The notes below the pieces were generated by a model that had not been told where the DNA came from, did no database searches, and saw only the letters and a list, made by a program, of their open reading frames with translations. From NCBI GenBank assembly GCA_024224155.1, contig JAAENP010000211.1:1-64000 (forward strand): 64,000 nucleotides of DNA. Direction: 5' to 3'. Shown here piece by piece: positions 1 to 64,000 of this stretch (positions are counted from its first letter, which is position 1; each line of letters opens with the position of its first letter). Made by a program: the position numbers and the translations under genes. This DNA is from a bacterium. GTDB lineage: Bacteria; Acidobacteriota; Thermoanaerobaculia; Multivoradales; JAHEKO01.

Positions 1-358
1 ATGTCGTGGCGAGTTCGTCGACGAGGTCACAACGTGCCCGGATTGCGGAACCCCTTTGGTTTCGGAGCTTCCCGAAGAGAAGGAAGTGGACGAGCCTTTC
101 GTCAAGGTCTTCCGAAGCGCCGATGCGTCGCTGCTGCCGGTTATCAAATCAGTGCTTTCGGGAGCCGGAATCCCGTATGTGATTCAAGGAGAAGAAGCTC
201 AGGGCCTCTACCCCTTTGGCTCTCTGGGCGGCGGCCAGGACAAGCGGCTTCTGGGCGCCGTGGTTCTCGTACCGGAGACGAGGCGCGAGGCGGCGGAGAC
301 GGTGCTCGTCGAGTTCGGCGAAGCCGTTGGCTCCGAAGACCATTCCGACGACGGGTAA
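1..358 (+). CDS. DUF2007-like protein with zinc ribbon, 5' truncated by window edge
   Basis: The reading frame is open from base 2, so the gene starts before the window. The visible N-terminus reads CRGEFVDEVTTCPDCGTPLV, the second half of a CxxC...CPDCG zinc ribbon. It is followed by about 75 residues (FVKVFRSADASLLPVIKSVL and a central GIPYVIQGE) of the type found in DUF2007 putative signal-transducing proteins. An internal ATG at 56 would cut off the zinc ribbon and is not the real start. The C-terminus is acidic and ends 36 bp before the next gene. Function is unknown; the family is small and cytoplasmic. Confidence 0.7.
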   Translation, partial: CRGEFVDEVTTCPDCGTPLVSELPEEKEVDEPFVKVFRSADASLLPVIKSVLSGAGIPYVIQGEEAQGLYPFGSLGGGQDKRLLGAVVLVPETRREAAETVLVEFGEAVGSEDHSDDG

Positions 359-381
359 TACCGCTCTTGACGACTCGGACA

Positions 382-387
382 TAGAAT
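382..387 (+). promoter_or_regulatory. Putative -10 box, leaderless-type promoter
   Basis: TAGAAT lies 7 bp before the ATG at 395. Transcription would then start at or next to the start codon, and no Shine-Dalgarno is visible. No convincing -35 hexamer stands at 17 bp. Confidence 0.35.
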
Positions 388-394
388 TCCGCCG

Positions 395-1708
395 ATGGCC
401 GACGGAACGACGAGAACCCCCCTCACAGCCGCCGACAGCGCGTGGCTGCGGATGGAGGATCCGACCAATCTCATGACCATCACCAGCGTCATGACCTTTC
501 GTCAGCCGTTGGCCTACGAGGACTTCTGTCGCCGGGTGGAGTCGACCTTCCTTACCCACGATCGCTTTCGCATGCGGGTAGCCGATCCCAAGGGCAAGCT
601 CGGCAAGCCCGCTTGGGTGGAGGACGACTTCCGGCTGGAGCGACACATCGTTCGAACCGAGCTGTCACCGGCCAATGACAAGCAGGCTCTTCGAGATCTG
701 GTAAGCGCCGAAATGTCGACACCCCTCGATTTCGGTCGACCGCTGTGGAAGTTCCATTTCATCGAGAGCTTCAGGGGCGGCTCCGCGCTGGTGACTCGAG
801 TTCATCACTGCATCGGCGACGGGATCTCGCTGATGAAGGTCGTTCTCGGGATGACCGATCCGGAGGCCGAGGAGGCGGAGATCACAAAGGTGGGTGTCCA
901 CCGGCAGGGAGCCGGAGGTCACGGGCCGGTGACCTCGGGCTCGAAGCTCCTGCGGGCGCTCAAGGCCGGAGGCAGCGCCACGCGTTCGCTGGGACATCTT
1001 CTGTCGATGCGCGCGGATCCGAAGACCGCCTTCAAGGGTCCGCTTGGCAAGCAGAAGCGAGCAACCTGGTCGAGGGAGATCCCTCTGCCGACGATCAAGG
1101 CGATCGGCAAGAGCATGGGTGCCACGGTCAACGACGTTCTTCTGGCTGCGGTAACCGAGACCTTGCGCACGTATCTGGCCGGGCGCGGTGAGTCGGTGCC
1201 CGCGCGGGACGTGCGGGCGGTGGTTCCGGTGAACATCCGCCCTTCCGGAGACGATGAGCTCGGTAACCAGTTCGGCCTGGTCTATCTGGAGCTACCGATC
1301 GGGGGGACAAGTTCGAGAGAACGGATCCTGGAGGTCAAAGAGCGGATGGACCGCCTGAAGAAGTCGCCCCAGGCGTTCGTGGTTTACGCGGTGCTCAAGG
1401 CTTTGGGCGCGACCCACGGTGGTCTCCAGAGCAAGGTCGTCAAGTTGCTCAGCAAGAACGCGACTGCCGTCATGACCAACGTGCCCGGCCCGCGGCGTCC
1501 GCTTCACCTGTGCGGTTGCGAGGTCGACGACATGATGTTTTGGGTGCCGCAGTCCGGCCGTCTCGGTCTCGGCGTCAGTATTCTCAGCTATAACGACCGG
1601 GTGCGCGTGGGGGTTGCGACCGACACCGGGTTGGTACCGGATCCCGAAGCACTGACGAAAGGTTTCGAGAGCGCGGTTCGCGAGCTCGAGAGAACCGCCC
1701 AGGGTTAG
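395..1708 (+). CDS. Wax ester synthase / acyl-CoA:diacylglycerol acyltransferase (WS/DGAT)
   Basis: This 437-residue protein belongs to the bifunctional WS/DGAT family, which transfers acyl groups from acyl-CoA to long-chain alcohols or diacylglycerol to make storage wax or triacylglycerol. The catalytic HHxxxDG motif is intact (HHCIGDG, residues 137-143). The N-terminus (LTAADSAWLRMEDPTNLM) and the C-terminal half (TNVPGP, then FWVPQSGRLGLGVSILSYN, the DUF1298 region) are typical, and length is normal for the family (about 450). It stands alone, preceded by a -10-like box and convergent with the methyltransferase at 1739. The alcohol substrate could come from the acyl-reduction genes at 29-33 kb, which is only inference. 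Confidence 0.88.
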   Translation: MADGTTRTPLTAADSAWLRMEDPTNLMTITSVMTFRQPLAYEDFCRRVESTFLTHDRFRMRVADPKGKLGKPAWVEDDFRLERHIVRTELSPANDKQALRDLVSAEMSTPLDFGRPLWKFHFIESFRGGSALVTRVHHCIGDGISLMKVVLGMTDPEAEEAEITKVGVHRQGAGGHGPVTSGSKLLRALKAGGSATRSLGHLLSMRADPKTAFKGPLGKQKRATWSREIPLPTIKAIGKSMGATVNDVLLAAVTETLRTYLAGRGESVPARDVRAVVPVNIRPSGDDELGNQFGLVYLELPIGGTSSRERILEVKERMDRLKKSPQAFVVYAVLKALGATHGGLQSKVVKLLSKNATAVMTNVPGPRRPLHLCGCEVDDMMFWVPQSGRLGLGVSILSYNDRVRVGVATDTGLVPDPEALTKGFESAVRELERTAQG

Positions 1709-1738
1709 TCGAGTCGGTCCTCGACGCCCCGTCGTCCT

Positions 1739-3259
1739 TCAGGCTTCCGGTTTCACCGCGTTCAAGAAGAGACACAGCTCGGTCTCATCCGTGGCTATGC
1801 GCTGTTCCGAAGGCTCGGGATTGAGCCCCTTGGCAAGGGCGAGCATCGTCTCACCGGTCCGGTACTCGAGGTGCCACGCCAGAACATGCTCCATCATCCA
1901 GGTCGTATCGGGGCACTCGGCAAGGTTGCCGAGCCAGAGCTGTCCGCCCGGTCGCAAGTACCGATAGAGCTTTCTGGTGAGCTTCTTGGCGATTGACTGG
2001 GGCAAGTAGTCGTAGAGGCCGACCGAGTAGATCAAGTCCACTCCGCTGATGTTTCTCTCGATAAACTCCCTCTCCGGGGCGCCCTGGGGCTGCAGGATTT
2101 GGCGGACCGACAGGTGGAGGCAATTGAGCGTGACCTTCGACGCGAAGTCGGCTCCACGCTTCAGGATTTCCCTGCTGACCGCCTCATGGCAGTACTGCAT
2201 CGTCTCCTCATCCTGGTCGATCAGAACCAGCTCGACCACGGAGTCGATCTTGTCGATCTCTCGTATGAGGTTTTGTAGCTCGACCGCGGGACCACAGGCC
2301 AGAGACAGAATTCGCACCGGTCGATCTTGTGAGATCGTCTTGCGGATCACCCGGCGGATCGTGAACTCACGGGTCGTCACCATTCTTCCGAAGGAGTAGT
2401 TCTTCGACACATGGTGGAGAAAGCGAGAGTAGATACTCTCTCCGTTGTAACCCTTTTGCAGCATGAGCATCATCATGCGGTAGTCGCCGGCGTACCCCAG
2501 AGGCTTCTCGTAGGCCCGCCGGTGCATGGGGCAGGGCGATACGAGCGAGAGGAGCTCGCGGGTCGCGTAGGCTCGAGCAAGCTCCCTGGTGCTTCCATCG
2601 AAGACCTTGGATTCACTATGAAGTGTCCGGAGCTGCTCGTGAAAAATAGGGCCCCAGCGGTCGAAAACGCGGTGGAAGAGAGCGTGCTCCTCGTTGGCTC
2701 GCACAACGCTGTCCTCGTTGAGCTGGGACTCGGCTTCTTCCACGACCTCTCTGGCACCCTCGAGGAGATGGCGCACCGAGGCGACTCGGGCGCGCCAATC
2801 TGCCGGTAGCCTGGTCCCGTATTTCGCGGCTTGCTCGAGATTCAGAGCCAGCCTGGTTTCGACGATCGAGTCACTGAGCTGGAGGAGCTGAAGATCGAAC
2901 ATGCCGGAAGTGAACCGGAGACCTGTCCGGGGCGAGTCGCCGTCGACCTGGTAGACCGCCTGCGCCGTGCCCTTCCAGATTCGGTCGCGCCCGTACGAGA
3001 TTTCCAGGTCGCTAACCGAGCTGCCGGGCGCGAGAACACAGTCGCCGTTGGGCGCGATCGCGAGACCGGTAGGTGAAAGATCCAATACCGCGAACGGGCC
3101 GAGGCAGGCGTCGTCGACGAGAAACTGGCAGGTCAGACCGGCACTCAGCTCCTCGGTGTCAAGGCGCCGGGGACGGTAGCGTAGGGCCTCGGAGCCACCC
3201 AGAAGGTCGGGATGAAACGCTCCTGAATGCCGCGCGGAGGGCTTGGAATCAGTCGGCAT
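1739..3259 (-). CDS. PilZ-like domain / class I SAM-dependent methyltransferase
   Basis: The protein has 506 residues when started at the ATG at 3259 (MPTDSKPSAR). An upstream start would run through the promoter region of the divergent kinase. Residues about 30-130 look like a PilZ domain (RYRPRRL, then DLSPTGLAI), the fold that binds cyclic di-GMP. A helical linker follows. Residues about 310-480 form a Rossmann methyltransferase with the SAM glycine motif ILSLACGPAVE, an acidic strand VLIDQDEETM, and VDLIYSVGLYDYL. The architecture resembles proteins annotated as extracellular-factor (3-hydroxypalmitate methyl ester) biosynthesis enzymes. The methyl acceptor is not evident. It is divergent from a hybrid histidine kinase, so a shared signalling role is plausible. 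Confidence 0.7.
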   Translation of the reverse strand: MPTDSKPSARHSGAFHPDLLGGSEALRYRPRRLDTEELSAGLTCQFLVDDACLGPFAVLDLSPTGLAIAPNGDCVLAPGSSVSDLEISYGRDRIWKGTAQAVYQVDGDSPRTGLRFTSGMFDLQLLQLSDSIVETRLALNLEQAAKYGTRLPADWRARVASVRHLLEGAREVVEEAESQLNEDSVVRANEEHALFHRVFDRWGPIFHEQLRTLHSESKVFDGSTRELARAYATRELLSLVSPCPMHRRAYEKPLGYAGDYRMMMLMLQKGYNGESIYSRFLHHVSKNYSFGRMVTTREFTIRRVIRKTISQDRPVRILSLACGPAVELQNLIREIDKIDSVVELVLIDQDEETMQYCHEAVSREILKRGADFASKVTLNCLHLSVRQILQPQGAPEREFIERNISGVDLIYSVGLYDYLPQSIAKKLTRKLYRYLRPGGQLWLGNLAECPDTTWMMEHVLAWHLEYRTGETMLALAKGLNPEPSEQRIATDETELCLFLNAVKPEA

Positions 3260-3374
3260 CTCTGGGAGGCTTGCGCTTTGGGAAGCGATTCGGTTCACAC
3301 ATAGTTGTGGCGAGCTATCTATACTACAGCATCGGGTCGGTCCAAGGTCGTCGAAATATAGGTGTAACTTCCGA
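3260..3374. promoter_or_regulatory. Divergent intergenic promoter region
   Basis: These 115 bp separate the methyltransferase and the hybrid kinase. They are clearly AT-richer than their surroundings, with TATACT at 3320-3325 as a candidate -10 for the plus strand and TATAGAT on the opposite strand over nearly the same bases. An AGGTG stretch lies about 10 bp ahead of the TTG at 3375. Confidence 0.4.
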
Positions 3375-6035
<2,661 letters not shown>

Positions 6036-6040
6036 ATCGC

Positions 6041-6982
6041 TCAGAAACTGAACAGCACGGCCATGTACGTCACATAGCCGCCCAGCAGGAGGAATCCCTC
6101 CCAGCGCTCGAGCTTCATGCGCGTAGCCAGGAAGGGCCAGATGAGGGCCGATAGCGCGAGCATGACGACGAGGTCGGGCCAGCTCGCGAGCCAGTCGATC
6201 TCGACCGGCCGCACGATGGCGGTGAGGCCGAGGATGCAAAGCACGTTGAAGATGTTCGAGCCGATCAGGTTGCCGAGAACGATGTCGCCTTCCTTCTTGA
6301 GGGCCGCGACGATCGAGGCGGCGAGCTCCGGCAGGCTGGTGCCCAGAGCGACCAGCGAGAGGCCGATTACCCGCTCGCTGATCCCGAAGGCGCGCGCGAG
6401 GTTGAGGCCTCCACGAATCAGCGACTCGGCGCCGACGAACAAGAGGGCCAGACCGAGGACGACCAGAGCCAGGGCGAGCCACGGTCCTCGGGCCTTCTCA
6501 CCGTACGCGGTCTCGAATTCCTGCCGCGTCTCCGGTCCGGCGTCGCGGACACCCCAGACCAGGTAGACCAGAAAGACGACCAGAAGCGAGAACAGAAAGA
6601 GCCCTTCGAGCCGGCCGATGCGGCTGTCCGCGGCGAGCGGAAACAGGAGTCCTGAGGCGGCCAGCATGAAAGGGACTTCCCGGCGCAGGATCCGGGCCTG
6701 GGTCGCCAGCGGCCAGACCAGCGCCGTGCATCCGAGAATCAGGCCGATGTTGGCGATGTTCGAGCCGACGACGTTACCGAAGGCCACGGCCGGTGCGTCT
6801 TCGAGCGTTGCCGCCAGGGTCGACGCCAGCTCCGGGCAGGAGGTGCCGAAGGAGACCACGGTCAGTCCGATCACCAGCGGGCTCATGCCAACGGCGCGGG
6901 CGAGTTGCACCGAGCCGCGCACCAACGCTTCGCCGCCACCGTAGAGGAGGCCGATGCCCAGCAGGACCAGAAGCACGTCCAT
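6041..6982 (-). CDS. Calcium/sodium antiporter (CaCA family, YrbG-like)
   Basis: A 313-residue inner-membrane protein made of two homologous halves of about five helices each. Each half contains the ion-binding alpha repeat: VSFGTSCPELAST in the first and VALGTSLPELAAS in the second, both with the essential acidic residue. Length matches the YrbG family (about 320). It is expected to exchange Na+ for Ca2+ across the inner membrane. It converges with the kinase (5 bp gap) and lies 21 bp downstream of the ABC exporter, so co-transcription with 7004-8902 is likely. Confidence 0.9.
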   Translation of the reverse strand: MDVLLVLLGIGLLYGGGEALVRGSVQLARAVGMSPLVIGLTVVSFGTSCPELASTLAATLEDAPAVAFGNVVGSNIANIGLILGCTALVWPLATQARILRREVPFMLAASGLLFPLAADSRIGRLEGLFLFSLLVVFLVYLVWGVRDAGPETRQEFETAYGEKARGPWLALALVVLGLALLFVGAESLIRGGLNLARAFGISERVIGLSLVALGTSLPELAASIVAALKKEGDIVLGNLIGSNIFNVLCILGLTAIVRPVEIDWLASWPDLVVMLALSALIWPFLATRMKLERWEGFLLLGGYVTYMAVLFSF

Positions 6983-7003
6983 TACCTCAGCCGCCTGTCA
7001 CTC

Positions 7004-8902
7004 TCAGACTTGTCCACGCCCGAAGCCTCCCAGTCCCGGAGCGGGCATCGAAGCGGCCTTGGGCTTCGAGTCCGGTTCGTCGCGCTCGTCGTCCTCGTCT
7101 GCGAACGTCTCTCCGGGGTTGAGAAACCGGTTGCTCTCGAGCCGGTATTGCTTTTCGTAGAGCTCGCGGTAGCGACCGTTGCTCGCCATCAACTCTTCGT
7201 GACTACCACCTTCTACGATCTTGCCTTCCTCGAGCACCAGAATCTGATCGGCGTCGCGGATCGTCGAGAGCCGGTGGGCGATAACGAACGTGGTGCGGCC
7301 GCTTCTCAGCTCCTGCAGGCCCTCCTGGATGAACTGCTCGCTCTCGCTGTCGAGGCTCGAAGTGGCTTCGTCCAGGACCAGAATACGCGGGTCCGCGAGC
7401 ATCGCGCGCGCGATCGAGACGCGCTGCCGCTGGCCCCCCGAAAGCTTGACGCCGCGTTCGCCGATGATGGTGTCGTAGCCGTCGGGAAACCCCTCGATGA
7501 ACTCGTCGCAGTGCGCGAGCTTGGCGACGCGGAGAACCTCTTCGCGCGTCGCCTCCGGCCGGCTGTAGGCGATGTTGTCCGCGAGGGTGCCGTCGAAGAG
7601 AAAATCGTCCTGGAGAACGACGGCGAGATTCGAGCGGTAGTCTTTGAGGCGAATCCCGGAAAGATCTTCGCCGTCGACCAGAACGCGCCCTCGGGTCGGC
7701 CGGCGAAAGGTCAGGACCAGGGCGATCAGCGTGCTCTTGCCGGCGCCGCTCGAGCCGACCAGGGCGGTCGTCGTCCCCGCCGGGGCTTCGAACGATACGT
7801 CGCGCAGCACGGGAACGCCTTCCTTGTACTCGAACCAGACGTCCTCGAAGCGGACCTCGCCGCGGAGCTCGCCGAGGGCCTTGCGGTCTTCTTCATCTTC
7901 GTATTCGGTGCTCTGCTGGAGGATCTCGTTGATGCGGTCGAGCCCGGCAAAGGCCTCGGTGATCTGCGTGCCGATGGCGCTCATCTGGACCAGTGGCGTC
8001 ACCATCAGCCCGGTGAAGATGAGGAACATGAAGAGATCCCCCACGGTCATCACCTCGGCGGCGACGAACCGGACTCCGAGAACGCCGATCGTGAGCGACA
8101 CGATGGCGAAGATCAGGCTCGCCACGGTCGACATGGAAGAGATGCCGATGACCGTCTTGACGACGAGATCGACAAAGGTCTGGGTCTGACCGGAGAAGGT
8201 CTTCTCTTCGCGTGCTTCCGCCGTGTAGGCCTTGACGATCTTGGCGCCATTCAGGGATTCGACCAGGCGCCCGGTGATCTCGGCGTTGATCTTGCCCCGC
8301 TCGCGGAAGAGCGGGCGCAGTCGGCTGAACCCGATCACCATGATGATCGCGAAGACGACAAGAAAAGAGATCGTGATCAGGGTGAGGCGCCAGTTGAGCC
8401 AAACCAGCACCGAGAACGCGACCGCCGAGGTCAGCACACCCCCGACCAGTTGCACGAACCCGGTTCCGACCAGGTTTCGCACTCCCTCGGGATCGGTCAT
8501 GATGCGCGAGATCAGCTCGCCGCTTTTGTGGTTCTCGAAAAACTCGATGGGAAGTCGGCCGATGTGACTCTGCACCCGGAGGCGCAAGTTGTTGATCGAG
8601 CGCTGAGCCGCCGCACCGAGCAGCACCGCCAGCGAGAAGGACGAGATCGCCTGCACCAGCGCGCCTCCGCCGGCGGCCATCGCGATCAGTGGGAGCAGGT
8701 CGTAGCGGCTCTTGCCGATGACCTCGTCGATGAGGTACTTCGACGAGGCCGGAAGGATCATGCCGCACAGGCGCCCGACCACCAGCAGGACCAGGCCCAG
8801 GGCGAGCCGCCAGCGGTACGCCCAGATCACTCGCTTGGCCTCGCGCCGCACGGCGGCCAGCGATACTTTCTTCTCTTTCTTCTTCGACTCGTCTTGGCTC
8901 AA
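7004..8902 (-). CDS. MsbA-like ABC exporter (fused permease-ATPase)
   Basis: This 632-residue half-transporter has an N-terminal six-helix domain (residues about 25-330) and an ATPase with Walker A GSSGAGKST, signature LSGGQRQR, Walker B LVLDEATSSLDSESE and an H-loop IAHRLST. It would homodimerise in the inner membrane and export a lipid or hydrophobic compound. It resembles MsbA and multidrug exporters, but substrate cannot be read from sequence. The C-terminus has an acidic patch (DEDDERDEPD) and a Pro/Gly-rich tail, an extension beyond the usual 580-600 residues. It is probably the first gene of a two-gene transcript with the antiporter. Confidence 0.88.
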   Translation of the reverse strand: MSQDESKKKEKKVSLAAVRREAKRVIWAYRWRLALGLVLLVVGRLCGMILPASSKYLIDEVIGKSRYDLLPLIAMAAGGGALVQAISSFSLAVLLGAAAQRSINNLRLRVQSHIGRLPIEFFENHKSGELISRIMTDPEGVRNLVGTGFVQLVGGVLTSAVAFSVLVWLNWRLTLITISFLVVFAIIMVIGFSRLRPLFRERGKINAEITGRLVESLNGAKIVKAYTAEAREEKTFSGQTQTFVDLVVKTVIGISSMSTVASLIFAIVSLTIGVLGVRFVAAEVMTVGDLFMFLIFTGLMVTPLVQMSAIGTQITEAFAGLDRINEILQQSTEYEDEEDRKALGELRGEVRFEDVWFEYKEGVPVLRDVSFEAPAGTTTALVGSSGAGKSTLIALVLTFRRPTRGRVLVDGEDLSGIRLKDYRSNLAVVLQDDFLFDGTLADNIAYSRPEATREEVLRVAKLAHCDEFIEGFPDGYDTIIGERGVKLSGGQRQRVSIARAMLADPRILVLDEATSSLDSESEQFIQEGLQELRSGRTTFVIAHRLSTIRDADQILVLEEGKIVEGGSHEELMASNGRYRELYEKQYRLESNRFLNPGETFADEDDERDEPDSKPKAASMPAPGLGGFGRGQV

Positions 8903-8936
8903 GAGGCGTGATTCTCCTTGGAGATTTGGTTGCGAC

Positions 8937-8942
8937 TATGAT
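8937..8942 (+). promoter_or_regulatory. Putative -10 box, leaderless-type promoter
   Basis: TATGAT is 6 bp ahead of the ATG at 8949, in the divergent gap between the ABC exporter and the propeller gene. No ribosome binding site is visible. Confidence 0.35.
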
Positions 8943-8948
8943 TGTTGC

Positions 8949-10529
8949 ATGAGTGACAAAGCGAGCCCGGTTCGCCGGCCCATCGGCCGGCCCATCAGAT
9001 GGTGGCCGGCGGCCGTGGTCCTGATTCTGTTCGGCGGATTTCTGGCGCGGACCTGGTGGCTGTTGGACCAGACCCGCCAGTACAGCGTGATGCAGACCAT
9101 TGCGGCGGTCCTTCTCGCGCTGGTTCTTCTGCTGCTCTGGCTTCTCCTGGCCTCGCGGGCGCCGTGGAAATGGCGGCTGACGGCTCTGGGGCTGGCGATT
9201 CTTGCCGGCTTCGGAGCCTCTCAGATGATGACCATTCGCGGGGTTTCCGGAGACCTGGTTCCGATCTTGGGCCTGAAAGGGCGCTCCGAGCGCGATTCGG
9301 CCGCGCTGGCCCCCGTTGCTTCAGAAGACCGGGCCGTTCGTGCGTCCGGCCGGTTCGAAGGCAGCGTGCGCGGCGACTATCCGCAGTTTCTGGGTCCGAG
9401 TCGCAACGCGAGTGTGACCGGAGTCGAGTTGGCCCGGGACTGGGATGCCGCGCCGCCGCGCGAGATCTGGCGTCGCGCGGTCGGCGCCGGTTGGTCGGGA
9501 TTCGCCGTCGCGGGTGACTGGGCGATCACCCAGGAGCAGGACGGCGACGAAGAGCAGGTCGTGGCCTACGGCCTCGAGACCGGCGCGGAGCGCTGGCGCC
9601 ACGCCGACCCGACCCGCTACGAGACCACGATCGGGGGCATGGGCCCGCGCTCGACGCCCACTATCGCCGATGGCGCGGTCTATACCTTGGGCGCCACCGG
9701 AATCCTCAACGCGCTCGAGCTCGCGACCGGCAAAAGACTCTGGTCGCATGACATCCTGAAAGAGAACGGCGCCCGCAACCGCGAATGGGGCAAGAGCTGC
9801 TCACCGCTGGTTGTCGACGGCCTGGTGGTGGTGAGCGCCGGCGGGGTCTCGAACCAGTCGCTGGTGGCCTACGACCGCGCGACCGGCGAGCTCGCCTGGG
9901 CCGCGGGCACCGACACCTCGAGCTACTCTTCACCGGTTCTGGCCGAGCTCGCCGGGCGGCGGCAGATCCTGATGAGAAACCAGGGCTCGATGACCGCCCA
10001 CGATCCGGCCACCGGAAAGATCCTGTGGTCCGAGAACTGGTCGGCCGAGCAGCCCAACGTCGCCGTGCCCCTGCTCCTGGGCGGCAATCGGGTGCTGTTT
10101 TCGAGCGGCTACGGCATCGGCTCGAAGCTCTTCGAGATCGCCGAGAGCAACGGCACCCTGGAACCCCGGCTGCTCTGGGAGAGCCCGCGCCTCAAGGCCA
10201 AGTTCACCAACCTGGTCGCGCACAGAGGCTTCGTCTACGGGCTCGACGACGGCGTTCTCGTCTGCCTCGATCCTTCCACCGGCGAGCGCTGCTGGAAAAA
10301 AGGCCGCTACGGCCACGGCCAGATGATCCTGGCCCAGGACCTGCTGCTCCTCACCACCGAGAAGGGCGAGGTGGTCTTGATCGAGCCCAATCCCGACGAG
10401 CTTCGCGAGCTCGGCCGCATCGCTCCGTTCGAGGGCAAGACCTGGAACCCGGCGGCGCTCGCGGGCTCGCTCCTGCTGCTCCGGACCGACAAGGAAGCCG
10501 TGCTCTACGAGCTGCCCGTGCAGGGGTAG
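8949..10529 (+). CDS. Membrane-anchored PQQ-like beta-propeller protein
   Basis: The protein has 526 residues from the ATG at 8949, giving an N-terminus (MSDKASPVRR) that leads into two or three membrane helices (about residues 18-95). The rest is a BamB/PQQ-like beta-propeller facing the periplasm. It opens with YPQFLGPSRNASVTGVE, and blades carry A-x-D-x-x-T-G-x-x-x-W repeats (YDRATGELAW, HDPATGKILW). No vicinal Cys-Cys pair is present, which argues against a classical PQQ-dependent alcohol dehydrogenase. It is one of five such proteins in the window. It lies 30 bp upstream of the TRAP genes and may be co-transcribed with them. Confidence 0.8.
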   Translation: MSDKASPVRRPIGRPIRWWPAAVVLILFGGFLARTWWLLDQTRQYSVMQTIAAVLLALVLLLLWLLLASRAPWKWRLTALGLAILAGFGASQMMTIRGVSGDLVPILGLKGRSERDSAALAPVASEDRAVRASGRFEGSVRGDYPQFLGPSRNASVTGVELARDWDAAPPREIWRRAVGAGWSGFAVAGDWAITQEQDGDEEQVVAYGLETGAERWRHADPTRYETTIGGMGPRSTPTIADGAVYTLGATGILNALELATGKRLWSHDILKENGARNREWGKSCSPLVVDGLVVVSAGGVSNQSLVAYDRATGELAWAAGTDTSSYSSPVLAELAGRRQILMRNQGSMTAHDPATGKILWSENWSAEQPNVAVPLLLGGNRVLFSSGYGIGSKLFEIAESNGTLEPRLLWESPRLKAKFTNLVAHRGFVYGLDDGVLVCLDPSTGERCWKKGRYGHGQMILAQDLLLLTTEKGEVVLIEPNPDELRELGRIAPFEGKTWNPAALAGSLLLLRTDKEAVLYELPVQG

Positions 10530-10547
10530 AAGGAGCTGGCCCTCTGC

Positions 10548-10553
10548 TAAGCT
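10548..10553 (+). promoter_or_regulatory. Putative -10 box, leaderless-type promoter
   Basis: TAAGCT lies 6 bp ahead of the ATG at 10560, the same spacing as at 382, 8937 and 39763. It could give the TRAP genes their own promoter. Confidence 0.3.
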
Positions 10554-10559
10554 GCCGCG

Positions 10560-11591
10560 ATGTTTTCGAAGTCCTTGATCTCCAGAGCCGCTCTGGCGGC
10601 GCTTCTCGTTGCCGTCCTGGCGGTGTCCACGGCATGTTCCGGCGGTGGCCCCGGTGAGGGTGAGACGGCCGCTCCGACGAACCGTTTCCTGAGCGTCGGC
10701 ACGGCGCCGCCCGGCGGCGCGTTCTTCGTGGTCGGCGGCGCGCTGGCCGAGGTGCTGAACGCCCATCCCGGCGCGAGTGGCTGGCAGGTGACCGCCGAGG
10801 CGACCAAGGGGACCCAGGAGAACCTGCGCCGGCTCGACAGCGGCGAGCTCGACTTCGCGCTGGCCAACTCGGCGATCAGTTACTTCGCGGTCCGCGGCGA
10901 GGGCGCCTGGGAGAAAGAGCTCCCGGTTCGGGTGGTGATGACCCTGGCGCCGAACGTGGCCCTTTTCATCGCGCCCGAGAGCGGTGACGTCAAGACCATC
11001 GCCGATCTACGCGGCAAGCGGGTTGTGCTGGGGCCGGCGGGCGCGGGCTTCGACTACTTCCTGCGGCCGATTCTCGGCGCCCACGGACTCACCTATGACG
11101 ACGTCTCACCGCTCAACGCGACCCAGGCCGGCGCGGTGGATCTTCTGGCCGACGGTTCGGCCGCGGCGGCCTTTCTTGGCGGAGCGGTGCCGACGGCCTC
11201 GATCACCCAGGCCTCGTCCTCGCAGAACATCACCTACGTGCCCTTCGACGGCGAGGCGGTTGAGCAACTGTTGGCCGATTATCCGTTCTTCGATCGGGCG
11301 ACGATTCCCGCCGGGACTTATCGCGGGCTCGACGAGGACTATACCGGCATGAACGTCGGCTCGATGCACCTCGTCACCTCGGCCGCGGTCGACGACGAGC
11401 GGGTCTACCAGGTGACCAAGACGATCTACGAGAACCGCGCCGAGGTGGTGGAAAAGCACCCGGCCGGCAAGGCGATCAACCCCAAGGTGGTGGTGCGCGA
11501 TACCGGCACCGAGTTCCACCCGGGTGCAGTGCGGTTCTATCGTGAGATCGGTATCTGGCCCGCCGCCCCTGCCGGCAACGACGGCGAATGA
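10560..11591 (+). CDS. TAXI-family TRAP transporter solute-binding protein
   Basis: A 343-residue exported protein. The N-terminal signal (ALLVAVLAVSTAC) ends at Cys26, likely lipidated. The mature part shows the TAXI/NMT1 pattern: FLSVGTAPPGGAFFVVGGALAEVLN, then ADLRGKRVVLGPAGAGFDY and a C-terminal KAINPKVVVRDTGTEFHPGAVRFYRE. It captures a small carboxylate-type solute (TAXI proteins often bind glutamate or similar) for the fused permease. Its stop overlaps the permease start by four bases (ATGA), so the two are translationally coupled. Confidence 0.88.
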   Translation: MFSKSLISRAALAALLVAVLAVSTACSGGGPGEGETAAPTNRFLSVGTAPPGGAFFVVGGALAEVLNAHPGASGWQVTAEATKGTQENLRRLDSGELDFALANSAISYFAVRGEGAWEKELPVRVVMTLAPNVALFIAPESGDVKTIADLRGKRVVLGPAGAGFDYFLRPILGAHGLTYDDVSPLNATQAGAVDLLADGSAAAAFLGGAVPTASITQASSSQNITYVPFDGEAVEQLLADYPFFDRATIPAGTYRGLDEDYTGMNVGSMHLVTSAAVDDERVYQVTKTIYENRAEVVEKHPAGKAINPKVVVRDTGTEFHPGAVRFYREIGIWPAAPAGNDGE

Positions 11592-13588
11592 CCCTCGATG
11601 AGGGCCTGAGATCGCGGATCGCCGCAGCCGCGGCCGTCGTTCTGCCGATTTTCGCCCTTGCCGAGATCAACTACCCGCATCTCGCGCCCCAGTCGCAGCT
11701 CGCGATCTTCGCGGCGCTGGGATTGGTGATCTGCTTTCTGGGGACCCGTCGCAAGCTCGGTGAGCATTCGCCCCTGGCCGCTGCCGCCGACGTGGTCCTG
11801 GCCGTCCTGGCCGTAGGGGTCTGCGCCTGGGTCGTCGTCCAGACCGAGCCGTTGTTCGAAGCCTCATGGCTCCTCGGCTCGTCGCTCGGCGACCGCGCGG
11901 GTGCCGAGACCGGGCTCGACGTGCTGGTCGGGGCGGTCGGCTTGATCGTGGTTCTCGAGGCCACCCGCCGGACGATCGGTTGGGTGCTGCCGGCACTCGC
12001 CGGCGCGTTTCTGCTCTATGCTTACTTCGGGGCCTCGCTCCCCTCGTGGCTTCTCCCCCATCGCGGCTACGGCGCCGAGCGCATCGTGGCGCAGACCTTT
12101 CTCCAGAGCCAGGGCGTCTTCGGGATCGCCCTCCGGGTGATGTTCACCTACGTGTTTCTGTTCGTGCTCTTTGGCGCGCTCCTCGAGGCCACCGGCGCGA
12201 CCGGGTTCATAGTTGAAGCGGCCCGGCGCCTGTTTCGCAAGTCGACCGGCGGCGCGGCCAAGGTCTCGGTGCTCTCGAGCGGCCTGATGGGCTCGCTTTC
12301 CGGGAGCGCGGTCGCCAACACCGCGACCACCGGCACCTTCACGATTCCGATGATGCGCAGCTCCGGCTTCCCGCGTCATGTCGCCGGCGGGGTCGAGGCC
12401 GCGGCCAGCTCGGGCGGCGCGCTGGTGCCTCCCGTGATGGGCGCCGGTGCCTACATGATGCTTGAGATCGTGACACCGCCCGTGACCTACCTCGAGATCA
12501 TACAAGCGGCGTTTCTGCCCGCCCTGGTCTACTATTTTTCGATCTTCGCCGTCGTCCATCTGACGGCCCGCCGGTTCAGCGCTTTCGGCTTGGATGGAGA
12601 GCCGGAGGAAACGGAAGAGGCGCGACCGGACTCGTCGGCCCCATCGCTTCCGAAGGCCTCGATGTTTCGATTCGAGGGATTGGTATTCATCTCGGCGCTG
12701 GGCGGACTGATCCTGTTCCTGCTTCTGGGCTTCTCGGTGTTTCGCGCCGTCAGCCTGGCACTCGCCATGGTGCTCCTGGTCTCGAGCTTCCATCGCGCCA
12801 CGCGCTTGAACGCGAAACAGCTACTGCTGGCGGTCCTCAAGGCCGGCCGGGATTCGGTGCCGCTGGTGTCGGCGGCGGCGTGTGTCGGGGTCGTCATTGG
12901 AGTCGTGACCTTGACCGGAATCGGCACCAGGCTGCCGGCGTTGATCCTGCCGCTGGCGCAGGACCACCTGCTGCTGGCTCTGGGCGCAATTATGCTCTCC
13001 TCGATCGTCTTGGGGATGGGCCTGCCCTCGGCGGTCTGCTACCTGCTGCTCGCGACCCTGATCGGTCCGGTCCTGGGCAAGCTCGGGGTCGTGCCGCTCG
13101 CGGCACATTTGTTCATCTTCTATTTCGGCATGATGTCGATGGTGACGCCGCCGGTGGCGCTCGCCGCTTACGCCGCGAGCTCGATCTCGGGCTCGTCGTT
13201 CTTGAAGACCAGCTGGTCGGCATTCCGCTTCGCGCTGGTCGGGTTCGTACTGCCCTATATCTTCGTCCTGCGCCCGGCGCTCCTGATGCTCGCCCCGGAT
13301 GGCTCCCGGGCGCCGCTGGGAGACACGATCGCCGCGCTGGCGATCGCTCTCCTGGGAGTCCTGCCGCTGGCCGCGGCGATCACCGGCCGACTCTTCACCG
13401 AGCTCAAGGCGGCCGAGCGGATCGGGTTGTTCGCGGTGGCGGTCTTTACGCTCCTGCCCGGAGGCGCCGGCACCATGGGCTGGAGCTTCGCCTGGTGGAA
13501 CCTGGCGGCGGTGGCGCTGTACGTGGCGGCGCTCGCCTGGGACCGGCGCAGGTTGAAGAGAGGTCTCGGCTTACGGGCGACCACCTAG
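11588..13588 (+). CDS. TRAP transporter fused permease (DctQ-DctM fusion)
   Basis: A 666-residue inner-membrane protein of about 17-19 helices. The first four helices correspond to the small DctQ subunit and the rest to DctM, with the conserved stretch SGLMGSLSGSAVANTATTGT and later GMGLPSAVCYLLLATLIGP. Such 4TM/12TM fusions pair with TAXI binding proteins, as here. It imports the ligand by sodium symport rather than ATP. The gene ends 29 bp before the convergent DUF1697 gene. Confidence 0.9.
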   Translation: MTLDEGLRSRIAAAAAVVLPIFALAEINYPHLAPQSQLAIFAALGLVICFLGTRRKLGEHSPLAAAADVVLAVLAVGVCAWVVVQTEPLFEASWLLGSSLGDRAGAETGLDVLVGAVGLIVVLEATRRTIGWVLPALAGAFLLYAYFGASLPSWLLPHRGYGAERIVAQTFLQSQGVFGIALRVMFTYVFLFVLFGALLEATGATGFIVEAARRLFRKSTGGAAKVSVLSSGLMGSLSGSAVANTATTGTFTIPMMRSSGFPRHVAGGVEAAASSGGALVPPVMGAGAYMMLEIVTPPVTYLEIIQAAFLPALVYYFSIFAVVHLTARRFSAFGLDGEPEETEEARPDSSAPSLPKASMFRFEGLVFISALGGLILFLLLGFSVFRAVSLALAMVLLVSSFHRATRLNAKQLLLAVLKAGRDSVPLVSAAACVGVVIGVVTLTGIGTRLPALILPLAQDHLLLALGAIMLSSIVLGMGLPSAVCYLLLATLIGPVLGKLGVVPLAAHLFIFYFGMMSMVTPPVALAAYAASSISGSSFLKTSWSAFRFALVGFVLPYIFVLRPALLMLAPDGSRAPLGDTIAALAIALLGVLPLAAAITGRLFTELKAAERIGLFAVAVFTLLPGGAGTMGWSFAWWNLAAVALYVAALAWDRRRLKRGLGLRATT

Positions 13589-13617
13589 GCGATGAGCGCG
13601 ACCAGCGCCGGATTCTC

Positions 13618-14157
13618 TCAATCGTTGAAGAACTTCGCTACGATCCGCTCCACGGTCCGCTTGCTGCGGAACGTCATCGGCCCCAGCACGGCTTCGATCG
13701 CGGCCAGGTCGAGCTCGGATTCCAACATGTACCCGAGCGGCAGCCAGAAGAGCTCGCTGCCGTGGATCGTGAGCCGATCCTGTTCGGTTGCCAGTCCCGA
13801 TACCGCTTGGCGAGCCGGGGAGGTCGGCCTGTTCGAGAGCATAGCCACCTGTATTCTTCCTACGGACTCTTCGCGCACCTGTTGCGCGAACGGCTCTCGC
13901 TGGGCAATTGCGCGAATCTCGTCCGCTGCGCGCAGGAACGTCGGTACTGCGTAGCCCAGTGAACACGCAAGACTTTCTTCGATGCGACGGGCGAGCACAC
14001 TCGGCTCGTCCGGCGCGTCGAAGATGACGTTGCCACTTGCCATAAAGGCTGAGACGTTGGCGAACCCGAGGGCCTCGAAGTGGCTGCAGAGTGCGGGATT
14101 CTTGATTCGATGGCCGCCGACGTTCATTCCGCGCAAGAAAGCGACGTGCCTTGTCAT
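13618..14157 (-). CDS. DUF1697 protein
   Basis: The protein has 179 residues from the ATG at 14157. The N-terminus HVAFLRGMNVGGHRIKN and the stretch NVSAFMASGNVIFDAP are the hallmark of DUF1697 (YuaF-type alpha/beta sandwich), and the C-terminal FRSKRTVERIVAKF also fits. Function is not established. It lies 14 bp downstream of the FtsX-like permease stop and may be the last gene of that transcript. A longer open frame running upstream to 14862 is antisense-type noise inside the permease gene. Confidence 0.85.
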   Translation of the reverse strand: MTRHVAFLRGMNVGGHRIKNPALCSHFEALGFANVSAFMASGNVIFDAPDEPSVLARRIEESLACSLGYAVPTFLRAADEIRAIAQREPFAQQVREESVGRIQVAMLSNRPTSPARQAVSGLATEQDRLTIHGSELFWLPLGYMLESELDLAAIEAVLGPMTFRSKRTVERIVAKFFND

Positions 14158-14171
14158 CGGGAGCTTCTCGC

Positions 14172-17100
14172 TTAGTCGCCCTTGAGCGCCGGCAACAGCG
14201 GTGCTCGAACGGTGCCGGCGACCGCGAAAATGCTGGCCAGCATGCCGACCACGAAGACCAGGAGGATGGTTGCGGCGAGCGACAGCCCCGGCAGCTGATG
14301 GCCTTCGGAAAGCAGGTTGGGCAGGACGCCGACGATGCCGGCGATCGTGCCGATGGCGATACCGACCATCAGCAGGACGCCGTTCTCGGCGAGCACCATG
14401 CGGGCGAGCAGTCCGGAGCGGAACCCGAAGGCCCGCAGGGTGGCGAGCTCGCTGCGGCGCTCGAGAACGTTCCTGAGCAGCACCACGCCCAGTCCGATGG
14501 TGCCGAGCAGCAGCCCGAGGCCGCCGAGAGTTTGGAAGGTGGCGATATAGGTATTCTCGACCGCCTGAAAGCTCGCGATGCGCTCGGCCGAGGAGGTGAC
14601 GTCGAAGCCGAACCGGTCGAGATTGCCCTCCAGGATCTCGGTGACGGTTCCCTGCGCGAGGTCGTCGCCCGCGGGAGATTCGACCAGGAAGAACGAGTAG
14701 CCGGTCTGGCGAGGAAAGTGTTCGAGGAAGTTCTGCTCCGAGACCAGCAGTTCGCTTTGAAAGATGCTCTTCTTGAGCAGCCCGACGAGGCGCAGACGCA
14801 CTTCCTCTCCGTTTTGGCTCTCGAGGACGAGGTCTTTGCCGAGACCGAGGTGGAGGATCCAAACCGCCGAGTTGTAGTCGGCGATCGCGGGGATCACGCC
14901 GGGCTCGAGCTCGCGCTGGAGCAGCTCCCAGGGATTCTCGACGTCTTCGGAAGCGGACTGGAAGGAGAAGCCTCCGCGCGCGATCATCTCGTCCGAAACT
15001 CCGAGAACGTTGGGCCGGCCGGGTCGGTAGAGATTGAGGCAGCTGGCGTCTTCGCCCGGCAGGCGGCGGAGCGGCCAGATCTGCGAGCCCGCCAGGATCG
15101 CGGAGTCTTCACGCGAGAGTCCGAGCCCGGAATGTAGCTCCGAGTCGTTGAGGTCGACGTGGATCGAAACGTCGCTCTCGGCAAGCAGCCGGAAGCCGCC
15201 GGCGCCGGAGTCTCGCGAGTCGGCGTCGACGACCCCGCTTCGGCGGTTGGCTCCGACGATCACCAAGAGAAAAACCGCGCTCGCGATCAGGGCGACACTC
15301 GCCAGGCTCCGGCCCGGGTTGCGGCCGCTGTTGCGCGCACCCATCGCAATCACCGGCCTTCGTCCGAGCATGCCGGAGAGCCGACTCGCCGAGCGCTTGC
15401 CGTAGCGCAGCCAATTGGCCAACAGGGCTATTCCGGCGATGAGCAGAAGAAAGCCGATTCCCATGGCGACGAGCGGCAGGGCCTGGGTACCCAGAAACGG
15501 TGCGACCGCGAGCAGGACGATCGCCGTCGCGGCCGCCACCCACGCAATCCTCCGAGACGACACCCAGGCAGGTTTCGCTCGCACCGCTTCGACCGCGCCG
15601 GCGAGAAGACTCGGGGCCGGAACCCGTCTCAGGTTGCGCAGCGCGAGCCAGAGAGTGAATGCGACGGTCAGAACCGAAGCCAGCCAGCCGATCGCGAGCG
15701 AGATCGGAGCCAGGTGGAGCGCGAGCCCGGTCGTGCCAACCGCCGACAGCCACCAGCTTCGAAGAGCCGCCAACATGGCGGCGGCGTAGCCGGCGGCCGC
15801 GGCGACGCCGAGGAGAGAACCGACCGCTGCAAGCACGAGGCCCTCGACCAGGAAGCGGCGTCGAACCTTGGCCTCCGGGAAGCCGACCGCGCGTAACAGA
15901 CCAACCTCGCGGGCGCGTTGCTCGACTCCGAGCCGAAAGAGCAGGGCCACCAGAAGCGCTGCCGAACCGATCAGGAAAAAACTTAGAGCCAAGAACAGAC
16001 CGCCGAAGTCGGTAGCCCCGCGGGCGGCCTCGAGACCGTCGGCACGCAGATCGAGGATCGTCAGCCCACTGCCACGCGCCAGTCGCCGGGGCAGGTCCTC
16101 GCGCAGCAGACGCTCGAGACCTTCGGTCGAGCCGCCCGGTGCGGGTGCGATCTCCACGGTGGTGGTGTGACCGAAGCGGCTCGACCAGAGCTTGCGTCCG
16201 GTGGCTAGCGAGACGAAGGCCTTGGGCGCGGCGCGGTAGAGGTCCCAGTACTCCTCGTCGCGGTCTCGAATCCGCCCCAGCTCGACCGGAAACGGCGGAT
16301 CCCAAGCGGCGATGTCTTCGGCATCGGCCATGCCGGGGAAATCGGGCGTGAGACCGGGGTCGACGGCCGGCCCGGCAAGGGCCGCGACACCGGCGAGCTC
16401 GAGCGTTACGGTCTTCTCAGAGAGCTCGTCGCGGGCCCCGAGCTTGTAGTAGGTGAGCTGGATAGGTTGACCGAGCCCGGCGTCGAGGTCGGTGCCTGGA
16501 CCGGTGAGATCGCCGGGGTCGACTCCGAGATCTTCGGCCGCCCAGGCGTCGACGACGATCTGGTCTTCGGCCAGCCGAGGAACCGAATCGCCGCTCGTCA
16601 GCGTCAAGGCCGGCAGCCCCGAGAGCCCCGGTAGACGCAACCGCGAATCGCCTACCGGATCTAGCGCCGTGATGGTGGTGTAGGGCACCGAGCCGTTCGG
16701 CGAGGTGAGTGAGTTGGCGAGGTAGGTGAGCGACGGACGCAGGGCCAGCCCGTTGTCCTCGGCAAGCTCGATGACCGTCTCCGTGGTGGCATCGGCGAGC
16801 ACGAACTGCCGGCTGCCCAGGCGAAAGCCATACTCGGTAGGCTCGAGCATGAGTGAGAGGTCCTCCAACTCGACGGTCTCGGCTACCAGCTCGGCCACGC
16901 TGGTTCGGCTCGAGTCGGCTGTTTCTGTATCCGAAGACATCAGGAAGGTGTTGACGCGCCCTCGGTGGTCTCGGCCCAGGAGTGCCCTCTGAAGTCGTTC
17001 CAACTCGACGAACAGGTTGCGCGGAGCGGCTTGCTGGGGACTGAAGCGAAAGCCGCCGGCGCCGGTGTCCGGCATGATGGCGGTTACCGCAAGACGGAAG

Positions 17101-17651
17101 CGCTCGATGGTGTCCTCGGCCTCTTCGCGTCCGACCAGCGTTTCGCGCGGTACCTCCGCCGGTCGCTCGACCGCTACTAGGACGGTGTCACCGGCTTGGA
17201 GGTCGAGCTCGCGGGCCAGGGCCTCGTTGACGATCGCAGAGGGCGCGATTCGTCCAACGCTCTGCTCGAAGGCGAACGCCCCGGTTTTCGGAAAGAGATC
17301 CCAGAAGCCGGCGCTCACGCCGAAGATCTGGACCTCCGAGGCGCGTCGCTGACGGTCGTCACTGTCACGGTGCCGCACGGATCCTCTGACGGAGATGGCT
17401 GGCTCGATTCGAAGACCGCTCGCGGTACCGTCTCCGGCTTGGGCCGCGAGGTCTTCGGCCAGCTCGCTACGAATGAAACCGTCGCTGACGACGGCCTGGT
17501 CCACTTCACCGAGTCGATCCAGGACCAGATCGCTGAGACTGCCGCGAACCGAATCCCCGACGATGAGAGCGCCGGTCAAGACCGCACAGGCCACCGCGGC
17601 TCCGATTGTCACCGCCAGGTGAGAGCGCCAGAAGTGGATGAGCCCGCGCAT
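14172..17651 (-). CDS. Large FtsX-like ABC transporter permease (MacB/LolC-type)
   Basis: The protein has 1159 residues from the ATG at 17651 (MRGLIHFWRSH), which overlaps the ATPase stop by one base. It has an N-terminal helix (AVTIGAAVACAVLTGALIVG), a very large periplasmic domain of about 550 residues, a central cluster of helices including GLFLALSFFLIGSAALLVALLF, a second periplasmic domain and a C-terminal FtsX domain (ERRSELATLRAFGFRSGLL). The duplication of periplasmic plus FtsX units makes it roughly twice the usual size, so one polypeptide probably does the work of two permease subunits. With the adjacent ATPase it would act in lipoprotein or lipid movement, or peptide efflux; the substrate is unknown. 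Confidence 0.85.
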   Translation of the reverse strand: MRGLIHFWRSHLAVTIGAAVACAVLTGALIVGDSVRGSLSDLVLDRLGEVDQAVVSDGFIRSELAEDLAAQAGDGTASGLRIEPAISVRGSVRHRDSDDRQRRASEVQIFGVSAGFWDLFPKTGAFAFEQSVGRIAPSAIVNEALARELDLQAGDTVLVAVERPAEVPRETLVGREEAEDTIERFRLAVTAIMPDTGAGGFRFSPQQAAPRNLFVELERLQRALLGRDHRGRVNTFLMSSDTETADSSRTSVAELVAETVELEDLSLMLEPTEYGFRLGSRQFVLADATTETVIELAEDNGLALRPSLTYLANSLTSPNGSVPYTTITALDPVGDSRLRLPGLSGLPALTLTSGDSVPRLAEDQIVVDAWAAEDLGVDPGDLTGPGTDLDAGLGQPIQLTYYKLGARDELSEKTVTLELAGVAALAGPAVDPGLTPDFPGMADAEDIAAWDPPFPVELGRIRDRDEEYWDLYRAAPKAFVSLATGRKLWSSRFGHTTTVEIAPAPGGSTEGLERLLREDLPRRLARGSGLTILDLRADGLEAARGATDFGGLFLALSFFLIGSAALLVALLFRLGVEQRAREVGLLRAVGFPEAKVRRRFLVEGLVLAAVGSLLGVAAAAGYAAAMLAALRSWWLSAVGTTGLALHLAPISLAIGWLASVLTVAFTLWLALRNLRRVPAPSLLAGAVEAVRAKPAWVSSRRIAWVAAATAIVLLAVAPFLGTQALPLVAMGIGFLLLIAGIALLANWLRYGKRSASRLSGMLGRRPVIAMGARNSGRNPGRSLASVALIASAVFLLVIVGANRRSGVVDADSRDSGAGGFRLLAESDVSIHVDLNDSELHSGLGLSREDSAILAGSQIWPLRRLPGEDASCLNLYRPGRPNVLGVSDEMIARGGFSFQSASEDVENPWELLQRELEPGVIPAIADYNSAVWILHLGLGKDLVLESQNGEEVRLRLVGLLKKSIFQSELLVSEQNFLEHFPRQTGYSFFLVESPAGDDLAQGTVTEILEGNLDRFGFDVTSSAERIASFQAVENTYIATFQTLGGLGLLLGTIGLGVVLLRNVLERRSELATLRAFGFRSGLLARMVLAENGVLLMVGIAIGTIAGIVGVLPNLLSEGHQLPGLSLAATILLVFVVGMLASIFAVAGTVRAPLLPALKGD

Positions 17652-18334
17652 CAGATGTCCGAGAGCTTGCCGTCGACCAGGTCGAACCGGCGTCGGAATT
17701 GCGATGCGAGCTCCTGATTGTGAGTCACCACGATCAGGACGTTGCCGGCTTCGCGATGAAGCTCGAACAAGAGCTTCGCCACGCCGTCGGCGTTCGCGCG
17801 GTCGAGGTTGCCGGTGGGCTCGTCGCACAGCACTACCTTGGGCCCCTGGACCAGAGCTCGCGCCACCGCGGCCCGTTGGCGCTCACCTCCGGAGAGCTGC
17901 GCCGGCCGGTGAGAAAGGCGGTGGCTCAGGCCCACCCGTTTGAGAAGTTCGCGCGCCGTCGCTTCGGCGGAGTCGGGCGGCGGCGGGAAGGCGAGTGTCG
18001 GCAAGAGGACGTTCTCCAGCACGGTGTATTGCGGCAGGAGATGGTGCTCCTGGAAAACGAATCCCAGGGTGCGATTGCGGAAGCGAGCGAGCTCCTTTTC
18101 GGCGAGATCGAAGGGACTCCTGCCGTCGATTGCGATCGTCCCGGATGTGGGTGTGTCGAGAGCTCCCAGAAGATGGAGGAGGGTGCTCTTGCCGGAGCCG
18201 GACGGGCCCGTGACGGCAACCGCCTCGTTCTCTCCGAGCTCGAACGAGATTCCATCGAGCACCCTCACCGTCTCATCGCCGGTTGAGAAGCTCTTGTGGA
18301 GGTCCTGAACGCGAAGTGCTTTCGCTTCGGTCAT
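17651..18334 (-). CDS. ABC transporter ATP-binding protein (LolD/MacB type)
   Basis: A 227-residue ATPase from the ATG at 18334 (MTEAKALRVQDLHKSF). It has Walker A GPSGSGKST, Q-loop FVFQEHHLLPQYT, signature LSGGERQR, Walker B VVLCDEPTGNLD and H-loop VVTHN. The EHHLLP Q-loop and NLD Walker B are typical of the LolD/MacB/FtsE group that drives FtsX-like permeases. Its start overlaps the thioesterase stop (ATGA) and its own stop overlaps the permease start, so all three genes are coupled. Confidence 0.92.
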   Translation of the reverse strand: MTEAKALRVQDLHKSFSTGDETVRVLDGISFELGENEAVAVTGPSGSGKSTLLHLLGALDTPTSGTIAIDGRSPFDLAEKELARFRNRTLGFVFQEHHLLPQYTVLENVLLPTLAFPPPPDSAEATARELLKRVGLSHRLSHRPAQLSGGERQRAAVARALVQGPKVVLCDEPTGNLDRANADGVAKLLFELHREAGNVLIVVTHNQELASQFRRRFDLVDGKLSDI

Positions 18335-18849
18335 GGCGTGTCTCCTGCCCCTGATGTCTTTCCGGAGTCGGATGTGCCCACAAGCGCCGCTCGGAGCTTG
18401 TCGGCGATGACGTCGGGAATTGGAATTGTCTGGAGAGCGCCGTTGTCCCCGAGGACGCAGCAGACCGAAGACATCTTGCCTTCGGCCACCTGCTCGCCAC
18501 GGCAATGGAAGCCGAAGCGGTAGGTCATGGACTTCGTGCCCTGACGCTCGATGAAGACTCGAACCTCGAGCTCGTCTCCGAATCGAACCGGCTTGAGGTA
18601 CTTGCAGTGAGCGTCGACCCGCGGCCAGCCGATCGTCCGGTTGTCCTGTTCGAGGTGAACCGTGGTACCCAGCGATCTCAGGAGCTCGTGCTCGGCGGTC
18701 TCCATGAAAACGAAGAAGCGGGAGAAGTGGATATTGCCGCTGACATCGGTGTCGACGAACTCGATGCGGCGGCGATAGGTGTGGACGGGCTGCTTGGTGA
18801 CGCTCACGGACACCAGAATACTGCAGATAGGAGCGAGCGGGCCGCCCAC
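18331..18849 (-). CDS. Acyl-CoA thioesterase, 4-hydroxybenzoyl-CoA thioesterase fold
   Basis: Up to 172 residues; GTG codons at 18813 or 18807 are alternative starts that fit the family length (about 140) better. The hotdog-fold signature VDTDVSGNIHFSRFFVFMETAEHELL contains the D-x-x-G-x-x-x-x catalytic loop, and KYLKPVRFGDELEVRV completes the domain. It hydrolyses an acyl-CoA of unknown chain. It heads the operon with the ABC ATPase and FtsX-like permease, an unusual partner that may hint at a lipid-related substrate for the transporter. Confidence 0.8.
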   Translation of the reverse strand: MGGPLAPICSILVSVSVTKQPVHTYRRRIEFVDTDVSGNIHFSRFFVFMETAEHELLRSLGTTVHLEQDNRTIGWPRVDAHCKYLKPVRFGDELEVRVFIERQGTKSMTYRFGFHCRGEQVAEGKMSSVCCVLGDNGALQTIPIPDVIADKLRAALVGTSDSGKTSGAGDTP

Positions 18850-18882
18850 ACCTGTGCCCGCGGTGGGGCCCGCTCTGCTCCG

Positions 18883-20178
18883 CTAGCCGTCGATCAGGGT
18901 CTGGTAGAGCGCAGCCGTGGCTTCCGCCATCGGCTCTTCGCCGAAGCGCCCGAGGACGGCGGCTCGGCCGGCTTCGCCGAGACGACTCCTTTCGTCGGGC
19001 GCGTCGAGGAGTTCTCGCAGCCCCTCGGCCAGGGCCTCGACCGAGCGCGGCTCGACCAGGGTGCCACCGCCGATGGCTCGAATCATCTCCGGGAAGGACC
19101 CGTGTTCGGGCTGGACGACCGGCACCGCGTTGGCCATGGCCTCGAGAACCGAAATGCCCTTGGCTTCGCGGTAGACGGTCGGCACCGAGAAGACGTCGAG
19201 CGAGCGCAGAAACGAGATCTTGGCGCGTCGATCGACCTCGCCGAGAAAGTCGAAGCGCTCGATCAGACCGGCCTCGTGGAGCTTTCTTTCCAGGTCCAGA
19301 TAGTAGGAGCGATCCTTGGCACCGAGATAGCCGGCGACCCGCAACCGAAGATCTTCGCGCCCGTCTTCCGCGGCCAGGACCAGGAAGGCGTCGACCAGAA
19401 TGTGGAGGCCCTTCTCGGGGCAGATCCGCGCAAGGTAGCCGATCGAGAGCGACTCACCGGCTCCTCGGTCGGCAAGTGGCTCGCGGTGCCCGTCGAGCTT
19501 GAGGCCCAGCGGTACTACGGTGAGCTTGTGGCGCTCGACGCCAAGCAGTTCGGCCATTCTGTCGGCGTAGAACTCGTTGGGGGCGAGAAAGATGTCGGCA
19601 TCTTGCGCACGTGCGCGCATCTCGGCGACGACTTTTTCGCGATACGCGGACGGAAGATCATCGATGAAGAGATCCTCTCCCTGCACCGCAACCACAACCG
19701 GAACTCCCAGCTCTTGTTTGAGTCTGCGTACAAGGCCCAGAAACATCGAGTTCGTGATGTGGACGACGTCGGGCTTGAACTCGTCTCGCAGCCAGCCGAC
19801 CAGCTCGTCGAGCTCTTTGTGGGCCGATCCGTTTTCGCCCTGAAGCACACCCAGGGCGAGCTCGCCGAGCTCGCGGGCATCGGTCGAACCGCCGAACTTC
19901 GCTGCGAGGTTGAGCAAGAAAGGACGGTTCAAGAGCCAGTCGATCGCCGCGTGGCGAGTCCGAAAGAACTCGCTCTTCTGCTCCAGGTAGACCCCGACGG
20001 CGCCGTAGAACACCCGTTTTCCGCTGACACTGGCCTCGTCGGTGCGGATCGGTGTGTAGGTGGGCAGAAGCGCCACCTCGTGACCGAATTTCTGCAGCTG
20101 CGCCGCGACCGTGTTGTCATGAATACACGAGCCGCAGTACATGCCACCGGCGCCGGCGGCGATATAGGCGATCCTCAT
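18883..20178 (-). CDS. Glycosyltransferase family 4 protein
   Basis: The protein has 431 residues from the ATG at 20178 (MRIAYIAAGAGGMYCGSC); a start 21 bp upstream only adds a few residues. The GT-B fold is clear: an N-terminal acceptor half and a C-terminal nucleotide-sugar half with LSIGYLARICPEKGLHILVDAF and EAKGISVLEAMANAVPVV, in which the E-x7-E motif of GT4 sits. The GAGGMYCGSCIHDN beginning is a distinctive subfamily. It likely adds a sugar to a surface glycan or lipid; donor and acceptor are unknown. A GGGGACAC hairpin lies 11 bp upstream of its start. Confidence 0.87.
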   Translation of the reverse strand: MRIAYIAAGAGGMYCGSCIHDNTVAAQLQKFGHEVALLPTYTPIRTDEASVSGKRVFYGAVGVYLEQKSEFFRTRHAAIDWLLNRPFLLNLAAKFGGSTDARELGELALGVLQGENGSAHKELDELVGWLRDEFKPDVVHITNSMFLGLVRRLKQELGVPVVVAVQGEDLFIDDLPSAYREKVVAEMRARAQDADIFLAPNEFYADRMAELLGVERHKLTVVPLGLKLDGHREPLADRGAGESLSIGYLARICPEKGLHILVDAFLVLAAEDGREDLRLRVAGYLGAKDRSYYLDLERKLHEAGLIERFDFLGEVDRRAKISFLRSLDVFSVPTVYREAKGISVLEAMANAVPVVQPEHGSFPEMIRAIGGGTLVEPRSVEALAEGLRELLDAPDERSRLGEAGRAAVLGRFGEEPMAEATAALYQTLIDG

Positions 20179-20188
20179 CGGGGGATTC

Positions 20189-20214
20189 GGGGACACCATT
20201 CACATGGTGTCCCC
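20189..20214. repeat. GGGGACAC palindromic repeat, copy 1
   Basis: A perfect 11-bp inverted repeat, GGGGACACCAT with ATGGTGTCCCC, around a 4-base loop, followed by TCCCAACTG. It lies between the symporter and the glycosyltransferase. A near-identical copy is at 21935. Confidence 0.8.
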
Positions 20215-20250
20215 TCCCAACTGGTTTTCAGTAGACGCTGGCTCACGGTC

Positions 20251-21705
20251 CTATTCGAAGAATCTCGCCAGATGTTCTTCGGGTGGCGCCTCGGAGAGCA
20301 GCGATCCCACCACCATCGCGGTTGCCGAGGCTGCCAGGATCACCGCGACCGGCATGATGCCGATTCCCAACACCGTATAGCCGGGCCACCCCGCCTGGGC
20401 GAAGAAGCAAATCCAGAGGCCCGCGGTGACCAGAACCGCCGCGAACGCTCCGGTACGGGTGCTTCGCTTCCAGTACAGGGCGGCGACGATGACCGGTGTC
20501 AGCGCCGCGAAGCCGGTGAAAGACCAGACACCGAGCTTGAACAGGCTGCGGTCGACGGTGAGGGAGAGAGTCAGTGCCACCGCGAAGATTCCGAGGACGA
20601 AGATCCGGCCCACGAGAATCGACCGCCGGTCGCCGAGGTGATCGTGGAAGCCGTAATGCCGGACGATGTCGCGAGTGAACATGGTGCTCAGCGACAGTAC
20701 CTGGGAGTCGAGCGAAGACATTACCGCGGCGAAGACGCCCGCTGCCAGCATACCGGCCATGGCTCCGGGGGCGTACTCGCCGATCATCTTGACCAGCACG
20801 GCGTTGGCCTCGGGACCAACCAGGCCCGGAAAATCCAGGTTGCCCAGGAGGCCGAGCACCACGCTCGGAATCCAGACGATGGCGACACATATGGGATAGG
20901 CGACGATCGGAAGCCGGAACGCGCGCTCGCTTCTCGCGGTCAACCAGTGCATGAAGATATGCGGAAACATCGCCACCGAGAGCGGAATCGCGGTGTAGGT
21001 CAGGAGCTCGAGCGGTGCGATGTGTTGACCGCGCGCCAGGAGATCCGGAGAGGTCTTGTCGAGGCGTTCCATGGCGCTGCCGAGCCCGCCGAGCTTGTGG
21101 GTGATCAGAAAGAAGGTCACGGCACCGAGTGTCATGAACACCAGGGTCTGGAACGTGTTGGCCCAGGCGGTGCCGCGCAGGCCGCCGATCGAGACGTAGC
21201 CCAGGACGACCACCGACATCAGGACGCTGCCTACCCATTCCGGGGTAGCGCCGCCGGTGATCTGCGCCAGCGTGATGCCGCCGCCCTTGATGCCGATCAG
21301 GAGATAGGGAACCAGAAGAACGACCATGACCGCGAAGAGAAGGAGGCCCAGCCCGTCGGATTGCCAGCGGTCGCGAAAGAACTCGACCTGGGTCAGATAG
21401 CCGTGTCGCTCGCCCAGTCGCCAGACGCGGGGAGCCAGAAACAGGAAGGCCAGAGGCACGACGAGAGCAGACGACGAGGCCATCAGCGCGAAGACCCCAA
21501 CGCCCCGATGGTAGGCCTCGCCGGAGGCTCCAAGTAGCGAAAAGGCCGTCATGTGGGTCCCGAAAAGGGACATCAATAGCAGGAACGGACCGATGGTGCG
21601 CGAGGCGAGAAAGAAATCCACGCCGGTGCCTCTGAACAGGCGATGGCTGAGGATGCCGATACTGAAGACGGTCGCCAGATAGAGAAGGACGATCGCCAGA
21701 GTCAT
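20251..21705 (-). CDS. Sodium:solute symporter (SSS family)
   Basis: A 484-residue inner-membrane protein of about 13 helices. Features of the SSS family are present: an N-terminal GVDFFLASRTIGPFLLLMSLFGTHMTAFSLLG region, GGLRGTAWANTFQTLVFM, and AAVMSSLDSQVLSLSTMF, which contains the sodium-site serines. It couples sodium influx to uptake of an unknown organic solute, probably a carboxylate. Its start overlaps the DUF3311 gene, a pairing known for many SSS transporters. The pair is bracketed by the two GGGGACAC hairpins. Confidence 0.9.
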   Translation of the reverse strand: MTLAIVLLYLATVFSIGILSHRLFRGTGVDFFLASRTIGPFLLLMSLFGTHMTAFSLLGASGEAYHRGVGVFALMASSSALVVPLAFLFLAPRVWRLGERHGYLTQVEFFRDRWQSDGLGLLLFAVMVVLLVPYLLIGIKGGGITLAQITGGATPEWVGSVLMSVVVLGYVSIGGLRGTAWANTFQTLVFMTLGAVTFFLITHKLGGLGSAMERLDKTSPDLLARGQHIAPLELLTYTAIPLSVAMFPHIFMHWLTARSERAFRLPIVAYPICVAIVWIPSVVLGLLGNLDFPGLVGPEANAVLVKMIGEYAPGAMAGMLAAGVFAAVMSSLDSQVLSLSTMFTRDIVRHYGFHDHLGDRRSILVGRIFVLGIFAVALTLSLTVDRSLFKLGVWSFTGFAALTPVIVAALYWKRSTRTGAFAAVLVTAGLWICFFAQAGWPGYTVLGIGIMPVAVILAASATAMVVGSLLSEAPPEEHLARFFE

Positions 21706-21911
21706 TGCCGCCGCCTCGAAATAAAGGCAGCCAGCACCATCGAGACCAGAACGCAGTAGCCGAGGTGATAGAGGAGTCCGATCGGCAGCCCCGCGATCAG
21801 GCTGGGGTTGTCCCGCAGCCAGAAGTCCTGATGCAGCGCGAAAAGGACGACCACGACAAGGGCGAAGAGCCCAGTGGTTTTGAAGAGACGGCTGTCCGGT
21901 ACCGGTTTCAT
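21702..21911 (-). CDS. DUF3311-type small membrane protein, symporter partner
   Basis: A 69-residue protein with two hydrophobic helices (FALVVVVLFALHQDF and GLLYHLGYCVLVSMVLAAFI) joined by a short loop with PSLIAGLPIGL. DUF3311 proteins of this size typically precede SSS symporters and may be accessory subunits. Here the stop overlaps the symporter start by four bases, which supports joint synthesis. Confidence 0.75.
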   Translation of the reverse strand: MKPVPDSRLFKTTGLFALVVVVLFALHQDFWLRDNPSLIAGLPIGLLYHLGYCVLVSMVLAAFISRRRQ

Positions 21912-21934
21912 GGAACCACGAAGGCTACACGATC

Positions 21935-21959
21935 GGGGACACGATTCCTTCGTGTCCCC
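21935..21959. repeat. GGGGACAC palindromic repeat, copy 2
   Basis: A perfect 10-bp inverted repeat, GGGGACACGA with TCGTGTCCCC, around a 5-base loop, followed by TCCCGACTG. Orientation and 3' flank match copy 1 at 20189. It sits between the halogenase-like gene and DUF3311. Confidence 0.8.
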
Positions 21960-21982
21960 TCCCGACTGCTGCAGGGCTCCCG

Positions 21983-23242
21983 TCAGCTTCGCGTCGGAGC
22001 CATCTCCGAACGATCACGGCCGGCCTCTTCGGCCAGAGCCGCGCGAATCCGGTCCAGGGGCTTGCGGTAGACGTTACCCACCAGCAGGTCGACGAGCTCG
22101 CCCTTGCAGCCTGGATACCGCGCGAGGAAACGGGCGAACGAAAACTCCGGATCGTAGAACGCATAGACCAGCTGCCGCATCGCGTCGACCCCATGCCGAT
22201 AGCACTCGATGTGCGAGCCGAGGCTCTGTGCCGACAGGTCTCCGGCCTCGAGACTCGAGCAGATGGAATCGGCAGCCATCTCGCCCGACTTGAGTGCCAG
22301 AAAGACGCCGGTTGAGTACACCGGGTCGATGAAGCCGACCGCGTCTCCGGCCAGAACCCAGCCGTTGCCGGCGCTTCTGGCCGAGCTGTAGGAGAAGTCA
22401 CGGATGGCCCTCATCGGCATGGCCTGCCCGGCGCCGTCGATTCTGGCGGCGATCGCCGGGCAATGCGCGAGCTCTTCTTCGAAGACCGTCTGCGGGTCGC
22501 GCGAGCGACCCAGAATGAGGTGACTGATGTCGCCGACCACGCCCACCGAGACCGTGTCGTCCGGCAGTGGAATCGACCAGAACCAGGACTTCCTCTCGTC
22601 GGTGTGAAAGATGATCGTCGCGCCTTCGTCCACCCCGCTATCGCGGTAGCCACCTTTGAAGTGGCTAAAGAAGGCGGCGTTCTTCAAGCTCGGCTCGATA
22701 TCGAGAAGCCCCAGCTTACCGGCCAAGAAAGCGCGCTGGCCCGTGGCGTCGACGAAAACCCTGGACGCAAGATCGATTGGATCGTCATCGCCCGTGCTCA
22801 CTCGGGCGCCCACTGCTCGGTCGCCGTCGAAAAGAACGTCTTTGAGCGTGACGCCACGCCGGACCTCGACGCCCTGGGCTACGGCATTGTCTAGGAGCAT
22901 CTGGTCGAACTCGCTGCGCAGAACCTGCCAGGTCTGGGAGCTCTCATGGGCATCGTGGTCGCGAAAGTAGAACGGCGTCGAGGCCTTGCCGTCGGAGCTG
23001 AAGAACTGCACGCTGTACTTCTTGGGGAAGCGGCTGGCCTTCATCTGATCGAGCACGCCCAGCCGCTCGAAGATCCAATAGGTCGCCGGCATCAAAGACT
23101 CCCCCACTTTGAACTCGGGCGCCGGGGAGCGTTCGATCAGCAGAGTCTTGCAGCCACGCTGAGCAATCAGAGTGGCCGCGGTGGCGCCGGCGGGGCCACC
23201 GCCGGCGACGACGGCGTCATATTCCATTGTCGAGAAGGTCAT
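21983..23242 (-). CDS. Flavin-dependent halogenase-like FAD oxidoreductase
   Basis: A 419-residue flavoprotein. An N-terminal GGGPAG dinucleotide motif (residues 14-19) and the later GWVLAGDAVGFIDPVYSTGV bind FAD. The WxWxIP motif of flavin-dependent halogenases is present as WFWSIP (220-225). Lys75 in RFPKKYSVQF sits where these enzymes carry their catalytic lysine, judging from family patterns. It could halogenate a phenolic or carrier-bound substrate, or act as a related monooxygenase or reductase, since many homologues lack proven halogenase activity. Its start overlaps the TonB receptor stop by four bases; it is the last gene of the ten-gene operon. Confidence 0.72.
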   Translation of the reverse strand: MTFSTMEYDAVVAGGGPAGATAATLIAQRGCKTLLIERSPAPEFKVGESLMPATYWIFERLGVLDQMKASRFPKKYSVQFFSSDGKASTPFYFRDHDAHESSQTWQVLRSEFDQMLLDNAVAQGVEVRRGVTLKDVLFDGDRAVGARVSTGDDDPIDLASRVFVDATGQRAFLAGKLGLLDIEPSLKNAAFFSHFKGGYRDSGVDEGATIIFHTDERKSWFWSIPLPDDTVSVGVVGDISHLILGRSRDPQTVFEEELAHCPAIAARIDGAGQAMPMRAIRDFSYSSARSAGNGWVLAGDAVGFIDPVYSTGVFLALKSGEMAADSICSSLEAGDLSAQSLGSHIECYRHGVDAMRQLVYAFYDPEFSFARFLARYPGCKGELVDLLVGNVYRKPLDRIRAALAEEAGRDRSEMAPTRS

Positions 23243-25383
23243 ATCCGGTACTCGAAGGACAGAGACGCCGAGAGCGGCTCGGCGGGAATAACTGCACTCG
23301 ATCCGAATCCGCGGGTCTCGTAGTCCTCGTCGGTCAGGTTGCGCAGCCTCAAGCCGAAGCGCCAGTCGTTTCGGCCGTAGGAAAGCGCGGCGTTCAGGAG
23401 TACGTAGCTCGAAATCGATGCCGAGTTGTCCTCGGAGATGAACTGGTCGTCGACAAAGCGCGCACCACCGCCGATTCTGAATCCGTTCGAGAGCGTCTTG
23501 CTCAGCCAGAGGTTCGCCAGATGCTCGGGCGCGAAGGTGGAGCTGTTGCCCGAGCGGTCGAAGACAGCGAACGGCGGATTTGAAAAGGGCAGGGCCACGA
23601 GCTCGCTGAAGCGGGTGAGCTCGCTGTCGGTGTAGGCGTAGCTAAACGTGGCGCTGAGCCCGCGAGCCAGGTCGCCCGCCAGCTCGACCTCGAGACCCTG
23701 CGAGCGCTGGTCCCCGGCCTGTTGAGTGAAGCCGTTGTCGTCGGGAATGGCGATGTTGTCGCGCTCCAGCCGGTACAGGGCGAAGGTGGAGCGGAAACGT
23801 CCGTTGCCGGAACTGCGGCGCGTCCCGACCTCGATCTGTCGGCTCTCTTCCGCTTCGCGCTCACCGACGACCCGAGGCGACGGGGGAGCGAACGAGCCCG
23901 CTGCGTTGATGTAAAAGGCAGATCCCTCGGTGGGTGAGTACACGATCCCGAGCATCGGACTGACCTCTTCCTGGCTTCGGGAGGCCCCGCTGACCGCGTC
24001 TTCGAAGTCGATGGCATCGAGCCTCAGGCCGGCCAAGAGCATCAGCTTCTTGGTCGCCTGAAAGCGCTCGATCAAGTAGGGCGCGACGATATCGCTGGTC
24101 GAGTCGCCTTGGGTCGATTGGCTCGGCAGAAAGAAAATCGGCCGGGTGGCGGTTTCGACCGGCGCCAGGAGGTCGATGGACGGCAGCAGACCGACATCGA
24201 GCGAATAGTCGTCCGAAAACCGCGCTATCTCGACACCGGCGAGGAGTTGATGGCGGCTGTCCTGGGGACTCCAAAGGAGCTCGAGCTGATTGCCGACGAA
24301 ATCCTGGCGGTCGTCGAGGTCGACGAGAGTCCGGAAGACCTCGATTCGACCGGTCGAGAAGCTCGGGAAGGCGCCATTGAGAAGTGTGCCGTCGGTCTTC
24401 CAATCGAGCTCACGAAAATAGAGCTTGTTGCGCAACTCGAGCCGGTCCGAGAGGGTGCGCTCGAGATCCAGCTGCACGCGCAAGAGATCCTGTTCCGAGA
24501 AATCGAACGGCGAGGCGTACGAGCGATCACGCGAAACCGCGGGCAGCGCACCGTTGACGAGAGGCAATCCCGCGTCGGGCACGTACTCCGAGCTGAGAGA
24601 TTCCAGGTTGAGGTGGATCGCGGTCCGATCGTCCGGTCGCCACGTGAACGCCGGATTGATGGCGGCAACGTCCTGCTCGCGGCCGTCACGATAGCCGTCG
24701 CCCGACCGGAAAAGGCCGTTGAGCCTGAAGCTCGCACTGCCGCTGTCGTTGGAACGGTTCAGGTCGATGGAACCGTCGGCCGTGTTCCAGGAGCCCAGGC
24801 TCAGGCTGAACGAACCGAAGTCCTGGGGCACCGGCTGCTTGCGCACCAGGTTGATGACTCCGGCCAGCGGGTTGCTGCCATAGAGGAACCCGGCCGGTCC
24901 CTTGAAGACCTCGACGCGTTCGGTGTTGTACATCTGATAGAAGGTCGTCTCGGGCTCCGGAGCGCCGTCGGTCAGAACCAGGCCACTGTTGAGCGAATCG
25001 AAGCCGCGCAGGACGAAAAAGTCGAAGACGCCGTTGCCGGTGTGGACGTTGATGCCACTGACGTTCTCGAGGGCATGGCCGAGGATGCGAGCCTGCTGCT
25101 CGGATAGCGTCTCGAGGTCGACCACGCCGACGTTGGCCGGTGTCCACCCGGTCTGGAGCGGGAGCTTGGCCGTGATCGTATTGGTGTCGGGAAGGAATGG
25201 CAGGCTCTCTTCTACGAAGAGCTCTTCGACGTATTCGGCGGCCGGAACCGACTCCTCGTTCTGGATCGTCGCCCCGGCCTTCGGTTCCGAGTCGCCCTGC
25301 GTCGGGGCTTGAGCCGCGACTGGATCGACGGCGGCGAAGGAGGTCAACGCGGCGAGGGCCGCTGTCAAGAACAGGTTTCGCAA
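23239..25383 (-). CDS. TonB-dependent outer-membrane receptor (siderophore type)
   Basis: The protein has 714 residues from a TTG at 25383, chosen because AGGAG stands 7 bp upstream and the N-terminus becomes a proper signal peptide (LRNLFLTAALAAL, cut after VAAQA). A plug domain follows, with GHALENVSGINVHTG, FFVLRGFDS and ERVEVFKGPAGFLYGS. The rest is a 22-strand barrel ending in LSASLSFEYRI with the terminal aromatic pattern. It imports an iron-siderophore, haem or other large ligand with TonB/ExbB energy; no TonB system genes are in the window. It starts 10 bp after the propeller gene at 25394. Confidence 0.9.
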   Translation of the reverse strand: MRNLFLTAALAALTSFAAVDPVAAQAPTQGDSEPKAGATIQNEESVPAAEYVEELFVEESLPFLPDTNTITAKLPLQTGWTPANVGVVDLETLSEQQARILGHALENVSGINVHTGNGVFDFFVLRGFDSLNSGLVLTDGAPEPETTFYQMYNTERVEVFKGPAGFLYGSNPLAGVINLVRKQPVPQDFGSFSLSLGSWNTADGSIDLNRSNDSGSASFRLNGLFRSGDGYRDGREQDVAAINPAFTWRPDDRTAIHLNLESLSSEYVPDAGLPLVNGALPAVSRDRSYASPFDFSEQDLLRVQLDLERTLSDRLELRNKLYFRELDWKTDGTLLNGAFPSFSTGRIEVFRTLVDLDDRQDFVGNQLELLWSPQDSRHQLLAGVEIARFSDDYSLDVGLLPSIDLLAPVETATRPIFFLPSQSTQGDSTSDIVAPYLIERFQATKKLMLLAGLRLDAIDFEDAVSGASRSQEEVSPMLGIVYSPTEGSAFYINAAGSFAPPSPRVVGEREAEESRQIEVGTRRSSGNGRFRSTFALYRLERDNIAIPDDNGFTQQAGDQRSQGLEVELAGDLARGLSATFSYAYTDSELTRFSELVALPFSNPPFAVFDRSGNSSTFAPEHLANLWLSKTLSNGFRIGGGARFVDDQFISEDNSASISSYVLLNAALSYGRNDWRFGLRLRNLTDEDYETRGFGSSAVIPAEPLSASLSFEYRI

Positions 25384-25393
25384 ATGAGGTCTC

Positions 25394-26626
25394 CTAGGGA
25401 TTAAGACTGACGGCGACCATCTCGCGCTCATCGCGCAGAAAGAGCCGGCCGTTCGCAAGTGATGGCATGGTCCAGGTCTTGCCCTTGAGGATCTGTGCGC
25501 GCCCGGTTTCTCTGTACTCCTCGGGTGTGGCCTCGACCGAAAGCAAGACCCCGCGCTCGCTCAGGACGAGCAGGTGTCCGTCGGCGTAGAGGAGCGAGCC
25601 CTTTCCAAAGCTGCGCTTGGCCCAGGCCTCCTGGCCCGAGGCGGCTTCGATGCACTTGAGCGTGGCATTGTCGAAGCCGTAGAGATAGCCGTTCACCAGA
25701 ACCGACGAGTTGAAGTGGTTCTGCATGATCTTGCTGCGCCAGAGCTCCTCGACGCCGAGTTCCGCGCCGGTCGAGCTGACTCTCAGCAGAGCCGCGCCCT
25801 TGCCGTAGCCGGTCGAGATGAAGACCTTGTCCGGAGGCACGAAGACCGGCATGGCGGCGTTGACCCCGTACGAGGTCTTCCACGTGTACTCCCAGAGCAC
25901 GCTGCCGTCTGCGGGGGTGGTCGCCACCAGCGCGTCGGCGGTAAAGAACACCGCCTGCTCGCGGCCGGCAATTCTGGCCACGATCGGTGTCGAGTATCCG
26001 GGCTTGTCACCGCGAACGTGCCAACGAACCGCGCCGGTCTTCTTGTCGAGCGCGAGTAGGGCATGATCGGTTCTGCCGCCGGCCTCGATCAAGAGCAGGT
26101 CCCCGGTCACGACGGGCGAGGCCGAAACCCCCCACTGGGGAACTCGTGCTCCGAAATCTGCCACCAGGTTGCGCGACCAAACGCGCGCTCCATCGGCCGC
26201 TTTGAATGCGTGCAGCCCGCCCGACGCGCCGACCACGAAGACCAGACCGTCTTCGACCGTGGGCGTCGAGCGGGGCCCCCCGCCCTGGCCATCGGGTCGG
26301 TCCTTGCCGGTGATCGCGCGCCAGACCTCACGACCGGTCTCGGCATCGAACGCGGCGGCGATCTCCTCGCCGCCTCGGCCGAACTGGGTGAAAACCAGAC
26401 CGTTCCGGACCGCGATACCGGAGTAACCCCGTCCGATATCGATGCGCCACAACACCTCGGGCGCGCCGAGGGACCACGTGGTGAGCAGGTTGGTCTCGGC
26501 CGATCGACCGGCGCCGTCTTCGCCGCGATACGAAGGCCAGTCGGCGGCGGGGAGGCGGGCGGCGCCGATCGCACAACCCAGGAGGACAAGCAGTGCGAAA
26601 GTACGCGTTCGGTGAGCTCGACTCAT
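25394..26626 (-). CDS. Exported PQQ-like beta-propeller protein
   Basis: A 410-residue exported protein. The signal (FALLVLLGCAIGAARLPA) could be cut by signal peptidase I or lipidated at Cys18. The mature protein starts DWPSYRGEDGAGRS and contains repeated propeller blades (FDAETGREVW, LDKKTGAVRW, IEAASGQEAW). It has no vicinal cysteines and no obvious quinone-ligand set, so it is better described as a BamB-like propeller than a PQQ enzyme. It lies between the radical SAM gene (9 bp) and the TonB receptor (10 bp), suggesting a periplasmic role tied to receptor uptake or product handling. Confidence 0.82.
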   Translation of the reverse strand: MSRAHRTRTFALLVLLGCAIGAARLPAADWPSYRGEDGAGRSAETNLLTTWSLGAPEVLWRIDIGRGYSGIAVRNGLVFTQFGRGGEEIAAAFDAETGREVWRAITGKDRPDGQGGGPRSTPTVEDGLVFVVGASGGLHAFKAADGARVWSRNLVADFGARVPQWGVSASPVVTGDLLLIEAGGRTDHALLALDKKTGAVRWHVRGDKPGYSTPIVARIAGREQAVFFTADALVATTPADGSVLWEYTWKTSYGVNAAMPVFVPPDKVFISTGYGKGAALLRVSSTGAELGVEELWRSKIMQNHFNSSVLVNGYLYGFDNATLKCIEAASGQEAWAKRSFGKGSLLYADGHLLVLSERGVLLSVEATPEEYRETGRAQILKGKTWTMPSLANGRLFLRDEREMVAVSLNP

Positions 26627-26635
26627 GGCAGTTCT

Positions 26636-27976
26636 TCAGGTGTAACGGGCGTTGCGGTAGGAGTCTTCGTAGAAATCCGGAAGCAGGCTGTCGACCCGGA
26701 GCAGGCCCGCACCGGAGAGCTTGACGGCGCCGCCGGAGACCTCGAGCCAACCCTCCTTTTCAAGCCGGCCGAGTGGCTCGGAGAAGCGCTCGAGAACGTC
26801 GACGCCGAACTTCTTGGAGAAGGCTTGCGCCTCGAGCCGCCCGAGCTTGAGTTGCAGGATGAACTCGCGCGTGAGGCGCTCATCGGGGCGGGTTGCGAAC
26901 GCGCGATTCAAGGGCAGCTCGCCGTCCCCGATTCGAGCCAGGTACTCGCCCCAGCCGTCGCAGTTCTGAAAATGCACGTCGCTGACGTGCGAGAACGAGG
27001 CGACCCCGGTTCCGAGAAGATCGCAGCCGTTCCATACCGAGTCTCGGTAGAGGAATCGTGCCCGGTTCTCCTCGCCGCTCTTTCGCACTAGGGTGTAGGC
27101 GCTCGAGGTCTCGTAACCGGCTTTGGAGAACTCCTCGATAGCGTAGGCGTGCCACTCGCGTTTGAGGTCCCAATCGGCCACCGGAACCTCCAACTCACCG
27201 TCCAGGATGTTCTTGGTGAAGCGCGTGTTGAACGGCAGCTCGAGCTGGTAGATGGTGACGCTGTCCGCGCCCACCTCGATGGTTCGAGCCACCGTCTGCT
27301 TCCACTTGGTCCAGGTCTCACCGAGCATGCCGGCGATGAGGTCGACGTTGAGCTGCTCGAAGTCGAGGTCTCGGATCCAGGGCATGCAGCGATTGATCTC
27401 ATGCGAGACGTGGGCCCGGCCGTTGAGTCGCAGAATGTCGTCGTCGAAATTCTCGATTCCGAGAGAAAGACGGGTGACGCCGATTTCCCGGATGGCTTCG
27501 AGCTTGGCCGCGGTCAAGGTGCCCGGCTCGCATTCGAAGGCGACTTCCTCGACACCGTCCCAGGGGATCGCCCGTTGCAGTCGTTCGACTAGAGCTCTCA
27601 AGTGCTTAGCGCTGATATAGGACGGGGTGCCGCCGCCGAAGTAGACAAAGCGCGGCCGGCGGTTCGCAATCGCGGGCCGTTCGGAGTACATCTCGACTTC
27701 GCGGCACAGCGCGTCGAGATAAGAGCCGATTTCGTCGAAATTCTTGTCCGTATAGACGCGGAAGTAGCAGAACTTGCAGCGCTTCCGGCAGAACGGAATG
27801 TGTAGATAGAGTCCAAGGTCTCTACCTTCAATCGGCGGCTCGTCGAGAGCGCGGCGAGCCTCGGCGACGGCGTCTTCACTCCAGGCGGAGTAGGGTGGGT
27901 AGTTGGAGACGAAGACGCTGCCAAGCTCCTGTTCTTCAGTGAGCCGTCCGGATGTCGCCGCTTCGGGCTGGGTCAT
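26636..27976 (-). CDS. HemN/HemW-like radical SAM protein
   Basis: The protein has 446 residues from the ATG at 27976 (MTQPEAATSG). The 4Fe-4S motif is HIPFCRKRCKFCYF, with Cys63, Cys67 and Cys70. There is no further Cys two residues later, as coproporphyrinogen oxidase HemN has. A radical SAM barrel (VYFGGGTPSYIS, RLSLGIENFDDDIL) is followed by a HemN_C-like winged domain (LTREFILQLKLGRL). Relatives include HemW (haem chaperone), anaerobic haem-degrading methyltransferases and cyclopropanases, so the reaction is unassigned. It is coupled by ATGA to the propeller gene upstream and sits 9 bp from the next. Adjacency to a TonB receptor recalls haem-use loci, but no other haem genes are here. 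Confidence 0.78.
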   Translation of the reverse strand: MTQPEAATSGRLTEEQELGSVFVSNYPPYSAWSEDAVAEARRALDEPPIEGRDLGLYLHIPFCRKRCKFCYFRVYTDKNFDEIGSYLDALCREVEMYSERPAIANRRPRFVYFGGGTPSYISAKHLRALVERLQRAIPWDGVEEVAFECEPGTLTAAKLEAIREIGVTRLSLGIENFDDDILRLNGRAHVSHEINRCMPWIRDLDFEQLNVDLIAGMLGETWTKWKQTVARTIEVGADSVTIYQLELPFNTRFTKNILDGELEVPVADWDLKREWHAYAIEEFSKAGYETSSAYTLVRKSGEENRARFLYRDSVWNGCDLLGTGVASFSHVSDVHFQNCDGWGEYLARIGDGELPLNRAFATRPDERLTREFILQLKLGRLEAQAFSKKFGVDVLERFSEPLGRLEKEGWLEVSGGAVKLSGAGLLRVDSLLPDFYEDSYRNARYT

Positions 27977-29133
27977 GAGCCGCTTCCCTTCTGCTCTGAA
28001 GCCCTGCCGAAGGCGAGCACGACGCCGTCGAGGGTTCCAAGAACCAGGCGGCCCTCTGCGATCGCCGGCGACGAGGTCACCGGCGCCGCGATCTCGAAAC
28101 GCCACAGCTCGGTCCCGTCCTCGAGAGCGAGAGCGAAGAGATCTCCGTTTCCCGCGACGGCGTACACGCGGTTTCCCGAGATCACCGGCGACGCATCCAC
28201 CCGGGCCCGGGTCGGAAACGTCCACGAGATCTTGCCCGACTGTGGGTCGAGCGCGTGGAGCAGTTTGTCGCGCCCACCGATGACCAGGATCCCGTCGGTG
28301 ATCGCCGGCGACGAGTAAAACGGGAAGTTCTTCTCGGGGTGGTTGTATCGCCAGATGATCTTCTCGTTCTGCCAATCGATCGCCAGCACTTCATTGTCGA
28401 ATGTGCCTGTAAAGGCCAGGTCGCCGTCGATCGCCATGCTTGAAGCTACGTAAGAACCGATCTGGAGTTTGCTCGCTTCGGCGCCACTGGCGAGATCGAC
28501 CTTCCGGAAATAGCCGTCACAGCCCGAAACCACGGCGTACTTCCCGGCGATAGCGGGCGTCGAATGGACGTAACCCTCGGTCTCGATCTTCCAGCGCATT
28601 TCGCCGGACTTTCTATCCAGGGCATAGAGAAACTGGTCGTAGGATCCGAAGAGAACCAGATCGCCGAAGAAATTCGCCGAGGAGATGATGCCGCCGTCGG
28701 TCTGAAACGTCCAGCGGGGCTTGCCGTCCGCCGCGCCGACGGCGTGAAAGACACCGGCCTCGTCACCGAAGTAGACCACACCGCCGTTCACCGACGGCGA
28801 GGACTTGATCTCGTTTCCGGTCTCGTAGCGCCAGGTGAGCGAGCCGTCGGCCAGATCGAGCGCGTAGAGCGAGCCGTCGAGCGAGCCGACGAAGACCCGG
28901 CCGCCGGCGATGGCGGCGGTGGATTCGATCGCGTCGCCTGCCTCGAAACTCCACAGTGGCTCAAGCTCGGCGGTGAGGGTTTCGGATGAGACCCCGGTGA
29001 GCGAGGGGCCACCGCGAAACTGAGTCCACTCGGCGCCGGCGGGTTGGGCGAGAGCGAGACAGGCGATGAGCGCGATGAAGGCCGAACCGCAGGTAACGGT
29101 CGCCAAAGGTTTCCTATGCATAGGCTTGCTCAT
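27973..29133 (-). CDS. Exported PQQ-like beta-propeller protein
   Basis: The protein has 386 residues from the ATG at 29133 (MSKPMHRKPL); an ATG at 29121 is equally possible. A signal peptide (FIALIACLALAQPAGA) leads to WTQFRGGPSLTGVS and seven or eight compact blades with the repeated pattern G-x-L-Y-A-L-D-x-x-x-G-x-x-x-W (SLYALDLADGSLTW, FLYALDRKSGEMRW, LHALDPQSGKISW). The blades are more regular than in the neighbouring propellers. There is no vicinal Cys pair. The start lies inside the end of the alcohol dehydrogenase gene, and the stop overlaps the radical SAM start. Confidence 0.82.
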   Translation of the reverse strand: MSKPMHRKPLATVTCGSAFIALIACLALAQPAGAEWTQFRGGPSLTGVSSETLTAELEPLWSFEAGDAIESTAAIAGGRVFVGSLDGSLYALDLADGSLTWRYETGNEIKSSPSVNGGVVYFGDEAGVFHAVGAADGKPRWTFQTDGGIISSANFFGDLVLFGSYDQFLYALDRKSGEMRWKIETEGYVHSTPAIAGKYAVVSGCDGYFRKVDLASGAEASKLQIGSYVASSMAIDGDLAFTGTFDNEVLAIDWQNEKIIWRYNHPEKNFPFYSSPAITDGILVIGGRDKLLHALDPQSGKISWTFPTRARVDASPVISGNRVYAVAGNGDLFALALEDGTELWRFEIAAPVTSSPAIAEGRLVLGTLDGVVLAFGRASEQKGSGS

Positions 29134-30250
29134 AGAGTTTGATGAAATCTCGTTCGGTGACGGGCCGGGGATTGAAACTGCCGGTCCATTCCTCGATCGC
29201 GAGTCGGGCCAGCGAGCCGAGAGTGTCTCGCGCAACCCCTAGGTCCTGCAAGCACTTGGCCAGGCCGCCGCGGTGGCGGAGGGTCTCGAGTCGCCTTGCC
29301 AATGCTCGGGAGCCTCCGGGTAGAAGCCGAGCGTAAGCCTCTTCGGCCGCCTCGGAATTGAAGCGAACCACGTGAGGCAACATCAGCGCCACGGCCTCTC
29401 CATGAGTTATTCGACAGCGGGCGGTCAACGGATTCGCCGCCGCATGAGCCGCCCCGAGCATGGATTTCTCAATGGCGGCGCCGGCCAGGTGGGCCCCGAG
29501 CTGCATACGGCCCAGGGGCTCGATCCGCGGCTTATCGCCCAGCACCTGCTCGAAAGCACCATCCAGAAGCTCGTAGGCGCGCTCGGACAGGGCTTTCGAC
29601 ACCTCGGTGGCGCGGGTGGTGACCAGGCTCTCGACCGCGTGAGCAACGGCATCGAAGCCCGACACCGACCGCACCCATTTCGGAGCGCTGATCGTGAGCT
29701 CGGGATCGAGGACTACGGCTCGGAAAAGGGCCTTGGGATCTCCGCAGGCCATCTTTCGACGGCTACCGGCTTGGGAGATCAGGGCGTAGGACTGCGCTTC
29801 GCTGCCGGTGCCGCAGGTTGTCGGAACGGCCACCATCGGCAGCATCTCCAGGGAGGCCTTGCCATAGCCCCAGTAGTCCGACATCTCGCCGCCGTTGGTC
29901 AGGACGAAGTTGGTCCCTTTGGTGCAGTCCATGGCGCTGCCGCCGCCGAGGGCCACGAGCGCGTCCGCCCCGGACGATCGAGCTGCCTCGACACCTCGCG
30001 TGACGTCTTCGGTCGACGGATTCTCATGGACCTCGGTAAAAGTCGAGGCTCCGAGGCCGGCGCTGCGAATCGCCTCGTGGGCGCGTTCAGCGTGTCCGGC
30101 TCGCACAAGCCCCGGGTCGGTGATCAGCAGTGCATGGGTCGCGCCGAGAGCCGACACCTCCTTGCCGAGCTGCTCCAGGCTACCCGCGCCGGTCGTGACC
30201 CGGACTCCGGCCAGCTCACCCGACCAGGCTTCGACCGTCGAGTTCATCAT
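29114..30250 (-). CDS. Iron-containing (group III) alcohol dehydrogenase
   Basis: A 378-residue cytoplasmic oxidoreductase. It has the NAD(P)-binding glycine run ALGGGSAMDCTKG, the central VPTTCGTGSEAQSYALI, and the metal-ligand region with GAAHAAANPLTARCRITHGEAVALMLPHV divided across the histidines (GAAHAAA and THGEAVA). The family interconverts alcohols and aldehydes, and length is normal (about 380). Next to an acyl-activating enzyme and an aldehyde dehydrogenase, it would reduce the aldehyde to an alcohol or run the reverse oxidation. It starts 15 bp after the aldehyde dehydrogenase stop. Confidence 0.9.
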   Translation of the reverse strand: MMNSTVEAWSGELAGVRVTTGAGSLEQLGKEVSALGATHALLITDPGLVRAGHAERAHEAIRSAGLGASTFTEVHENPSTEDVTRGVEAARSSGADALVALGGGSAMDCTKGTNFVLTNGGEMSDYWGYGKASLEMLPMVAVPTTCGTGSEAQSYALISQAGSRRKMACGDPKALFRAVVLDPELTISAPKWVRSVSGFDAVAHAVESLVTTRATEVSKALSERAYELLDGAFEQVLGDKPRIEPLGRMQLGAHLAGAAIEKSMLGAAHAAANPLTARCRITHGEAVALMLPHVVRFNSEAAEEAYARLLPGGSRALARRLETLRHRGGLAKCLQDLGVARDTLGSLARLAIEEWTGSFNPRPVTERDFIKLYEQAYA

Positions 30251-30265
30251 CCGATGCTCGAGTGG

Positions 30266-31687
30266 CTAAGCCACGCCCTGATAGGAGCGCTGCCGGTATA
30301 GGTGCTCGAAGAGGTTGCCTTCGTGCGGCTGGTCCCAAGCCACCTTGCTGGTCGGCATCGGCGCGAGGTTGAGCCGCTCGACATGGGTCGAGGTCAGAAG
30401 GTCGCGGCGGAACTCGGCGTCCTCGGTCAAACCGGTGACAACCAGGCTGGGGCCCATCTTGTCCAGAATCTCGTTCTGCGGCACCTCGACGACCGAGGCG
30501 AAGGGAAAGAGGTACTCGGCCGAAGCCAGCGGGTGTTCCGGATCCTCGCAGTACACGACCGTTGGCAAAAGAAACCAGCAGCCTTCGACCTCGGTCACCC
30601 GGGAGCCCGAGCGGTAGCGGGCGGTCATGTCCTCGGCGCCACTCCGAGCGAGTTGTGAATCAATGACCGAGGACAGGCTCTCGGCGGCCTTTCGGCTCGG
30701 AAAAGCGGCCAGCCGCGCCTCGGGATGGTCCAGGGGCAGGGCTTCGATCTCGGCGAACTCTCTGGCGATGGCGTCGGCGATCGCACGTCCGTTGGCCGGT
30801 GTCCACACCCCCGAAGCGTTGATGCAAGAGCGGCCGCCGTTGTCGGCGACCGATGCCACCATGAGCTCGAGGTGGTCCGACCAGGTGCCGGCCGCGTCGT
30901 TTCCGAAGACGACCTTACTCCAGCCCGGGCCGTGGATCTGGACCGCCGGGTCGGAGCGCCAGGGGTCGACGGTCGCCCGGTCTCCGTACAACATCGAGCG
31001 CCCGGTGCGCAGCAGGATCTGCCCTGCACCGGCGTGGTCGGAGGGGTAGTAGTGGAAGGCGCTTTCCGGGCAGCCGGCGGCAATGAACGCTTGGGCGAGT
31101 CGGAACGGAGTCCAGGGCTCACGGCTTCCGGGTCTCAGAGCCAGCGCGGTCTTGAGTGGAATCGCCGGCAGCCAGAGGGAGTGCACACCGGGAGAGTTCG
31201 ACGGCAGCACGGCTCCCAACGCGTCGGTCTCGCGGCGGTAGGAGACCATGCGTCCGCCCTGTTCGCCGAAGCCCTGGTCCAGGATGTCGAGGTCGAGTCC
31301 CCGAGTGAGCCCTCCGAGTACGGTCTCCATCTCTTCCAGGACAAACCGGGCCTTCGCCATGTTGGCCCGCACCATGCTCTGGGGTAGCCCGGTTGTGACC
31401 GAGGTCTGCAGCACGTAGTCGTCCGCTGATTGAGTCGAGTCTCCCAGCGGCAGGTCGGCCTCGGCGAAGAGCGTACCCGCTTTCTTCGAGATCTCCACCA
31501 GTTCGCGCGTGGTCAGGCTTTCGAGCTCGCGGCGAGCGCGAGCGATTTCGGCCAGGTCTCTGGCGATCAGGCCGGAGTTGGCTTGGCTGATTTCGGCCAC
31601 CGGCTCACCGGTTGACAGGTGACCCAGAACACTGGTGCTCAGGCTTCGGTAGGTCTTGCCGGCGCGTAAGAGCGGAATATGGAGCAT
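30266..31687 (-). CDS. Aldehyde dehydrogenase-superfamily protein, possibly acyl-CoA/acyl reductase (LuxC-like role)
   Basis: The protein has 473 residues from the ATG at 31687 (MLHIPLLRAG), which has GGAG 9 bp upstream; a GTG at 31726 inside the previous gene is an alternative. The ALDH fold is visible: LPSNSPGVHSLWLPAIPLKT, a cofactor region ALRPGSREPWTPFRLAQAF and catalytic Cys288 in NGGRSCINAS. The usual catalytic Glu motif of hydrolytic ALDHs is not recognisable, which fits CoA- or enzyme-acylating reductases. Paired with a LuxE-like gene just upstream, it may form a fatty-acid reductase giving an aldehyde. This functional assignment is inference. Confidence 0.75.
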   Translation of the reverse strand: MLHIPLLRAGKTYRSLSTSVLGHLSTGEPVAEISQANSGLIARDLAEIARARRELESLTTRELVEISKKAGTLFAEADLPLGDSTQSADDYVLQTSVTTGLPQSMVRANMAKARFVLEEMETVLGGLTRGLDLDILDQGFGEQGGRMVSYRRETDALGAVLPSNSPGVHSLWLPAIPLKTALALRPGSREPWTPFRLAQAFIAAGCPESAFHYYPSDHAGAGQILLRTGRSMLYGDRATVDPWRSDPAVQIHGPGWSKVVFGNDAAGTWSDHLELMVASVADNGGRSCINASGVWTPANGRAIADAIAREFAEIEALPLDHPEARLAAFPSRKAAESLSSVIDSQLARSGAEDMTARYRSGSRVTEVEGCWFLLPTVVYCEDPEHPLASAEYLFPFASVVEVPQNEILDKMGPSLVVTGLTEDAEFRRDLLTSTHVERLNLAPMPTSKVAWDQPHEGNLFEHLYRQRSYQGVA

Positions 31688-31715
31688 CGTTCGGGTCTCC
31701 GAGAGGGGTGAGCCG

Positions 31716-32810
31716 TTAATAGACACCGACGACGACGGATTCTTCGAAGCGCGTGAAAAGACGCAGATTGGAGACGCCGTCCCAGGGGTAGAGGTCGATC
31801 GGCTCGGTGCGCTCGCCTTCGTCGCGTTCGAGGAAACGAGGCATGAAGAAGTCCTTCGTCAGGGTGGTCAGCATGACTCGGCCGGTTTCGCCGTACTCGA
31901 CCACCCGCTCGGGGTCGTCGGGATCAACAAGCTTGAAAACCGCGCGCGGATGGGGCGGATAATAGGTGATCGTGTAGTCCTTGGTCTCCGGGTCGAACGG
32001 CTTCGAGCAGGCCAGGCCCATGAGCGTGTTGCCATAGGTGGGCACGAAGTCGACGCCGGGCACGAGCTCCTCGCGGGCAAAGCGATGAAACTGCGCGTTC
32101 ATCTCGGTGCCGCCGCAGAAGATACCGGTGATCCCCGCCTTGGCAAGCGAGATCTTCTCGCACAGCGCTTCGAGCAGCTTGGGCGTCGTGAACAGGCACT
32201 TGACGTTGTCGTGACCGCGGAGGATCTTGAGGCCCTGGTCGACCACGTGCTCCTTGTAATCTTCGAGGTCCTGATGCTTGCCGGCCTTGATCATCTTGTT
32301 GACCCAGCGCGGGTCCAGGTCGACGTGAAACGCCAGGCCGCCGCGGACCTGGGCCAGGTGCTCGATCGCGAGCCGCAGCCGGCGAGGGCCAGACGGCCCG
32401 AGCATCAGCCAGTCCGACCCTTTTGGGAAGGTCTCGTCGGAGAGCGTCTCGCTGAACTGGGAATAGTCAATGCGGAAGTCCTGAATGTTGAGCCGAGTCT
32501 TGGGAAGCCCGGTGGACCCGCCGGTCTCGAAAACGTAGAGCGGCTCACCTTCGAGCCCTTTGGGGAGCCAGCGCCGAACCGGACCGCCGCGCAGCCATTC
32601 GTCCTCGAAATGGCCGAGGTGCTTCAGGCCGTCATAGCTTTGGATCTTCTCGCGCGGATCGAAGGGTAGCTTGCGAGCGTAGTCGAGCCAGAAGGGGCTC
32701 CCGGTGTCGGGAGAAAAGTGCCAGGCGATCATCTCGCGCACGTGGGCGTCGAGCGCGGCGCGAGCCTCTTGAGCTCGCGCTTCGAGATTGCCTCCGGGTG
32801 CGACGTTCAT
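31716..32810 (-). CDS. LuxE/PaaK-like acyl-activating (AMP-binding) enzyme
   Basis: A 364-residue member of the adenylate-forming superfamily. The P-loop FETGGSTGLPK (94-104), the core FCGGTEMNAQFHRFA and YGNTLMGLACS, and a short C-terminal part match LuxE acyl-protein synthetases (about 370) better than phenylacetate-CoA ligase (about 430). It would activate a carboxylic acid as acyl-AMP and pass it to a thiol or to the following dehydrogenase. It is 15 bp downstream of a propeller gene and 28 bp upstream of the ALDH gene. The substrate (fatty or aromatic acid) is unknown. Confidence 0.78.
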   Translation of the reverse strand: MNVAPGGNLEARAQEARAALDAHVREMIAWHFSPDTGSPFWLDYARKLPFDPREKIQSYDGLKHLGHFEDEWLRGGPVRRWLPKGLEGEPLYVFETGGSTGLPKTRLNIQDFRIDYSQFSETLSDETFPKGSDWLMLGPSGPRRLRLAIEHLAQVRGGLAFHVDLDPRWVNKMIKAGKHQDLEDYKEHVVDQGLKILRGHDNVKCLFTTPKLLEALCEKISLAKAGITGIFCGGTEMNAQFHRFAREELVPGVDFVPTYGNTLMGLACSKPFDPETKDYTITYYPPHPRAVFKLVDPDDPERVVEYGETGRVMLTTLTKDFFMPRFLERDEGERTEPIDLYPWDGVSNLRLFTRFEESVVVGVY

Positions 32811-32825
32811 GGTTTTCTCTTGGTC

Positions 32826-34322
32826 TCAGGGTGCGGGCTCTTCGCCGGGCGGAGTCTTCTCCTTCGCGCCTTGCTTGAGCGCGAAGAGCTTGTTCCGGCT
32901 GGCGACGTAGAGAACGCCGTTCTTGGCCAAGGGGGTCGTATAGACGGCGCTGCCCATGTTGAGCTCGTCCAGAACTTCCGGCTCGCCGTCTTTGCCTTTG
33001 CCGGCCTTGATCACGACGACGTCGCCATCCTCGTCGCCCAGATAGACCTTGCCGTCGGCGACGAACGCCGAGCCCCAGATCGCCGCAAACGCATCGTAGG
33101 TCCAGAAGTGCTCGCCGGTGTCCTCATCCAGAGCGTAGAGAAACCCGGAGAGATCCGCTATGTAGACAATGCCATCCGCGATTGCGGCGGTCGACATCGT
33201 GCGGTTGAAGTCGGTACCGCCCCGGTGCCAGACCACGCCGGACCCGGTGATGTCTCCGCTACCGGTGGCATCGACGACCCAGAAGTGGGCCGGCGCTTCA
33301 CCGTGCTCGGGGTCCTGGCCGACCCCGATGTAGACCCGATCCTTGTGGATCACCGGCGTGGAGATGATGTTGTTCTTGGTGCCGGAGCCACCGAGCTCCC
33401 AGGTGGAGCCCTTGGGGTTGGCGTCGAACTTCCAGATCAGGGAGCCGTCTTTAGGGTCGAGCGAATACAGCCAGCCGTCGCCGCCGGGGAAGACCACCTG
33501 CGGCTTGCCGCCGATGACGCCGTAGGCGGGGTTCGACCAGGAGCCGTGAAGGATGCTCTCTCCTGGGAGGTCGGACTCCCAGACCACCTTGCCGGTGTTC
33601 TTGTTGACCGCGATGAAGCTCGGAGCTCGCACCGAGGTGACGTTGATATGACCTTCATCGACCCCGTTTCCAGTGACCACATAGAGAATGTCGCCCACGG
33701 CGAGCGCGCTGCCGACCGCGAGATTGTGGGGGAACACCGCGAGCTCTTCGATCATGTCGAGTCGCCAGATGACGTCCTCGTCGATTTCGCTCTTGTTGAC
33801 CTCGTCGGTGATCGGGCCGTCGTTCTCGCCGTCGCGGAAACCCTCGGTGTCGGCGGCGATGAACTCGGCCCGATTGGAGACGTAGTAGAGGCGATCACCC
33901 TCGACGTAGGGCGCCGAGCACACTCCCTGAAGAGGCCAGTCGTGAACACGGCCGGCCGGGAGCTTGGGGTGAGCGGATTGCCAGAGGAACTCGCCGGTCA
34001 TGGCGTCGAACGCCATGACGTTACCGCGGTCGCCTTCGAGCTTGGGATTGCGGCGGCCCTCGTTGTTGGTGCCGACGAAGATCTTGCCGCCGGCGACCAC
34101 GGGTCCGCCGTAGCTCTGGGTGCCAAGCGGCTGGCGCCAGAGCACGTGCTCGCCGGTCGAGAGGTCCCAGCTGCCGGGCAAGCCGGTTTCATCGGACACC
34201 ATGTTGCGTGACGGCGTGCCCCCGAACATGGCGACGTCGTCGGCCGCCGACGCGGGAGCCGCTAGCGCGGCCAGAAGAACTGCAAGGGCCGGCATTGCAA
34301 GGGGTGAGAATGTCTTTTTCAT
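32826..34322 (-). CDS. Exported PQQ-like beta-propeller protein
   Basis: The protein has 498 residues from the ATG at 34322 (MKKTFSPLAM). A standard signal peptide (LAVLLAALAAPASA) is followed by ADDVAMFGGTPSRNMVS, resembling the beginning of planctomycete and acidobacterial quinoprotein-like proteins. Blades include FDAMTGEFLW, VNKNTGKVVW, LDPKDGSLIW and LDEDTGEHFW. Only one cysteine is in the mature part, so the disulfide ring of PQQ alcohol dehydrogenases is absent. The C-terminus is charged and Pro-rich. It starts 2 bp after the stop of the first operon gene. Confidence 0.82.
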   Translation of the reverse strand: MKKTFSPLAMPALAVLLAALAAPASAADDVAMFGGTPSRNMVSDETGLPGSWDLSTGEHVLWRQPLGTQSYGGPVVAGGKIFVGTNNEGRRNPKLEGDRGNVMAFDAMTGEFLWQSAHPKLPAGRVHDWPLQGVCSAPYVEGDRLYYVSNRAEFIAADTEGFRDGENDGPITDEVNKSEIDEDVIWRLDMIEELAVFPHNLAVGSALAVGDILYVVTGNGVDEGHINVTSVRAPSFIAVNKNTGKVVWESDLPGESILHGSWSNPAYGVIGGKPQVVFPGGDGWLYSLDPKDGSLIWKFDANPKGSTWELGGSGTKNNIISTPVIHKDRVYIGVGQDPEHGEAPAHFWVVDATGSGDITGSGVVWHRGGTDFNRTMSTAAIADGIVYIADLSGFLYALDEDTGEHFWTYDAFAAIWGSAFVADGKVYLGDEDGDVVVIKAGKGKDGEPEVLDELNMGSAVYTTPLAKNGVLYVASRNKLFALKQGAKEKTPPGEEPAP

Positions 34323-34324
34323 GG

Positions 34325-36667
34325 TTAGTTGTTCCTCATGACACGGATGTTGTCGTAGTAGAGCGGTGTGGGGGAAAAACCGGAGAGTCCCGGGGCACCT
34401 GATGGAATCGGCAAGGGGTCGGTAGCCGAGAGCGTCCAGCCGCTGGGCTCGTCTTCGCCGCGGGGCCAAATCTTGCCGCGCACCAGGGCCTCGCCGTTCT
34501 GCGCGCGGACCTCGAACTTCATCCGGTACCAGACGTCCGGCTCCCAGGCGAAGTCGATCTGCTGCATCATGCGCAGGCCGGCCTGCCAAGAGCGCACCTG
34601 GACTCGCTGATGATCGCCAAGGAGATCGAGGGTATAACCGGAGTTGATCAGGCCGATGTCCGGCATTCGCCGCCGGTTCTTGGTACCCATGATGTCGGCC
34701 TCGATCGTGTAGTCGGTTTCGGCGGGGTGACCGAGAAAGGTGATGTGGCGGTGAATCTTGATCGGCGACGGTCCTTTGGTGAGTACCCGGTTACCGTTCA
34801 GATCGGTGACCGAGAACCGGGCCAGATAGGCCATCATGTAGGACGGACGCGAGCCGGGCTCGGTCGATTCGAAATCTTCCTCGAGCGGCAGGTAGCGCAG
34901 GACCCGGATTCGCCCTTTGGCCTCGAGGTCGCCCACCCGGGCTACGATCATACCGGTGTCCGAGGCGGCCCCCGGATCGGGAGTGTAGACACCGTCGCTA
35001 TCTACCGTGCCTGTCAGACCTGTCAGGCTCCAGGTCGCTTCTTGCTCGCCTAGGGGCCGGCCCAAGGGATCGAAGGTCATGGCACGAAAGTCCGCGGTCT
35101 CATCCGAGCGCAGATAGACCTCGGCAGGGATCACGCGCAACTTGGCCGGTGCGCGATGGCCCATGGCTTCGCTTGCCATCTCGGCGCCTACCCTCTCGAC
35201 CGGAGCCGCCGAGGCGGATGCCGCCTCCGGGTCCCCGATCGCGTAGAGACCTTCCTCGGTGGTGAAGAAGATTCGGCCGTCGGCGATTGCCACCGAGCCG
35301 TAGATCTCGGCGGTGCGCCCGTCGGGCATCTTGATCTCTTCGACATCGAGAATCGTGCCCTCGGTCTCGCCCGCCTCGACGATCACGACTCTGCCGTTGA
35401 CCTCGGTCAGATAGAGCTTGCCGTCGGCCCACACCGGAGAACCCTTGCCGACCCGGCCGATGCTGAGCTCCCAGAGCTCTTCCCCGGTGTCCGCGTTGAG
35501 AGCATGGAGATTGGCCGAATTGTCGACGACGTAGAGAACTCCTTCGGCTAGGGCCGCGGTGGTGAAACCGGCCGAGATGGCAGCCCGCCAGATTTCGTGG
35601 GTCTGGGTGACGTCTCCGGTGCCCGTGCCGTCGATCGCGACCACCCGGCCCATGGTCGCTTCGTCCACGTTCTCTTCACTGTGTGAGACGAAAACCCGGG
35701 TGCCGTCGACGAGGACGGAGCTGTTGATACCGCGCTTGGAAAGCTGGAAACCCCAGACCGGCTCGCCGGTCTCGGCCTCGACCGCGTAGATTCCGCCGCC
35801 GCCGTTGCCGGCAACGATCAGACGCCGGCCGTCGACCACGAGCAGATTGGGCGTCGATTGCGTGTTCTTATCCGCCTGGGAAGGCGCCGGCTGGGACACC
35901 CAGAGCAGCTCGCCCGTCCTTTTGTCGAAGGCCCGGAAACGATGCAGCGGCTTGCCCTCGGGACCCCAGGACGTGTTCGAAAAGGTCACGATGATCTTGT
36001 CGCCGTCGACGAACGGCGTCTGGGTGCGACCGCCGTAGCCTTCCATGAAGCCGAGCTCCTCGATCAGGCGCCGAGACCAGACCACCTCTCCGGTGGCGCT
36101 GTTGAGGCACAGAAAGATGCCGCCGACCCCCTGCACGTACAGATAGCCGGTTTCCGGATCGCCGGTGATATGGGCCCAACCGACGCGAGTCCAGGGTACC
36201 GAGGTGTGAAAGACGTTGAATCGGTGTTCCCAGAGCTGCTCGCCGGTGGCGGTATCGAAGCACGCTACGATCTCCTGGCGACGAATCTCCTCGCCGACTC
36301 TGCCGTTGGCGCAGACCTTGCCGGGCAGGACGATCGGAGTCGATCTTCCGACCCAGGGAACCCTCCAGAGCAGGTTCTCGCCGTCTACCGACCAGGACGA
36401 GATGAGATCGGTCTCCGGGCTGACGCCGTTGCGCCAGGGACCCCTCCAGTTGGCCCATTTCATCCACTCCGTGTCACCGGGGGACTTGGAAGGACCCTTT
36501 GCGACCGCCTCCGTCGTCGTCGGCTCGGCCATGGCGCTAGCTGCCGGCGCGCCGGGAGAGTCGGTCATCGGTGCCGTCGAGGCACAGCCCAGCATCGATA
36601 GGATGAGCAACGCCGTCAAGACGGCGCTCCGGCGAAGACAGAGGTTCATTGCAGATTTCATCGGCAT
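34325..36667 (-). CDS. Lipoprotein with PQQ-like beta-propeller plus C-terminal Ig-like and concanavalin-like domains
   Basis: The 780-residue first gene of the ten-gene operon. A lipoprotein signal (ALLILSMLGC, Cys28) is followed by a Pro/Ala/Thr-rich linker and a propeller (WANWRGPWRNGVSPETDL, FDTATGEQLW, LNADTGEELW). From about residue 500 come a bacterial Ig-like domain (LRVIPAEVYLRSDETADFRA, VTPDP-type end) and a C-terminal jelly-roll domain with VQVRSWQAGLRMMQQIDFAW, WYRMKFEVRAQNG and LYYDNIRVMRNN, like DUF1080/LamG ligand-binding folds. It is probably anchored in the outer membrane and binds a glycan or polymer. The start has a GAGGA 9 bp upstream. Confidence 0.82.
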   Translation of the reverse strand: MPMKSAMNLCLRRSAVLTALLILSMLGCASTAPMTDSPGAPAASAMAEPTTTEAVAKGPSKSPGDTEWMKWANWRGPWRNGVSPETDLISSWSVDGENLLWRVPWVGRSTPIVLPGKVCANGRVGEEIRRQEIVACFDTATGEQLWEHRFNVFHTSVPWTRVGWAHITGDPETGYLYVQGVGGIFLCLNSATGEVVWSRRLIEELGFMEGYGGRTQTPFVDGDKIIVTFSNTSWGPEGKPLHRFRAFDKRTGELLWVSQPAPSQADKNTQSTPNLLVVDGRRLIVAGNGGGGIYAVEAETGEPVWGFQLSKRGINSSVLVDGTRVFVSHSEENVDEATMGRVVAIDGTGTGDVTQTHEIWRAAISAGFTTAALAEGVLYVVDNSANLHALNADTGEELWELSIGRVGKGSPVWADGKLYLTEVNGRVVIVEAGETEGTILDVEEIKMPDGRTAEIYGSVAIADGRIFFTTEEGLYAIGDPEAASASAAPVERVGAEMASEAMGHRAPAKLRVIPAEVYLRSDETADFRAMTFDPLGRPLGEQEATWSLTGLTGTVDSDGVYTPDPGAASDTGMIVARVGDLEAKGRIRVLRYLPLEEDFESTEPGSRPSYMMAYLARFSVTDLNGNRVLTKGPSPIKIHRHITFLGHPAETDYTIEADIMGTKNRRRMPDIGLINSGYTLDLLGDHQRVQVRSWQAGLRMMQQIDFAWEPDVWYRMKFEVRAQNGEALVRGKIWPRGEDEPSGWTLSATDPLPIPSGAPGLSGFSPTPLYYDNIRVMRNN

Positions 36668-36785
36668 TTCGGCATTTCCTCGCTTCAGAAGGGGACGACG
36701 GGTGCAGGACGCATGCCGCCACGAGGCGGCATCTTATCGAATCGGCAGGGCCGGTACCTGCCCGGCCGTGCGCTCTCTCTTCGGT

Positions 36786-36791
36786 CATAAT
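36786..36791 (+). promoter_or_regulatory. Putative -10 box, leaderless-type promoter
   Basis: CATAAT, one mismatch from consensus, lies 7 bp before the GTG at 36799 in the 131-bp divergent gap between the ten-gene operon and the Zn-dehydrogenase. No Shine-Dalgarno is visible. Confidence 0.4.
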
Positions 36792-36798
36792 CCTCGAC

Positions 36799-37854
36799 GT
36801 GAAAGCGGTCGTGTTCCACGCTCCGTTCGACGTGCGCCTCGAGGAGGTTGCACGACCCGTGCTGCAGAGCGCTACCGACGCGATCGTGAAGGTCGAGCTT
36901 TCGGCCATCTGCGGGTCCGATCTCCACCCCTATCGCGGCAACGAGATCGGCATCGAGTCCGGAACGGTGATGGGGCACGAGTTTCTGGGAGAGGTGGTCG
37001 AGTGCGGAGAGGGTCTCCGGCTGCTCCGGCCGGGGAGCCGGGTTGTCGCCCCTTTCACCACCAGCTGCGGGGTTTGTTTTTTCTGTGCGGAGGGCTTGAC
37101 CGCTCGCTGCGAGAAGGGCGAGCTCTTCGGCTGGATCGAGAAGGGCCGCGGGCTGCACGGCGGGCAGGCGGAATACGTGCGCGTACCCCTTGCGGACACG
37201 ACCCTGGCGGTCGTGCCGGATCAAACCCCCCGCGAGGCCGCGCTCTTTGCCGGCGATATTCTCTCGACCGGTCTCTTTACCGCCGACATGGCGGGGGTGG
37301 GAGAGGGCTCGGTCGCCGCGGTCATAGGGTGCGGCCCTGTGGGTTTGATGGCCATCGTCGCTTGTCGCCATCGCGGCGCCGGCAAGGTTCTCGCGATCGA
37401 GCCGGTGCCCGAGCGCAGGCGATTGGCGGAGGCCTTCGGAGCCGAAGCTCTCGATCCAGGCGGGACCGTTCGATCTCACGTCGATGACGCAACCCGAGGC
37501 CGGGGCGTGGACTGTGTTCTCGAGATGGTCGGCTCGCCGGAGGCGACGCGGCTCGGCGTCGACCTTCTGCGCTCCGGTGGGACGCTTGCCGCCGCCGGGG
37601 TTCACACCGAGTCCGAGTTCGCTTTCTCCCCCGGCGAGGCCTACGACAATAATCTGACGTACCGGGCGGGTCGATGCCCGGTGCGCTCCTACATGGACGA
37701 GGCACTGCAGCTGGCAGGGGATAGCGAGCTCGATATCGCCGGCATCGTCAGCGACCGAATCCGCCTGGAGGATGCGGTCGACGCCTACCGGCGCTTCGAC
37801 CGGCGCGAAGCCGGTTGCGTCAAAGTGCTACTTTTTCCTGGGGAAGCAGAATGA
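36799..37854 (+). CDS. Zinc-dependent alcohol dehydrogenase (MDR family)
   Basis: The protein has 351 residues from the GTG at 36799 (VKAVVFHAPF), which gives the normal family length. Catalytic zinc ligands lie in AICGSDLHPY and GHEFLGEV. The structural zinc loop CGVCFFCAEGLTARC keeps four cysteines. The NAD(P) fold is marked by AAVIGCGPVGLMA. It oxidises an alcohol or reduces an aldehyde; substrate unknown. Its stop overlaps the YjbQ start (ATGA). It is divergent from the ten-gene operon, with a shared 131-bp control region. Confidence 0.9.
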   Translation: MKAVVFHAPFDVRLEEVARPVLQSATDAIVKVELSAICGSDLHPYRGNEIGIESGTVMGHEFLGEVVECGEGLRLLRPGSRVVAPFTTSCGVCFFCAEGLTARCEKGELFGWIEKGRGLHGGQAEYVRVPLADTTLAVVPDQTPREAALFAGDILSTGLFTADMAGVGEGSVAAVIGCGPVGLMAIVACRHRGAGKVLAIEPVPERRRLAEAFGAEALDPGGTVRSHVDDATRGRGVDCVLEMVGSPEATRLGVDLLRSGGTLAAAGVHTESEFAFSPGEAYDNNLTYRAGRCPVRSYMDEALQLAGDSELDIAGIVSDRIRLEDAVDAYRRFDRREAGCVKVLLFPGEAE

Positions 37855-38264
37855 GAGCTTTCGAAACGAGGTTTCCGCTCGAGGCGGTTTTCGGGCACAC
37901 CGACGTGACCGGCACGGTGGCCGGCTGGGTAGCCGAGTCCGGCTGTGAGAATGGAGTGGCTTGCCTACAGGTGGTCGGCTCGACCGGCGGCATCACCACG
38001 ATCGAGTACGAGTCCGGAGCCCTGGCCGATCTCGAGCGAGCTATGGAGAGGCTGGCGCCGGCGACCGGTCACTATGCGCACAATGAACGCTGGCACGACG
38101 GCAACGGTTTCTCCCACCTGCGCTCGGCCGTACTCGGAACCTCGCTCGTGGTTCCGGTTCGATCCGGAGCGCTGGCGCTGGGCACCTGGCAGCAGATCGT
38201 TATGCTCAATTTCGACAACCGCCCACGCGAGCGGTTGCTGGTGGGTATGCTGCTCGAAGGGTGA
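37851..38264 (+). CDS. YjbQ / UPF0047 family protein (secondary thiamine-phosphate synthase type)
   Basis: A 137-residue protein with the UPF0047 pattern: GGITTIEYESGAL, then WHDGNGFSHLRSAVLGTS, and the C-terminal GTWQQIVMLNFDNRPRER. Family members have weak thiamine-phosphate synthase activity, but the physiological role is unsettled. Here the start overlaps the alcohol dehydrogenase stop, a coupling that suggests a shared transcript. It converges with the membrane protein at 38289. Confidence 0.85.
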   Translation: MRAFETRFPLEAVFGHTDVTGTVAGWVAESGCENGVACLQVVGSTGGITTIEYESGALADLERAMERLAPATGHYAHNERWHDGNGFSHLRSAVLGTSLVVPVRSGALALGTWQQIVMLNFDNRPRERLLVGMLLEG

Positions 38265-38288
38265 GCCCGGAAAGTGCGGGCGACCGGG

Positions 38289-38843
38289 TCAGGGTGCCTT
38301 GTCGGCGGTCACCGGCAGCGGCGCTTGCGCCGCATGGGTGGCAGCTCCCGGCGGGGGCTTGTACTTCGTGACCATGAATCCGCCCAGCGCGGCGAGCAGA
38401 ATGCCGAGCACGAATTGCCAACGTAGGGCTCCAAGTCCGCCGGCGGGGGGGTGCCAGAGCAGGGCGACGATCGCGTTCACCACCGGCGCGCCCGCGAAAA
38501 TGATCGACATGACCACGGCCGGACTGCCCTTGGCGCCGAAGGCCAGGAGCACGCAAAAGGCGCCCGCGGCGCCAACCAGCCCTGCCAAGAGAGACCAGAC
38601 CATGCCCTTGCCAGGGAAGCTCCAGTCGGTCCCGCTCGTCGCCAGGATAACCAGGGGACCGACGATCGCGGTAATGAAATAGGCCACGCCGACAAAGAGA
38701 AACGCTTTGTAGCGCCCCAGGGTCGGATCGCCCATCGAGGTTTGGCCTTCGTGCAAGAAGAGGCCATAGAGACCCCAGGTCGCCACCGTCATGAGGGCAA
38801 AGATCAGCCATGCTGTCCCGGATCCTGCTGCGCCGCTCGCCAT
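38289..38843 (-). CDS. Small EamA/DMT-like integral membrane protein
   Basis: The protein has 184 residues from the ATG at 38843 (MASGAAGSGT). About five hydrophobic helices are visible, including WLIFALMTVATWGLYGLFL at the N-terminus and GILLAALGGFMVTKYK at the C-terminus, with a GAPVVNAIVALLW segment typical of EamA transporters. It is half the length of a normal ten-helix DMT carrier, so it may dimerise. The C-terminus ends in a soluble Ala/Pro-rich tail. Substrate is unknown. Confidence 0.65.
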   Translation of the reverse strand: MASGAAGSGTAWLIFALMTVATWGLYGLFLHEGQTSMGDPTLGRYKAFLFVGVAYFITAIVGPLVILATSGTDWSFPGKGMVWSLLAGLVGAAGAFCVLLAFGAKGSPAVVMSIIFAGAPVVNAIVALLWHPPAGGLGALRWQFVLGILLAALGGFMVTKYKPPPGAATHAAQAPLPVTADKAP

Positions 38844-38969
38844 CGATCGAACTCCTTCTGTCTTCAACTCGGCCGCCGCATAACGGCCGACGGTTGGTTC
38901 CGCCGAAGGTAGACTTCGGAAGCGGGGGAAGAGTAACACCGGTGAGAGTCGAGTCGAGTAACTAAGCGG

Positions 38970-39725
38970 ATGCCGGGCTACGCCTATCCTCTTCTCATCG
39001 CGGCGGGATTCGTGGCCGGTTTCGTCAACACGCTCGCCGGCAGCGGGTCTCTGGTGACGCTGCCGGCGTTGATCTTCCTCGGTCTGCCGCCGACCGTGGC
39101 CAATGGCACGAATCGGCTGGCGATTCTGATGCAGAACGTGGTCGCGGTGTCGCGATTTAGAGACTTCGGCGTTCTGGAGATCCGCAAGAGTGGCTGGCTG
39201 GCCTTGCCCGCCGTGTTTGGTGCGATCGTTGGGGCGCGCCTGGCGGTGGACCTGGACGAGGAGATTCTGCGGCGCACGATCGGCGCCCTGTTTTTGCTGC
39301 TGCTGCCGGTCATCGCATTTCGGCCGCAACGCTGGCTAGTGGGTCGACAGTCGGATCTGCCCGGCCATGGTTGGGCGTTGTGGGTCGGGCTCTTCCTGGT
39401 CGGGGTCTATGGTGGCTTCATTCAGGCTGGAGTGGGGATCTTCCTGCTTGTGTGCCTGGTCCTGGGCGCCGGCTATGATCTCGTGCGCGCCAATGCGATC
39501 AAGGTCCTGATTGTCCTGTGCTTCACGGTCTTCGCGCTCGCCGTGTTCATCCGCCACGACCAGGTTTCCTGGCTGCCGGGCCTGACGCTGGGGATAGGCA
39601 ACATGGCCGGCGCCTGGTGGGCGACGCGCCTCGCGACCGAGCGCGGCGCTCGCTTCGTCCGTTGGCTTCTTCTGATCGTGGTGGCGGTGTCGGGAGTTCT
39701 GCTGGTCGTCGGCTGGAATCGATGA
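38970..39725 (+). CDS. TauE/SafE-type sulfite/anion exporter
   Basis: A 251-residue membrane protein of about eight helices. The N-terminal GFVAGFVNTLAGSGSLVTLPALIFLGLPPTVANGTNR is divided by the family's GxGs and pairs with the second-half repeat YGGFIQAGVGIFLLV. Members export sulfite, sulfoacetate or related anions, or move thiosulfate; specificity cannot be read here. It is divergent from the EamA-like gene (126 bp gap), and a TAACTA box lies only 5 bp before the ATG. Confidence 0.88.
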   Translation: MPGYAYPLLIAAGFVAGFVNTLAGSGSLVTLPALIFLGLPPTVANGTNRLAILMQNVVAVSRFRDFGVLEIRKSGWLALPAVFGAIVGARLAVDLDEEILRRTIGALFLLLLPVIAFRPQRWLVGRQSDLPGHGWALWVGLFLVGVYGGFIQAGVGIFLLVCLVLGAGYDLVRANAIKVLIVLCFTVFALAVFIRHDQVSWLPGLTLGIGNMAGAWWATRLATERGARFVRWLLLIVVAVSGVLLVVGWNR

Positions 39726-39762
39726 AGGCAAGAAACGGGTGGCCCGGTGTTCCGGGCGCGGC

Positions 39763-39768
39763 TAGGGT
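39763..39768 (+). promoter_or_regulatory. Putative -10 box, leaderless-type promoter
   Basis: TAGGGT lies 6 bp before the ATG at 39775. The match to TATAAT is weaker than at other sites, but the spacing is the same. Confidence 0.25.
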
Positions 39769-39774
39769 ACGGGC

Positions 39775-40626
39775 ATGATGACGGAACAACGATCCACTGA
39801 CTACGCGCGAGTCGAGCGCGCAATCGGCTTTCTCGCCGAGCGTGTCGAGGAACAACCCAAACTGGCCGAGGTCGCGAATGCCGTCGGGCTGAGCGGCAAC
39901 CGGACCCAGCGCCTGTTCAAGCGTTGGGCCGGAGTCAGCCCGAAGAGGTTTCTCGAGTTTCTGACGGTCGAGCATGCCAAGCATTTGCTCGATCGGTCCA
40001 TCAATGTCCTCGACACCAGCCTGGCGGTGGGCCTCTCCGGTCCGGGCAGGCTGCACGATCATTTCGTCAAGCTCGAGGCGATGTCTCCGGGTGAGTACAA
40101 GAGCGGGGGGCACGGCCTCGAGCTCGTCTTCGGAGTTCACGCGAGCCCGTTCGGCCGGGTCTTTCTGGCCGCCAGCGGTCGAGGCATCTGCCGGTTGGCG
40201 TTCGTGGACGGCAGTGAGCGCCAGGAGATCACCGAGCTGAGTCGATCGTGGCCTGCGGCAGCGATCACCCGAGATCAAGCACACACCGGCGAGTTGGCCG
40301 GACGGATCTTCGAGCCGAGCGACGACGCCAGCGAGATTCTGGTGAGGGTGAGCGGCACGAACTTTCAGCTCGCGGTCTGGAAGGCTCTACTGGGAATTCC
40401 TCGAGGAAGCCTGGTGTCCTACGAAACCGTGGCCAACGCGGCCGGTCGTCCCGGAGCCACCCGCGCGGTGGGGAGCGCGGTCGCGGCCAACCCGGTGGCC
40501 TACTTGATTCCCTGTCACCGGGTGATTCGCAAGAGCGGCGTTCTGGGCAACTATCGCTGGGGAGTGACGCGCAAGCAGGCCCTCGTAGCTTGGGAATCGG
40601 CCCGGAGCAGGTTCCCCGCGGCTTGA
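39775..40626 (+). CDS. AraC-type HTH / methylated-DNA-cysteine S-methyltransferase (Ada-like, no N-terminal domain)
   Basis: A 283-residue DNA-repair protein. Residues about 10-105 form an AraC helix-turn-helix pair (EVANAVGLSGNRTQRLFKRW). Residues about 115-283 form the O6-methylguanine methyltransferase with the acceptor site IPCHRVI (Cys247) and FQLAVWKALLGIPRG. The E. coli Ada N-terminal zinc/phosphotriester domain is missing, as in many bacterial Ada-like fusions. It repairs O6-alkylguanine and may autoregulate through the HTH. It converges with the small gene at 40630. Confidence 0.9.
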   Translation: MMTEQRSTDYARVERAIGFLAERVEEQPKLAEVANAVGLSGNRTQRLFKRWAGVSPKRFLEFLTVEHAKHLLDRSINVLDTSLAVGLSGPGRLHDHFVKLEAMSPGEYKSGGHGLELVFGVHASPFGRVFLAASGRGICRLAFVDGSERQEITELSRSWPAAAITRDQAHTGELAGRIFEPSDDASEILVRVSGTNFQLAVWKALLGIPRGSLVSYETVANAAGRPGATRAVGSAVAANPVAYLIPCHRVIRKSGVLGNYRWGVTRKQALVAWESARSRFPAA

Positions 40627-40629
40627 GAG

Positions 40630-40926
40630 TCAGTCCGGCTCGGCAACCAGCACGGTAGCTGCCGCTTCGCCCTTGCGGCGCAGGCAGGAGCCCTCGGGGA
40701 GCCCGAGGTCGAGCGCCCATTCCGACAAGAGTGTGATCGCCGCGGTGTAGTCGGTCAGCTCGAGGTCGAAGCGGTACCAACCGGATCCGATACCGCCACC
40801 GAGCACCTCGCCGGCTCCGGCCGCGATCAGACGCCGATCGAGAGGCTCTTCCAGCTCGGAGACGGTGTCAAACGAGCAGAGGTCGTCCGGCAGCAGGAGC
40901 TCGGCGTGAATGATGGCTGAACCCAT
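40630..40926 (-). CDS. Uncharacterised 98-residue protein
   Basis: I do not recognise this protein. It is a small, soluble, acidic protein beginning AIIHAELLLPDDLCSFD, with a glycine-rich centre (GAGEVLGGGIGSGWYRFDLEL) and ending KGEAAATVLV. The alternation of strands and helices suggests a compact ferredoxin-like fold. Codon usage matches the neighbours. It is transcribed away from the metallopeptidase gene and converges within 4 bp of the Ada-like gene. Confidence 0.55.
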   Translation of the reverse strand: MGSAIIHAELLLPDDLCSFDTVSELEEPLDRRLIAAGAGEVLGGGIGSGWYRFDLELTDYTAAITLLSEWALDLGLPEGSCLRRKGEAAATVLVAEPD

Positions 40927-40963
40927 GGGGAAGAAGCTCGGATCTCCGTTCGGCTGTCGATGT

Positions 40964-40969
40964 TAAACT
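40964..40969 (+). promoter_or_regulatory. Putative extended -10 promoter for the metallopeptidase gene
   Basis: TAAACT is preceded by TG one base upstream (TGTTAAACT), an extended -10 arrangement. The predicted start near 40976 would place the terminator-like hairpin at 40981 at the very 5' end of the transcript. Confidence 0.35.
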
Positions 40970-40980
40970 GGTATCTGCTC

Positions 40981-41007
40981 GGGCGAGCATTCTGCTCGTC
41001 CTTTTTT
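40981..41007 (+). terminator. Terminator-like hairpin in the 5' leader of the metallopeptidase gene
   Basis: GGGCGAGCA pairs with TGCTCGTCC (9 bp, one G-T) around a 3-base loop, followed by six T. It reads in the plus direction and lies 11 bp ahead of the ATG at 41018, with no plus-strand gene immediately upstream. It could be an attenuator or a 5'-end stabilising hairpin. Confidence 0.55.
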
Positions 41008-41017
41008 CGTAAGTCCG

Positions 41018-42691
41018 ATGCGGCCAGTCCAGGCGAAACGAGTCCCCTTGTCAGCCGGCTGTCTAGTGCTCGTGGCACTGGTCTCGACGCCGGTTCGTGC
41101 CGATCTCGATCCCGAGGGCTGGCAGAACCTGGAGTCGGCCTCGTTCCGGCTCTTGAGCAACGGCGACCCGGAGCTCAGTACCGAGATTCTCCTGGATCTC
41201 GAGCGCTTCCGGAGGGCTTTCAACGAACTCGCACCGGGGATCGACTCGAGCTTTCCGGTTCCGACCCGGATCGTCGCGTTTCGCGATGCCGACTCGTACG
41301 CGCCGTTCAAGTCGGAGAGCGATTCGACGAGCACTCGGATACTGGGCCAGTTCCTCGGCCACCGAGACGGCAACTTCATAACCTTGAACGCCGACCCGAG
41401 GATGAGCGGCGGTCTGGGCATCATCATCCACGAGTACGTGCATCACATCGTGAACCAGAATCTCCCGGGCGTGCCTCGTTGGTTGAACGAGGGCCTTGCC
41501 GAGTACTACAGCACGTTCGGTGTCGAGAGCGGGTTTGCGGTGATCGGTCGTCCCGTGGACCGTCATTTGCGCTGGTGGCGGCAGAACCGGGACGTGTCAG
41601 TGTTGGAGGTCGTCGGAGAGGCTCGGGACGCTCCGATCCACTCTCTCGGAAGCGCAGGCCGGTTCTATGCCGTATCGTGGGGTCTCACGCACTATCTCCT
41701 CTCGAGGCCTCGAGGCGCGGACCTGCTTGCGGCCTACCTCGAAGAGGTGGCGTCGGGTTCCGATCGCAGCGAGAGCTTGCTTTCGGTTCTCGGAGTTTCG
41801 GGGCGCGAGCTCGAATCCGAGCTGCGCCGTTACGTCGTGGCCGAGTCGCTGCCGACGACGAGCCTGGCGCTCGAGGATCTCGGCCATATCGGGATCGAAC
41901 AAACTGCGGCCTCGCCGAGCACGGTCCTGACGGTGCTGGGGGAACTGGCCGCCCGGCTCGGTCATGAACGGCACGCCGAGGAGCTCTTCGACCTGGCGCT
42001 GGCTCACGAGCCCGAAAGCGCGGAAGCGTTGGCCGGGCTTGCAGGTGTCAGGGATGATCAGGGCAGAATCGAGGAAGCGGGTGTGTTGTTCGACCAGGCC
42101 CTTGCCCTGGGACCCCGCTCGGCACGGTCGTACTTACGCTACGGCCGTCATCTCTTGCGGCGCTTGGAGCTCGCACGCCGGGACGAGACAGGACGTCCGG
42201 AGGAGCTGGCTCTCGAGGCCAAGACCGCCTTTCTCGCCGCAACGGTTCTCGAGCCGTCCTACGCCGAGGCTCAAGTCATGCTGGCCTTTGTTCATCTGTT
42301 CGAGGGACTCGAGGCGGAAGACGGATTGGTCTTCGGTGAGCGCGCCCGAGAGCTTCTTCCGACGCGGGTCGAAATCGTTCACACCTTGATTCGACTCAAC
42401 CTGAAGATGGGCTCGACGGACCGTGCCCGCGCCCTTCTCGAAGGCCCGCTCGCCGTCCTGGCCGAGCGCGAGCTTCAAGAGAGGGTGCGACGCGAGATTC
42501 GACGGGCCGAGTTCTTGCTGGCCGCGCGGGCCGCGCTCGCCGACGGTCGCTGGGACGAAGGGCTCGAGCTCTTCGACCGGGCGATATCCCAGACCGAGGA
42601 CATCGAGGTCAGATTGCAGATGGAGGAGCAACTCGAAAAGCTCGGGGAGCGCGCAGATCGCGAAAGAGCCAGAATCGGCGACTCTCGGTAG
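41018..42691 (+). CDS. Exported gluzincin-type peptidase with TPR domain
   Basis: A 557-residue protein with an N-terminal signal (LVLVALVSTPVRA). A zinc-peptidase domain holds HEYVHHIV (about residue 138) and, 21 residues later, NEGLAEYYS, giving the gluzincin HExxH plus downstream Glu arrangement, here with the variant H-E-Y-V-H. From about residue 310 the protein is tetratricopeptide repeats rich in A and L helices (DLALAHEPESAEALAGLAGV, FDQALALGPRSARSYLRYG). It probably acts in the periplasm on a protein substrate. A terminator-like hairpin lies in the leader. It is 30 bp upstream of the acyl-CoA oxidase gene. Confidence 0.75.
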   Translation: MRPVQAKRVPLSAGCLVLVALVSTPVRADLDPEGWQNLESASFRLLSNGDPELSTEILLDLERFRRAFNELAPGIDSSFPVPTRIVAFRDADSYAPFKSESDSTSTRILGQFLGHRDGNFITLNADPRMSGGLGIIIHEYVHHIVNQNLPGVPRWLNEGLAEYYSTFGVESGFAVIGRPVDRHLRWWRQNRDVSVLEVVGEARDAPIHSLGSAGRFYAVSWGLTHYLLSRPRGADLLAAYLEEVASGSDRSESLLSVLGVSGRELESELRRYVVAESLPTTSLALEDLGHIGIEQTAASPSTVLTVLGELAARLGHERHAEELFDLALAHEPESAEALAGLAGVRDDQGRIEEAGVLFDQALALGPRSARSYLRYGRHLLRRLELARRDETGRPEELALEAKTAFLAATVLEPSYAEAQVMLAFVHLFEGLEAEDGLVFGERARELLPTRVEIVHTLIRLNLKMGSTDRARALLEGPLAVLAERELQERVRREIRRAEFLLAARAALADGRWDEGLELFDRAISQTEDIEVRLQMEEQLEKLGERADRERARIGDSR

Positions 42692-42721
42692 TTCTCCCGA
42701 GGCGATGCGAGGAGCAAGACA

Positions 42722-45070
42722 TTGAACCAGCAGCCCGATTCGAAACGTGCGCATTCGATCGATGAGCTCGTGCAGGATCGGCCTCTACTGCCATTTCTAC
42801 CGCTGATCTATGTCGCCTGGGCCGACGGCGAGCTCAGTAGCGGCGAGATCGAGGCAATCGCAGAGCAGGTCGCCTCGCAAGGAGGTCTCGACCCGGGGTG
42901 CCGAAGACGTCTGGCCGGCTGGCTCGATCCGGCCGACCCGCCATCGCCCAGAGAGCTGGCGGCGATTCTGAGGACGATCCGTCAGATCGCGCCGGCGCTG
43001 CCCGACGACGCCAAGTTGACCCTGGCCGGTCTAGGCTGCCATCTGGTGGAGAAAGACCTCGACGGGCGCACGATGGCCGCCGACCCGGTCGTGGAGTCCA
43101 CTCTGGCCGACCTCGAAGCGGCGGTGGGGCTCGCCGGAGCCGAAGCCTCGCGCGAGCTTCTGAGCGGGGCTCGCCCGGCGCCGGAAGGGGAGCCCGAGCG
43201 TGAACGGGCTTCATTCTCACCATCGGTTCTGCAGGAATCACTGGATGCGCCCTACGCTTCCGTTCGCGACCGTGTTCGGCAACTCTTGAGCGAGTCGGAG
43301 TTCCACTACCAGTGGGAGATGGATCGCGCGTCTCATCGCCGCCTGGTGACTCGCTGGTGCCGGCGGCTTGCCGAAGAGGGGCTCGGGGCTCTCAGCTTTC
43401 CCGGAGCCTACGGCGGAGCCGACGATCTGGGGGCTTTCATCGCGGTCTTCGAGACTCTGGCTCATCATGACTCCAGCCTCCTGGTGAAATTCGGCGTCCA
43501 GTTCGGACTCTTCGGCGGCAGTGTTTTGCAGCTTGGAACCGAGCGACATCACCGCGCCTATCTCGAGTCGATCGGCAACATGTCCCTGCCGGGCTGCTTT
43601 GCGATGTCGGAAACCGGACACGGCTCCAACGTTCAGGAACTGGAAACGGTCGCTCGCTACGACTCCGAGCGGCGAGAGTTCGTGATCACGACCCCGACCC
43701 CGGGCGATCGAAAGGACTGGATCGGGAACGCGGCGGTCGACGGCAAGATGGCGACGGTCTTCGCTCAGCTCCGTCTCGGCGAGGACGACTTCGGGGTGCA
43801 CGCGTTTCTGGTTCCGATTCGGGGCGAAGACGGGGAAGTGCTGCCCGGTGTGGCCATCGAGGATTGTGGCCGGAAAGAGGGGCTCAACGGGGTCGACAAC
43901 GGCCGGATCACCTTCACCGAGGTGCGCATTCCGCGCGAGAATCTGCTCGATCGGTTCGCCTCGGTGAGCGCCGAGGGCGAGTATTCGAGCGCCATCGCCA
44001 GCTCTTCGAAGCGTTTCTTCACTATGCTCGGCACTCTCGTGGGTGGGCGGATCAGCGTGGCCGGAGCCTCGATAGCGTCGGCCAAAACCGGCCTCGCAAT
44101 TGCTATCCGCTACGCGACTCGGCGCAGGCAGTTCGGAGCCGCGGGGCGTCCCGAAACCCTGTTGCTGGACTACAAAGCCCATCAAAGAAAACTCCTGCCG
44201 CGTCTGGCGGCCGTGTTTGCGATCGACTTTGCCCACAAGCGCCTGGTTCGGCGCTTTCTGGCTGCCGGCGACGAGGCTCGCAAGACCGAGACCTTCGCCG
44301 CCGGCCTCAAGGCCTATGCGTCCTGGTTCAACGTCGAGACGTTGCAAGTGTGCCGGGAAGCCTGCGGAGGACAGGGATACCTGGTGGAGAACCGCATCTG
44401 TCGGCTGCGCGACGATACCGATGCTTTTACCACCTTCGAAGGCGACAACACGGTTCTGATGCTGCTGGTCGCGAAGTCGCGACTGACCGAGTATCGCCAC
44501 CAGTTCTCCGACCTGAGGCTGGGCGGCCTGGTCAAGCTGATGGCGTCGAAGGCGATAGCGGCGGTTTCGGAGCTCAACCCGGTCGTCACTCGGACGACGG
44601 ACGACGAGCACCTTCAAGACTTCGAGTTTCTGGCCGGTGCGTTTCGATATCGAGAGAATCGGCTGCTCCAAACGCTGGCCCAGCGTCTGCGCAACCGGCT
44701 CGAGCGCGGTATGGAGACGTTCGAGGCGTTCAACGACTGCCAGGATCACGCACTGAGGATGGCCGAAGCCCATGTCGAGCGCGTTGTCGCAGAGGCGATT
44801 CTGGCGGCGGCCTCCGACCATCGCGGCCGGGAACTGGGCCACATCCTGGACCGCCTCGCCTGCCTTTTCTGCCTCTGGCGGCTCGAGACACGGCGCGGTT
44901 GGTTCTTGGCGAACGGCTATTTCGAAGGCCCCAAGGCCAAAGCGATTCGAAACCTGATCACGCGGATAGCACAAGAGGTGCGCCCGGAGGCCGAAGCTCT
45001 GGTGGAGAGCTTCGGCATACCGGATCGAATCCTCGCGGCTCCGATCGCCGTTCGGGAGGCCGGGGAATGA
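42722..45070 (+). CDS. Acyl-CoA oxidase/dehydrogenase with N-terminal TerB-like domain
   Basis: The protein has 782 residues from a TTG at 42722 with AGGAG about 8 bp upstream. Residues about 20-120 look like a TerB-type helical domain (LPLIYVAWADGELSSGEIEAI). From residue 170 an acyl-CoA oxidase-like flavoprotein follows: FPGAYGGADDLGAF, FAMSETGHGSNVQELET, KDWIGNAAVDGKMATVFAQL, and a four-helix core with RYATRRRQFG, ACGGQGYLVENRI and FEGDNTVLML. The enzyme introduces a trans-2 double bond in acyl-CoA, and the oxidase form passes electrons to oxygen. The fusion adds about 165 residues to a normal ACOX. Its stop overlaps the protease start (ATGA). Confidence 0.85.
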   Translation: MNQQPDSKRAHSIDELVQDRPLLPFLPLIYVAWADGELSSGEIEAIAEQVASQGGLDPGCRRRLAGWLDPADPPSPRELAAILRTIRQIAPALPDDAKLTLAGLGCHLVEKDLDGRTMAADPVVESTLADLEAAVGLAGAEASRELLSGARPAPEGEPERERASFSPSVLQESLDAPYASVRDRVRQLLSESEFHYQWEMDRASHRRLVTRWCRRLAEEGLGALSFPGAYGGADDLGAFIAVFETLAHHDSSLLVKFGVQFGLFGGSVLQLGTERHHRAYLESIGNMSLPGCFAMSETGHGSNVQELETVARYDSERREFVITTPTPGDRKDWIGNAAVDGKMATVFAQLRLGEDDFGVHAFLVPIRGEDGEVLPGVAIEDCGRKEGLNGVDNGRITFTEVRIPRENLLDRFASVSAEGEYSSAIASSSKRFFTMLGTLVGGRISVAGASIASAKTGLAIAIRYATRRRQFGAAGRPETLLLDYKAHQRKLLPRLAAVFAIDFAHKRLVRRFLAAGDEARKTETFAAGLKAYASWFNVETLQVCREACGGQGYLVENRICRLRDDTDAFTTFEGDNTVLMLLVAKSRLTEYRHQFSDLRLGGLVKLMASKAIAAVSELNPVVTRTTDDEHLQDFEFLAGAFRYRENRLLQTLAQRLRNRLERGMETFEAFNDCQDHALRMAEAHVERVVAEAILAAASDHRGRELGHILDRLACLFCLWRLETRRGWFLANGYFEGPKAKAIRNLITRIAQEVRPEAEALVESFGIPDRILAAPIAVREAGE

Positions 45071-46359
45071 TCCGGCAGCTGAAGTCGGCCGTGCTCGGCT
45101 GCCTGATGCTGGCGGTAGCTCTCGAGCCCTCCTGGGCCGCTGAGTCCCGACGCACACGGGTGGTCGAGATCGTCGAACGGGTCGCCCCGGCGGTGGTCAA
45201 CATCTCGGCCGAGGCGATCGTTCGCCAGGCGGATCCCTTCTTCGGCCGGCTTTTCGGCCGCCGCCGCCGCGTCGAGTCTCTCGGCTCGGGCTTCGTGGTG
45301 GCCGCGAATGGAACGGTGGTGACCAATGCTCACGTGATCGAGGGAGCTTCCCGGATCCTCGTGACGCTGAGTACCGGCAGGGAGCTGGAGGCGGAAGTTC
45401 TGGGTTTCGACAGAGACTCGGATCTGGCCGTGCTGAAAGTGGCAGGTCGGAACCTGCCGGCCGTCGAGCTGGGATCGAGCTCGGACCTGCTGATCGGTGA
45501 GACGGTGATCGCGTTGGGCAATCCATTGGGCCTCTCGAACACCGTCACCACCGGCGTGCTTTCGGCGCGTGGCCGAACGGTGCCGGCCGAGACCGGCGAG
45601 CGCTTGTTTACGGACTTTCTCCAGACCGACGCGTCGATCAACCCCGGGAACTCGGGTGGTCCGTTGGTGAACCTCGAAGGGGATGTGATTGGAATCAACA
45701 CCGCTATCGTAGCCGGAGCGGAGGGCATCGGTTTCGCGATCCCGGCCGATCGAGTGCGCCGGGTCGTCGACGATCTGCTGCGCTATGGCTCGTTGCAGCC
45801 GATCTGGACCGGGCTCCGACTGGTCAGCCTCGATCGAGAGCTAGCCCGGGAATACGATCTTCCCCTCGACCGCGGAGCCATCGTCGAACAGGTTCATCCC
45901 GGATCGCCGGCCGCGCGCTCCGGATTTCGTGTCTCGGACGTGTTGCTCGAAGTTGGCGACCGCAAGGTTTCGTCGAAGGAAGACGTAATGACGGCTGTCT
46001 ATTCCGTGGCCGTTGGCAGCCGCGTGCCGATCAAGATCTGGCGGGATGGCAGCCAGCGCGCTCTGGACCTACCGGTCGAGACTCCGCCTGCGGATCTCGG
46101 CATCAGCCATCTCGAAGCTCAGATCGGTTTGTTCGTCGAGCCCTTTGAAGGTCGATTGGTGATCGTCGGCGTCCGACGCGGGTCGGCCGCCGATCGGAAA
46201 GGCCTCGAAAGAGGTGACCTGGTACTCGCCGCCAACGGCCAACCGGTCGAGACGACCGACGAGTTGGCGCACGAGGTGCTGCGGGCGCTCGATCGCGGCG
46301 GCCTGCTGCTGGTGGTGAGCAGAGGGCGCAGGTCGTACTATCTGAGCTTCAGGCTCTAG
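45067..46359 (+). CDS. DegP/DegQ-family periplasmic serine protease (S1C)
   Basis: The protein has 430 residues from the ATG at 45067, coupled by ATGA to the oxidase gene. A signal peptide (LGCLMLAVALEPSWAAE) is followed by a trypsin-like domain with complete triad His89 (VTNAHVIEG), Asp119 (DRDSDLAVLKV) and Ser196 (PGNSGGPL). One PDZ domain (GAIVEQVHPGSPAARSGFRVSDV divided by its carboxylate-binding loop) and a second weaker one (VIVGVRRGSAADRKGLERGDLV) follow. The role is periplasmic quality control or regulated proteolysis. The 180-bp inverted repeat starts at its stop codon. Confidence 0.93.
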   Translation: MIRQLKSAVLGCLMLAVALEPSWAAESRRTRVVEIVERVAPAVVNISAEAIVRQADPFFGRLFGRRRRVESLGSGFVVAANGTVVTNAHVIEGASRILVTLSTGRELEAEVLGFDRDSDLAVLKVAGRNLPAVELGSSSDLLIGETVIALGNPLGLSNTVTTGVLSARGRTVPAETGERLFTDFLQTDASINPGNSGGPLVNLEGDVIGINTAIVAGAEGIGFAIPADRVRRVVDDLLRYGSLQPIWTGLRLVSLDRELAREYDLPLDRGAIVEQVHPGSPAARSGFRVSDVLLEVGDRKVSSKEDVMTAVYSVAVGSRVPIKIWRDGSQRALDLPVETPPADLGISHLEAQIGLFVEPFEGRLVIVGVRRGSAADRKGLERGDLVLAANGQPVETTDELAHEVLRALDRGGLLLVVSRGRRSYYLSFRL

Positions 46360-46538
46360 CCTGGCCTTCTCACCAACCTTCTGCTGCGACGCCGTAAATG
46401 CTTGAATCTGCAGCGTTACGCTCCCATCGGCTTCCTCGACGTACGTCGAGTACGCCTGCGTCAGCCTCGGTCGCAAGCCTTGCATCCTCAAACACTTCCG
46501 GCGTCTCGCTAAGAACGCTGGTGAGAAGGTCAGGCTAG
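46356..46538. repeat. Imperfect 180-bp inverted repeat (palindromic element)
   Basis: The outer ends are inverted copies, with CTAGCCTG[G/A]CCTTCTCACCA matching at 19 of 20 positions. Similarity continues weakly inward, including GACGCCG and TTGA blocks. The centre is a perfect 16-bp palindrome, CTCGACGTACGTCGAG (46435-46450). The right arm is about 9 bp longer. It fills the gap between degP and the Zn-ribbon gene. It contains no transposase and looks like a REP/MITE-type element; it could also form a terminator-like cruciform. Confidence 0.65.
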
Positions 46539-46565
46539 CCGCTCGTTCTGAGACCGGGGCGGGGC

Positions 46566-46883
46566 TCAGTCGAGATCGAAGGGGCGGGGGGGAGGCTCGT
46601 CCTCTGGAGATTCCCTGGCCTCCCGGAGGGCCTCTTCGAACTTGTCTTCCAGGAGGCGGTCCCGGTTCTTGAGGGCCGAGACCTCTCGCTCGAAGAGATC
46701 CTCGGCGTGAACCCTGTCCTCGTCGAGCTTCTCGAGCAGTTGATCGAAGTCTTGGCCCCCTGCCGGGGCGGCTTTCTTCGGCTTGTGAAACAGTACCTCG
46801 CCGGTCTCGCGGTCGATCACGAGACGGCTTTCGCAATCTGGACAGCGAAGCGTTAGTTTGCGGGACCCCGTCATCAGGGCCAT
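46566..46883 (-). CDS. Small zinc-ribbon and coiled-coil protein
   Basis: A 105-residue protein from the ATG at 46883 (MALMTGSRKL). Residues 10-30 hold a CPDC motif (LRCPDCESRLVIDRETGEVL), one half of a zinc-binding ribbon, followed by a charged helix (KLDEDRVHAEDLFEREVSAL) likely to form a coiled coil. The C-terminus is Pro/Glu rich. The family is widespread in Acidobacteria-like genomes but has no known function that I recognise. A longer upstream frame would run into the binding-protein promoter. Confidence 0.6.
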   Translation of the reverse strand: MALMTGSRKLTLRCPDCESRLVIDRETGEVLFHKPKKAAPAGGQDFDQLLEKLDEDRVHAEDLFEREVSALKNRDRLLEDKFEEALREARESPEDEPPPRPFDLD

Positions 46884-47014
46884 TGTAGCTCCCCGGGGTC
46901 GAATCGAGGGGAACCGCCAGGGGTTTCGGCAGGTCTGAACATGAGATGGGCGGACTTTGCCGAAAAGGTTGATATTGTGGAGCGGAGCACAATTTTCTTG
47001 CGGGAGTATTGCCC

Positions 47015-48190
47015 ATGACTCGAAAATACCTGGCGTTCTTGGGAATTTCGCTGGCGCTTCTGGGTTGCCAGAAGGACAAGGCAATCAAGATCTCTGTGAT
47101 CACCCCGATAACGGGCTCTTTCGAGATTTACGGGCAGGCGGTCAAGAAGGGGGTCGAGCTTGCCTACGAAGAGCTCCGGGCCAATCCGGATCTGCCGTTT
47201 CAGCTGGAGCTCACGGTGGTCGATTCGGAAGGCAACCCGGAGTTGGCAGCCGCCAAGCTCAAGGAGGAATTCGAAGCCGGCGCGGTGGCGGTCATCGGCG
47301 GCGTCATGTCCGACGAGGCGCTCGAAATGGTGGCCGTTGCGGATCGCTACGACCGGGTCTTGATCTCACCCTCGGCTTCGAATCCCCAGCTCACTGGGAT
47401 CTCGAAGAACTTCTATCGGGTGTTTCCCTCAGATTCTCGCGAGGGCACCAAGATGGGGAACTTCGCTTCCGCCAAGCTCGAGATGGAAACCGCCGTGATC
47501 GTGGCGAAATCCGACACCTACGCCCGCGGCATCAAGGAGGTTTTTCAGGCCGAGTTCGAGCGCAACGACGGTGAGGTGATCGAAGTGATCGAATACCCGG
47601 CCGGAGCCGACCTCTCCGGTCTGATCGACCGCGTGATCGCACTCAATCCCGCGGGTGTCTACCTGGCCGCCTTTGCCGAGGATATCGGGATGATGATCAG
47701 CGAGCTTCGCAGCAAGGGGTATCGAAACCGGATCCTGACGACTTCGGCTTTTGCCGCTCCGGCGGCGATCGAGCAGACCGGCGAAGCCGGCGAAGGTGTT
47801 TTTCTGACCCAGGCCGCCTTTGACGCCTCCAGCGAGGACCCCAAGATCCAGGCGTTCGTCGAGGCCTTCCGCAGCAAATACGGTCTGAATCCCGATCTCT
47901 ACGCCGCCCACGGCTACGACGCCGTGATGGTTCTGGTCGAAGCCTTCAAGGACGGCGAGCTGGTGGCGACCGAAGTGTGGAAGAAAGTTCGGGGACTGAG
48001 GGATTTCACCGGCGTGACCGGTACGATTCAGTTCGATGAGCGCGGCGATGTTCAGAAGTTTCCCCGCGTCTATGTCGTCGAAGATACGAATCTGAAGGAC
48101 TACGAGAAGGACATCGAAGAGCGGCGCCGTCAGCTCCTGGAGAGGCTACGCCGGCTCGAAGAGGCACAGCGCCGCCGCAACGCCGGATAG
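47015..48190 (+). CDS. Branched-chain amino acid-type substrate-binding lipoprotein (orphan)
   Basis: The protein has 391 residues from the ATG at 47015, chosen because GGGAG is 8 bp upstream; the TTG 6 bp earlier is less likely. The lipobox ALLGC gives lipidated Cys18. The Leu/Ile/Val-binding fold is plain: ISVITPITGSFEIYGQAVKKGVELAYEEL, VAVIGGVMSDEALEMV and the DPKIQAFVEAF lobe, divided by strands. It ends in a 30-residue charged tail (KDIEERRRQLLERLRRLEE). No LivHMGF permease or ATPase genes are adjacent, so it may be a sensor subunit or a penicillin-binding-protein activator-like protein. Ligand is unknown. Confidence 0.82.
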   Translation: MTRKYLAFLGISLALLGCQKDKAIKISVITPITGSFEIYGQAVKKGVELAYEELRANPDLPFQLELTVVDSEGNPELAAAKLKEEFEAGAVAVIGGVMSDEALEMVAVADRYDRVLISPSASNPQLTGISKNFYRVFPSDSREGTKMGNFASAKLEMETAVIVAKSDTYARGIKEVFQAEFERNDGEVIEVIEYPAGADLSGLIDRVIALNPAGVYLAAFAEDIGMMISELRSKGYRNRILTTSAFAAPAAIEQTGEAGEGVFLTQAAFDASSEDPKIQAFVEAFRSKYGLNPDLYAAHGYDAVMVLVEAFKDGELVATEVWKKVRGLRDFTGVTGTIQFDERGDVQKFPRVYVVEDTNLKDYEKDIEERRRQLLERLRRLEEAQRRRNAG

Positions 48191-48286
48191 GCGAGGCGCA
48201 CGCCCCTGGTTGACCGGGTGCTGTTTCTCTAGAATGAATCGGCTGCTTCGCGTGGCCGACCCGGTTTCGTCTACCCTAAGTTCAAC

Positions 48287-49096
48287 ATGCTGGATGTAAC
48301 TCGACGCTTGCTGCGTTACCGCGGCCTTCTTTGGACGCTGGTCGTGCGCGAGCTCAAGGGCCGCTACCGGGGCTCCTTCCTCGGCTTCTTCTGGTCCTTG
48401 GTGAATCCGCTTCTGCTGCTGGCGGTGTACTCGTTCGTCTTCACTTACATCTTCAGCCCGAGGTTCGCGGAGGGAGCCGCCAAGCCGTATCCACTGTTCC
48501 TGATGTGCGGGTTGTTTCCGTGGGTCTGGGTGTCCACCTCGCTGCTCGAAGGGACCGACTCACTGCTGGCGGGTGCCGGCCTGATCCGAAAGGCGGTCTT
48601 TCCGGCCGAGATTCTGCCCATGGTCTTCGTGCTGTCGAATCTGGTTCACTTTTTGCTGGCACTGCCGGTGCTCAGTGGCGGGCTCCTGATCGGTCGCTTT
48701 CTCGGCTACCCGGTCAGTGGCTGGGGGGCCGCATGGCTTCCCCTGATCGTCGGTTTGGAATTTCTGGTGGTCGGGGGGCTGACCCTCGGTCTTGCCGCGC
48801 TGAACGTCCACTTCAAAGACGTCAAGGACATCCTGACCAACGTCTTGGCGGTGCTTCTCTATCTCACTCCGATCCTTTTCCCGCTGAGTTTCATTCCCTG
48901 GAAACCGGGACAGTGGGCGATCGGGTGGCTGAACCCGCTCGCGCCCTTCTCGACTGCCTTTCAGGAGACACTCTTCAAAGGCGACGCCCTGCAACCGCTG
49001 CTTCTTCTGCAGATGATCGGCTGGGCCGTGATTGCCTGGGTCCTGGGGACATGGCTATTCAGCCGGCTATCAGACAGTCTGGCGGAAGCGGTTTGA
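48287..49096 (+). CDS. ABC-2 polysaccharide exporter permease (Wzm type)
   Basis: A 269-residue protein of six helices. It starts with RYRGLLWTLVVRELKGRYRG, the usual cytosolic helix of Wzm/TagG permeases, and contains NPLAPFSTAFQETLFKGD near the C-terminus. It forms the channel that flips a lipid-linked O-antigen or similar glycan. The stop overlaps the ATPase TTG start (TTGA), so the pair is coupled. TTGACC at 48210 and TAGAAT at 48230 lie upstream but only 14 bp apart, shorter than a good sigma-70 spacer. Confidence 0.88.
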   Translation: MLDVTRRLLRYRGLLWTLVVRELKGRYRGSFLGFFWSLVNPLLLLAVYSFVFTYIFSPRFAEGAAKPYPLFLMCGLFPWVWVSTSLLEGTDSLLAGAGLIRKAVFPAEILPMVFVLSNLVHFLLALPVLSGGLLIGRFLGYPVSGWGAAWLPLIVGLEFLVVGGLTLGLAALNVHFKDVKDILTNVLAVLLYLTPILFPLSFIPWKPGQWAIGWLNPLAPFSTAFQETLFKGDALQPLLLLQMIGWAVIAWVLGTWLFSRLSDSLAEAV

Positions 49097-50442
49097 GTTT
49101 CGCGATCCAGGCCCGTGACGTTTCAAAGGACTACCGTCGAATGGCGGCGGGCTACAAGCTTCGAACCCTGAAGAGCGCTTTGCTGGAGCGCAGCCTGACC
49201 GACGGTCTGCGCCAAGATGAATTGATTCCCGCGGTCCGGGGACTTTCCTTCAACGTCGAGCCCGGGGAGGCGTTCGCGGTCATAGGGTCCAATGGTTCGG
49301 GTAAGTCCACCTTGCTAAAGATGGTCGCGGGCATTCTCAAGCCCACCGCGGGTGAGATCAGGATCAACGGCAGGGTGGCCGCATTGATCGAGCTCGGGGC
49401 CGGGTTTCATCCCGAGATCTCCGGGCGGGAGAACGTATTTATCAACGGCGCGGTCTTGGGCCTTTCGCGACGAGAGATCGACAGGCGCTATGACGAAATC
49501 GTCGAGTTCTCCGGCTTGGAGAAGTTCATGGACGAGCCGGTCAAGAACTACTCGTCCGGCATGTACGTACGCCTCGGCTTCTCGGTGGCCATTCACACCG
49601 ATCCGGACATCTTGTTGGTCGACGAGGTTTTGGCCGTCGGCGACGAAGCATTTGCGCACCGATGCATCCGGAGGATCGAAGAGTTCTTGGCCCGTGGTAG
49701 GACCGTTCTGTTGGTTACTCACTCGCTCAGCCTGGTCGAGGAGTTCGCCGATCGGTGTCTTTGGCTGGAAGGGGGGGGCGAAAGGTTGACCGGAGACCCG
49801 CGACGGGTTGTGAACGCCTATCGACAGTCGGTCGCCGAGGCCGAAGGCCGGGTGCATCAAGAGGCAAAGGAGCAGCGTGAGCAAGCGGTTCAGGTCGGGT
49901 CCGCCGGCGTGGTCGAGACCGCCGAGGACTCGGCGAAAAGCGCGGTAACCGAAGAGCCGGAAGAGGATGCGGAGGCCGAGGTTCTGCGTTGGGGCACCCG
50001 CGAGGCCGAGATTGTGACCGCCCGAATGCTGAACCGCGACGGCTCCGAGCGCTACAACTTCGATTCCGGAGACAGAGTCGTGTTCGAGATTCAAGTGAAG
50101 GCACAGCAGGAGCTCGACGACTTTGTTTTCGGTGTCGGGATCTTTACGTTCCGAGGAGTCGAGTGCTGGGGCACCAACACCACCTTGGCGGGCTTCGAGT
50201 CCGACGCACTAAACGGCTGGGCAACCGTTCGGGTCGTTTGCCCGGAGCTTCGGCTGGCGCCGGGTGAGTACTCATTGGATGTGGCGGTCCACGCCCGCGA
50301 CGGCTACGCCTACGACTACCAGCGAAGGATTCTCAGTTTCACCATGACCGCTCGGGAGCAGGGCGTCGGCGTCTATTTTCCGAGCCACGAATGGCAGTTC
50401 GAGGGCGGGGTCAAATGGTCCAGGGTGCCGACGGTCAGTTAG
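49093..50442 (+). CDS. ABC polysaccharide exporter ATPase with C-terminal glycan-binding domain (Wzt type)
   Basis: The protein has 449 residues from a TTG at 49093. The ATPase has Walker A GSNGSGKST, FHPEISGRENVFINGAVLG, signature YSSGMYVRLGF and Walker B LLVDEVLAVGD. A long acidic linker (residues about 270-310) leads to a Wzt C-terminal beta-sandwich (about 315-440, GDRVVFEIQVKA and YAYDYQRRILSFTM), which in characterised Wzt proteins recognises the modified end of the O-polysaccharide. It therefore exports a glycan whose terminus is capped. No glycan biosynthesis genes are beside it. Confidence 0.88.
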   Translation: MSFAIQARDVSKDYRRMAAGYKLRTLKSALLERSLTDGLRQDELIPAVRGLSFNVEPGEAFAVIGSNGSGKSTLLKMVAGILKPTAGEIRINGRVAALIELGAGFHPEISGRENVFINGAVLGLSRREIDRRYDEIVEFSGLEKFMDEPVKNYSSGMYVRLGFSVAIHTDPDILLVDEVLAVGDEAFAHRCIRRIEEFLARGRTVLLVTHSLSLVEEFADRCLWLEGGGERLTGDPRRVVNAYRQSVAEAEGRVHQEAKEQREQAVQVGSAGVVETAEDSAKSAVTEEPEEDAEAEVLRWGTREAEIVTARMLNRDGSERYNFDSGDRVVFEIQVKAQQELDDFVFGVGIFTFRGVECWGTNTTLAGFESDALNGWATVRVVCPELRLAPGEYSLDVAVHARDGYAYDYQRRILSFTMTAREQGVGVYFPSHEWQFEGGVKWSRVPTVS

Positions 50443-50465
50443 CTTGAACCGCGGGAGGAAGCACG

Positions 50466-50747
50466 ATGTCTGAGAAGGTCAAGGGGCTCAATGTCAAAGT
50501 CAGCGACGAGGAGCTCAAGGGTCGATACTCGAATCTTCTTCGGGTCACTCATACCCGCGAGGAGTTCATCCTCGACTTCATCAATGCCGTGCCGCCGCAG
50601 GCCATTGTCACCGCTCGTCTGGTGACCAGCCCCGGCCACCTCAAGCGGATCGTGCGAGCGCTCGCCGAAAACCTCGAGCGCTACGAAAAGAACTTCGGAC
50701 CGCTTGCCGAGGCGCCGGAGCCCAGCCGGGACGACTCGGTCAACTAG
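50466..50747 (+). CDS. DUF3467 protein
   Basis: A 93-residue protein matching DUF3467: RYSNLLRVTHTREEFILDFIN and ARLVTSPGHLKRIVRALAEN, divided at a short loop. Function is unknown. A strong GGGAGGA lies 7 bp ahead of the ATG. It is 23 bp downstream of the Wzt gene and may be on the same transcript. Its last codons overlap the convergent hutI stop by 4 bp. Confidence 0.85.
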   Translation: MSEKVKGLNVKVSDEELKGRYSNLLRVTHTREEFILDFINAVPPQAIVTARLVTSPGHLKRIVRALAENLERYEKNFGPLAEAPEPSRDDSVN

Positions 50748-51994
50748 CTCTTCACCACTCGGCCGTTCTTGACCACGGCGGCGACCGGGTTGATGCCGTA
50801 GTGATAGGCGAGGTGGAAGGCGTTGGGCGCGTCGAGTAGCACCAGGTCGGCCCGCTTGCCGACCTCGATCGAGCCGACTTCCTCACCCAGCCCCAGGCAG
50901 CAGGCGGCGTTGAGGGTCGCGGCGGTCAAGGCCTCCTCGACCGACAGGCCGAGCTCGAACACCGCCAGCACCAGAACCATGGGCATCGACTCCGTGTGGG
51001 AAGAGCCCGGGTTGCAGTCGGTCGCCAACGCGATCGGGACACCGGCCTCGATCAGGCGGCGCGCCGGGGCGTAGTCGTGCTTCATCAGGAAGAAGCTGGT
51101 GCCCGGGAGGAGGACGGCGGTCACTCCGCTGTCGGCCAGAGCCTCGATGCCGGCGTCGGAAACCGCGATCAGATGATCGGCTGAAAGAGCGCCGAGCTCC
51201 GCAGCGAGGCGGGCACCTCCCGAGTCGACGAACTCGTCGGCATGGAGGCGTGGCGCCAGGCCGTGGCGGACGCCGGCCTCCAAAACCCGGCGGGACTCCT
51301 CGGGGGTGAAGACCCCGCATTCGCAGAACACGTCAGAAAAAACGGCCAGCTTCTGCTCGGCCACCCGTGGCACGATCTCCTGACAGACCAGATCGAGATA
51401 GCGGTCGCGCTGGTCGCGGTACTCGGGAGGTGTTTCGTGCGCGGCCAGAAGGGTCGGAACGAGGTCGACGGAATGTCCACTGCTCGCTACTTGAATGGCC
51501 CGCAGTTGCTTGAGCTCGTCGTCGAGGTTGAGTCCGTAGCCGCTCTTGGCTTCCGCCGTAGTGGTTCCGAATTCGAGCATTCGGTCCATACGCCGGGACA
51601 CGAGCCTGACGAGGTCCTCCTCGTCGACCTCGCGGGTCGCCCGCACCGTCGCTAGGATGCCGCCCCCGGCGGCGGCTATCTCCTGATAGGTCTTGCCGGC
51701 CAGGCGGTCGGCGAACTCGTGCTCGCGGCTTCCGGCCCAGGGCAGGTGGGTATGCGGATCGACGAATCCCGGAATCAGGGTGCCGCCGTTGCCGTTCAGC
51801 CGAGGGATCTCGGCCTGCGGACCGAATCGCTCGGTGAGCTCGTCGGCGGCTCCGACGAACGCGATGCGGCCATCGCGGCACCAAACGACGGCGTTCGAGT
51901 AGCGCTTGATCGATGCCTGCCGGCGGCCCCGCCGGGGCTCGCTGCCGGTAGGCGTCGCGACTTCGGCGAGGTCGGTGATGATGAGGTCACTCAC
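50744..51994 (-). CDS. hutI: Imidazolonepropionase
   Basis: The protein has 416 residues from a GTG at 51994, with AGGAG 7 bp upstream. It belongs to the amidohydrolase superfamily. Metal ligands are seen in FVDPHTHLPWAG, HADEFVDSGGA and ADHLIAVS, and the ATDCNPGSSHTESMP stretch is diagnostic. It hydrolyses 4-imidazolone-5-propionate to formiminoglutamate in histidine breakdown. The other hut genes are not in the window. It lies 10 bp downstream of the YggS-like gene and may be the second gene of a transcript running to 52724. Confidence 0.92.
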   Translation of the reverse strand: MSDLIITDLAEVATPTGSEPRRGRRQASIKRYSNAVVWCRDGRIAFVGAADELTERFGPQAEIPRLNGNGGTLIPGFVDPHTHLPWAGSREHEFADRLAGKTYQEIAAAGGGILATVRATREVDEEDLVRLVSRRMDRMLEFGTTTAEAKSGYGLNLDDELKQLRAIQVASSGHSVDLVPTLLAAHETPPEYRDQRDRYLDLVCQEIVPRVAEQKLAVFSDVFCECGVFTPEESRRVLEAGVRHGLAPRLHADEFVDSGGARLAAELGALSADHLIAVSDAGIEALADSGVTAVLLPGTSFFLMKHDYAPARRLIEAGVPIALATDCNPGSSHTESMPMVLVLAVFELGLSVEEALTAATLNAACCLGLGEEVGSIEVGKRADLVLLDAPNAFHLAYHYGINPVAAVVKNGRVVKS

Positions 51995-52004
51995 GACGGC
52001 GCTC

Positions 52005-52724
52005 CTAGTCTCCGATCTCGGGGGTTCGATCCTGAGGGGCGGGACGTTCAGCCCGTGGCCCGAACAGCGCACTCCCGATCCGAACGTGAGTCGCCCCCTC
52101 CTCGATGGCGATCTCGAAATCCCCGCTCATTCCCATCGACAGAGAAGCCTCGCCTTGAAACAGCCGGTCACGTAGCATTCTCAGTTGGCGAAACCAGCGG
52201 CGCGCCTCGGCCTCGGTGCTGGAGACCGGCGGAATCGCCATCAGGCCGGAGATCGAGAGGTGCTCCAGGGATCGAAGGTCGGCCACGACGTGGTCGAGCT
52301 CGGCGACGGCGAAACCGTGCTTGGTCGACTCGTCGCCCAGGTTGACCTCCAGCAGGCCTCGGATGGACTTGCCCGTCGCGCTCGCTTCACGATCCAGACG
52401 CCGGGCTATCTTCAGTCGATCGACCGAGTGGATCCAGTCGAAGATCTCGACGGCCTTGCGGACCTTGTTGGACTGGAGCGGTCCGATGAGATGCCAGGTG
52501 ACCGCGGGGCCGGTCAGAAGTCGGCTGTGGGCCAGAGCTTCCTGGACGATGTTTTCGCCGAAGTTTCGGAGTCCGGCTTCGTAGGCGGCCTTGATTCGAT
52601 CTCCGGTCTGGCGCTTGGCCGCACCGAGGAGGGTGATCTCAGCAGGGTCGCGACCGGCCCGCTCGCATGCTGCGACGATGCGATTCTCGACCGAAGCGAG
52701 CCGCTCGGGCACGCCCGTACTCAT
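52005..52724 (-). CDS. PLP-binding homeostasis protein (YggS/PLPBP family)
   Basis: A 239-residue protein of the YggS family, which binds pyridoxal 5'-phosphate in a single TIM barrel and helps balance B6 vitamers. The PLP lysine is Lys37 in LLGAAKRQT. Later motifs are NFGENIVQEAL, WHLIGPLQSNKVRK and SMGMSGDFEIAIEEGATHVRIG, the phosphate-binding end. Length is normal. Neighbours are hutI (10 bp) and the Zn-ribbon protein (8 bp), so the three are probably one operon. Confidence 0.9.
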   Translation of the reverse strand: MSTGVPERLASVENRIVAACERAGRDPAEITLLGAAKRQTGDRIKAAYEAGLRNFGENIVQEALAHSRLLTGPAVTWHLIGPLQSNKVRKAVEIFDWIHSVDRLKIARRLDREASATGKSIRGLLEVNLGDESTKHGFAVAELDHVVADLRSLEHLSISGLMAIPPVSSTEAEARRWFRQLRMLRDRLFQGEASLSMGMSGDFEIAIEEGATHVRIGSALFGPRAERPAPQDRTPEIGD

Positions 52725-52732
52725 CTGCCTCT

Positions 52733-53473
52733 CTAAGCCTCGGCAATGTACAGGATGCGCTTGCAGCTGTCACAAAGGACCAGGTTGCCCTGGTTCGCGA
52801 TCTCGACAACCGCTTGGGGCCGCACTCGGTAGTTACACTCGCCGCAGTGCCAGATCTGCGCGCCTTTCCTTCCGGTCTGCTGCACCTCTTGGACCGCGGC
52901 CATGGCGTTGCCCTGATGATGCTCGAACACCCGTCTGAAGTGGGCGAGTATGTGCGGTGGCAGGGCCTCCTCCAGTTCCGCGATTTTTTTTCCGATCTCC
53001 TCTGCCTGCTGGGCGATGTCGGGTTTCTCAGATTCCCACTTTTCCAAGGACTCGGCGTAACGCTGGTCCAAGTCGGCAAAGGCGGCCTTGGCTTCTTCGA
53101 GTTGTTTCTCGATCGTCTCGTACTGCTCGAGAGCGGTGAGGTCGAGTTCTTCGGATTCGCGGATCTGGTTCTTGACCGTGTCGATCTCCTGCAGCAGTGC
53201 CCCATACTCGCGCTGGTTGCGAACCTTGCTGATCTGCTCCTGATATCCCTTGAGTTTCTCCTGGCAGTCTGCCTCGGTTGCTTCGGCGGCGCGCCGGTCG
53301 CTGGCCGCCGCCTGCAGGGCCTCCGCGAGGGAATCGATCTCGGCTTTGCGACTGCTGTGCTCGGTGTGCAGCTCCTGCATCCAGTCCGGAATTCCGGAAA
53401 GCAGCGCTTCGAGGTCGGTCGCCTCGGTGAGCGCCTGCTGGAGCTTCGTGACCAAGCTCAACTGATTGGCCAT
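52733..53473 (-). CDS. Coiled-coil protein with C4 zinc ribbon
   Basis: A 246-residue protein. Residues about 10-180 are a long antiparallel coiled coil with heptads (KLQQALTEATDLEALL, EEAKAAFADLDQRYAESLEK). A C-terminal zinc ribbon (CGECNYRVRPQ and LVLCDSCKRILY) is divided by 20 residues. This matches the CT398-like / zf-RING_7 family, which is widely conserved; chlamydial CT398 interacts with sigma-54 and secretion components. It heads the three-gene operon with yggS and hutI. Confidence 0.82.
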   Translation of the reverse strand: MANQLSLVTKLQQALTEATDLEALLSGIPDWMQELHTEHSSRKAEIDSLAEALQAAASDRRAAEATEADCQEKLKGYQEQISKVRNQREYGALLQEIDTVKNQIRESEELDLTALEQYETIEKQLEEAKAAFADLDQRYAESLEKWESEKPDIAQQAEEIGKKIAELEEALPPHILAHFRRVFEHHQGNAMAAVQEVQQTGRKGAQIWHCGECNYRVRPQAVVEIANQGNLVLCDSCKRILYIAEA

Positions 53474-53512
53474 GGGCCCTCCCCCAATTTCGTGCTTTGG
53501 TCCAAAAGGCCG

Positions 53513-53542
53513 AAGGGGTGTCGCTCTGTCGCAACACCCCTT
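53513..53542. other. Stem-loop between Zn-ribbon gene and tRNA
   Basis: AAGGGGTGT pairs with ACACCCCTT (9 bp) around 12 bases. It lies downstream of the tRNA when read on the minus strand. No immediate T-run follows, so it is only a weak terminator candidate. Confidence 0.35.
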
Positions 53543-53652
53543 ACGAGTTCACATCTACGTCCCAGTTCGGACGAACACTCTCTCCGGCCTTTTCGTCTCC
53601 TGACTTCCAATACGCTCGCGTACATTCAATCGCCTCTTGGCCCGCGGATCAT

Positions 53653-53725
53653 TGGGTCCACCTGGATTCGAACCAGGGACCTGCCGGTTATGAGCCGGAT
53701 GCTCTAACCGCTGAGCTATGGACCC
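53653..53725 (-). tRNA. tRNA with CAT anticodon (tRNA-Met or tRNA-Ile2)
   Basis: A 73-nt cloverleaf. The acceptor GGGTCCA pairs with TGGACCC and discriminator A. The D-arm is GCTC...GAGC, and the anticodon loop CTCATAA reads CAT. The T-arm is CCTGG TTCGAAT CCAGG. CCA is not encoded. The lowest pair of the anticodon stem would be T-C, a mismatch. Body features resemble lysidine-modified Ile2 species as much as elongator Met, so I leave the isotype open. Confidence 0.9.
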
Positions 53726-53784
53726 ACACTCCCCGGAGCCGGGGAGCGGAGAGTATAACCAATTTTTCCGAGGTTGGAGAGGTG

Positions 53785-56010
53785 CTAGCCGGCCTCGGCA
53801 TAAAGCCGGTCGTAGCTGTCCGCAAAGAGCAAGACCCTCTTGACGTACGACTTGGTTTCCTCGAGTCGAAGGGTCTCGAGAAAGCGATCCAGCTCGGCGT
53901 TTGCACCTGCTTGCTTCCAGAGCCGCTTGATCCGGTAGGGGCCGGCATTGTAGCCGGCGAGAGACAGCTCATCGTCGTCGCCGAACATCGAACGCACTTG
54001 TCTGTAGTAGGTCGTGCCGAGCTGGATGCTGAACGAAGGGTCGCTCAGGCGCTCGCGGCTGTATTTCAAACCCAGGCGACGGGCTATTTCTCGGCCGGTG
54101 GCAGGCATCACTTGCATCAATCCGCGAGCGCCCGCCCAGCTGCGGGCGCCCGGATCGAAAGCGCTCTCCTGGCGAATCATGGCCAGCACCAGATTACGAT
54201 CGAGCCGGTTCTTCACCGAGTGCTGTTCGATGATGTCGTCGAAGGCGAGCGGATAGTAGAGGTGGCGAGCCCGCCCGGGCACGATGCCCTGGAACGGCGT
54301 GCCCAGGAGGGGGAAGACACCCTTGATCTCGATAATGCTCTCGCGCCGTTGGCCGGTGGCGGCGAGAGTGAGGGCTCTGAGTGCTCCGGCGGCGCGTGGT
54401 TCGGCGTGCTTCGCCAGGGCATCGATCTCCACCAGCGCGGCCTCATGAAGGCCCAGGGATGACAACCGCTCCGCCCTGGACAGGATCGGGTCGTATGGCC
54501 ACGGCTCCGTGGGAGTCTGCGGGTCATCCCTCTTGCCGATGTCTTCGCCGAGACGACGAAGGGCGTGTCGGCGATAGAAGTCGGTGAAGGGCACATCTGC
54601 CACTTTCGTCAGCAGCCGCCGGGAGCGAGCCTCGTTACCCAGAATCTCATGTGCACGAGCCGTCCAGTAGAGTCCGCTGCGATTGTAGGTGCTGGTTGGA
54701 TAGAGCGTCGAAAGCTCGGTCCAAAAACCAATCGCGCCGCTGTAATTGTTCTCGCTGTGTTGCTTCCACCCCAGGCGCCACAGCTGTCGGGCGCCACTTT
54801 TGTCGTCCGGGTCGATCGCCTTGAGTCGGCGCAGGGCCTCGAGCGCCTGTTCAAAGAGATCGTCCTCGAGCGCGTCCTCGAAGAGAATCCGGAGCGCATG
54901 CCGGGTGCGGTCGCGATCCAGATCCAGCCTGATGGCGGTTTCGAGGTGCTGGTGCGCTCGCTCGCGCATCATTCGTCGTTGCACGGATGTGAGGTTGCGT
55001 CCCGACTTCGGGGCCGAGATCTCCAGGGCAGCGAACGCTCGTTGCCATTCGAGGTCGTACTCCTGCCGCGGATTGTGAGGGACGAGCCCCTCGAGTGCCT
55101 CGAGCGCTTCTTCGCCGCGTTTCGAAGCGGTGAGCGCTTGGGCCTCAATCAAGTGCCAGGCCCACCTACGTTCGCTCACCGGTATGTCTTCGAGTGTCTT
55201 CATTGCCGGCTCTCGCAGACCGGCATTCAGAAGGCTTTCGGCCCTCTGCACCAACTGGGCGGGAGTCATAAACCGAAGCCACTCAATCGTCCCGTCCGGG
55301 GTTCTGAACTCCTCGACGACCTCGAGGTTGGAGGCGGCCAGGGGGTGCTCGACGAGAAGCTGGATTGCCGCAGCGCGCCGAATCGAGGCGTTGTCGAGCT
55401 CAGTTCCGGCCTGCCAAGCCGCAACTTCAAGGGCCTCGGAAGTCTCACTCTCGAGCTGCCAGAGTCGGCCCTGACGGGCGGCCTCGATGACGTCGTCGAG
55501 ATCGCCGCGCTCTCGAGCGAGATCGCTCGCCGCGAGGATCGCCTTCTCGAAGAAGGGCGAGCTCGAGTAGCGGGTTCGCAGGCTGTCGAGGGCGGCCTTT
55601 GCCGCCGAATACTGGCCCAGCTCGAGCGTGCTGCGCGCGAGGCCATACAGGTGCCAGTCGCCATACGCTCCATCCGGTGGCGCGCTCCGGAACAGTTCGA
55701 GACTCTTCGAAAAGTGTCCGCAGCTCTGCGCGGCCAGTCCCAGAACCAGACTGGGCGGTGGCACCGCCGGGTCGACCGCCGCTTCTTGGCTCGCTTGGGA
55801 TTCCGCTTCGAGCAGGGCTCCCGCTTGCGGAAGGTCGCAATCCGAGATTGACTGTGCGAGACGGTCGATGTTCGGATAGACGTCGGAGACTGCGCGGCCG
55901 GGCGTGACGTCGGTCGTCGTGCCTATCGCCAGCGGTTGGCCGAGGCTCACTCCGATCAGCACCGTCGCCCCGGCGATTGCCGGCAGCAGGCTTGATCGAT
56001 AGCGCCTCAT
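53785..56010 (-). CDS. Soluble lytic murein transglycosylase (Slt-type)
   Basis: A 741-residue periplasmic enzyme. A signal helix (LLPAIAGATVLIGVSLGQPLA) is followed by a long alpha-superhelical region (about 80-560) made of TPR-like helices. The C-terminal catalytic domain has MIRQESAFDPGARSWAGARG (catalytic Glu near residue 614), LMQVMPAT and SLAGYNAGPYRIKRL. It cuts peptidoglycan glycan strands to 1,6-anhydro ends for recycling or wall remodelling. It starts 27 bp after the GAF-like gene and is probably co-transcribed with it. Confidence 0.9.
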   Translation of the reverse strand: MRRYRSSLLPAIAGATVLIGVSLGQPLAIGTTTDVTPGRAVSDVYPNIDRLAQSISDCDLPQAGALLEAESQASQEAAVDPAVPPPSLVLGLAAQSCGHFSKSLELFRSAPPDGAYGDWHLYGLARSTLELGQYSAAKAALDSLRTRYSSSPFFEKAILAASDLARERGDLDDVIEAARQGRLWQLESETSEALEVAAWQAGTELDNASIRRAAAIQLLVEHPLAASNLEVVEEFRTPDGTIEWLRFMTPAQLVQRAESLLNAGLREPAMKTLEDIPVSERRWAWHLIEAQALTASKRGEEALEALEGLVPHNPRQEYDLEWQRAFAALEISAPKSGRNLTSVQRRMMRERAHQHLETAIRLDLDRDRTRHALRILFEDALEDDLFEQALEALRRLKAIDPDDKSGARQLWRLGWKQHSENNYSGAIGFWTELSTLYPTSTYNRSGLYWTARAHEILGNEARSRRLLTKVADVPFTDFYRRHALRRLGEDIGKRDDPQTPTEPWPYDPILSRAERLSSLGLHEAALVEIDALAKHAEPRAAGALRALTLAATGQRRESIIEIKGVFPLLGTPFQGIVPGRARHLYYPLAFDDIIEQHSVKNRLDRNLVLAMIRQESAFDPGARSWAGARGLMQVMPATGREIARRLGLKYSRERLSDPSFSIQLGTTYYRQVRSMFGDDDELSLAGYNAGPYRIKRLWKQAGANAELDRFLETLRLEETKSYVKRVLLFADSYDRLYAEAG

Positions 56011-56037
56011 GTCTCCGAGTACGCCTTCCAGGGAGGA

Positions 56038-57522
56038 CTAGATTCCCAAGAGCGACGGATCGCCGCCGGCGAGAATTCGAACCAGCGCCTGCTTGAAGTA
56101 GTCGTCTTCATCGCGTACCGCTGGATCGATGCGATCTTCGAAGATCTGCCGTGACCGATCAATGTCTTCCTGGAGGCGCGTATAGACGTTGGCGTCGCGG
56201 CGGCCTTCCTCAACGGCCTCTTCGTTGTAGAGCTTGATCTCGGTAACCAAGAGCCTGGCCAAGCGCTGGGCCTCTTCGTGTTCCGACTCGCTACTCGCCT
56301 CGCTGGGCTCGCCGGTGGTAGATGTGAAGGCCCACCCCGGACCCTGAAGGTCGTCCGGCGGAGCCACCTGCGTGCTGCTCAGACCTAGCGTAGGCTCGGC
56401 CGTCACCGGTTTCGGCGGCTCTTGTGCGACCGGTGGGAGCTCGGTCGGTTGCTCGATCGGCGGTGGAAGAGTCTCCGCCGGAGAGGGCGGCTCGGGCATG
56501 TAGGCGGCCGGGCGGGTGTCCTCTTCATCGAGGCTGGGCGGGGGCTCGTAGGAGGGTGCGGCGATCTCCGGCGGAAGATCCGGAGACTCGTCAATCTCAG
56601 GTGTCGACAGGCCCGCATCGGCCTCCGGCAACTCGACGCTGTCGATGACGTACTCCTCTTCCGCCTCCTCGGGCATGGCCGCCTCGAGCGGTGGCTCAGA
56701 GGCTGGCTCTTCCAACTCCTCCACGGCCGGGATCGGCGTTTCTGGTGGAAGGGGAACCTCTTCGACCGTTTCAACCGTGGCAGCCACCTCGGCTCCCCCG
56801 CCGGCGATGGAGAGCGTCGCCGTTGACTCTCGCTTGCGAACCGGCAGGGTTTCCAGTGTCTGCCCGGCTACGTAGGTCAGCAGCTGCAGTGCCGAGACCG
56901 AGAAAACGTCGTCTCCGACACGGTCACAGTAGACCATCCCAACGACCTGGTTGCCGAGCACGAAGGGCATGAGCAGTCCCATCGAGGGATGTCCGGCGGC
57001 GAGAGCATCGCAGATCAACGCGCAATCCTCGGCCGACAATGCGATCGAGCCCTCGTTCAGGTGGTCGGCCATCGGGAAGGGTACATCGCCTCCCAGGGAG
57101 ACCTCTTTGATTCTGCCGTCGGCTTCGCCAAAGCCGGCGGCACTCCAACCGTGTGCTTCCGGGCCGCGATGAACGAAGATGGCAACCCGCGAGGCGAAGC
57201 GCAGGACCCCCCGTGAAAGGGCTTCGAGTATCTCGGACTGCGATGCAGCCACGTCGATATCCAATGTGGCTAGTCGAAGCTCATCCGCCGCCTCGAGTGA
57301 AATGGCTGCTGCCGGCGCGGGAGCCGCAGGGACCTCGGGAGCCTCCGCAGCCGCGGCAGCCTCGGCAGCCAGCGCGGCTGCCTCCTCAGCCACAGCCGTT
57401 ACCGTTTGCTCGACGGTGGCCGCGAGTTTGTCCTCGAACTCCCGGCGCACGCTCTCCAAGGCGCGCTCGAGATTAGCGGCCAGTTTTGGGTCCAGATCTT
57501 CGAGATAATCCGAGAGCTTCAT
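56038..57522 (-). CDS. GAF-like protein with long acidic/proline linker
   Basis: A 494-residue protein of unknown function. Residues 1-70 are a coiled coil rich in Ala and Glu. Residues about 75-210 look like a GAF domain (LDIDVAASQSEILEALSRGV, VAIFVHRG, GLLMPFVLGNQVVGMVYCDR). Residues about 230-400 are a low-complexity Pro/Glu linker. A C-terminal helical domain (RLARLLVTEIKLYNEEAVEE) ends the protein. The linker suggests a long flexible spacer between a sensing domain and a partner-binding end. It precedes the transglycosylase. Confidence 0.65.
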   Translation of the reverse strand: MKLSDYLEDLDPKLAANLERALESVRREFEDKLAATVEQTVTAVAEEAAALAAEAAAAAEAPEVPAAPAPAAAISLEAADELRLATLDIDVAASQSEILEALSRGVLRFASRVAIFVHRGPEAHGWSAAGFGEADGRIKEVSLGGDVPFPMADHLNEGSIALSAEDCALICDALAAGHPSMGLLMPFVLGNQVVGMVYCDRVGDDVFSVSALQLLTYVAGQTLETLPVRKRESTATLSIAGGGAEVAATVETVEEVPLPPETPIPAVEELEEPASEPPLEAAMPEEAEEEYVIDSVELPEADAGLSTPEIDESPDLPPEIAAPSYEPPPSLDEEDTRPAAYMPEPPSPAETLPPPIEQPTELPPVAQEPPKPVTAEPTLGLSSTQVAPPDDLQGPGWAFTSTTGEPSEASSESEHEEAQRLARLLVTEIKLYNEEAVEEGRRDANVYTRLQEDIDRSRQIFEDRIDPAVRDEDDYFKQALVRILAGGDPSLLGI

Positions 57523-57751
57523 GGTTTTCTCCCTCAGCGGGCCGCAAGTCTTTTGACTCGGCGATTATTCTTTAGGGTCCGAAAGCTGTCAAGGGAACAG
57601 CTCGCGGCCAAAAGCCTTTTGTTCATGATCACTTACGGTTTACCTCGCGGTCTTCCAGGAGCACCGACATCTTGCTGCCTCGGAGAACCTTGTGGTACCT
57701 TGATCGTTCGCCAAATGGAAGGTCATGTACCCGCGAACACGGAGGGTTTAG
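57523..57751. promoter_or_regulatory. Divergent intergenic region
   Basis: These 229 bp separate the GAF-like gene and the poly-Glu lipoprotein gene. GGAGGG, 5 bp before the ATG at 57752, is a clear ribosome binding site. I see no ORF or RNA gene in it; promoters in both directions are expected. Confidence 0.4.
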
Positions 57752-58588
57752 ATGCGTTTCAACCGTGGACTGATCGTTTTTTCGTTGTTGGTCGTCGTAG
57801 CACTGGCCGTCGCTTGCGGTCCGTCGGAGCCGAAGGCCGATCCGGCCGTGGAGGCCGAGTGGGCCGCGCTGACCGAGGCGAAGGAGAAGCTCGACAGTAG
57901 GCGCGCTGAGCTCGATGAGCTCAAAGCCATGATGATGACTCGGTCCGAAGAAGAAGAAGAAGAAGAAGAAGCGGAGGTTGGCGAGGAAACCGAGCCGGCC
58001 GAGGGCGAGGAGGCCGAAGCGATGGAGACGCCGGAAGAGATGGCGGCTCGGGCCGAAGAGTTCGACAAGGAGATCGCCGACCTGGCCGACAAATTCGGCG
58101 GCCGCCTGGCGGCATTCTTGAACGATCCCGCCAACCAGATTATCGAGGGCGAGCCGCTCACCGAGCGCCAAGTGGCGGCGGTCCGGATGAAGAGCAGCGA
58201 GGATATCGAGCTGGCGGCGGAATACGTCGAGAAGGGCGGCGACTACCGGCGGGCGATCGACATTCTCCAGGTCGCGCTCCAGCTGGATCCGGACAACGCC
58301 GACGTGCAGGTGGCTCTGGAGGAAGCTCAAGCCAATCGCTATATGTCGGAGGAGCGTTTCGCCCTGGCCAAGAAGGGCATGACTCAAGACGAGATTCGAG
58401 AGACTCTGGGTCAGGTCAACTTGAGAAACATCAGGGACTACCCCGAAAAGAAGGTCGTGGCCTGGTTCTACGCGACCGCCGAGGGAGGCGCGGCCGCCGG
58501 CGTGTACTTCAACGAGGACAAGCGGTCGGGCGAGATGAAGGTCTACCAGCTCAAGTACGACGCCGTTGGCGGCCCCGAGGACGGCTAG
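57752..58588 (+). CDS. Lipoprotein with poly-Glu tract and TPR-like region
   Basis: A 278-residue protein. The lipobox LAVAC gives lipidated Cys22. A helical region (EAKEKLDSRRAELDELKAMM) is followed by eight consecutive Glu encoded by (GAA)8, then more acid-rich sequence to about residue 100. Residues about 145-190 form a TPR-like pair (DYRRAIDILQVALQLDPDNA). The C-terminal 70 residues (GMTQDEIRETLGQVNLRNIRDYPEKKV divided by a loop) resemble small outer-membrane assembly domains of the SmpA/BamE type. I cannot name a function. It is followed by rpsU in the same direction. Confidence 0.6.
   Translation: MRFNRGLIVFSLLVVVALAVACGPSEPKADPAVEAEWAALTEAKEKLDSRRAELDELKAMMMTRSEEEEEEEEAEVGEETEPAEGEEAEAMETPEEMAARAEEFDKEIADLADKFGGRLAAFLNDPANQIIEGEPLTERQVAAVRMKSSEDIELAAEYVEKGGDYRRAIDILQVALQLDPDNADVQVALEEAQANRYMSEERFALAKKGMTQDEIRETLGQVNLRNIRDYPEKKVVAWFYATAEGGAAAGVYFNEDKRSGEMKVYQLKYDAVGGPEDG
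57947..57970 (+). repeat. (GAA)8 trinucleotide repeat in coding sequence
   Basis: Eight exact GAA triplets encode eight Glu residues. Changes in repeat number would keep the frame, so length variation between strains would be tolerated. Confidence 0.9.
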
Positions 58589-58692
58589 CCGGTCCTTGAC
58601 TAAATCGCCGGCATCGGCGACACTCTCACGCCCGGCCTAAGCCGAGGAGATCCCTGTCCTCGAGGACTCGGATCGACGGGAGGTGATATCGA

Positions 58693-58902
58693 TTGCCAGC
58701 GGTTCAAGTACGAGACGAAGAGAGCTTCGAGAACGCGCTCAGGCGCTTCAAGCGCAAGTGCGAGAAATCGGGCATCCTGACCGAGCTCAAGAAGCGACAG
58801 TACTTCGAAAAGCCTTCGGTCAAGAGAAAGCGGAAGGCGATGCAAGCCCGCAAGAAGGAGCTCCGCAGAATGGCCGAGGAGCGGCGCCTGGGGCTGCGCT
58901 AG
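58693..58902 (+). CDS. rpsU: 30S ribosomal protein S21
   Basis: A 69-residue basic protein from a TTG at 58693, with a very strong GGGAGGTGAT about 7 bp upstream. The sequence [20 protein letters not shown] is standard S21, followed by a lysine/arginine-rich C-terminal helix ([16 protein letters not shown]). It binds the 30S platform near the anti-Shine-Dalgarno. It is the first gene of the rpsU-mutS2-dnaG-rpoD group and is followed by an intrinsic terminator. Confidence 0.95.
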
Positions 58903-58930
58903 TCGGAGCCGTCCGGCGACCCAAGATCGA

Positions 58931-58958
58931 GGCGGGGACGCGTACCCCGCCTTTTTTT
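58931..58958 (+). terminator. Rho-independent terminator between rpsU and mutS2
   Basis: GGCGGGG pairs with CCCCGCC (7 bp) around ACGCGTA, followed by seven T. It is 28 bp after the rpsU stop and 15 bp before mutS2. The E. coli rpsU-dnaG-rpoD operon has an internal terminator in the comparable place, so this probably sets a high rpsU:downstream ratio. Confidence 0.85.
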
Positions 58959-58972
58959 GTTGACCCAGCGTC

Positions 58973-61363
58973 ATGCGAGTTTCCGGGGCCAGCCTAGAAG
59001 CACTAGAGTTCGCGTCTCTGAGAAGGGTGGCGGCCGAGTTCGCGGCCAACGACCTGGGTCGTTTGCAACTGGAGTCGTCGTCGCCGTTCGAACAGGCGAG
59101 CGAGCTTCGCCGATCGCTTGCCATGACCGCCGAGGTCGAGCACCTCCTGGAAGACGGGCCCCTGGTGACCGGATTCGAAGAAGATCTCGAGCCTCTGGCC
59201 GAGAGCCTCGCGAGGGACCATTCCGAGATCGGGGGCGCCGATCTGGTCGTGCTGGCGACCGTTCTGGCCTCGAGTCAAACGGCCCTCGCGCGTATCGGCA
59301 CGGCCGCCCCGGAGAACGCAGCCTTGCTCGATGCCTTTGCCGGCGTTCCCGACCTCACCGAGCTGTCCAGAGAGATCGGCAAGCGTCTAGATGAGCGCGG
59401 TCGGGTGCGAGACAACGCCAGCCGTCGCCTCGAGCAGTTGTCCAAGAAGAGTCGCAAGGTCCGGCGTGGACTCTACGGGCGGCTCGGCAACTTCGTGTCC
59501 GGCCACCGAGACAACCTGGCAGAGGAGACGGTTTCGGTTCAAGACGGGCGCCTGGTCCTGCTGCTTCGTTCGGGATCCAAGGGCAGGCTCCCGGGCGTGG
59601 TGCAGGGGCGCTCGTCGACCGGAAAGAGCTTCTACTTCGAGCCGCTCGAGTTCGTCGAGGAGAACAACGAGCTTCAGGCCAGTCAGCGCGAAGAAGAAGC
59701 GGAGAGGCAGCGGATTCTGGCTGAGCTGATAGCCCGGGTGCGTGCCAACGCCGCGGACATTCGCGAGCATTGGCATCTGCTGGCCGATCTTGACGCGCGC
59801 CAGGCTCTGTGCCGGCTCAAGAAGCAAATGGGTGGCCACTTCATCGAGCCCGGGGAGGACGAAGCGCTGGAGCTGGTCGACGCTCGCCACCCGCTATTGG
59901 ATCCCTCGCTTGCCGGCCAGCGTGAGCGAGCCCTGGGCCAGGCCGGGCATCTTGGCTCGGTCGTGCCGCTTTCGCTGGCCCTGCGCGCCGATTGCCGGAT
60001 GCTGGTTGTGACCGGGCCGAACGCTGGCGGCAAGACGGTCGCGCTCAAGACGGTCGGTCTGCTCGTGCTGGCCAGCCACTGCGGCTTCCCGGTGCCCGCG
60101 GATCTCCATTCCCGGGTACCGTTCTTGTCGTCTCTGGTCGCGGTGGTGGGCGACGATCAGGATCTGCTCGAGGAGCGCTCGACCTTTAGCGGCAGACTGC
60201 TTCGGTTGCGCGAGGTCTGGCAGGAAGCCCATGATCGGAGTCTGCTGCTCGTCGACGAGTTGGGCTCGGGTACGGATCCTACCGAAGGTGCGGCATTGGG
60301 AGTGGCCCTGATCGAAGCTCTTTCTGCGAAGAGCCCCTGGGCTGTGGTCACGACCCACCTCACCACCATTGCCGCGGCCGCACTGGATTTGGAGAGTGCG
60401 TCTTGCGCTGCGATGGAGTTCGACTCGGCCAGCGGTCATCCCACCTATCGACTGGTGTCGGGGGCTCCCGGGGGGAGTGAGGCCCTGGCGCTGGCGCGCC
60501 GTTTGGGCCTCCCCGCGCCGTTGCTGGACCGGGCCGAGAAGCTCCTTGGGCCCGAAGAGCGCCGCCTGCGCCGCCTGTTGCAGGAAGTCGAGACGACGAA
60601 GCGGAAGCTCCAGGCCGAAAGCGGCCGACTCGCTGAGCTCCTGGCAGAAGCCGATCGCGATCGCCGCGAGGCCGCCGAGAACGCTGCCGCCACGAGCCGC
60701 GAAAGAGCACAACTGGCGAAGCGCCTCAAGCGCGAGCTACGAGACTTTCGGGATGAGGTCCGAAGAAAGCTCGGCGTGGAGGTCGAGCGTCTGGCGCAAG
60801 AGCTCAGATCCGGTCACCGGCGGACGGCTGCGGCCCAGGCGGTTGAGCGTCTCTTCCAGGATGAGCCCGAGTGGCGGGATCCCTCCCAGCGCGATGATCA
60901 GCCACTGGTGATTGGTGAGTCGGTCGAACATACGGTGCTCGGATGGAGCGGCAGTCTTCTGGAGCTGGCCGGTGGCAAGGCCACGGTCGCGGTTCGCGGA
61001 AAACGAGTCCAGTGTCCGGCAGAAGAGCTCGGCCGAGTCGAATCTCCTCGCATCGGCAAGAGTGAACGCGAAGTCTCGATCTCCGAAGGGCGACGCCGTT
61101 CGGAAGAGCCGCTCTCGGGCAGCGTCGAACTGAACCTCATCGGGGAGCGGGTTGAGCCGGCGCTCGAGGCGCTCGAGAGTTTTCTGGACCGTGCGCTCTT
61201 GGGTTCGAGCGAAGTGGTGCGTATTGTCCACGGCCACGGTACTGGCCGCCTGCGGGCGGCGATCCGAAAACGGCTCCAGGGACACCCGGCTGTCGCCAGC
61301 TGGCGGGCGGGCGGTGACTCAGAGGGTGGCGGCGGAGCAACCATCGTCACCTTGGCGGGCTGA
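58973..61363 (+). CDS. mutS2: MutS2 family DNA-binding ATPase with Smr domain
   Basis: A 796-residue protein. The MutS core ATPase has Walker A GPNAGGKTVALKT (about residues 345-357), ERSTFSGRL, LLLVDELGSGTDPTEG and VVTTHL. A long coiled coil (KRKLQAESGRLAELLAEADR) follows, then a C-terminal Smr domain (about 725-795) with LNLIGERVEPALEALESFLD and IVHGHGTGRLR. MutS2 suppresses recombination or rescues collided ribosomes in other bacteria; it lacks the mismatch-binding domain of MutS. It lies 40 bp before dnaG. Confidence 0.92.
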   Translation: MRVSGASLEALEFASLRRVAAEFAANDLGRLQLESSSPFEQASELRRSLAMTAEVEHLLEDGPLVTGFEEDLEPLAESLARDHSEIGGADLVVLATVLASSQTALARIGTAAPENAALLDAFAGVPDLTELSREIGKRLDERGRVRDNASRRLEQLSKKSRKVRRGLYGRLGNFVSGHRDNLAEETVSVQDGRLVLLLRSGSKGRLPGVVQGRSSTGKSFYFEPLEFVEENNELQASQREEEAERQRILAELIARVRANAADIREHWHLLADLDARQALCRLKKQMGGHFIEPGEDEALELVDARHPLLDPSLAGQRERALGQAGHLGSVVPLSLALRADCRMLVVTGPNAGGKTVALKTVGLLVLASHCGFPVPADLHSRVPFLSSLVAVVGDDQDLLEERSTFSGRLLRLREVWQEAHDRSLLLVDELGSGTDPTEGAALGVALIEALSAKSPWAVVTTHLTTIAAAALDLESASCAAMEFDSASGHPTYRLVSGAPGGSEALALARRLGLPAPLLDRAEKLLGPEERRLRRLLQEVETTKRKLQAESGRLAELLAEADRDRREAAENAAATSRERAQLAKRLKRELRDFRDEVRRKLGVEVERLAQELRSGHRRTAAAQAVERLFQDEPEWRDPSQRDDQPLVIGESVEHTVLGWSGSLLELAGGKATVAVRGKRVQCPAEELGRVESPRIGKSEREVSISEGRRRSEEPLSGSVELNLIGERVEPALEALESFLDRALLGSSEVVRIVHGHGTGRLRAAIRKRLQGHPAVASWRAGGDSEGGGGATIVTLAG

Positions 61364-61403
61364 GCACGTGCACTAGTCGGTTAGGATTTCACTGAGCTCA
61401 CCG

Positions 61404-63182
61404 ATGGCTTTTGGACACATTCAACTCACCGACGAGCTGGTTCAGTCGGTTCGAGACACAATCGACATTGTCGACATCGCCTCCGATCACACGCGCTTGA
61501 CCAAGGCCGGCCGTCGCTACAAGGGACTGTGTCCGCTTCACAAGGAAAAGACACCGTCGTTCAGCGTGGATCCCGACCAGGGAGTGTTCTACTGCTTCGG
61601 ATGTTCGCAGGGCGGAGATGCCATCAGGTTGCACATGCTGACCTCCGGCGATGATTTCCCGACGGCAATCGAATCTCTGGCGCGCAGGTACAACATTCCG
61701 CTGCCGGCTTTCCGGCCAGGCGGCAAGCACGCCAAACCCGAGCAGCAAATCGAGCCGGTTCTCGAAGCCGCGCTCGACTACTACCAGCGCCAGCTGGCGG
61801 GGCATAAGTCGCCGCGAAGCTACCTAGAGCGGCGCCGCATCGAGCCCGAGCTGATCAAGAGATTCGGTCTCGGATACGCGCCGCCCGGATGGCGCAACCT
61901 GCTGCACGCGCTCAAGGACAAGTTCCCCGAGCGCCTGCTGGAGCGCGCGGGATTGATCGCCGAGTCTCAGAAACGGCCGGGAGAGCGTTACGATCGATTT
62001 CGGGAACGCCTGATCTTTCCGATTCGCAACACCGCCGGACGCCTGGTCGGTTTTGGCGGTCGAGCGCTCGGAGACGACAAGGTCAAGTACATCAATACCA
62101 ACGAAACACCGAGCTTTCGCAAAGGCCGACTGCTTTACGGTCTCGATCTGGCCAAGCGATCCATCAGGGAGTCGCAGCGAGCCTTCGTGGTGGAGGGGTA
62201 CTTCGATGTCATCGGATCCGCCGCCGCGGGTATCGACAATGCCGTTGCCACCATGGGCACCGCTCTTACCGTCGAGCAGGCTCGGCTTTTGGCGCGCTTC
62301 TCCGACGAAGTGGTGGTCGGCTACGATGGCGATTCAGCCGGCGAGCAGGCCTACCGCAGATCGATTCCGCTGCTCCTTGGCGCCGGCCTTGGGGTTCTGC
62401 GCGCCGAGCTCGGCGCCGGCGCCGACCCGGACTCGGTGCGGTTCGATCTGGGGGACGAGTCACTCCGCCGGCTGGTCGAGAGAGCTCCGGACGCGGTGGT
62501 GCTCGAAATCGAGAGGATGACTCCCGAAGGCGTCGAGAGAGAGCCCCGAAAGCAGTCCCGGGCAGCCAAGGCGGTGGTGGAGCTTCTGGGAGCGGTGCCG
62601 GACTCGGTTCTGCGATACGGGTATGCGCGCCAGGCAGCGGCGAGGCTCGTGATTCCGGTGGAGCTTCTGCTCGAGCGCCTGCGCGGTCGCGGGAGCGAGA
62701 AAAAGGACGATAAACAAAGGGGTTCTGAGGGGATTGTCCGGAGCTTGGAGGAGAAAACCCTCCAGCTCCTGCTGGCCGAGGACGCGGAGTCACCCGAACC
62801 GGCGAGCCTTCCGCCCGAGGAGGCCTTTCTGGACCCCGCCTGCAGGAATATTTACAGTGCTTTTCGCGCTTTACATAAGGAGGGGCAAAAGGGCCCACCC
62901 GCGGCGCGGGAGCTCTTGGCCCGGCTGCCGGAGCAGGGGCCGGCAGTTGACCGGATGGCGCGGCTTTTGTTAGAAGTGTCGGCTGGCTCCAACCCGAAGG
63001 AGCTCGAGGCTTCGGTGCGTCAGCTGGAGCGGCGCTGGCAGCAGCAGCGATCACGTGAGCTGGCGGCCCAGATCGGCGAGGCGCAACGGGCTGGAGACCA
63101 AGAAAAGCTGGAAAGACTCTTGACTGAAAAGGCGGACCTGAGCCGCCGATTGCACGATCGCAGCGACGACAGCGCGCGCTGA
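61404..63182 (+). CDS. dnaG: DNA primase
   Basis: A 592-residue primase. The CHC2 zinc-binding domain has Cys43, His46, Cys64 and Cys67 (LCPLHKEKTPSF and FYCFGCSQGGDAI). The RNA polymerase core follows (ERYDRFRERLIFPIRNT), then the Toprim domain with FVVEGYFDVI and VVGYDGDSAGEQA, and a helical C-terminal DnaB-interaction region rich in Arg/Glu. It makes RNA primers for replication. It is 40 bp downstream of mutS2 and 48 bp upstream of rpoD. Confidence 0.95.
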   Translation: MAFGHIQLTDELVQSVRDTIDIVDIASDHTRLTKAGRRYKGLCPLHKEKTPSFSVDPDQGVFYCFGCSQGGDAIRLHMLTSGDDFPTAIESLARRYNIPLPAFRPGGKHAKPEQQIEPVLEAALDYYQRQLAGHKSPRSYLERRRIEPELIKRFGLGYAPPGWRNLLHALKDKFPERLLERAGLIAESQKRPGERYDRFRERLIFPIRNTAGRLVGFGGRALGDDKVKYINTNETPSFRKGRLLYGLDLAKRSIRESQRAFVVEGYFDVIGSAAAGIDNAVATMGTALTVEQARLLARFSDEVVVGYDGDSAGEQAYRRSIPLLLGAGLGVLRAELGAGADPDSVRFDLGDESLRRLVERAPDAVVLEIERMTPEGVEREPRKQSRAAKAVVELLGAVPDSVLRYGYARQAAARLVIPVELLLERLRGRGSEKKDDKQRGSEGIVRSLEEKTLQLLLAEDAESPEPASLPPEEAFLDPACRNIYSAFRALHKEGQKGPPAARELLARLPEQGPAVDRMARLLLEVSAGSNPKELEASVRQLERRWQQQRSRELAAQIGEAQRAGDQEKLERLLTEKADLSRRLHDRSDDSAR

Positions 63183-63230
63183 GCGGCCGGCCGGTGCCGA
63201 CCGCAAGACCCCACCCCGGAGACAAGTGAT

Positions 63231-64000
63231 TTGACTGCCCCCAAACTGAAATCCGCAGAAGACAAGCACCCCACCGTCAAGCAGCTCATCGAGCTCGGGC
63301 GCTCCAAGGGCTACCTGCTCTACGACGAGATCTACGAGATCTTGCCCGACGAGATCATCAGCATGGCGGAGGAGCTTGACGAGATCTACGAACGATTCCA
63401 GGAGCTGGGCATCGAGGTTCTGGATCGCCCGGAGCGCTACCAGAACCGGCGCGACACCGAAACCCACACGGGAGATTTCGAGAAAGCGGAAGCTGCGGAA
63501 GCAACGCCGTTCCGGCTTCACGAGCAGGAGAAGACCAACGACCCGGTCCGGATGTATTTGCGGGAGATGGGGACGGTTCCACTTCTCGACCGCGAGGGCG
63601 AGGTCGAGATCGCCCAGCGTATCGAGAAGGGCGAGTGGATGATCTACGAGGCGCTCTCGGAGAACGCGGTGGTGCTCAAGGAGCTGCTGCGACTCAACGA
63701 GGTGGCGCATCGTGATCCCGGTGTGGTCAAAGATCTGATCGCCGATCCGGACGCTGAGCTGGACGCGCGCGCGAACCAGCGCATCAAGGCTGCGCTCAGA
63801 GTCTTCGACCAGATTGCCAAGCTGGACAAGAAGGTCCAGTCGCTACGCAAGCGCCAGAAGCGCTACAAGAAGGGCGGCGACCGTCACCAGGAGATAGATC
63901 GCGAGATCGATCGCATGGTTGCGAAGATCGCCAAGCGCATTCGGTCGGTCGAGTTCTCTTTGCAGACCCAGAATCGACTCGTGGACTTCCTGAAGAACCT
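63231..64000 (+). CDS. rpoD: RNA polymerase primary sigma factor RpoD (partial, cut by window end)
   Basis: The first 256 residues from a TTG at 63231, with GGAG about 10 bp upstream. Region 1.1 is visible (VKQLIELGRSKGYLLYDEI), followed by region 1.2 (DPVRMYLREMGTVPLLDREG and EVEIAQRIEKGE) and the start of the non-conserved region with KKVQSLRKRQKRYKKGG. Regions 2-4 lie beyond the window. It is the housekeeping sigma factor, placed after dnaG as in the classical macromolecular-synthesis operon. Confidence 0.95.
   Translation, partial: MTAPKLKSAEDKHPTVKQLIELGRSKGYLLYDEIYEILPDEIISMAEELDEIYERFQELGIEVLDRPERYQNRRDTETHTGDFEKAEAAEATPFRLHEQEKTNDPVRMYLREMGTVPLLDREGEVEIAQRIEKGEWMIYEALSENAVVLKELLRLNEVAHRDPGVVKDLIADPDAELDARANQRIKAALRVFDQIAKLDKKVQSLRKRQKRYKKGGDRHQEIDREIDRMVAKIAKRIRSVEFSLQTQNRLVDFLKN

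Follow-up and report, generated by a model that had tools for sequence, protein, structure and literature searches.

An imperfect inverted repeat of 183 bp at positions 46356-46538 (plus strand) of the window, the 64,000-nucleotide stretch of acidobacterial DNA analysed here, is a real mobile element, a fold-back MITE of the IS1380 type. Judging from its ends and its target duplication, it was most likely moved in trans by an IS1380-family transposase, a reading to which we assign a probability of about 0.82. The copy in the window represents a single insertion that its two congeners lack; the more interesting part is the element family, whose core and length are kept across phyla.

An insertion on the degP stop codon

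The window belongs to contig C211 of a draft genome of 5.71 Mb in 576 contigs. The preliminary description of this DNA had reported an imperfect inverted repeat of 180 bp filling a whole intergenic gap. Its coordinates were exact and its length is 183 bp; the gap is nearly filled, with the element starting on the last bases of degP and about 27 bp left before the next, convergent ORF. The degP product has Trypsin_2 and PDZ domains and is DegP/HtrA-like. The convergent ORF (46566-46883, minus strand; LRCPDCES motif) had no Pfam match at 0.001, and this stretch of DNA matches many relatives.

The outer arms of the element (46356-46382 and 46512-46538) comprise 27 nt each and are 89% complementary. 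The left CTAG (46356-46359, plus strand) holds the degP TAG stop (46357-46359) and is assigned to the target duplication from the empty site in a congener and from the YTAR duplication at other copies, while the right CTAG (46535-46538, plus strand) is the second copy of that duplication, as read from the tetramers flanking element copies. Between them lie the terminal inverted repeats, CCTGGCCTTCTCACCA at 46360-46375 on the plus strand and its partner at 46519-46534 on the minus strand (TGGTGAGAAGGTCAGG on the plus strand). Both were delimited by comparison of the arms and by the ends of other copies, which terminate in YTAR followed by CCYGNCCTTCTCACC, and the left one also by IS1380 ends. 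Inverted ends around 183 bp that hold no transposase gene are what is expected of a MITE.

A search for further copies, one of the checks proposed in the preliminary description, brought the near-identical loci in the genome to three, with older and partial ones besides. Near-identical copies lie on contigs C118 (97%) and C143 (96%). A match on C252 (97%) ends at the contig end and has a left flank in common with C143, so that a single locus has apparently been split between these two. An older full-length copy is found on C154 (71%), followed by a tail of partial copies. At E<=1e-4 the element matched 27 of the 59 genomes searched, namely its own and 26 of 58 relatives, and in genome G003 the end motif (at most 1 mismatch) occurred 97+94 times versus 0+0 for the reversed control. 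Copies are thus dispersed over several places, as in other MITEs. Viral contigs scanned for the end pattern gave 0 exact matches, and plasmid records searched with the element gave no match. Two loci in G003, L147 (C66) and L148 (C104), are mini versions with CTAG on both sides, an inner length of 61 and 63 bp, respectively, and a missing interior. At L090 (G031:C15) and L107 (G006:C350), another set of ends abuts the shared CTAG, which looks like the result of one more copy inserting into the duplicated target.

The degP locus is present without the element in both same-genus genomes, where the empty site at the stop reads CTCTAG (G001) and CTGTAG (G002). A second copy, L002, is absent from its place in G001, and near the stop of the same gene G002 carries a different copy of the element family. 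Empty sites in relatives are a further property of MITEs. The preliminary description had suggested a non-autonomous mobile element, with a single copy at a site conserved in all relatives as the outcome that would speak against it. We found the opposite, several copies and a degP site that is empty in both congeners, and the target-site duplications it had proposed to look for are present.

These duplications were assessed from 122 scored end pairs, a few of which (31 and 39 bp) arose by chance. The inner length is 173-177 bp in 106 of the 122, shorter in 7 and longer in 9. CTAG stands on both sides in 76 pairs, the tetramers differ in 41, and identical tetramers other than CTAG were seen in 5 (CTAA in three, TTAG in one and TTAA in one); no tetramer pair among the 122 was of the inverted-only kind. 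Because CTAG is palindromic, the CTAG/CTAG pairs cannot show a direct duplication, which is instead readable from the three CTAA/CTAA pairs and the TTAG/TTAG pair, and the TTAA/TTAA pair agrees. From the identical non-CTAG pairs, therefore, the target duplication is 4 bp. We read the flank pattern as a YTAR duplication of 4 bp with later mutations. At degP, the element would have landed on the CTAG formed by the last codons of the gene. Duplication of this target leaves the TAG stop of degP in place, and the protein should be unchanged; a CTAG target explains how an insertion on a stop codon need not alter the protein.

Across copies, insertions favour TAG stops. We took 148 CTAG flanks with a length of 316 nt or more and retained as informative the 103 whose longest open frame has at least 90 codons. 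TAG is the stop of the longest frame in 66 of the 103, while in 19 and 18 it falls in the other two frames, which serve as the control; the test is coarse, with frames chosen by length. CTAG itself is strongly depleted in the window (1-64000), with 38 occurrences observed versus about 211 expected from base composition.

IS1380 as the candidate helper

The IS1380 family includes ISEcp1. Like the element, insertion sequences of this family (NF033539 / PF13701) have a 4-bp YTAR duplication and CC[CT]G..TTCTCACC inverted ends, but they carry a transposase gene and among the loci listed measure 1.6-1.9 kb (one doubtful 2.1-kb pair apart), against 183 bp. An IS1380-family transposase would recognise such ends in trans, and its insertion at YTAR, mostly CTAG, would give the 4-bp duplication. 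The mostly TTAA duplication described for piggyBac transposons, which were compared with IS1380 as outgroup (PMC10813416), fits the YTAR pattern.

A scan of named genomes yielded at least 80 IS1380-family loci, which are not independent (7, for example, come from one Singulisphaera genome, and L249 repeats L225). Both ends of the element type are present in 54 of the 80 loci listed, including L321, probably a chance pair; in the other 26 both ends were not shown, partly because contigs stop. Identical 4-bp tetramers flank 44 of the 54 two-ended loci listed (25 CTAG, 7 TTAG, 7 CTAA, 2 TTAA and 3 others). The end plan and the YTAR duplication common to the element and this family point to an IS1380-derived MITE. 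Against this, the element's own ends have CC at positions 6-7, where AT is usual in the IS1380 ends of the 80 loci listed.

Within the order, PF13701 transposase genes matched in 17 of 72 genomes, our own genome included. The protein of L225 is an IS1380 transposase (NF033539), and it lies between ends of CTAG followed by CCCGGATTTCTCAC, which are inverted at 14/14 positions and have CTAG outside both; L226 and L239 show one end of this type each. In the same order, L229 and L233 end in CTAA followed by CCCCTCCTTCTCACCG and CCCTACCTTCTCACCG, respectively, and these CTAA, CCC..CCTTCTCACCG ends sit about 200 bp past the IS1380 C-termini. The 576 contigs of our own fragmented genome contained no IS1380 with exactly the element's ends, and its IS1380 fragments were rejected as direct helpers on account of differing ends (e.g. 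CCCGGATTTCCCAGAT before the gene of L114). In G003, two ends separated by 3 kb (C134:16311-19284) were likewise rejected as marking an autonomous copy: the intervening ORFs, judged by eye, are not transposase-like, and there is no PF13701 match. A second end type, with TTATTCATGA, occurs near an IS1380 gene in L109 (G002:C123) and on the core-bearing elements L363 (G359) and L368 (G402).

In more distant genomes, the ends of the element could be compared with those of resident insertion sequences, and they match in two of the three genomes checked. Several element copies in Eisenbacteria end exactly as the resident IS1380 does (CCCGCATTTCTCACC, L256), in a variant that is common. In Methylacidiphilaceae, element and insertion sequence (L311) have in common a rare CCGCC start, found in 2 of the 80 IS1380 loci listed. 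The Pseudomonadales element ends (CCCGCATCCGTCACC) are not close to those of the resident IS1380 L271 (CCCGGAAAACTCACC / CCCGCTTAGCTCACC). A cognate autonomous IS1380 with the same ends was thus found in Eisenbacteria and Methylacidiphilaceae, but not in our own genome or in Pseudomonadales. No PF13701 match was obtained in G001, G006, G008, G009, G023 or G031, all of which except G001 are rich in copies; in these five the helper is missing, lost or unassembled. The genomes without a PF13701 match and the Pseudomonadales mismatch slightly lower our confidence in an IS1380 helper.

Copy-rich relatives of this kind could instead point to a MITE belonging to some other YTAR-duplicating transposase family, for instance the IS5 group, for which YTAR duplication has been reported (PMC10359306), the likeness to IS1380 ends then being coincidental. 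We consider this rather improbable. IS1380 combines the YTAR duplication with the CC[CT]G-type ends, in an end comparison that covered IS1380 only, and in the two genomes described above the variant of the resident IS1380 recurs in the element ends.

Fold, covariation and the 3' end of degP

Folding, also proposed in the preliminary description, placed the element strand ahead of all 200 of 200 shuffled sequences (z -6.48 as RNA, -4.71 as DNA). For covariation, we aligned 42 of the 106 full-length elements (A2; a further alignment, A4, holds 34 of those 42) and, separately, 18 hand-picked elements from several phyla (A5), a choice that favours intact ends. The 42 copies support 38 pairs, 93.7% paired, with a covariation of 0.277 versus 0.111 when shuffled and 0.036-0.084 when slid. 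The 18-element alignment is 88.3% paired, with a covariation of 0.406 versus 0.149 shuffled and 0.058-0.136 slid. The perfect central palindrome of the preliminary description, CTCGACGTACGTCGAG, does exist at 46435-46450, its single occurrence within the window, but it is not the conserved part: only 4 of the 42 aligned copies keep it. What is conserved at the centre is a short hairpin, GTAC-GTCGA-GTAC (46441-46453, plus strand), whose arms at 46441-46444 and 46450-46453 covary in both alignments (helix 6 among the 42 copies, helix 7 among the 18 elements).

The strong fold, the covariation and the position at a gene 3' end would also suit a structured RNA or terminator used by the host and not mobile. 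The character of the changes argues otherwise. Two-sided changes among the 42 copies comprise 154 Watson-Crick versus 17 G-T cells, with 98 cells unpaired or otherwise changed, and we read this Watson-Crick excess as better suited by symmetry at the DNA level than by RNA pairing. The element probably moves as DNA. Arm-to-arm copying could be an alternative source of two-sided Watson-Crick changes. At the Rfam gathering score the window contains only a tRNA and the element nothing, its two sub-threshold matches (E 0.025 and 0.29) being far below gathering scores. The preliminary description had further suggested that the repeat could end degP transcription, which our scan did not support: no terminator-like site (a G+C-rich hairpin with a T-run) was detected within the element, and the one site detected lies outside it, at 46624. 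Together with the empty sites and 4-bp duplications, and with the two sites examined being scattered insertions and not conserved positions, these results make a host-used RNA very improbable. A predicted strong hairpin at the 3' end of a gene could still affect the mRNA.

A conserved core and comparison with known systems

The interior of the element includes a conserved core (46405-46489, plus strand), recognised by its matches in other phyla. We built from it an 85-nt model, R1, using CTTCTCACC-type copies only; with 4 base pairs, it is mainly a sequence model. At E<=0.01, R1 matched 9 of 31 genomes, our own included, with 8 places in Eisenbacteria, 4 in Methylacidiphilaceae, 1 in Pseudomonadales and the others singly. 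With the cutoff at E<=1e-4, there were matches in 50 of 297 genomes from the phylum (Acidobacteriota), again including our own, and in 6 of 229 from the class to which the Pseudomonadales genome belongs (Gammaproteobacteria by taxonomy), that genome included. Matches with E between 1e-3 and 1e-2, in Singulisphaera, Rhodocyclaceae and Nannocystis, were set aside as probable chance; those in Singulisphaera and Rhodocyclaceae had no recognisable ends on inspection. Many of the core-bearing genomes are metagenome assemblies, in which single matches could be contamination and multi-copy cases are safer.

Ends were sought at distances of 20-75 bp from the core, a range that limits the lengths detectable, and were readable at 14 of the 23 core loci examined. 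They are inverted and of IS1380 type (YTAR followed by CC..), with YTAR on at least one side, and give lengths of 181-186 bp in 13 elements and 170 bp in one. At the remaining 9 loci the ends are shifted or not clean, some being cut by contig ends. The core sequence, the length of about 183 bp and the pairing arms thus recur in Acidobacteriota, Eisenbacteria, Methylacidiphilaceae and Gammaproteobacteria. The element's interior was absent from the 43 IS1380 loci in which we looked for the core: one strong match (L308, 4797-4878, E 7.5e-06) lies beyond the insertion sequence in a separate neighbouring element, and the other 11 matches have E 0.01 or above. Our own genome also has the core between other inverted ends that are not IS1380-like, at G000:C4:51809-51894 (L355; e.g. 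GCCGCCTAGATCGCGTCGAGTGCC), G000:C433:3792-3879 (L356) and G000:C267:10927-11011 (L022); such elements may serve other transposases.

The general view of bacterial MITEs is that they derive from deletions, do not last long and have nothing but their ends in common with a helper. We tentatively entertain, as a possibility short of our favoured expectation, that the element represents one old IS1380 satellite lineage in at least four bacterial groups, with its length of about 183 bp, core and DNA hairpin constrained and its ends adapting to the resident IS1380. If so, the interior would be a selected DNA structure on which mobility, or insertion without harm at stop codons, depends, and not filler. 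Should the cross-phylum recurrence of core, length and arms hold, this would be a transposon satellite of long standing, with an interior open to functional tests, and IS1380 transposases would have in it a minimal substrate of natural origin.

No IS1380 MITE comparable to this one was described in the titles and abstract openings searched; ISfinder and subscription papers lay outside the scope of that search, and we make no claim of absence from print. Among known repeats, the GTAG/CGTC-tagged REPs described in PMC3733652 are likewise palindromic, dispersed and found in several phyla, and the preliminary description had suggested a REP-type element; for an element that is mostly between genes, a REP or REPIN moved by a tyrosine transposase (RAYT) is nevertheless the least probable origin, given 183 bp with 4-bp YTAR duplications and transposon-type inverted ends (YTAR, then CC..) in place of units of 20-40 bp whose GTAG or CGTC tag is unpaired.

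ERIC (enterobacterial repetitive intergenic consensus) is an imperfect palindrome with a size near 127 bp and a TA-type target. By its description in a review, ERIC resembles the element as a MITE conserved beyond one genus, and at the 3' ends of Yersinia genes it affects transcript levels (PMC10969869). The same review describes Chunjie of Geobacter uraniireducens, with a full-length Chunjie-1 of 235 bp and 37 more copies of 178-235 bp that keep conserved ends and repeats; on that description, it is like the element in fold-size class and intergenic habit (PMC10969869). MITEPye1 of Paracoccus yeei, as characterised in PMC11578231, has the same combination of ends like those of an insertion-sequence family, direct repeats and a long stem-loop, but is attributed to IS1182-family elements and not to IS1380.
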